From Apostichopus japonicus (taxonomy: Eukaryota > Echinodermata > Holothuroidea > Aspidochirotida > Stichopodidae): a stretch of DNA of 64,000 bases. This document shows, in pieces, positions 1-64,000 of the stretch. The notes under the pieces are model-generated. The model had not been told where the DNA came from. It searched no databases and worked only from the letters and a program-made list of their open reading frames with translations. Location of the stretch: positions 6,697,001-6,761,000 of the forward strand of contig NC_092579.1 of assembly GCF_037975245.1 (NCBI RefSeq), given 5' to 3'. How positions within the stretch are numbered: the first letter of the stretch is position 1; each line of letters starts with the position of its first letter. A program made the translations under genes and the position numbers.

Positions 1-2599
1 GTGTGACTTTACCTTTCCCCCTCTTACCCACCCAACCAGCTATTCTTCCCATCTCAGCCACATCTGAAGAGTTTGTTATCAACATAAAGGTATTTTTCTC
101 TTGATGAACCAGCTCTTTTCTTTCTGGTATGCATAAATTAAGATAGTAGCAGGTTGTAATTTTATTTATTTATTTGTTTTTCGGTGATAGTGATTTTTTG
201 ATCATATGTGTTGTTAGTTTAACACCATAGGAAAAATAGCTGTTTTGAACAGGAGCCAAAAGTATTTAGCTATAATCATGGCAAAGTAGGTAATATCTAC
301 TTGGGAGGTAGATTATTCTTACCACCGGGGTAGAATTTGCCCATTTGGGGCACTTATTCTCCATCTTGAAGATATGGTCATTCCTTGGGAAGTGCATAAA
401 ACTGGCCTTTTGTCTGTGAGTGTGACAAAAGAAACACCTGACTCTGGGTATTTCGGGTAAGTTCCGAAAAGAGGTTTCCTCTTTAATAGAGAGAGAAGGG
501 CCTATACTAGTGATTCCATAGAGGGATGCAAGATGTATCTGATTCATTTAATTCCACGAATGCTTCATCCAGCATTCTTTCTCCCATAAAATAATAATTA
601 ATAATTTAATACTACTCATTCTCTTTCCGTCTACTTTCACAGCAATTTGGAACCCCCAATTTGGTATGACACAGATGTCAAACTCTTTGAGATACAGCGA
701 GTTTGAGAATGGAAGATGAAAGAAAGGAACAAAGAAAGAGAGAGAGAGAGAATCATGTAGGATTGTAACGACCAGACAGAAACCTGCACAATGCAAAGTA
801 AAACATTGTTTGCTACCAGCTCAACAAAAAAAAAATGTTTTTTTTTTAATTTCCTTTACTTGCTAATAAGTTTGTTCTCTTCACTGTGTATGAACTGCAA
901 TGATGCTTCAATAGGTTTCTTTATATCTATGTCATGCATATGTATAGTTCCCTAATTTGAGGTATATTTGGGCGATCTAGTATTCCATGTCCTTTTAAAA
1001 GTAGTTTGTAATGTACAGTGAGTGTTAAAGTACTACACATGATTGGTTAATAGGATGCATATTCTAACACAATAATCAGTAGGCAAAAATGTAGCCTATA
1101 CCGTACAAAATATTTAAATGAAGTATTCATTTGCACTGTTTCTTTGTGAGGTGCCCCAAATCTTATGATTGTGTTATAGTAGTTAAGTTTGAAAAATACT
1201 TCATGTTTTTATTTATTTCAACACTATTGCAAATAACAGTGGATATCTCATACAACATGCACCATTCAAGTGTATTCTTACAACAGAAGTCAGACTACTG
1301 TCTGTTACACATGTTTCATTTGAACTCACGTTTTGCTCTAAGAGGATTAGCCTTGGCTATCTGTGGAGTGATCTCTTATCAGCTATCCTAACATACGTTT
1401 TGCACTAGGACTGCAGCCTGAGCTATCTGGGCAGTGATTTCTTTAGAATAAATTTCATAGAACTGCTTCATGTCATTCATGAGAGTCCTTCAGATAGGTG
1501 AAATTATTTCCACTTAGTTAGCTTAGAACTGTTGTTCTTTTCATCACATTCCTTCAGTTTCTTATTAATATTTATTCCTTTATAAAGTGTCCCATTTATT
1601 AGATTGTGTGGATCTATTTTATTATTTATTTGCTGTTGTCACCTTATTTGAATTATCTCTATTATCAATTGAACATTGCAAGGGTTGTTGTGTCTGACAT
1701 TTGTAATTGTACGCTCTACCTGTTGTCATATTGTGCTGTAGTAACCTACAATTTCTCGTACCCCAAAGTAGGAAAACTTTGGACAAAACTGATTTCCACC
1801 ATTCACAGTCTATTGGATGTGGGCATCATATTTAGGACTTCAAGGTGGTGGGTGAGTCCTCTCATTATAGAAAGCTTGTTGGTGTATGTTACTGTGTATT
1901 GAAGAATAAGAAGAAAGTACAAAGAAGAAGCATTCAAGTGGAGAATGCAAAGTACAGTATTTAGTCCATTTCAAAAACAGGCATGAGCTTTTTCCGCGAA
2001 TTAGCGGAATATCCGTGATTTCTTTTCTACCTCGGGGACAAAAACTATTATCCTAACACACTGAAGCATATGCAAACTGGAGCCTATACCGCAATTTTGC
2101 AAAGTTCCGAGATTTTTTTTTACCCCAGGCTTATCCCTGCAAAAACACCAGGACAGTTTGCTTGCAATTTTCCTGAAATGAATTCTAAGAGGGATTAAAG
2201 TTTGTAAATGAAGCTGTCCTCAAATATCTCCTTGATTTTTTTTAATCTTTAGAAGTTACTTTTTGTTTTAAATTGTGGCCATAATTGTCAGACGTAGCCT
2301 GTCTTGGTGTATTCACTCTTTCTGAATTCACAATGGTAGAAATGAAATAATAAGTAGTTAAAGGATTGTATATATAGGAGGAAAGTGTAGGGTCCTTGCA
2401 GCCATGGCAGTGATATTGTTACCAGCACACTAACTCATTTAAATATTATTCCTTTGTTGAAAACAATTATTAGTTTATGATTCATTTGTAGTAACTAAAT
2501 GTTTGAGGAGTTATTTAAAGCAGAATTGCCATTTACCTGTTGAATATACAGCAAAATTATCAACTTTTTACTTCTGCCTGTTGCATTTTGAAAACTTTA

Positions 2600-2890
2600 A
2601 AAGTTAGAGGGGGTGACGTTTCAGTGGTACAGTAGCAGGATCTTCTTCAGAGGCTAACTGAAACGAAACAAACTAACAGACATTAAGAGACACAGATGGA
2701 CAGACAGATAAGTTGGATAAATGACAAATGAAAATAAGAGAAAAATTAGAAACAACCAAAGGATAGGTAAGATGAAAGTAAAGAGAGATGAGAGGATTAA
2801 GGACTTAGAGGAGATAATCCTGGAGGGGTGTAAACAATGGGATTAAGGGCAGTGGAGGAAGGTTTGTAGCATGGGAGGTAATTAACATTT
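2600..2890 (-). mobile_element. Retroelement-like fragment
   Basis: On the minus strand it contains TTAGCCTCTGAAGAAGATCC and then CACTGAAACGTCACC, a pattern that recurs near the ends of retroelements in aquatic invertebrates. A 9-bp inverted repeat (CGTTTCAGT/ACTGAAACG) brackets this block. The rest is a C/T-rich (minus strand) low-complexity region. No reverse transcriptase frame. Confidence 0.3.
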
Positions 2891-4295
2891 TAATGCTTGT
2901 ATCTCTTGCCTGTTTCAAGTGTGCTTCTAGAATGGATACACAAATAATTTAGGTAGATTTAATTCCTATGTAGGATACCACAGCTTGAATGAAACTTGAC
3001 AAAATGACTGTTTCAATTGACGTAGATCTAACAGATGCATCTAGCCTTTATTTGAGTTTTGTCATCTTACAATTTAGTGGATTATTTTGCAGATATGGCC
3101 AGTAATACGTTGGGGGTGGGGGAACGTGAAGGTACGAGTGTCTCTCTAGGTGCAGAAATTATTTAAAAAGATAATTGATAATTATCTCTGATCTCTTTGA
3201 AGTTTGATTTTTACTGCTTTACCAGTTTGAAAGAGTGGCAGTATTCACTGTTGTGTACACATTTGTGATAAAAGTCACGTAAGTACTCGAAACCTACAAC
3301 AACAACAAAACTAAATGAAATTTTAGACCAATTGTTGGTGTGATTGTTGAGAAACAAGGATGGTCAAAAATGTACTTTACCTTATTTGTTTATTCATGCT
3401 GATTGAAAATGCACCCAAAAAATGTCATAGTTTGGAACTATTCAAAGGATGTGCTGTAAGTTCCTGTTCAAAAACTTAAGTAGTTCAATGACAGCTGGGG
3501 GGGAAAAAATCCATTCTCACAAATTGAAGCAAAGAAATATAGAAAAGACTTTAATTGGTTGAAAATAATGCTGCATCAGATATGAAAGATTTTTTTCCTT
3601 TTGTTTTTAAATTCCTTTGTTACAAGGGAAGGAAATTCCTCCACCAGATTGTTGTGCAATATGATACTAAGAGAGATAAAAAAAAAATTGACTTATAATA
3701 AATTCTTGATTTAGGCTGGGTTATTTTAATTTACCCAAGATGTGATTTTAATTGAGTTCTTTTCAGAATATTTAAACGAATTTGTTATTTATTTTACGGT
3801 GGTGAGTTGGTATATTCATGTATATATACCTAGATATGTTATATCTTGAACTTTCTTGCTTTTGATTGTTTATTTGGAAGGTCCAAGGAGTATTTTGAAC
3901 TTTTGGAGAATAATGCATTACTAAATATACTCAGTGATATCATGCTGTTACAGATATAATATTAAACAGAAATTGTTAATGATTGGCTGTAAAAAGAATT
4001 TTTTAAATTTAATCAGAATTTCAGGAAAAATGTGCTCTAGAAAGAAATGAAATGAGGTTAACTATGACCAAAAGTTCACAGCCCTCTCTTTACTACTAAG
4101 ACCCTTAAAAATACTAAAAACTCTCTGGGATGTTAGTCACACACAATGATCCACTATGGCTGTGGGGAAGATAGAGGTTTGGATCGAAGAAAGTATTTTC
4201 AGTAACTTTTTAAGTGTTATAGCAAGGTGTTTTTTTATGACTTCCTTGTAGATTACATATAGTTGAAACAATTCATATTTCCTTCTTTCTTTTTC

Positions 4296-4310
4296 GGGGG
4301 GGGGGGGGGG
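4296..4310. repeat. Poly-G tract
   Basis: An uninterrupted G run after TTTTTC, one of many G or C homopolymers in this window (others near 17637, 51114, 56768, 58060, 59379, 59660 and 62142). Confidence 0.9.
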
Positions 4311-6583
4311 AGGGTCATTATCTACTGTTTACTTCAAGAAGTGTGAACATATTTCCACAAGAGAAATTTACTAGCTCAAGGTTTTGCATATGTGGTATAT
4401 AATAAGATCCTGGAAAGTTCAATTTTCTTTGCCTGAACCGTAAGAAGTTTGGTGCTGATCTAAAAGTTGATGATCCTTTGCGTTGTTGGCCCATCGCTGT
4501 CCTGTTGAACCATCGCTGTTTGTAAAGTATGCCTACAGATTAAAGGTACTCATGATATTATTAGTTTATCGTTAACAGGGGATTAGTCAAGATGATGAAA
4601 GCATATTGTGCAAGTCCTAATATAATGCATCTTTGATCTGTGGAATCCTTTCCCGTCAAAGTAGAATCGATTGTCGTGATTGCACCATCACTGAGTATTT
4701 GTTATGCAAATAGTTTACTTTTTCTGAGTGTGTGGTGGCTCTTTGAAACATTCTTATAGAAACTTGCCATGATAAATGTCATAACTTGCACTCATTCATG
4801 TTTACTATATATAGATTTTGTTCAACAAAAGAAATCAAACGATTTTGTTTCATTTCCTGATAAACCAAATACTGATAACGCCTACTTGCATTTATGTTGT
4901 CAATGTTCAGCCACTCGTGTCCTGAATGTTTTGACTTCAAACAAAAATGTTATCATTACGTAATAAAACCAGATGTAAAGTGATGTCCTTTTTGTCAAGT
5001 TTATAATCCATTATTTCTTCGTCATTAGCTGAAGGATTGTACTGTTAGTCTAAAGAAATGGAAAGGAATAGTCAAATACGTATTTTCTTGTTTGTCGTTG
5101 TGCGTTAATTACCATAATTCATACCTATTAGTTGCAAATCCCATTACGGTATAGAAAGGTATCAACATCAATTGTTTGCCAAAAATTATAGTTTGCATGC
5201 TTCAATTTTCTCTGTAAATTAAAATAGGACGGTTAGATTATGTTCCTCTTCTAACAGGTCAAATGTAAATTAATCTCTGGACTTATCCCATGGGGATGCC
5301 ATGTATGTACAGCAGGGATTTTCAAAATGGTGATATGATTAGTTAGGCTACTTCAATGTTAGCTTGTCTTAGGCCTTGTGTAGCAACAATGCAGAAGTGT
5401 TCTTCAATTATTAAGTTATCTGGAAAAAAACAACAGAAAATAAAGTGATGGTTGCTTTAATAATTGTTGCTGTTTTTTCTTTCTGAGTACTATTTGTATG
5501 TTTGTCTTTCATTAAATGTAATCGTATTGAAATTAACCTCTCAAAAGTATACTTAAAATAAGTATACTAATAAATACAAAAATAGGCCTATACCAATAAA
5601 TACAAAAGTATACTCATAAATAATTTAATTCTGATATGATTCAAACTGGAAAGATGTTATGTCCCAAAATATTCTCATTTGAAGTTCTGTAAATACTCAT
5701 CAGAGTAAACATGTTGCAATTAATCTTCTAAAGTCATAATTCATATTTTGCACTTACAGAATATTTCAGTGAATCTGATGGAATATGTTGATGTAATTTT
5801 GGCAATGAAATGAAACCAGCTGCTTTTATAGTCATCTTTATTTGGCGCTAGTACAGAACATTGATAATATATATTTTGTTCAGGTTAATACATTGTAGAA
5901 AATCCTCTTGCGGAATTAGTACAAGAAATTGACAATAATTTTTGTGTTCAGGTCTTACTCATAGCTAAAACTTGTAAATAACAGAAAACAGCCATCCCAT
6001 TAACAAACAAGGCAGTTATAATTCACTGTTTCATAAATTCAGGATGAACAGTCCGGAAAAGAAATAGAGAAATTACACATCTGACTGTATTAAGAAAAAT
6101 CTTTATTATAGTAAATGTTGCACAAAACTTGCATGTACAGACACATAGAAGTATTAAGAGTAATATAACAATATACAGATAGTAACGGTAAACACTATAA
6201 ACCATATACGTTAAAGATGGATTTGCATAAGCAAAACAACACTGAAGGGAACAGACCATATAAATAGAATCTACTTAAAACCAATTTTCTACAAAGTAAT
6301 GAAAGCGGCTTTTCAGTGCACCATGGCCAGTGACCTCAAACGCTGGCTACTGATGAACAAATTCTAATATTGTACCCATTTTATGTGTTATCTAGGTGAA
6401 TTGAGAAATGACTTCAAGGCTTTTATTTAATATTCTTCATGAAATGAGCAATGTAGAGCGTAGATAGAACTGTAGAGGTTACATAACAGTGTAAACGAGA
6501 AACTAGTGAGAGGCACCCTGGATCAGGAAGCCACTACAATCATCCAGTTGGACAATTTTTTCTACACAGTAGTGTTACGTCCT

Positions 6584-6687
6584 GCTTCAGAGCACTCGTA
6601 TTGTCAGTACGAGCAGTATGAATATCATGTTTCTATCAGATCAAGGTTAGGAACTGTTTGTACTGACAATACCAGTGCTTGGAGAGC
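6584..6687. other. Long imperfect hairpin
   Basis: The arms 6584-6619 and 6652-6687 pair with a few mismatches; the core GTATTGTCAGTAC/GTACTGACAATAC is perfect (13 bp). The loop is about 33 nt. The shape and length would fit a pre-miRNA, but no known miRNA is recognised, and an inverted-repeat remnant is equally possible. Confidence 0.6.
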
Positions 6688-6745
6688 ATGATATTGGAGT
6701 ACAGTTTAGAGAGGTATTAGCATTAGGCTGCTGCAATATACAATA

Positions 6746-6805
6746 CATTGAATATGTATGAATCACATTGAATATGTATAAATTACACTGAATATGTATA
6801 AAATG
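6746..6805. repeat. 20-bp tandem triplet
   Basis: Three copies of a 20-bp unit, CATTGAATATGTATGAATCA and variants, at 6746, 6766 and 6786. Confidence 0.85.
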
Positions 6806-7230
6806 CTACCTGCATCACTACTCAACATACTTGTAATCAAGAAATGCCCCTTGTAGCTGGATATTGGAACTTCTCACAGTATAAACTAAAAAAACCTGAT
6901 ATGAGAAACTATATCTTCAAGTCTCATGTTAACTACCATTACATAAAATATGTTACAATGTTGGCAATATAATATCAAAATTATGAGACCCTGGAATTTT
7001 TGTCTATAAAGCAATAAATTCACTAATAAATCAAGTATATGTTGAATCCACTGAGAAATGCAAAACTGAAATTCAAACAAATTTCTTTGACTACTCCCCA
7101 AGCCCCCTCCCCATACCCCACCCTGCTGCGTGCTACAACATCAAGGTATGTGGAATGTACAGTTCAAGGTGGTTATGAGAATACGTTTCACAAACTGTTA
7201 TACAGTATCGTGTCGGGTAGAACAAAAAGA

Positions 7231-7852
7231 CAGGGGCGTAGCGAGCGGGGGGGTGTCACACCCCCCCAATAATTTGGCCGCTGTCGGCAAATTTTGGGTC
7301 TGTCGGCAAAAGGAGAAAAGGTGAAGAGAGCGGAAGGGGAAGAAAGAAGGAAAGCTGAATAGAGAAAAGGAGAACGGGAGCTTCTTCCGTGCCAAATTTG
7401 ACTTAAAATATGCACCAGATTGCATCTAAGGACGTTTCAAAACGAAAAATTTTCCAAAGGGGAGGGGTAGACCCCCTACCCTTAGACCCCTCCCCCATTT
7501 CAGTCACCACTTCCAGATCCGTCGGCAAATCAAATTTGACTTAAAATATGCACCAGATTGCATCTAACGACGTTTCAAAACGAAAAATTTTCCAAAGGGG
7601 AGGGGTAGACCCCCTACCCTTAGACCCCTCCCCCATTTCAGTCACCACTTCCAGATCCGTCGGCAAATCAAATTTGACTTAAAATATGCACCAGATTGCA
7701 TCTAAGGACGTTTCAAAGCTAAAAATTTTCCAAAGGGGAGGGGGACACCCCCTCCCCTTAGACCCCTCCCCCATTTCAGTCACCACTTCCAGATCAGTCG
7801 GCAAATCAAATTCTCCACACCCCCCAACAAAAACCCCTTCGCTACGCCCCTG
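7231..7852. mobile_element. Non-autonomous hAT-type transposon, 622 bp, perfect 8-bp TSD
   Basis: Terminal inverted repeats start CAGGGGCGTAGCGA on both ends. The element is flanked by identical CAAAAAGA octamers at 7223-7230 and 7853-7860, the target duplication length of hAT. It contains GTCGGCAAA repeats near the left end and three tandem copies of a 138-bp unit at 7393-7806, each with a G-rich/C-rich palindrome. No transposase reading frame is visible. Confidence 0.92.
7393..7806. repeat. 138-bp tandem repeat inside the hAT element
   Basis: Three copies starting at 7393, 7531 and 7669, nearly identical. Each runs from CAAATTTGACTTAAAATATG through a GGGGAGGGG...CCCCTACCC palindrome to GTCGGCAAAT. 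The third copy has a slightly different palindrome centre. Confidence 0.93.
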
Positions 7853-7860
7853 CAAAAAGA

Positions 7861-9377
7861 TACAGACAAATCAAGGTCTACTAGAGAAGAATAACATCAT
7901 GGATTTAAATTCTAATCCATAATGTTTGTGCTATCCACGTACAACATGCAAAATGTTCTGGAGTATAAAGTAAAGAAGAAGGAAAAAAATATACAACAAT
8001 TTATGTTTTAAAGTATAATGGAATACTTTCTTGTTTCAAAAATAGAAATGTTTTGTCATTCAAGGTGAAGTGTCAAGGTCTTAAAATACATAGGAACAAG
8101 GTGAAAAGAAAGTAATGCCACAGCTGGTGTTTTTCAAAACCAAAACTGTTAATACTAGTCCAGTACTAAATGAAGTTGTGTATGCGGTCGGAGTGGAGTC
8201 ATTCAATCAGATTTCAAGTCCTGTATCAAGTCACACACAAAGTCAGGTATACAATGGTATGTACGGTCCGAAAATTAAGTGAGGTATGAAGTCGAAAATG
8301 AAGCCAAACTACAGTCGGGTATTAAGTCAGATATGGAATACGCATTCTAATGTGTACAAATTTGGAACAAGCTGACACTGGACTACATAGCAATCATAAA
8401 ATTTGACATCTTAAAATGACTGAATGGCACAGAAGTTTTCAGTTTTTCTACATTTCATTTTGTCTGTGATAATCTGTGAGAAATGCTCAATACAACTATA
8501 AATGGGAATCAATCTATAATTTCTCCCTCCACTGATTAAGTACAGATAATCCAATAATTCACTTCACAAATGGTGAAGAAGAACATACCCTTTAGTTTAG
8601 GGTCAGAATGAGCAATAAAGTTTCCTTAAGTTAACACACTGAAGAATTGCAGGATTTTTAACTTTAGGTATGCATGTCTGATGCATAAATTACAACAATC
8701 ACTTGTTTTATTTCCATATCTATATGTAATAAGCAAACACAAAAAAAGGCTCTGACATGCTGAAACAAGCAAATTAAAAACCCTTGATTGAATCAATGGT
8801 TAGCAAATAAAAGGCTGAGGGTAACATCATAGATTGAGCTGATTAATTGTTATCACCTGTTTTACTTAAGTCGTGTCCAACCAACGAGAGACACCACACA
8901 CACATACAACACTATAAATGGCTAAACACACCACTGCTTCACAGGAGTGTCAATGGTCTGGTACGCCCCCCCCCCCGGGACACAAGCATGTCCCCGGGCA
9001 CACCTCTTGAAGGCTTCATTGTCTCCTTATGTATATTTACGAAAGAAGACAATACATTACTCTTCAACAAATATTTTCCCTGGGCACCTTATTTGACCCC
9101 AGGGCCAAGGTTTTTCACTCCCTGACTCCCTCTTGTCAGGCCTGCCTCTTCATGAATATACATCAGCTTCTCATGTCTCCCAGATAGGATTCTTGTTTTA
9201 TCAGAGTATATTATTCCTCTCTACATTTGAAATAAAATTTCACTTACATTTTTGTGTTCTTAATAATGCTTCTTCTGTCAATCTTTTCAATTTGACCATC
9301 TCTAAACCTTTTAGTAAACTAAACTGATTCTATGAAAGACTTGCAGTAGTCGGCAGATTACCGGGATGGTTTCCATC
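7861..9377. other. Intergenic DNA downstream of CEP131, no gene supported
   Basis: No recognisable coding region. 8190-8340 shows a loosely repeated AAGTC...GGTAT theme. A poly-C run at about 8966 precedes a GC-richer block up to 9130 with CCCGGG and CCCTGGG/CCCAGGG motifs that may be part of an unrecognised element. Confidence 0.5.
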
Positions 9378-9443
9378 TTATTTTTTCTTGACCAGTTGTT
9401 TATTTTTTCTTGACCTGTTGTTTATTTTTTCTTGACCAGTTGT
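9378..9443. repeat. 22-bp tandem triplet across the CEP131 stop codon
   Basis: Three copies of a 22-bp unit at 9378-9399, 9400-9421 and 9422-9443, differing by one or two bases. Read on the minus strand each unit carries the C-terminal LVKKK codons, the TAA stop and AATAAA or AATAAG. The gene-proximal copy is coding and the other two lie in the 3' UTR. The hexamers are candidate polyadenylation signals immediately downstream of the stop. Confidence 0.9.
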
Positions 9444-9557
9444 TTCCGTTGCTGTTCTAGAAGTGACTCCAGGTGGTCCGCTCTCTTCACTGCAGATGCC
9501 TGCTGCTCTTTGAGTTGGTTCACAACCTCTTCTTTCTTAGATATCGCATGCTTTACT
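9422..9557 (-). CDS. CEP131: CEP131 terminal coding exon 19
   Basis: Residues 1177-1221 plus stop. VKHAISKKEEVVNQLKEQQ then AVKRADHLESLLEQQRK match VKTALARKEEAVSSL and AVKRADHLEELLEQHRR. It ends in LVKKK. The TAA at 9424-9422 overlaps an AATAAA hexamer and lies inside a 22-bp unit present three times. Confidence 0.95.
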
Positions 9558-12500
9558 CTTTGGGGGAAATAATCAAATTTAAACTAAATATGGTACATGG
9601 AAAAAATGTTCTAACATGCCATTATCTTAATAATCCTTCCCAAACAGCAGCATTAACCTATTTCTCATCCATCTCTTCTGTCTTGCATCTCCCATACTTT
9701 TCCAATTCTTTTGCCACCATTTCAATTCAGGAATTGAGGTTACTTCATTGCTGTTCAAGCCTTAAGTTGACTTAACTCTTAATCTGATATAATCCACCAT
9801 CTTGTAAGGTAACCCATCATCAGTGGTATTCATCTCTCCTCTCCTCCACTAATCCATACCTTCTATGTACTTCCCCCATCTCCACTAATCTCTCCTCTCC
9901 TAATCCAAACCTTCTATGTACTTCCCCCATCTCCACTAATCTCTCCTCTCCTCCACTAATCCATACCTATGTACTTCCCCCATCTCCACTAAACTCTCCT
10001 CTCCTCCACTAATCCATACCTTCTATGTACTTCCCCCATATCTACTAATCTCTCCTTTCCTCCACTAATCCATACCTTCTATGTACTTGCCCCATCTACA
10101 CTAATCTCTCATCTCCTCCACTAATCCATACATTCTATGTACTTCCCACATCTCCACTAATCTCTCCTCTCCTCCACTAATCCATACCTTATATGTACTT
10201 CCCCTATCTCCACTAATCTCTCCTCTCCTCTATTAATCCATTCCTTCTATGTACTTCCCCTATCTCCCTTCTCCTCTATTAATAAATACCTTCTATATAC
10301 TTTCCCTATCTCCACTAATCCCTCCTCTCCTCTACTAATCCATACCTTCTATGTACACCTATCTCCACTAATCTCTCCTCTCCTCCACTAATCCATACCT
10401 TCTATGTATTACCCCTATCTCCACTAATCCCTCCTCTCCTCCACTAATCCATACCTTCTATGTACTTCCTCCATCTCCTCATCCTTGCTCGTCTCTATCC
10501 TGCTTATCTCCAATTTATGCCTGGCTCTCATCTCCGACATCTCATTTTTCAACCTCTTGTTCTCTTCCTCCGTGGCGACCAGCCGATCTGCAAACTCCTG
10601 ACGAATCACGTCTTGGACGTTGTTGCGTTCCTTTGTCAGTCGGTCGCAGACCTGGTGAAATAATTAATAATATAATGATCTTAATTATGCAAAATAAACT
10701 AGTTAAATAAATAACTTGCAAACAGCTTCAAAAAATAACTTCTGATCATAAAACGGTACTACAGCTGTAAACATTACCAACTTATTCATGTTCAGTTATA
10801 CAAAATGCTAGTTATTCCTCAAATCGTGTATGTAGACAACCAAGCCAAACTAACACAGTTTAGCCGCCCAGTCGAGCTCTCCTACAATTTTCTTTACTTG
10901 AGATTTCTCACATGTTGATCCTTCATCATACAAACGATAACATAACACCAACAAATTCCAAATATTCACTTCAGCTCTTTCTTCAACTTATTTGAAATAT
11001 AAAAAAAAAAATCTGACTATTTGGATAAGTGATGATAAGTATCCTCATGACCTTTGACCTCCTATGATCATCTTGTATAACTCTGACCAGACAGTAGCGT
11101 ATCCACACCATCCATCCCATTCTCATTCAAGTTTTCTTACCTTCTTGGTATCTTCAACTTCCTGTCCCTTCTGTTTCAGTAATCCCTGATACCTGAAGTT
11201 CTCCGCCTCGAAATCTGCCAGCTTAGCTTTGATTTCGTTATATCTCTCCTGGGTGTTCCTCTCGGATAACTCTATCTCCTTCAGCTCCGCCTCATATTTG
11301 TCTCGTATCCTCCTAGAAACAGAGCAGAACAGACATTGCGACGAGAGTGCATGCAAAATTGAAATAATAGGTTCACTTTACTTTCGACTTGTTGCTAGAA
11401 CAGTAAGAACCAGTAGGGTAAAGAAATAAGGGAAGGGGCAGGACAGAGATAACCCTCTGTTTGGAACTGCTAAATTAATTGGCAGGGCCAATTTTAAATG
11501 GATAAGTACCTTTCTGTGTGAAACCTTACTACCCCCCCCAACCCCCTCACCACCACCTTCATGCCCTAATCATGTCCAAATTGCTCAAGCTTTTCTTGAA
11601 AACTACATTTCAATAACTTTTTATAGAAAAACATCTATGACGTTTAGCATGTAACATGTCTGCAGTGTTGCTTTGGGCAATTTTTGCAAGATGGAAACCA
11701 GACTCAATTTATCAATGTCCCTATCAACACCCACCTTATAAAGAACTTGAATCTGTTGCTCTACACCGGGAGTTCTCAACATGCAGCGCACAAAGAAATT
11801 GGCCCACACTCTTATGCCGATGGGGTATGTTGCTTTAGGCTTGTGCAACCTACCAGCCCTTCCCTTCACATCGCACAATAAATTTAGAGTGGAATTTGGG
11901 TTCTCTCTGGACCTCTTTAAAAAGTTACCCAAAAGCCCCTGTTCTACTCTTTAAATATGACTCACTTGATTCTATTCTCGGCAGCCCTCTCCGTCTCGTC
12001 CCTGGCTGTTGCTGCATCTTCTTCTAGTCTAGTGATGACTAGCTCTATCTCCCTGTCTCTCTCTTCTCTTACTTTCTCCTTCAGCTCCCTCTCCTTGGAC
12101 ACCAGAACAGTCTCCTGTTTCTTCATGTAGTTTTCCTCCCACGACTCCTTCTCGATCTTCAACCTCTCGTTGAGGTCTTTCATCTCGTTCTGTCATGATG
12201 AAAGCATACACACCCATCAGAACGTCTCCAAACATCCAAAAGGGCAAGACATGAGCATTTGAGAAATGTACATTGGATACTTCGGACATTCCAAACTCTG
12301 CTAGAGGGTGAATAATCTGACATAGGCGTTAAAAATTCGTCAACGCAAAATTCTACCTCTTTTGAAGTATTCTTGGTCTGTGACACACATTCCCCTCAAC
12401 AGAGAGTTACCGAATGCCTTCATTGTTAGATAGAAGGCAAACAACCAATTGAAAATCACATCCTGTTCATACCTCATTTTATCCCCTTATCCTACCCTCC

Positions 12501-15500
12501 TATAGCATACCTTGTCTTTCCTATATCATTCCTTTCTTGTCTTTTGAACTTTCCAACTTCCATGACACCTCAACAAGTCCTTCCTCTATCATCCTCTCCC
12601 CTGGTCATCCCTGCCTTTGCCACTCTTCCCCCCCCTCCCCCCCCATATTTTGATCCCATTCCTTATCGTATTTCTTCTCCCCTGGTCATCCCTGCCTTTG
12701 TCACTCTTCCCCTCCCCCCCCACATTTTGATCCCATTTCTTACCCTATGTCTTCTCCCCTGGTCATCCCTGCCTTTGCCACTCTTCCCCCCTCCCCCCTT
12801 CCCCCCACATTTTGATCCCACTTCTTACTGTATGTCTTCTCTCTTGCTCATCCCTGGCTTTCTCATACTCCTCTCTTAATGTAGATAGAGCTTTCCTGTT
12901 GTTCTCTTCCATCTGATGCTGTAACCTATCTAGTTCCTGCCTCTGTTTCTTAGCTTGCTCCGCTATCCTTTCTTTCTCCTCCTGTACATCCTGATACAAC
13001 CTCCTCCTCTGCTGCTGGAAACTTGCCTCTTCCTGCTCTAACTGCTTTTCATATCTAAAATACAAACAGCAAACTCTTATACATATGCCAAACTTGAAGG
13101 ATTTATCTTACAACATTCCTTGAGCTTGCTGTTCCTTGTCATGTGTTAGTTACTCCATGGCTTCCACCCAACTGTATGATTATTTTACTTAGATCACTTT
13201 CTGGCTCTAACCTTTGTTTGCTTAACTCCCTCTCTCTAACACATCCCTGTTCCTTCTCATCCGTTTGTTACTCGATGAGTTACATACCTCTCTGATTTTT
13301 TTACTTAGATCACTTCCTGGCTCTTACCTTTGTTTGCTTAACTTCCTCTCTCTGGCACATGCCTGTTCTTTCTCATTGGTTAGTTGTTCCACCAGTTCCA
13401 TACCTATTAATGAAGATCACTCATTGGCTCTTACTTTTATTAGCCTAACTCCCTCTCTCTAACACACCACTGTTCCTTCTCATCCATTAGTTACTCCATG
13501 AGTTCCATACCTCTGATTTTTGTACTTTCTCACTTGCTGGCTCTTACCTTTGTTTGCTTACTTCCCTCTATCTAACACATCCCTGTCCCTTGTCATGAGT
13601 TAGTTACTCCATCAGTTACATACGTCTCTGATTTTTGTACTTTCTCACTTGCTGGCTCTTACCTTTGTTTGCTTACCTCCCTCTATCTAACACATCCCTG
13701 TCCCTTGTCATGAGTTAGTTACTCCATCAGTTACATACGTCTCTGATTTTTGTACTTTCTCACTTGCTGGCTCTTACCTTTGTTTGCTTACCTCCCTCTA
13801 TCTATCACATCCCTGTTCCTTCTCATCCAATAGTTACTCCATGAGTTCCAATCTCTCTGATTGTTTTTACTAAATCCCTTTCTGGCTCTTACCTTTGTTT
13901 GCTTAACTCCCTCTCTCTGGCACATGCCTGTTCTTTCTCGTGGGCTAGTTGCTCCCTAAGTTCCTCTGTATGATGAATGTATTTTTGTCCAGCTCTCTCC
14001 TCTGACTGGAGTAGCTCTGCTTCATGAATCGTCTTTATCTTTTTGATTTCAGCTTTGTGATTGGCTATCAGTCTCTGTATTTCAGGTTCCAGTCCTTTGA
14101 CAGTAATCTCCTATAGAAATGGATTCAAAAAATTTTCTTTAAATAAAAGAAATCGTCTGCAGACTTTTACAGAATTACTTAGATCATGCGACGATTGGCA
14201 GTTCAAATGCATGATGATACGTACATATGCAAAGTTCCTTAACTTTGCCTTTCAAAGGAATGGAACAAATTCACCATCAACTAAAACCGTAGTTAAACTG
14301 GACATACTTATACATTGAAGCTTTTTAAAGTTTTGCCAACATGATTGACGGTAACAGTAAATTTCAGCGGTTCCTTTGATTCACTGCTCCACACATAAAT
14401 GAACTACTTCTGTACAATCCTGCAACATTTCTATACCGATCGCTAAACTTTCAGCCCTGAGGATACGAAATCTAGCTTCAATTTCATTGGTGTATCCTGC
14501 AATGTTGTTGCAGAAATATTGTCTTGATGACATTCATTTTCGTTGCAGATAAATATGAACACACTGTTCGATCCCGGGATGGGATCCTTCCGGGGAAATG
14601 TCTGGTAGAATCAGAGGGAAACAATCTGTTACAAATTTAGAAGACTGTTTTCGTTAGGTGGCGGAGAACAGATGTTAGAGATGGAAGAATAGCTGTTGAG
14701 TTGTCTGTATTTTCATTGAAACTTAACATGATTAAGTGAAAGAGAGACTAAAGGTGGGGGGGGGGCTTTGGATTAAGTGTTAGCCAGTGTGCTGTCTAAG
14801 GAGTAAAAGGTGGAGAACTGAGGATGGTTGGGGCGGAAATGAACTTAGTAATAGTGTAGCTAAGGAGAAGGCCTTTAATAAAGGGGTCTTTAGATAAGTT
14901 CTTATTGAAAACTTTGCCATTTTTAGGGAGTTGAGATTAGTGAAAAGGTGGTTACAGTTAGCAGCTTCTAAGACATGTCTGGTACTGATATAGCTGTTTG
15001 TAAGACAGACACTGAGTTTTTCAAGTATTTGCTTAGTATTAGCAGAGGGGGAGTGAGGCAATCTGATGCCATTACAGACTACATACTAATATATAGTACA
15101 TAAGTAGCTCAGGACTAACAGAGCAACAAAATAGAGCTTTAAATATTGATGTGGAAGTCCAAAAACGCACCTTGCAACTTTTCTGCTATTTTATTGTAAA
15201 GGAGCTATCTGCTTCCTCATCTCTCTTCAACCAAAAAATTGCACAAAAAGTGCAAAACTGCCACCATTTCAACAAATAGGACACTGCGGCACAATAACTG
15301 CAAACTCACCAACCCGATCTTCAATTAGTTTTATACACACAACCTGCTTCATATTAAAGTGAAATTCAAACAGACACCGGTTATTTATTCATTCATTTAT
15401 AAGGGGGAAATTAACTTTACTTTTCCATCGTAATACCAATTATTCATCCGTTATGGTAGTTTTTGGTAATTATTATGGTAAGTTTGATTCACTCCTACCT

Positions 15501-18500
15501 TGATCTTCTTGGTTTTCTCATCGATCCATTTCTCTCTTCTGATTTTCTCAGCTGCTGCGTGTACATCTTTCACTTTCTGGAGTTCTAGTCCCTGGCTGCA
15601 AAAAATCAATAGAACAGTCAATGAATGGATCAATCAATCAAACTATCTGTCAATCAATCAATCATAAAATAGAAAGAACAATAAAGACAAACAAAAACAA
15701 GACAAAACTGGGGAGAAAAAGGGTAATATCAACTAATAAACAGGTGAAACTTTATGGTTATGTAAATGAGATTAGTCTGAAGGGAGAACAGGGCATTAAT
15801 CATATCGCAATAACAATTTATCATTCTTCAGCACACGATCACAAAACTATTCTCCAGAGGATGCTGGAGACTTTCAGCGGCAACAATGAGAATCAAACTA
15901 CACACATTTCAGTCAGCAGAATGTCATAGGGAGAAGTCATAACGTGGAGACGAATTTAAGTCTTTTATGACAATTTAAAGTTGTGAAGACTCGCGTACAA
16001 AGAAACGTCTCGTGCCGGTAATCTGACCTAGTTTGAATGAAGTGTAACAGAAGTATTAGACACCACCATCGATCCCAGAAAATACACACACAACTTGCTA
16101 CCGTCGGTAATTAGACACTAGTGTACAGTCAATATATATAGCTGCGGTTAATACCCACAACACAGTGTACATAGCAGCGATGGACATCTCAGGTCTAGAT
16201 AAAAGATAACAAGGTATCACGTTTCATTACTGTCTGCATTTTGTAGCGACAAGAAGAAAATGTCATTTGCAAGCAAGGGAAAGTTACTTTTTCAGAGTGC
16301 GGCACGCGGTTTGGGGCGAGTCTTCAATTCCTTTAAGATCTCTGTGACATAGTTAGGGTCCAACATGGAGAGAATTCAATGAAAGCCTTACTTTTCCTCC
16401 ATGGACTTTATTCTCCCCTGGTACTTCTTATCGACTTGCTTGAGTTCTTGGACGACTGAATCATATTTCTCATTCAGAGCTTTCTTATCGTCGATCAGCT
16501 GCCAAAGAATGCAATAGAGGGAAATATATTAAAGAGAAGTGAGTTAATAATCACAAATAAAATATCCATCCTGAGAGTCAAAATGAATATCTGCAATGAC
16601 AGCCTTACGGTCAATTAGTTCGTCGTTTGTCTCTCGTTTCACGATGCTAATACTTGGCTGTACAGATAAAGCTAAAGGCATCATTTTATGTTACAAAATA
16701 AACACATTTTAGGTAAAATTATTTCACAGGAAGCAGAAAATTAAAACAAGATCCAGCACACATTTACTGCTTTTTTCTTCTTATTTTTTCGTGGTTCTAT
16801 ATTAAAGATGACATAAACAATCTTATCAAACTCAGAAGTTAAATAGCAATATTTAACAAACAACGAATATTCATTTTTAAGTTTGCATATGAACAAATTA
16901 TGCAGTAACATCATCTACTGTTGAAAAGTCAGTTCATGTACATGTGAAAATTTAATCCACCAAAAATTGCAACAAGAAACTTCCACGGTTTGTGAAGAGA
17001 TAAATAATAACATCACATTTATTATGTGGAACACAAGTTTTCATGTATCTGCCTGATAAATACTTTTTGTATGTTCATACCCTGATTGATGCATGATTAA
17101 TATTTCTTGATGGTAAATACCTGATCAATAAACGATAAATGTCTCCTGATGGTAAATACCTGATCAATAATTGATAAATGTCTCCTGATGGTAAATACCT
17201 GATCAATAAATGATAAATGTCTCCTGATGGTGAATACCTGATCAATAAATGATAAATGTCTCCTGATGGTAAATACCTGATCAATAAATGATAAATGTCT
17301 CTTGATTGTAGTCTCATATTCTTCCTTTTGTAAGTTAAGCCTCTTCTTCGTCTCTTTGTCCTGTTCTTTCGCGTGTCTCACTGTCAGCTCTCGTTGCTGG
17401 TTCTGATAATATAGACACATTGAAGTGTACTTATTATTATTTATCGACGTGTCTACATGACATCTAAGATAACGCACAATCAACCTTTGCCAGGAATTGA
17501 ATATATTTCAGTACCTTGTATCTCAGCAATACAATGAGAAATTTGAAATGAGCATAGAACCCATAAGGTGCTTTCTAGATTCTTTTTTATTTTTTCTACT
17601 TATTGAAGTTTACTGTTACTTTGATCCTAAGGGTGGGGGGGGGGTAGTATGTCATGTCTCTAACATTATTTTTTTAAGACAACAATGAACTTTGTGTGAC
17701 AGATGTACTCTGAATAGAGAAAACTTTTCACCACACTGTTAATTTACTCAGAAGAGCTTGTGTGTGTCAATATGTAAAACATAGAGGGCTTGAGGATTCG
17801 ATCCTAGATGGAAAATATCAGATTTTTCAGATCTTTTTACAGATTAATTTTAAAGAGTTTACACATTATTCGCGGAAGTTTTCAAACCTAGTCTTAATTT
17901 GCCAAAGTATCCATTTCACATTTTTACACTAACAGCTCCGAATATCATACACACCTGACTTTAATATTAGTGAGGGTTGACCTTGTCATTCTATTAGTAT
18001 TATTACAATTATCATGGACCTCTTTGCATCTAACTGTACAAACTAGACACAGTTCCCACCTTGGCCTGGATATGACTACTGTAATTACAAGCATTACCCT
18101 AATTGGCAAAAATCTGGACTTACAAGACCCTTCTGGAGCATTTTGATTGACCGATCCTTTTCATCCAGCTGAAGTCGTTGAGAGAGGATGGTGCTGGTGA
18201 CCTCAGAGGCAGCAGCCGATGCTTCCTCCAACTTCTGAATTTCTTCAGCAGACGGAACTAAAGTAGGAGGATTGGCCAAATCCTCATCACCCTAGAGATG
18301 AAATGAGAAAGAATTGTATGTATGTATTCTAGATCCTCCTGCAAGCAGGAACTCGCGAACAAGCGTCATAGGCTTATCAAAGCCGCAAGCTGACCGAAGT
18401 CAGTCTCTTACATTCGTATTTAACGTCCATGATTATGAATTGTTAATTGTCAACAACTCGGTAACTGGACGACATACATTAACCTGGGAGTGACTCGAAC

Positions 18501-20247
18501 CGGGGACCTTATGATTGAAAGGCACCGGCGTTTACCACTGAGCTAACACTCCTTAAAGATGGAACAAAGATGGAAAGAATTGGATAATTCTGCACCCCGA
18601 ATGTGATAGGGAGACATTTCATTTCGAAGTTTATCACACAAAGTTCAGCAAATGATGTGGTTCAAAAGATTGACATTTTTAAATATCCTTTTGATTCTTT
18701 AACCATCTGAAAAACACAATAGAAACTCAATGAAAAAACATTCACGAGTATGATATGGCTTGGAACCTCTTCTTGAAAAATCGATTGACATTTAATGATC
18801 TCAAATTACTAACCTCAAATGTTATTATGTATACATGTACTTTTATATGTAAAGTGACCATCAGTGAAAATGTGCTGGGATATATTGACATTGACTACAC
18901 AGCAAACCACCGTTGACTATATGTGTAAGTTACCAGTTTAGAGCGATTCATTTTGAGTTGTTAAGAACATTCAACTTATTTCTCAAAATTTTTAAATTTT
19001 CAAATTGAAATACAAAAGTTGTTAGTAAAATTTGTTCTGTCTTTGGGAATGTCAAAACTCTAGTTTCTTTCGTGATAAACAAATCGTCTCTCTTGATGGT
19101 ACATAACTGATCGATCAATGATTAATAAATTACATCGAATTGATTCTCACCTTTTGCTGTTTAAGCTACCACACATATCAAGCTACTTATTTATGACACT
19201 ATATATGAGAGCCTTATCAGTAAAATATTATATAAAGTTCTTGAAAAATGATGATCTTAAGCTCCTTGTATTTCTCTCTTTTCTCTTTTATTCTTGTAAT
19301 TTGCATCGTATTTATTCTCACCTTTGCATTAACCTGGCTCACACTCTCTGGATCTGTGTCGTCAATTTCATCCAAGAATGACATAATATTTCTAAAGGGA
19401 AGATAGCAATGTGTACCACAATATTATTGTTTAAGATTTCAATCTGATAGATATTACAAACCCTTTGATGCATATTCATGCAAAAGGAATTCAGTGCATG
19501 GAATCCCCTAAATCTGTAACATCCATTGGCACAAAACTAACACAATCCACACATTAGTGCACCTACAGTCTAGTACCTGCCTAGAATTCTAACTGCAGAT
19601 AAATCTTACTGATAAATTTTTATGTTCTTTATTGTGCTTTATTGTTCTTTATTGTTCTTTATAACCCTGTCTTATATCTTTTTTTACTTTTATTGCTGTT
19701 GTTATTACTTTTACGTTTTCTTAAGTTTGGTAATTTTATATTCCTGGTATCGGTTCTTTTGTACAGTTTTTTTTGTACAGTGTTCTTGAGCATGTTTTAT
19801 TTCATGATAACAGCACTTTAATATATGGTATTTATTATTATATTTTTTTTATTATAAGTCTGACAGATACTGCAAATCCTATGCTGTATATTAATGCCAA
19901 AAATATCAGTGTGTGGAATCTCCTATAACTGTAAGATCCAAAGGTATAATACTAACACAATCCACACATTTAGTGCACCTACATCTAGTGCCAGCCCAGA
20001 ATTCTAACTGAAGATAAATCTGAATTAATTTTTTTATTCATTTAAGCAACATGTCATCTATTCTCACATATATGTACATGTATATATATAGAGAGAGAGA
20101 GAGAGTTGTCTGATGATCGCTCAAAGCATGAAACTCTGAGTAACAACTACTAGTGTTCCACTAGTCTCAACTTATTCTCATCGATACTTCGCTCTGTCCA
20201 CCGGACATAGAGCACTCTGCGCCAAGACTGATGCCACCCAACCAAAC

Positions 20248-20290
<43 letters not shown>

Positions 20291-23200
20291 TATTTTCCAT
20301 TGCAGATCGGTATTTCTAAAGTTTTATTTCATTAAAGAAGTCTTACTTTAATTTCTGTTCTGTAAGCAAGGCGTGACTGTTTGGTTTTCGTTTTGGCTTC
20401 TCTGGGACCTTGCCAGATTTGGTCATTTCTTGAAGATTCTCTGCTGAGAGGTAGACTGGATTTGAAGATGCCTTAAGATGGTTCGGTTCGGTATCTTCTT
20501 CTTGCTCTTCCAAACCTCCATCCTCTTTGTCATCGAAAATGTCCACTAGAAAACAACGATCGGAAGCAATCAGTTACTCAAAGCAGTGTGTTATCAAAAT
20601 GTGAAGTGAAAGATACTGATTTTTATTCAAGAATGCAACGTGAAAATCAAATATGAAAACTGACAGAAATAAATACTTATTACCGCCTCGCGTTGACTGA
20701 CATGCAATCAAAATCACTCTGGCGGATTCAGCCAGGTTAAGTTGTCCTCATTGGTTACCTCATGCTTAATACTCTTCATGCTGCAGTGAACACTCAAGCC
20801 CCTGCAGCTGAGTTTAATGATGAGCCTTCAAGCAGTGGCGATGCCAATATATGGGCCTGCTAGCAGGTAATCTTGACAGACACTCTACAATGAGATATGA
20901 CAAATTTAACCAATCAAGGAGAGGTACATGGCCTACATAGAGGATTAATTTCAAAAGTTTATAGAACATTTAAGTATGTAGTTCTAACCCTGCAACATGT
21001 CCTAAATCTTTCTTTTTTTCTTTCTTTTTCTTAAGTTGTGGATTTTATTTAAGACTTAAAACTTAAGGATTTTCTTGCAAACAATCAGTTCAACTTTTTC
21101 TTACACCATGCTGGTCCTTTTGGTTTCTTCATTTCTGGGCTTTTTATCCTGACTGGCTCCTCTAGTTGTTTCAAGGTGTCTAGAAGGTCATCTAAGGTCG
21201 TCTTAGTATGAGTTGTAACTGAAGGCGTCTCAGGGACATCTTCACTGGGGTCGTCTTTCCCCGGTGTCCTCGGAGATGACCCCTGTGAGGTCAAATCAAA
21301 ATTTGAATAACACCAATATCTTGTATAAAATGAGTGAGAATTGTTTTGAGTTTGCAGCCCTAGTTATTACAACTACTCCATTGAGTGTATTGCATCGTCT
21401 CCCAGCAGTAATATAGTGTACAGGATTTATACACGAGTCAAAACAGATATGGCAAGTTTTCTAGCGTTGATCATACGGCGACATTATCGTTAGGTTCAAA
21501 ATAGTAAGTCACTAAAGAGCAGGGATATTTTTTTTTATTTGGACTGCTTAACTTGTGTGAAAACCTGTATAAACATTGTACTGCAAACATGGCAAATGTG
21601 AATAATAATAATGTACCATAAATATGTCAAAATCCAGTAAGAGACTAACCGATTGAAAAATATCCTCTACTTTTTTGCCAACACTGCTGGCAGTCCCGGG
21701 CCTCTCGCTCATGGCAGTTGCATGCTGGTTAACAGATTCCATGTCGCCACCTGAAGCAAGTTTACCATTCTGGCCGGCTGGTTTCTTTGTTGTTTTCTTG
21801 GATGTCTTTTTCTTGACCTTTCCACTAGCTTCCAGAAATTTCAATTCTTCCTCTGCTTTCTGTTTAACTTCTCTCTGTCTTTCATCTCTCTTCCTTTGCA
21901 ATTCCTATGATTTAAAGAAATGATTTGTCAGACGAGATGGAGACCGGCAAAGCTGTGTTAACATGTAGGATAGGATATCTCTCAATAGCTCTAGTAAATG
22001 TATCTTATCATGATGTATCCTATTATGATGTAAATAATATGTCCTAAAAAAATAAAAAATAATGAAAAATAAAATACCAAAAAAATGATGATAATAATAA
22101 TAATAAAATGATGAAGTCATTACCTCAATAGCTGCCTGTCTGGCCAATCTCTGTTTCTCTTCTCTGATCCTCTTTCGATCCTTCTCCCTCTTCTCCTCCG
22201 TCTCTCTCTCCTTCCTCTCTCTATCCATCATATCAGCTCTCTCCTGCCACTTGGTCCTCAAGACTTTCCTAATTTCATCCTCTCCATCTTTCCTCTGGTC
22301 TGCCTTTCTGCCCCTATACCACCTCTGAATCTTTGTGGCTGAATCATTCATTGATTGGATCAGTTCCTCCGCCATTGGGTGCTCGACCTCATTTTGACCC
22401 CATTTCTGTCTCTCCCTCTCTAGACCATCCCCTGCGACATTTTCATCTAAACTTTCTGGTCGGTGAGTTCTACCCCTCCCGCTCGGTCGATAAACTATTT
22501 CTTCGTTCTCGACGAAGTCGTCGTCCATGTTTCGGGGTTGGTGTCCGGAATGCACAGAGTTTAATACATTTGCGAGGGAACTTTTAACGAGATCTTTCGT
22601 GTCGATGTGAGACGATATAAGATCCTCTGGGTTAAGCCTTGGAGTAAAATCTCTTGAAGAGTTCAATTTGTCGTTATGGATATCGAAACCAGAAGCAGGG
22701 CGTGATGAATGGGGCTCATAAGAGCTAACTGTGCTTGTACTTCTTGCACTGATAGGAACAGCAAACGCTCTACTTGATAACTGCAATATGAGAACAAAAT
22801 TAAGTCACATGCAAGTAATGAAAGTTGTGCTTTTGCGAAGAAGCAGTTTAAGACAAGGCTGCACATAACAATACTGTTCTGTGTCACTTTGCCTACAAAA
22901 CTTTGAAATGTACCAGTAAATCTTATTGTTTCTCTTACTCTATCATTGCTTGAATCTATCTTGGATTAAGAAAAAGTGTACTTTAGTCACAATCGATCAA
23001 CAAATCAATCAATCAATCAATAGATAGATCTATTAGTTTCAATTCATATAACAACAAATAAAGTAACTACAATTTGGTGACATTTTTACGCAGGATAAAG
23101 GACAGACATACCGGTTCCTGACGTTTCTTTGTCGAGACTTTCTTTGCCTTGCTTGCGGTTCTGTTTTTGATGATTGGTTGATGGTGAGAAGAGTCAAACA

Positions 23201-25764
23201 AAGCAAGAAAATCATCCGAGCTGTAAGAGATAAAAGTAGATATCAATTGATGAAATCAATAAATATATTTCATGGATGATCATGACCATCAACTGTCACA
23301 GGGATGAAAGGATTTAGGGTAGTTGATAGTTAAACATCTCTCCAGATAGGCCAACCCACCCTTGGAAGTTGATTAAATCAACTGTTTTATAATTACAGAT
23401 AAATACACTCAGTCACGGTCAATCATTCTCTTACTTGACACTACTCATCTTTACTGTAACCAGACCTGTTCAGGTAGCCAACAATCTATAGAGAATGCCA
23501 GTTTTCTTCCAAATGACAACTTGATTGTTGCCCATTCTTTGGTTACACAAATAAGCTTACTACCATTGCATTACAGTTTAATACAGAATTTGTACAGCCT
23601 GACATACATATATATATAATATTGCACTGCAGTATTAAATGCAATAATGCCTACAAACGCTTACATAAAGTAAACTGGCTTCTTGCTTTAATGAAGAAAG
23701 GCATTCAGCTGGTAACTCAGGATAATTACTTGATTATATCCAATAAATACGATAACAAAATGTGGTGCAGTCTTCTATTTATTACTTTTATTATAACTTA
23801 CCTTGGCATTTCTTTACTTTTCAGTAAGCTGGCAGCACTACTGCCATTGCTTGCAGTGCTTCTGTTGGTAGACAATCCAGTATTCAGACTCGATGCTGTG
23901 TGTGGGGTAAATACAAACAAACCAGTATAATTACATTAGGTTATTCACTCAATTCTTTAAATCCAGTAATTCACTGAAAAATGAAAATAGCCTTGCATGA
24001 CTTTTGCATGACTTCTGTTCAAATAGAAGCATATAGATACTTAAGTGGCCTATCGATCTCTAAGCAGCCTTTTATAAACCGTTAGAGTCAACAACAAGTA
24101 TTCACTTACCAAGAAACAGGGCAAGGAAAAGAAGTAGGCAGACAAATCAAATGCAAATGTCACTTTGAGATAAAGTTTGATTCTAAAGCTATGACAATGG
24201 TATGGTGGACATATTGCTTTTGCTGACCAGTGCCTGATGGCTATGTCACATTGAATAGTTCAAGAACAAAGTTGCACACACTTCCATAAAACCTAATATG
24301 AAATAATGTGAATACAAAATGACTTATTATTAAGGGTTTCCTGTGGTCTGACGAATAGAATATACTGATGCAGACTTTCTGTCTAAAGATAGTTGGCCCA
24401 ATGAACCACCAATATTTTCATTTGTAAATAACATTTATACTGGTGATGAAAAAATTTGCTAATATAAGAAACCATTAAGTAAAACTCAGTGACCACAGTG
24501 AAACATAAAAACCCCAAAATAGACATCTAGGACATTGATACTATGAAAACAATCTTACTTTTTAATCCTCTCAGTTTCTTTTATAATTTTTTCATTCACA
24601 GGGCAAACTAAAGTAAATAAGACTTAATCATTTCACAAACCTCTTTTGTGTCTTCTGTTGTCCACTTTACCATCCAGTCCACTTAAAGAGCCACTGGAGA
24701 AATTGCCATTCTACCAAAAACAAGAAGGGGATACTAAAGTAGGAATTAAAACACATATTAGAGGACAGCATTTGAGTAATCCAACCCACATTATAACTGA
24801 AACCAACAACAGTTGAGAGTTGGTTCAAATTCTTCCTGCCAAAGTGTAAAATTTTGCTTCCTAGTTGTACTACTACAGCCTAGTTGTACTGTTACAATAT
24901 ATGGGACATGGTTGGTATGTACGTTGCAGTGTTAAAGTAAAAGCTTATTGAATTTGACATCAACACCTCGCATACAGGTTAATGTTAGGTTAATAGGTTT
25001 ATTCTTCCATACCATCTAATCATATAGAAATGATCGTTTAAGAATTATATAACATAATATGCAGTTATGAACTATAAAATATATGAAATATAATTATTGC
25101 TTAAAGGCATGACAAAATCAACACTATGTTTTCTTACCAACCAATCGATTCTCCCTATTAGTGAATTCTCCAGGAACTAGAACACCCACAAATCTTCTGA
25201 GAATGACACATTTGTAGAATTTCATTAATATAGTGTCTGGATCTCTTAGTGAAACTTTTTATTTTATTCATAAGCCTTTCAAAATTTGGGACTGGAATCA
25301 ACAAAAAACTTGTTAATCTACATCAGAAAAGCAGTTTTTTTGCATCTTTCAACCATAAAAAAAATATTAATCATATATTGAGAACTATCAATATAACAAA
25401 CCATATCTCCACTAGGGCCATCTACATTATGTGATGATTTTCTCCTTTCTTCAGCTGATGTTGGGAATACTCCTTTGACCAATGGCTTATCACTTGTGTT
25501 CTTTCTTGAACTTCTCGGTGTTCCAACATTACTTCCAAATGAAACAGACCTTGCACTGGATGGTTCCTTCCCAGGCTTTCTACTTCCAGAAGCCACCCTG
25601 CTGTTACCATTTGGTCTATTAGACCCGCTAGATGCTGGTCTGTTACTAGCACTTCTCACACTCCCACTGCTGTTTGGACGGGAACCAGATGACGAAGATG
25701 GTCTCTTTACGGCAGAGACTTGAGAGCCGGATAGGCTCAAGCTGACCTCCCCAGACCTTGGCAT
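9422..25764 (-). CDS. CEP131: CEP131 (AZI1), centrosomal protein of 131 kDa, 19 coding exons
   Basis: CEP131 is a centriolar-satellite and transition-zone-associated protein needed for ciliogenesis and centrosome integrity. Joined coding exons, 5' to 3' on the minus strand: 25402-25764, 24641-24710, 23802-23895, 23112-23220, 22124-22780, 21650-21904, 21105-21282, 20347-20545, 19322-19391, 18124-18291, 17277-17402, 16392-16498, 15499-15595, 13893-14110, 12829-13054, 11966-12189, 11141-11312, 10455-10651, 9422-9557. The sum is 3666 nt, so 1221 residues plus stop, against about 1083 in human. All phases close. Family signatures seen: a low-complexity Ser/Arg-rich N-terminus (residues 1-210), an IQ motif IQRWYRGR near residue 363, IMSFLDE near 643, RHLSFIDQ near 756, REKWIDEKTKKIK near 820, IRQEFADRL in exon 18 and VKRADHLE near the C-terminus. 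From about residue 700 the protein is almost continuous coiled coil. An AG acceptor 4 nt upstream of the ATG implies a further non-coding 5' exon that I could not place. Identification is by recalled family sequence, not a search. Confidence 0.95.
9826..10460. repeat. 56-bp tandem array seeded at the exon 18 donor of CEP131
   Basis: Twelve copies including the exon itself, mostly 56 bp apart (a few 46-53). Each contains the exon-18 end (minus-strand GTACATAGAAG) followed by donor-like GTATGG and a pyrimidine-rich (plus-strand) spacer. Ten of eleven intronic copies keep the GT; the copy near 10241 has lost it. The array fills about 70% of intron 18. Reading through the true donor meets a TAG within about 30 nt, so use of a distal donor would truncate the protein. 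Confidence 0.92.
10455..10651 (-). CDS. CEP131: CEP131 coding exon 18, 3' end amplified downstream
   Basis: Residues 1112-1176. VIRQEFADRLVATEEEN and EMSEMRARHKLE match VIRQEFEDRLAASEEE and LATLQARQQLE; it ends EEVHRR. Donor AGAAG|GTATGG, phase 2. The donor region is repeated eleven times downstream at about 56-bp spacing. Confidence 0.95.
11141..11312 (-). CDS. CEP131: CEP131 coding exon 17
   Basis: Residues 1054-1111. RIRDKYEAELKEIELSERN matches RLRDKYEAELSELEQSERK; then FRYQGLLKQKGQEVED. Acceptor TTTCTAG, donor AAG|GTAAGA, phase 0. Confidence 0.95.
11966..12189 (-). CDS. CEP131: CEP131 coding exon 16
   Basis: Residues 980-1053. NEMKDLNERLKIEKESWE aligns with MELNTLKQQLELERQAWE; it also has EERDREIELVITRLEED, matching KGRDKEIELVIHRLEAD. 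Acceptor ATGACAG, donor ATCAA|GTGAGT, phase 2. Confidence 0.95.
12597..12865. repeat. About 80-bp tandem array seeded at the exon 15 donor of CEP131
   Basis: Three intronic copies plus the exon. Each has a segment matching the last roughly 37 coding bases (minus-strand GGGATGA then GAGAAGACATA), the donor region and a C-rich (plus-strand) tract. The copy nearest the exon keeps GTAAGAA; the copy near 12664 reads ATAAGGA and has lost the GT. Variable poly-C length accounts for the unit-size differences. Confidence 0.85.
12829..13054 (-). CDS. CEP131: CEP131 coding exon 15, 3' end amplified downstream
   Basis: Residues 904-979. FQQQRRRLYQDVQEEKERI matches ALQQQRQRLYSEVAEERERL; it ends REEYEKARDEQERRHT. 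Acceptor ATTTTAG, donor CATACA|GTAAGA, phase 0. The last roughly 37 coding bases and the donor region recur three times downstream. Confidence 0.94.
13115..13975. repeat. About 115-bp tandem array seeded at the exon 14 donor of CEP131
   Basis: Six clear intronic copies plus the exon and a degenerate partial copy at the far end. The donor core recurs at 13207, 13323, 13430, 13543, 13658, 13773 and 13888 (true), mostly 113-116 bp apart. Each unit has about 80 bp like the 3' part of exon 14 and about 35 bp of intron. All six copies keep a GT donor (GTAAGAGCC or GTTAGAGCC). The array makes up more than 90% of intron 14. The copy at 13323 retains nearly the whole ACARER(E/K)LSKQ coding segment. 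Confidence 0.93.
13893..14110 (-). CDS. CEP131: CEP131 coding exon 14, 3' end amplified downstream
   Basis: Residues 832-903. EITVKGLEPEIQRLIANHK matches EVTVRGLEPEIQKLIARHK; later HEAELLQSEERA and EELREQLAHEKEQACARERE. Donor AAAG|GTAAGA, phase 2. The final roughly 80 coding bases and the donor recur six times in the following intron. Confidence 0.95.
14111..15498. other. CEP131 intron 13
   Basis: Holds a G-run (about 14757) and a block at 14640-15080 that, on the minus strand, is open for 93 codons with CCCAAC/CCACC pyrimidine-rich sequence. The encoded sequence is not recognised and lacks a domain; it may be decayed retroelement DNA. Confidence 0.4.
15499..15595 (-). CDS. CEP131: CEP131 coding exon 13
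   Basis: Residues 799-831, ending IRREKWIDEKTKKIK, almost identical to ARREKWISEKTKKIK in vertebrates. Acceptor TTTTGCAG, donor AAG|GTAGGA, phase 0 out. Confidence 0.95.
15975..16336 (+). mobile_element. TTAA-flanked MITE, copy 1 (Kolobok/T2-like)
   Basis: About 362 bp bounded by TTAA on both sides (15975-15978 and 16333-16336), with terminal inverted repeats. The right end read inward is TTAAAGGAATTGAAGACTCG; the left is TTAAAGTTGTGAAGACTCGC. The TTAAAGGRR end resembles the T2-MITE/Kolobok signature. No coding capacity. It sits in CEP131 intron 12, 55 bp from the exon 12 donor. A reverse-oriented relative is at 26045-26397. The superfamily is inferred from the ends only. Confidence 0.8.
16392..16498 (-). 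CDS. CEP131: CEP131 coding exon 12
   Basis: Residues 764-798, LIDDKKALNEKY...QELKQVDKKYQ, matching LIEDKKVLSEKCEAVVAELKQED. Acceptor TTGGCAG, donor GAAAA|GTAAGG, phase 2 out. A MITE copy ends 55 bp beyond the donor. Confidence 0.93.
17100..17310. repeat. 39-bp in-frame tandem array at the exon 11 donor of CEP131
   Basis: Five donors, CAG|GTATTT four times and CAG|GTATTC once, spaced 39 bp apart, each preceded by codons for RHLS(F/I)IDQ. The unit is 13 codons and has no stop, so the frame stays open through the array until a TAA after the last copy. A degenerate edge at 17095-17115 ends the array. Confidence 0.94.
17277..17402 (-). CDS. CEP131: CEP131 coding exon 11 (RHLSFIDQ), junction amplified downstream
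   Basis: Residues 722-763. NQQREL...EEYETTIKRHLSFIDQ matches vertebrate QQRDL...EHYEATIQRHLAFIDQ. The donor is CAG|GTATTT. The last 24 coding bases plus this donor are repeated four more times downstream at 39-bp spacing. The proximal donor is chosen because exon 12 resumes LIDDKK directly after a single RHLxFIDQ, as in vertebrates. Confidence 0.92.
18124..18291 (-). CDS. CEP131: CEP131 coding exon 10
   Basis: Residues 666-721. It ends ILSQRLQLDEKDRSIKMLQKGL, the first heptads of the long coiled coil (vertebrate VEEKKQAMLLLQRAL). Acceptor ATCTCTAG, donor CTT|GTAAGT, phase 0. Confidence 0.9.
18317..18572 (-). mobile_element. tRNA-derived SINE with target duplication
   Basis: On the minus strand the head reads GGAGTGTTAGCTCAGTGGTA, with a Pol III box A (18534-18546) and box B GGTTCGAGTCA (18491-18501). 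About 155 bp of tRNA-unrelated body follows, ending in a GTAT/ATAC simple tail near 18317-18330. Direct repeats GAAAGAATTG flank it at 18307-18316 and 18573-18582; the right one lies 20 bp beyond the tRNA head. It lies in CEP131 intron 9. The acceptor and T stems do not pair as in a functional tRNA. Confidence 0.75.
19322..19391 (-). CDS. CEP131: CEP131 coding exon 9
   Basis: Residues 642-665. NIMSFLDEIDD corresponds to the conserved SIMSFLDEME of CEP131. Acceptor CCTTTAG, donor AAAG|GTGAGA, phase 0 out. Confidence 0.93.
19441..20030. repeat. Direct duplication (about 170 bp) around a LINE-like tail
   Basis: 19441-19612 and 19856-20030 are diverged copies of one sequence, sharing ACTAACACAATCCACACATT, TAGTGCACCTACA and GAATTCTAACTG blocks. 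The intervening roughly 240 bp is the LINE-like fragment. Intronic in CEP131. Confidence 0.75.
19619..19860 (+). mobile_element. LINE-like 3' end fragment
   Basis: A T-rich untranslated-type sequence ending in GCACTTTAATATATGG and TATTTATTATTATA, resembling the terminal region of CR1/L2-type elements. No coding frame. It is bracketed by the two copies of a direct duplication in CEP131 intron 8. Family assignment is by general appearance only. Confidence 0.35.
20083..20290. repeat. Retroelement-like fragment bounded by TA/GA microsatellites
   Basis: A GA repeat at about 20090-20104 and a (TA)n tract at about 20251-20289 enclose a block with the minus-strand motif GTTACTCAGAGTTTCATGCT followed by GCGATCATCAGACAAC, reminiscent of Penelope-like element ends. 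It lies in CEP131 intron 8, just inside the exon 8 donor. Family assignment is tentative. Confidence 0.4.
20347..20545 (-). CDS. CEP131: CEP131 coding exon 8
   Basis: Residues 576-641. Acidic DIFDDKEDGG start, then LSAENLQEM (vertebrate LTADNLEKF) and LLTEQKLK (vertebrate LLSEAKLQ). Acceptor TTTCTAG, donor TTAAA|GTAAGA, phase 2 out. Confidence 0.9.
21105..21282 (-). CDS. CEP131: CEP131 coding exon 7
   Basis: Residues 517-575. It contains LDDLLDTLKQLEEP, matching LEELLHTLQLLEKEP in vertebrates, and ends GPAW, matching RYAW. Two GT donors lie side by side; TGGT|GTAAGA is chosen because it preserves phase 1 into exon 8. Confidence 0.9.
21650..21904 (-). CDS. CEP131: CEP131 coding exon 6
   Basis: Residues 432-516. 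It starts ELQRKRDERQREV, continuing the charged helix after the IQ motif, then becomes Lys/Ser/Thr-rich linker ending VEDIFQS. Acceptor ATCATAG, donor TCG|GTTAGT, phase 0 on both sides. Confidence 0.88.
22124..22780 (-). CDS. CEP131: CEP131 coding exon 5 (IQ motif)
   Basis: Residues 213-431, the largest exon. It carries a disordered segment and then the IQ calmodulin-binding-type motif ATKIQRWYRGR near residues 360-370, followed by a strongly charged helix (EREKD/RKRIREEKQRLARQAAIE) matching the EEKARQARRAAIQ region of human CEP131. Donor ATTGAG|GTAATG, phase 0. Confidence 0.93.
23112..23220 (-). CDS. CEP131: CEP131 coding exon 4 (DFLALFD motif)
   Basis: Residues 176-212. It contains DDFLALFD, equivalent to the conserved TDFLMLFEG block of CEP131, followed by a Lys-rich stretch. 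Acceptor CTTACAG, donor CCG|GTATGT, phase 0 out. Confidence 0.88.
23802..23895 (-). CDS. CEP131: CEP131 coding exon 3
   Basis: Residues 145-175, containing LSTNRSTASNGS, comparable to the NNLRRSNSTTQ segment in vertebrates. Acceptor CACACAG, donor CCAAG|GTAAGT, phase 1 in and 2 out, which joins exactly to the SDDFLALFD start of exon 4. Confidence 0.8.
23896..25401. other. CEP131 introns 1 and 2, with exon 2
   Basis: Apart from exon 2 (24641-24710), AT-rich intronic DNA with no repeat or RNA gene recognised. Confidence 0.6.
24641..24710 (-). CDS. CEP131: CEP131 coding exon 2
   Basis: Residues 122-144, Gly/Ser-rich and then basic (VDNRRHKR). Acceptor TTGGTAG, donor AGAG|GTTTGTG. It enters in phase 0 and leaves with one base. 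It is weakly conserved, and the call rests mainly on phase fit with exons 1 and 3. Confidence 0.7.
25402..25764 (-). CDS. CEP131: CEP131 coding exon 1 (start codon)
   Basis: Residues 1-121. The ATG at 25764-25762 opens MPRSGEVSLSLSG, which matches the VDLSLTG region near the start of the vertebrate protein. A polypyrimidine-poor ...CTATTAG ends four bases upstream of the ATG, so the 5' UTR is probably spliced. The exon is Ser/Arg/Asn/Pro-rich and predicted disordered. The donor ATG|GTTTGT leaves phase 0. An upstream in-frame Met at 25857 reads through the putative acceptor and is less likely to be the start. Confidence 0.85.
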
Positions 25765-26044
25765 GATTCTAATAGATAAACAAATTAACATAATTCTACT
25801 AATTACAAGAACAAAGGTAGAGCTCTCCTCTTCTTCTTTGGTTGAACCATTTGGCATTCTGAGGAATAGTCTTTACTTTATGGTATGATTAGGAGCAGAG
25901 GATTAATGTGTCCTAGTTGGCAACATACATATACTACGATCAGGATGATCCTACTGTAAGGTAACATTGGGCAAATCTTAAGTTTTGATGTTTGGTTAGT
26001 GCTGTGTATGCCTAATTATATAGTTAGACCTTTAGATGTTATAG

Positions 26045-26397
26045 GCCCCAAACCGTGTGCGGCCATCTGAAAAAGTTAACTTTCTGTTGCTTGCAAGTGA
26101 CGTTTTGTTCGTGTCGCTACAAAATGCAGACAGTAGTGAAACGTGATACTTTAATTGTTATCTTTACCTGGACCTGAGATGTCCATCGCTGTATCGTTTG
26201 TATACTGTGCTGTGGGTATTGACCGCAGCTGTATGTACTGACTGTACACTAGTGTCTAATTACCGACGGTAGCAAGCTGTGTGTGTATTTTCTGGGATCA
26301 ATGGTGGTGTCTTATACTTCTGTTACACCGCATTCGATACTAGGTCAAATTACCGGCATTAGATGCTTCTTTTTGCGCGAGTCTTCACACCCTTTAA
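26045..26397 (-). mobile_element. TTAA-flanked MITE, copy 2 (inverted relative of copy 1)
   Basis: The reverse complement aligns with 15975-16336 over nearly its whole length, for example the GTCGCTACAAAATGCAGACA and TAATTACCGACGGTAGCAAG blocks. The right end keeps TTAAAGGGTGTGAAGACTCG and a TTAA at 26394-26397. The left terminal repeat is eroded or deleted beyond the GGCCCCAAACC block. It lies 0.3 kb upstream of the CEP131 start codon, so it may be in the promoter or 5' UTR. Confidence 0.8.
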
Positions 26398-27660
26398 GCT
26401 AGGCTAGTGATTGACAAAACCACCACCGAACACAGTATTGGGAGCATTCATCAGTACAGCTACCTTATTATAAAACAGTTGGCCTATGTGAAGTTCTCAG
26501 TAATACCGTGAGATGCTGTATCTCATGGCGCACAAGCCATTCATCCTGGGCCTGATTAATCTAATTTAGGCTTCAAATTGAATTCAATTTTTAACCAGAC
26601 TAACTTTATCAACAATAACAAGATTGCTATTGGCAACACACCATTTGAAGGAATTAAATTCATGCTTTGTCGTCTATATCACAAGCGTTAACTCGTTTAC
26701 CATGACTGAATTACACCTGGTACAGTACGGATCCGCCTACGAAAGGCCAAGTTGAAATAGTACTAAATTCTCCCTGGGGACTGTGATCCATGTTCGCCAA
26801 ATTTAGGGCCTAGAGCCTAGGCCTAAGTTGTTCTGTAACTTAGTGGAAGAAATACACACTAGCGTATTTTAAGAAATGAAGTGGTAACGTTATTATTGGC
26901 GTTAGGTTGCAAATGTTAGAGTTTGTATAAAATATTAATGATCTAACCACAAAATAGCGTCCGAAATCACTGCAAATTAACATTCAGGGGGATTTCTCAT
27001 AACCAAACTGTTGTTACATGATTTATTGATCAAAACATTAACTTCAACAAACTCTCTTGTGGTCGTAACGTTCCTCGCTCGGCAATGGTAAACAATGTTT
27101 CACAGCAGACGAATATTTCAAGATACATGCATAGTTATTCACGAACAGAAATGTACAACTACAATTAAAGTGATAGTAGAATCTTCGTGTATGATAATTG
27201 AGATAAGATATTTGGAACGTGTACAAATGTAAGAACATGTTATAAGGTTAGGTACAACCGGATTTGTAGCGCTCTTTTCAAGTCAAAGTTGAACTCAGTC
27301 ACTTATAGCTTTTTCCGACAAAAGTCAACTTCAGCGTGACTAAAAATTGAGATAGGGCCTACTCATGTGACAGTTGTAGCCTGCCTGTCCCCGACTCAAA
27401 TTTGAGAATATAGCTAACAGTCAATCGATGCAAATTTTCTAATTACTTTCCTGAAAAATGTTTTCCTTCCCAATGATTCCCATACAATTAGGATGTTACA
27501 ATATTGAAAGTTAAATATGAAATGACGGAAGGTGCTTTGATTGGACTCGGTGGCTAAAAAATTCTTGTAAGGTTTGAACATCATTATTAGTAGTAGTGTA
27601 TTAGTGATAATTGTTAGGGGCCCAGTCCGAGGAGGATCCTTCTGTAGGAATAACACTATT

Positions 27661-27862
27661 AATAACTTTTATTTCAGCGTTCTTTATGATTTTATTTTGT
27701 GTTTTATTCTTGTTTTACTCTGTTCTTTAAATGTATATATGTTTTAATTTCTGATTTCTTTAACTGTAAATTATGTTTGAGTATCTCATGTAAGATTAGC
27801 GTTTTTTGCATCGCTAAATGAGTTTTATGCTTGAAAGCCTTGAAATAAATAAATAAACACTA
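27661..27862 (+). mobile_element. LINE-like 3' end fragment with AAAT tail
   Basis: T-rich sequence resembling a retrotransposon 3' UTR, ending GCTTGAAAGCCTTG and then AAATAAATAAATAAA. The short tandem tail is typical of several non-LTR families. No coding sequence. It lies in the CEP131-CNOT3 intergenic region. Confidence 0.4.
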
Positions 27863-28648
27863 CTGCCAGGGAAACTCCGAACTGTTTTTGGAGAAATTGA
27901 TGGTCAATAACAAAACTTGACAGAAAAGAATGAGATAATCAATGATATGTTCAAGCGTTTAGCCTTTAGCACCTGGAAAATTGATAATACCAACCATTAT
28001 GTACACCACATACAGTACAGTAGTAAGTTAGATATCTACGGCTCTGATCTATATGAGGAAGATGTCGCCCTGTTACTTTAAAAAGGATGTCAAATAGTAC
28101 TGGTAAAATGATAAACTCCAACAAATCGAAATATGTTTTGTAATGCTTGCCTCCTGATACACTCATTGAAATTGATTCAATACTACTTTTTAAACCTGTA
28201 CTAATTTTTCAGGTCCCAAATAGGTGTCTTATGGCAAAGATACCGATACGAATATAGTGGTGACATTTCAAGCGATGAAATTTGCAACGAATTTCTGCGG
28301 GGGTTTTATTATGCTGCATATTCTTCCGCTGATCAAAATTAAGACCTATTTTTACCCTTGCAAATGTATTTTGGATAACATGAATAAGTAAAATATTAAA
28401 ATTATTTCCTTTCATTAAAACACACAAGTAAGATTGTATTAATAAGCTAAAATGAAAGCTAATATTAGATCGCGCAACATCACCATAATCGAGGGAGTTA
28501 ATCGGTTTTCGTTTTTAACAGCAATGTGTAGTGTGCTAAGTTGAGGAATAGGGACTTCCAAAGACTGTCAGATTTAGTAAAATAACTTGTACTGTTTCAT
28601 TTTTCAAATGAGTCTCGACTCATTATAGCATCAAATGTATGAAATAAG

Positions 28649-55721
<27,073 letters not shown>

Positions 55722-58111
55722 AAAGGAAAATAGAACTTGCACACCTACTTTTTGCAATCAATTGTGTTTCCGTGGGTGCCTGACACTCCCTCCTTTTTTT
55801 TTGTACGAAAAAGTGGGACTAGGAAGATCGGAGACCCAAGAGAAATAAAACCATGGAGAAAAGGAGACCATAAAGAACGGAAAGCGAAATAGAAGTGGGA
55901 TCTATGACTGCCTATTGGAGTTGTATTTGTACTGTCTAAAACCGTTGGGGCTTCCAACTGTTTCCCCATCTGGTTACACCTTGTCCAAGGTCAAGATAAC
56001 TGTCGGGTTGGGTGGGTGAAGACCAATTTTTCATTGAAATCGAAAGGGATGTAGAGGAAAAACTGGACCTCCCTTTTCTACAGGAATGCTTCTTTTTTTT
56101 TTCTATGTACAAGGATTATTGTACTCTTAAAACTTTGATATGGGCAATTCTGTTTACTTTTTATTCCCAGTTTGTGTTCCACCACCACCTTCACCACAAC
56201 CACCAACCACCATGTACATGTTAAACGTGCAGCATGACCAAATTCTCTTTTGTTTCTTTACAGAATTTGCTCATGATGCTATTTAAAAATAAAAGGAAGG
56301 AAAATTGGAGGTGTGGTGAAGGAGCATTGTTTGACGGCAAGAATGACGTTGCTTGTTTCTTGTGCTCGTTGTCGTCGTCGAGGGTGACGGGAGGGGAACG
56401 GTTCCGTTGTGGTCCCCCTCCTCACTCATCCATGAGTACTGTTATATTTTTGTTCCTTTTTGTTTGGAAGATAAATATCAGAAATTCTTGCTACAGATGA
56501 AAAAATAGAAACAAAAAAATAAGAAAACGGAGAGAAGTGTCAATGCAAACAGGGAGAGAGGATGTGAAATGAAATTTCAATTTTTATGTAAGATGGAGCT
56601 TTACTAGTGCTAAGGAGTCAGCTAAGGTAACAAGCCGGGTATAAACCTCGTAAGAGTTTTGCCCTAAATTTAACGGAACTTTATCGCATTCTGTTCAGGG
56701 CAGAATGTCTGTCAATCTTGGGCAAAAGTCTGCTTTTTTTTTCTTTTATTCTTCCTTACTTTTTTGGGAGTCATGCCCCCCCCCCCCCCCCCGCAAACCC
56801 ACTCCCCTAATTTCTACGTTATTTCAATTGTTCAAAAGTTTTGAAATGATCGATATGAGTATGATGGGTTAATATATATATATACATATATATACATAAG
56901 AGTAATATGGCTTATGTGCTGGTAGCTTGAATACTAAATATCTAGGGATGCTTGTACCATACCATTAAGGGTTAGAGGTCTTTAGGGTTAGATTTCAAAA
57001 CATATCTCTACAGTGGAGTAGAAAGAAGATACACTGAGACAGTGAATGTGAGAATAGCAATGGATGGTCTCACTAGCCTTTCTCAACAACGAAACAAAAA
57101 TAGAGAATTGGTCATAAACTAATAAAAATCTCTTAGTTTAGACAGGGGTAATATAAAAGTTATGCAAACATTTTGGTCATAGTTAGAATCCAAGGGTGCA
57201 ATGGGTTAACATTGGGTAAACAGGATTCACTCGTATGTTTCATTTCTTCTGTATTGATATGTTTGAGTCAAAGTTTGGAATGAGGAAGTCATAGATGTCC
57301 TGCTCAATGAGGTCAGGTTTTGTTCATTACTACAAAGTTCCACGCATTATATTCCAACCAGTATACTTTTGTCATTTGTATGTCCTTCGCAGCAACTGAG
57401 GTTTTAAGCTGCAAATCTCCTCTTGCCAAAGATGTTAACTTTTTTTTTCCTTTTTTTTTTAACATTGCGAATGTTTCGTACAATGTTCTGTGAACTGAGG
57501 CAGCTAGACTCCACATTTGTTTTTATCTTTGTTGAGCCATAAACTTAGCTATGAAACCTGTAATTGCTCTTATATTGATATGGCTAATTATGGCTTCCTA
57601 TTTTAGCAGAATTTTGTGGAGTTTTTTTTTTTTTTGTCTTTTGTACCCAGGTCTTCTGTTACACAGACCTTTTAAGCCTGTGTTTTGTCAGGTGCAATAA
57701 TAGTGTAGAAAGAATGGATAAATAGGCAAATGGAAATGAAACCTTGACAAGAACAAACCTCACTGTTGCATGCAAATGTAATAAAGGTAAGGGACATCCC
57801 TGTTTTCCGGGTATCTTTGATTTCCCATCGAAAGATGGGTCGTGATTCCTCGTAGCAGAGTTCTGAATTTCAGAAGTGGAGCATTTAATCAAGAGGTCAA
57901 CTAAGGCATACTGCAGGTCACTGTGTTGCACATGTACTGAGCCAAGAAACTCATCATAACTTTACATGAGAAAAACACATAGCTAGATCTTTTTAGCTTG
58001 CAAGTTTAAGACAAAATGAGACATTTGGTTAAACAGCTGCCCGAATAGGATAGTTAGGGGGGGGGGGGGATGTGAAGGTTCTGTAGCTCCTTTTATGTCA
58101 CTCACAATAAA
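55722..58111 (+). other. CNOT3 3' UTR and downstream candidates for polyadenylation
   Basis: Sequence after the CNOT3 stop has no recognisable coding region. AATAAA hexamers occur at 55844-55849, 57780-57785 and 58106-58111, so the 3' UTR could be about 0.15 kb or more than 2 kb; the sequence alone does not decide. It contains a poly-C run near 56768, poly-T runs near 57432-57460 and 57620, and a poly-G run near 58060. Confidence 0.55.
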
Positions 58112-58569
58112 TGGAAATTAGTTCAATAAGATGAAAACTAAACGTTTACAGCTTGGTATGTACTCCGGTCCAAATCCATACAAGATCTGTCTTTCACGTT
58201 TGATGTTCGATGGGGCTCTTGCACGAGTTTCACGCACAAAAATACAGCCAATAACATTCAAATGCGTTTTGTCACTAGCAATGATAACTTTTTTTTATAT
58301 ATATATAGATATATTATGGTAGATTACAGAGTATTTTGACTTAAAAAAAAAGACATATTTTAATTCATTTTTCATTCAGTTGCAATGAAAGAGAATACCT
58401 GGTGACTCATGCAAGACCCCATCAAACATTAAATTCTTTGCCCAATGGTTACTGTACTTCTTATTTCTTTTTCCTTTTGGTGCAAAGACAGTCAAAAGCC
58501 AAACATAGTTGGCAATGTGACCACTGCTACATTAAGTTTGATAAGTTAAAATCTGCTCAGTGATTGATG

Positions 58570-59130
58570 ATGATTGATGATGATACCTCAGATTGAGAAT
58601 GTCAAGTTACTCTGGTGATGATACTGCTCAAAGAGAAGCTTGTCTACGTCTTAGATGATGATGAAATTTTCCAAGAAGAGAATTTCAATTACCTTTGTTA
58701 AATATGATGCTTCTTGAAGAGATGTTCATCCTCCTTTGATGATGATGATGATGATGATACCTGAGATAAAGAATTTCAAGTAACTGTGGTGATGATACTG
58801 CTTTAAGAGAATTTTGTCCACATCTTAGAAATCATTGATGATATTTCCTAGAAAATAATTCCAATTACCTTTGTTAAATATGATACTTTTTGTAGAGATG
58901 TTCATCCTTCTTTGATGATGATACTTCTGAAAAAAGTATTTTAAGTAACTCGGGTGATGATGATGATTACAGTTATGATGGTGATACTTCTTAAAGGAAT
59001 TTTATCTAACTTTGAAGATAATTATTACTTCTTTAAAGAGAATGTTGAATTGCTTTTGCGATGATATTTCCTAAAGAGAATTGATTTACTCATAAAAATT
59101 TCATATTGCTGTGGTTAGGATGATGATACC
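58570..59130. repeat. Long GATGAT-containing tandem repeat, about 170-bp unit
   Basis: Two clear copies (about 58575-58745 and 58750-58912) share TTACCTTTGTTAAATATGAT and AGAGATGTTCATCC and are followed by one or two degenerate copies. GATGAT simple repeats lie at the junctions. Confidence 0.75.
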
Positions 59131-60446
59131 TCTAATACTATCTTGGTGGTATCTTTGAGCAATCTAACTTCTGCTCTAACCAGTTTCATCATTTTTTTTC
59201 TGGGTACAAGGGCAAATTTACACAACTCTTAACAGAGTAGTATTTAACAGTTTGGAAGGAAATTTTGGGGTAGAGAACATTGTATATCATACATTACTGG
59301 AGAGATTGCCTTGAAATAACCCAACACAGATGTAGTCAAAATATGAAGAAAATTCCTCAGTATCAGTCTCTCAGAGTGGGGGGGGGGGGGGGTGATATTG
59401 AGGATAGATGACTTTTATATCTGTGAAAGTAAAGCAAGCATGTCGATCATAAGGAAGTGATGTGGATTCTGTACCCCACTTCTGACTACCTTATAACTGC
59501 TGCCTTGCTGACAATTGCTGCCTCAGTTAAATACCCTCAGTTAAATTGATAAAGTTGTTGCTCATATAAGGTAACTCATTTTGTAAGCTTGTCTCAGAAG
59601 TATATTGTTGATCATATTGGGAAAAGTTTAAAGCTGTTACAGAAAAGCAGTAACAGAACCCCCCCCCCCCCCCAACCACCACTCACACCTATCGTTGACT
59701 TCTCTTTCCATTCAGCAAAAACATATGAGTACATTTTGTCAGACAGGTTTTTTTAATTTTTGTCCCTATTAAGGAGAAAAGTTTCACTGCCTCTTATATG
59801 AAAATAGACATAGTATTGTAGCAAGTGACTGGATTAGGTTATTATAACAACAGTAAGCACCCCTTTAAGTATTAGTTGACTCAGAAGGCAGTAAATTAAA
59901 CACTTATAAAGGATGCATCCTCATATTGAGGATCAGAACAGATACTACTTCCCTTTATATCTAGCTTGAATGTTGGGTGTGTGGGGGGTACATTGTTATA
60001 CAGTATGCGTCCTATCCCATCCCTCTTCCCTATCCCAGAGTAATGAAATACCTATATTAAGATCTGTCACCACCTATGGGGTTTGTAGAGCAATTAGTCT
60101 GAGGTCTCTTGAAACTTCCTCTATTGGATAATCTCTCTACTCTTTTCAAATTCTGTGTTGTAAATTGTAAAGAGTTTTTTTTTTTTTTTCTTTTTGTACC
60201 ATACATCACTAGAGAAACTGATTGTTGTATAACTGAACGTCCAATCACCACACTGATCACCGAGTACGAGTACATCACTGCCTTCCCATAAAGTTGGCTT
60301 CTCATTATCTCATCCTTCTCTGTTTGACACATTAACTGTTTTAAGAAGCAATTGTTTTGTGTAATTAAGTGTTTGTGTTTACACGGTATCAGTGGCAAAC
60401 ATTCCACAATTTCTTCCCATGGGACATAGGTTAGTTTGTTCAGGTG

Positions 60447-60990
60447 CATATGTATATTCTGTGCATGGGATGAATGTGTATTCTGCCAATGAGATATGTG
60501 TATTCTATTCATGGAATATGTGTATTCTGTCAATGGGATATGTGTATTCTATTCATGGAATATGTGTATTCTATTCATGGAATATGTGTATTCTGTCAAT
60601 GGGATGTGTATTCTCTGCATGGGATATGTTTATCCTGTTCATGGGATATGTTTATCCTGTTCATGGGATATGTGTATTCTATCAATGGGATATGTGTATT
60701 CTATCAATGGGATATGTGTATTCTATCAATGGGATATGTGTATTCTATCAATGGGATGTATGTGTTCTGTCAATGGGATATGTGTATTCTCTGCATGGGA
60801 TATGTGTATTCTATCAATGGGATATGTGTATTCTCTGCATGGGATGTATGTGTTCTGTTCACGGATACATGTATTCTGTGCGTGTAATATGTGTATTCCA
60901 TGCATGGGTATATATCTCCTTTGTGTGCAGTGTATATGTATTCTATATGTTGGGGTATATATATCCTTTTTTGTAGGATATATGCATTCT
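60447..60990. repeat. 22-bp minisatellite downstream of CNOT3
   Basis: About 24 copies of a 22-bp unit, consensus close to ATGTGTATTCTATCAATGGG plus AT, decaying after about 60880. Variants TTCATGGAAT and GTCAATGGGAT alternate in the first part, suggesting 44-bp higher-order duplication. Because 22 is not a multiple of three and lacks stops, long open frames appear on both strands; they are not genes. Confidence 0.93.
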
Positions 60991-62530
60991 CTACATAAGT
61001 GCCATACATAATTCAACTTGCAGGTTTAGCATCAATGGTCGAAAGAGTTTACGTTTGTGAATTTCCAATTTTCAGGAACTCTTAAGGATGAACATATCAC
61101 AAGATATTACCCAATATTTAGGATGTCTAATGTCGTAGGAATATGGAAACGTTATGGATTATAGAGTATGATAAGGATGTCTAAAGTAACAATCGAGAAT
61201 GAACAATGTTTGAATGAGCTAATCTGGGAGAATTTTCTTTTCTAGCATAATGTGAAATTTGGAGTAATCATTCAAGAGTTGCGTAAGGAATTCTGGTCGC
61301 TGGTTATATCACATGCATGTCAGCCAGGGGAAATTATCATACAACACTTGTGAATACGCATGAATAAATTATGAAGTAAATAAGGTTTCTTTGGTTTTTA
61401 GGATTGACCATTCTACTGTGGGTATTCATGAAGGTAGTATCAATCAGTGGTTGCCATAGTAACTGTCGGTGATAACAGTCAGAACCTGACATTAAGGCTG
61501 GTCTATACCACTGAGAGGAATTGTTTTGTTTTTTTGACGAGAGGTTGCAGTTGTTTATTGTGTAAATTACGTGAGTGTTTTGTCAAAGGTACAAGTCATT
61601 CAGTGAGGAGTTGAAATTGTACTTTGCGTGCGAAAGTTTGGTCTGGTATTTAATATGCAATAGCTTATTCCTAAAGTACTATACGACTTTAAGTTCCATT
61701 GTTTACTAAATCCGAAATGTTTGTTTTGACCTTGAAAACTTTTGAGGCAATATGAGTTTTTACATGAAGAATTATAAGTAATATGAATGGATGATACAAC
61801 TCATGGGTTTTATCATGGTCGTCTGTTGATTGGGACTCGGTAATGTGTGTCTGTCATGGTTATTCTTGCATAGACTGAGGTCGGTAAAGGACACATACAT
61901 ACCTGAAGTAGTACAACACAGATGGCAATGTGTGGAATGTTGAATTAATACACTCATTGGTGACAAGGCGTTTGCTGCCACCTTATTGTTTCTTTCCCCT
62001 CAAAAAGTTATACAAAATATAGTGTTGGTTTACTATGTTTTTTTCAATCCATCCCCAAGATTCTATCATCTAACTGTTTCCATCCTCCCACTATTCATAA
62101 GTGTCGGTGGTGTCAGTTAGGGTATAGCGTCACAAGTTGGGGCGGGGGGGGGGGGAGGACGGGTTAAGTCTACTTCTCATACTAAGGGTATGTAGGGTGT
62201 CCAGTTACGGCCTCAGTTCATGCAGTGTGGTGTCCGTTTGTTGCTAATTTGGTTGGCTCCTTGCACTACCAAAGCTCTTTCCTACCAGTTAATGGAATTT
62301 GAGAGTGGAATCAGTAATATTTGTAATCTCCACTGGCTGGAGGTTTCACATAAACTCTGAAGTGGATGAAAGTCCTTACACAGAGAAATAAAGTGTTTGC
62401 ATTGATCAATTAACACTTATTCTTGTTTCCTTTACTGTGTGGTGTTTTTATAGTATACTTTGTAATTTCAGAATATGAAAAAATATTCTTCATATTTTAA
62501 AGATACCAGTTCTCGTTTTGAGCAGATGGG

Positions 62531-62632
62531 AGGATGATGGGTGTTGAGAAATTCCTGGAATACATATATGCATACATGTGAAGGATGATGGGTGTTGAGA
62601 AATTCCTGGTATACATATATGCATACATGTGA
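62531..62632. repeat. 51-bp tandem pair
   Basis: Two copies starting at 62531 and 62582, differing by about two bases: AGGATGATGGGTGTTGAGAA through ACATATATGCATACATGTGA. Confidence 0.9.
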
Positions 62633-63338
62633 AGGCAAAATACATATATATTGTAACACTTTCCTCTGTGAGTAGCGCCCGCCAGCTGATTCAGGGTTCT
62701 TGGCCTAAGATGTAGTATTGTAATTGGCCAGAGAATTAATATGAACACAAAATAAATCCAGAGAGGTGATGGTATTTTTAGCAGCGATATATTGAAAAGA
62801 GCTCTTCTTACAGTAATGTTAAGTGTGTTGTCATGGATATGTGGTACAAACTTGAGGCTACGTGGCCCTGAAGCCTACCATCAAGAATGCTTCTTCCAAC
62901 ATCAACCAGAGTAGACTGTCCTGTTCCTCCTTGGTAATGCATTTTATATTAATCCCTTAAAAGTATGTGGAAATACCACATGTATACAAATGATGAACTT
63001 TACCTTACAACTTAGCTTTAGACATAATACACAAATACTACATTGCATTCCTACCATCCCCAAACAAGTGTACTCATTCACAGAGATGAATGTGATCACA
63101 TGAGTATCCATAGAAAATATCACATGTGTTACATCACAATCCCAGGATAATCCTGATACCACATGCCGATCCATAGGGACAGCCCCAAAGCCATAATCTG
63201 CCAACAATTACAGCTGGTTACTGAATGCCAGGAGAGATAATCCCTATATAATTCCAAGGGGATTTAAACTACCACAATGGTTCCACACCTACACAGAACT
63301 CCCATTGTTCCACAACTTTACAGTAACAGTGTTACAAT

Positions 63339-63445
63339 ATATATATATATATAAATATATATATATATATGTGTGTGTAAATATATATATATATATATAT
63401 GTATGTATGGTGCCTGCTCGTATATATATATACCGGTTATATACC
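63339..63445. repeat. TA-rich simple repeat with inverted TATATACCGG motifs
   Basis: Long (TA)n tracts and, at about 63420-63460, repeated TATATACCGGTT. Low complexity; no function inferred. Confidence 0.85.
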
Positions 63446-63482
63446 GTATATATACCGGTTCCGAACCTCTGGACATACAATC

Positions 63483-63556
63483 AGCGCCATAGCCTAGTGG
63501 TTAGGGTGTCCGCGTACAGAGCGGAAGGCCCGTGGTTCGAATCCCGGTGGAGGCTG
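63483..63556 (+). repeat. tRNA-like sequence / SINE head
   Basis: Box A TAGCCTAGTGG (63490-63500) and box B GGTTCGAATCC (63534-63544) are intact. The anticodon stem TCCGC/GCGGA is perfect with a GTACAGA loop, giving anticodon ACA. The acceptor stem has three mismatches of seven and the T stem two of five, so a functional tRNA is unlikely. It is embedded in long TA repeats. A decayed tRNA or SINE head is the best reading. Confidence 0.65.
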
Positions 63557-63602
63557 AAAGTTTTTCACTGTTCTTGATTTCCAACTCATTACGATTTTCA
63601 TT

Positions 63603-63735
63603 TATATATATGTATATATATATATTTATATATATATATATATATATATGCAATGGAGGTAAACTACAAAGGCAAATGAATATATATAAATGAAAATCTA
63701 TATATATATATATTTATATATATATATAAATGCAT
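63603..63735. repeat. TA-rich simple repeats flanking the tRNA-like sequence
   Basis: (TA)n tracts at 63603-63650 and about 63698-63730, with ATATAAATGAAAAT near 63684-63698 matching in inverse the ATTTTCATTTATATAT near 63593-63608, giving a large imperfect inverted repeat. Confidence 0.75.
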
Positions 63736-64000
63736 AAACGATTTCAGTCCCCTTTGGATAGTAGTATTGGACAACGTTTCTTTTACAAAATGCCAGGTAG
63801 GAAAGAAAATTAAAGGTACCAGTGAAACACTCAAAGACAGCCAAAAAATCCTGTATCATGGAAGCTGAATTATTCATTACAAAGGCTTTGATATCTATCG
63901 CAACAATGAGATATTCAACTGTTACTCTGTTAGGATCCACACACATGTGTGGTACAAAGACCCCACACTTAAGCCCCTCCCACAAATTAAGTTAATCATT

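Follow-up and report, generated by a model that had tools for sequence, protein, structure and literature searches.

"Mirages" is the name given in amphioxus to minisatellite-like tandem duplications of an exon/intron boundary, which may lie at the 5′ or at the 3′ side (PMC3087553, PMC3902484). They have been described in Adh3, in the globin genes BflGb6 and BflGb9, in troponin C and in PGBD5, with a repeated unit of about 10–160 bp, and many of the copies, although not all, retain the splice signals (PMC3087553, PMC3902484). The lancelet PGBD5 carries two such arrays within one gene, and normal splicing was reported for the cases described (PMC3087553, PMC3902484). Another process in which splice-site sequence is duplicated in tandem is intron gain from AGGT-containing segments, presented under the Rogers model with ATP2A1 as a case and the potato RdRp gene as a variant (PMC4974935). 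Tandem repeats are also found inside introns as ordinary minisatellites, at a rate that in the genome considered here is similar for interior and junction-spanning arrays.

The present analysis deals with a window of 64,000 nucleotides from the sea cucumber Apostichopus japonicus (contig NC_092579.1, positions 6,697,001 to 6,761,000 of the forward strand), and more precisely with one gene in it, CEP131, for which an earlier note had claimed that introns 11, 14, 15 and 18 each open with a tandem array spanning the exon/intron junction. The four arrays were indeed recovered, by Tandem Repeats Finder (TRF) and by a gene model. The note also took them for something not yet described, a claim that has to be given up: amphioxus mirages are the same phenomenon, and PGBD5 already offers two arrays in a single gene. 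On every testable feature the CEP131 case is of the amphioxus type, its splicing outcome being presumed. The tandem unit spans the exon/intron boundary; its length, 39 to about 115 bp, falls within the 10–160 bp range; the splice signal is kept in many but not all copies (GT in 22/24); and both kinds of boundary are duplicated in a sample of sea cucumber genes (13/278 donors and 8/284 acceptors), with 0/16 acceptors in CEP131 itself. What differs is the host, here an echinoderm, the presence of four or five arrays in one gene, all of them at donors, and the fact that a rate has now been estimated in a gene sample together with an interior-intron control. Among the matches listed for the open-licence literature, covered by titles and abstract openings, there was no echinoderm or sea cucumber report of such arrays. 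With AGGT intron gain the locus shares a tandem duplication involving splice-site sequence, but a new intron is made there, whereas the copies found here lie in introns that already existed, with the frame unchanged across the modelled junctions. Each CEP131 array sits inside one modelled intron whose acceptor is unduplicated, which would argue against a gain of this kind. Finally, CEP131 units differ from ordinary intronic minisatellites in taking in the edge of an exon together with its splice site. The observation of the earlier note stands, its claim of an undescribed and donor-specific phenomenon falls, and its interpretation is partly supported.

The CEP131 gene model

Junctions were counted on a model covering positions 9422–23220 of the minus strand, built from splice consensus and reading frame. 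It comprises 16 exons: a (23112–23220), b (22124–22780), c (21650–21904), d (21105–21282), e (20347–20545), f (19322–19391), g (18124–18291), h (17277–17402), i (16392–16498), j (15499–15595), k (13893–14110), l (12829–13054), m (11966–12189), n (11141–11312), o (10455–10651), and p (9422–9557). The model starts at exon a, additional 5′ exons lying outside it, and exons a to o join in one open frame when the exon-proximal donors are used. Introns 11, 14, 15, and 18 of the earlier note correspond to exons h, k, l, and o, paired by spacing and order.

The gene name is that of the earlier note and is taken here as an assumption; the human protein, on which it also rests, appears to agree with the model at the four array-bearing junctions. 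A Pfam search with the model protein gave no family match. Between exons h and i, an exon-like stretch of 49 nt (16609–16657) can be seen by eye, preceded by AG and followed by GTAAGG; it was omitted from the model because its inclusion breaks the frame. A CEP131 intron also holds a tRNA-like stretch on the minus strand (about 18480–18552), which looks like the head of a SINE. At gathering scores, Rfam reported a sole tRNA in the window (63487–63550) and none at about 18480–18552.

Donor arrays in CEP131

At 4 of the 15 modelled donors a tandem array begins with a unit that crosses the junction, as seen both with TRF and with a junction test in which the 50 bases centred on the junction are aligned to the surrounding 2.4 kb. 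All four TRF arrays start within the exon and extend into the intron, with measured copy spacings of 39, about 115, 77–85, and 46–56 bp that agree with the earlier note. The junction test found copies at donors f, h, k, l, and o, with 1, 4, 6, 2, and 11 intronic copies respectively, and GT is present in 22/24, so that the claim that most copies retain it is confirmed. The same test found copies at none of the 16 modelled acceptors, again as the note had stated. The copies differ from the authentic unit in 6 to 40% of dinucleotides. In what follows, donor strength is given by a weight matrix built from this genome.

At exon h, the array (17093–17310, minus strand; 39 bp × 5.6 by TRF) places four intronic donor copies at +39, +78, +117, and +156, three of which score equal to the authentic donor. 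The reading frame stays open as far as all four, each copy adding 13 codons. The array of exon k (13194–13964, minus strand; 115 bp × 6.8) has six intronic donor copies, 4/6 with a score identical to the authentic one. Exon l (array at 12595–12861, minus strand; 77 bp × 3.3) has two, one of them without GT, while a truncated third is visible from the TRF span; its +85 copy scores 9.3 against 5.5 for the authentic donor. The longest series belongs to exon o (9832–10478, minus strand; 56 bp × 11.9), with 11 intronic copies, GT in 10, and scores identical to the authentic donor in 6/11. The copy numbers given by the earlier note, 4, 6, 3, and 11, hold for the arrays of 4, 6, and 11; the third copy of the array spaced at about 80 bp is the truncated one, the count being 2 otherwise. 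Exon f, absent from the note's list, has a single degenerate copy (19126–19175, minus strand) about 170 bp into the intron behind the authentic donor at 19322, and this sole copy also scores equal to it. The frame of exons f, k, l, and o closes ahead of the copies, and their use would therefore truncate the protein. The sense strand shows a GC skew of 0.46–0.92 at arrays k, l, and o, and no skew at h.

Own-genome searches with the array stretches, partly so for the 56-bp array, found no second place, simple and very common words being skipped by the search; the 56-bp array also matched its neighbouring copies. Because these searches matched the query place only, the four units appear mutually unrelated at that sensitivity, in line with the note.

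Other arrays lie in the window. An array of 22 bp × 3.1 (9378–9445, minus strand) covers the coding end and the stop codon of exon p (9422–9557); it is an exon-end array, yet there is no splice junction there. Further away, an array of 78 bp × 6 (44053–44539) starts about 11–15 bp past a putative donor GTAGGT (from 44038, by eye), near the junction without spanning it, and its unit has a donor-like ATGGTGTAAG. A 22-bp × 21 array (60448–60913) has three open frames on the plus strand, and a 138-bp × 3 array with 97% matches is found at 7393–7812, adjacent to a sequence that looks transposon-derived.

Arrays at donors, acceptors, and intron interiors

The rate of such arrays was estimated on exons of kinesin, myosin, and dynein genes of the same genome. 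The first set holds 247 exons from 66 genes, retained out of 277 matches (myosin 55/70, kinesin 120/126, dynein 72/81); matches lying in very long open frames or with several stops, and those that were isolated, short, or low-scoring, were dropped by hand prior to the array search. A second set of 58/85 dynein matches comes from 12 chosen regions, six of them in genes with a first-set array, and is thus non-random. Splice sites were called by weight matrix, with phase and profile continuity as further guides for exons that had neighbours, and callable ends only were counted (228 donors and 230 acceptors of the 247 exons, 50 and 54 of the 58). Copies more than 500 bp from the junction or past the retrieved flank fall outside detection. 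The donor counts exclude L102, a repeat copied on the exonic side of the junction; the weak donor repeats L061 and L124 lie under the threshold of 24. Dinucleotide shuffles of the sampled regions gave arrays in 0/184 and 0/181 cases; a chance origin of the CEP131 arrays is unlikely, because a like test gave 0/184 on shuffles at threshold 24.

In the first set, junction-spanning copies on the intron side were found at 12/228 donors and 8/230 acceptors (Fisher p = 0.37), or at 14 and 8 with a looser threshold (p = 0.20). The second set adds 1/50 donors and 0/54 acceptors, bringing the 305 exon matches to 13/278 donors (4.7%) vs. 8/284 acceptors (2.8%), with p = 0.27 in a sample too small to exclude a two-fold donor bias. 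Donor/acceptor pairs fixed by phase and profile continuity (140, i.e., 103 + 37) have arrays at 7/140 donors and 5/140 acceptors. Pooled, 21/562 junctions, or about 4%, have a duplicated splice site. Several acceptor arrays, of 4, 6, and 8 copies, match the length of the CEP131 arrays: in dynein genes, L119, L002, and L134 show 6, 8, and 4 intronic copies, and L133 in a kinesin gene shows 4. An acceptor array and a donor array occur together in the dynein gene at C23:0.83 Mb. The idea of strict donor-only genes was rejected, the sole donor array of the second set sitting in a gene that already has an acceptor array.

Intron interiors were no quieter. In the first set, 287/3664 interior points lay in a local repeat, and 175/3496 did so when introns with a junction array were excluded; the second set gave 60/819, and the points in repeats beside array-free junctions amount to 235/4,315 for both sets combined. 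Exon middles were hit in 1/305 cases. Arrays thus treat the exon edge much like intron, since the rates are similar and the deep exon is nearly free of them. A bootstrap that resampled genes put the frequency at junctions at 0.39 to 0.78 of that in interiors overall, part of the latter being due to the junction arrays themselves. The earlier note had held that a proneness of donors would fall if junction-overlapping repeats proved equally common at acceptors and in interiors. A scan of this kind, run on the sample, largely gave that result: acceptor arrays exist (some with 6 to 8 copies), interiors are at least as often hit, and donors (13/278) and acceptors (8/284) do not differ significantly, so that the sample does not support a genome-wide, donor-specific proneness.

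Arrays also gather in certain genes, the first-set junction arrays being found in 14/66. Pairs of arrays in the same gene number 7 against 2.9 expected (p = 0.03, threshold 24) or 7 against 3.5 (p = 0.07, threshold 20). In the other introns of genes with a junction array, repeat points average 10.7% (104 sides) vs. 3.2% in the remaining genes (333 sides), with sides of one gene not independent and L102 counted as a junction array. This comparison replaces a per-gene correlation between junctions and interiors (rho 0.66), discarded because junction arrays reach into interior points. The clustering is modest; in its light, several arrays within one gene are less surprising.

On small contigs of the same assembly, COX1 pieces were found at C29:14745–31219, besides the mitochondrial contig C35, and would be either nuclear copies or leftovers of the assembly. 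C35 begins with COX1, and the frames that follow look like ND4L and COX2, in keeping with the gene order of echinoderm mitochondria.

Conservation and sequence bias of the copies

Over all arrays, CEP131 included, GT or AG is kept in 75/78 copies (GT 46/49, AG 29/29), against about 84% for other dinucleotides relative to the authentic site. This raw retention is misleading because the authentic site is itself constrained, which favours constrained positions. It was therefore rejected as a sign of selection on the copies, and a small copy-against-copy test shows only a slight difference: conservation is 0.94 for GT vs. 0.92 and 0.885 in the flanks (10 arrays, four from CEP131), and 1.00 for AG vs. 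0.94 and 0.96 (6 arrays). Selection on the splice dinucleotides of the copies finds no clear support, and a weak one may still act.

Sampled donor arrays are purine-richer than array-free donors over intron positions +6 to +56 (0.558 vs. 0.465, p = 0.006), and acceptor arrays are pyrimidine-richer than array-free acceptors (p = 0.005), these p values being uncorrected for the several windows tried, some of which showed no difference. A purine bias was looked for in interior donor-side arrays, and none was seen there. Given the purine-rich donor arrays and pyrimidine-rich acceptor arrays, the junction sequence may itself favour duplication.

Origin of the arrays

The explanation we favour, with a probability of roughly three in four, is the generic birth of intronic minisatellites by local tandem duplication that ignores exon edges, in a repeat-prone genome; a "mirage" would appear whenever the edge of an exon happens to fall within the duplicated unit. 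Slippage or unequal exchange would duplicate a unit of about 40–160 bp, and further rounds would expand the array and partly homogenise it. By the sampled rates, arrays occur about alike at donors, acceptors, and intron interiors, and almost never in mid-exon, where they would alter the protein. The copy adjoining the coding sequence would stay a working splice site, while the extra ones would remain intronic and be tolerated, since the exon-proximal site is presumably used. As arrays tend, modestly, to cluster by gene, a gene such as CEP131 could gather several.

The donors of certain genes, CEP131 among them, could instead be mutational hot spots, where a purine-rich sense strand would lead to R-loops or to slippage in transcription or replication. 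The contrast within CEP131 (arrays at 4–5/15 donors vs. 0/16 acceptors) suggests as much, as do the GC skew at k, l, and o, the purine-rich donor arrays of the sample, and a sampled donor estimate above that of acceptors (4.7% > 2.8%); but this last difference is non-significant (p = 0.27), array h has no skew, interior donor-side arrays lack the purine bias, and the dynein gene at C23:0.83 Mb bears both array types. CEP131 also exceeds the sampled donor rate, at 4/15 vs. 13/278 (p = 0.007) or, with exon f, 5/15 (p = 0.001), values that are not clean because the gene was picked for being striking. Its donor richness and donor-only pattern form a post hoc excess beyond the generic explanation. 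On balance, hot spots of this sort seem unlikely. Quite unlikely, too, is the picture of donor-specific amplification in some genes, CEP131 included, driven by purine-rich sense-strand DNA at the donor, with ladders of equal or stronger donors ranked by position and exon h perhaps encoding a length-variable protein.

Selection could also have built the ladders, either as a buffer of the donor against mutation or as a means of tuning isoforms, as at exon h. The earlier note had offered decoy ladders as tolerated or selected: tolerance of copies born from local duplication fits the evidence, while selection has no clear support from comparisons between copies. GT is kept in 22/24 CEP131 copies and the frame of exon h is open to all four of its own, and yet core conservation between copies is not clearly above that of the flanks, the use of copies at f, k, l, and o would truncate the protein, and junction-free interior arrays are equally common; we regard selected decoys as improbable. 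An assembly artefact, for which nothing was found to speak, is hardly credible, given that the CEP131 copies diverge from the authentic unit in 6 to 40% of dinucleotides, that arrays recur in 14/66 sampled genes, and that the published Apostichopus japonicus assembly is described as built from PacBio HiFi reads (PMC10344927). Equally far-fetched, and likewise with nothing found in its favour, is an origin from mobile elements or introners bringing splice sites with them, for the four arrays have no second genomic place within the limits of the search, and every unit includes the local exon end.

Implications

Arrays of this kind form a natural test set for the way in which the spliceosome chooses among near-identical sites, some CEP131 copies having a weight-matrix score equal to or above that of the real donor. 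If the donor-specific reading were true, the spliceosome would have to rank equal or stronger donors by position. At such arrays, gene prediction may be misled into false or overlong exons. Lastly, the sea cucumber case suggests that mirages are apparently not confined to amphioxus.
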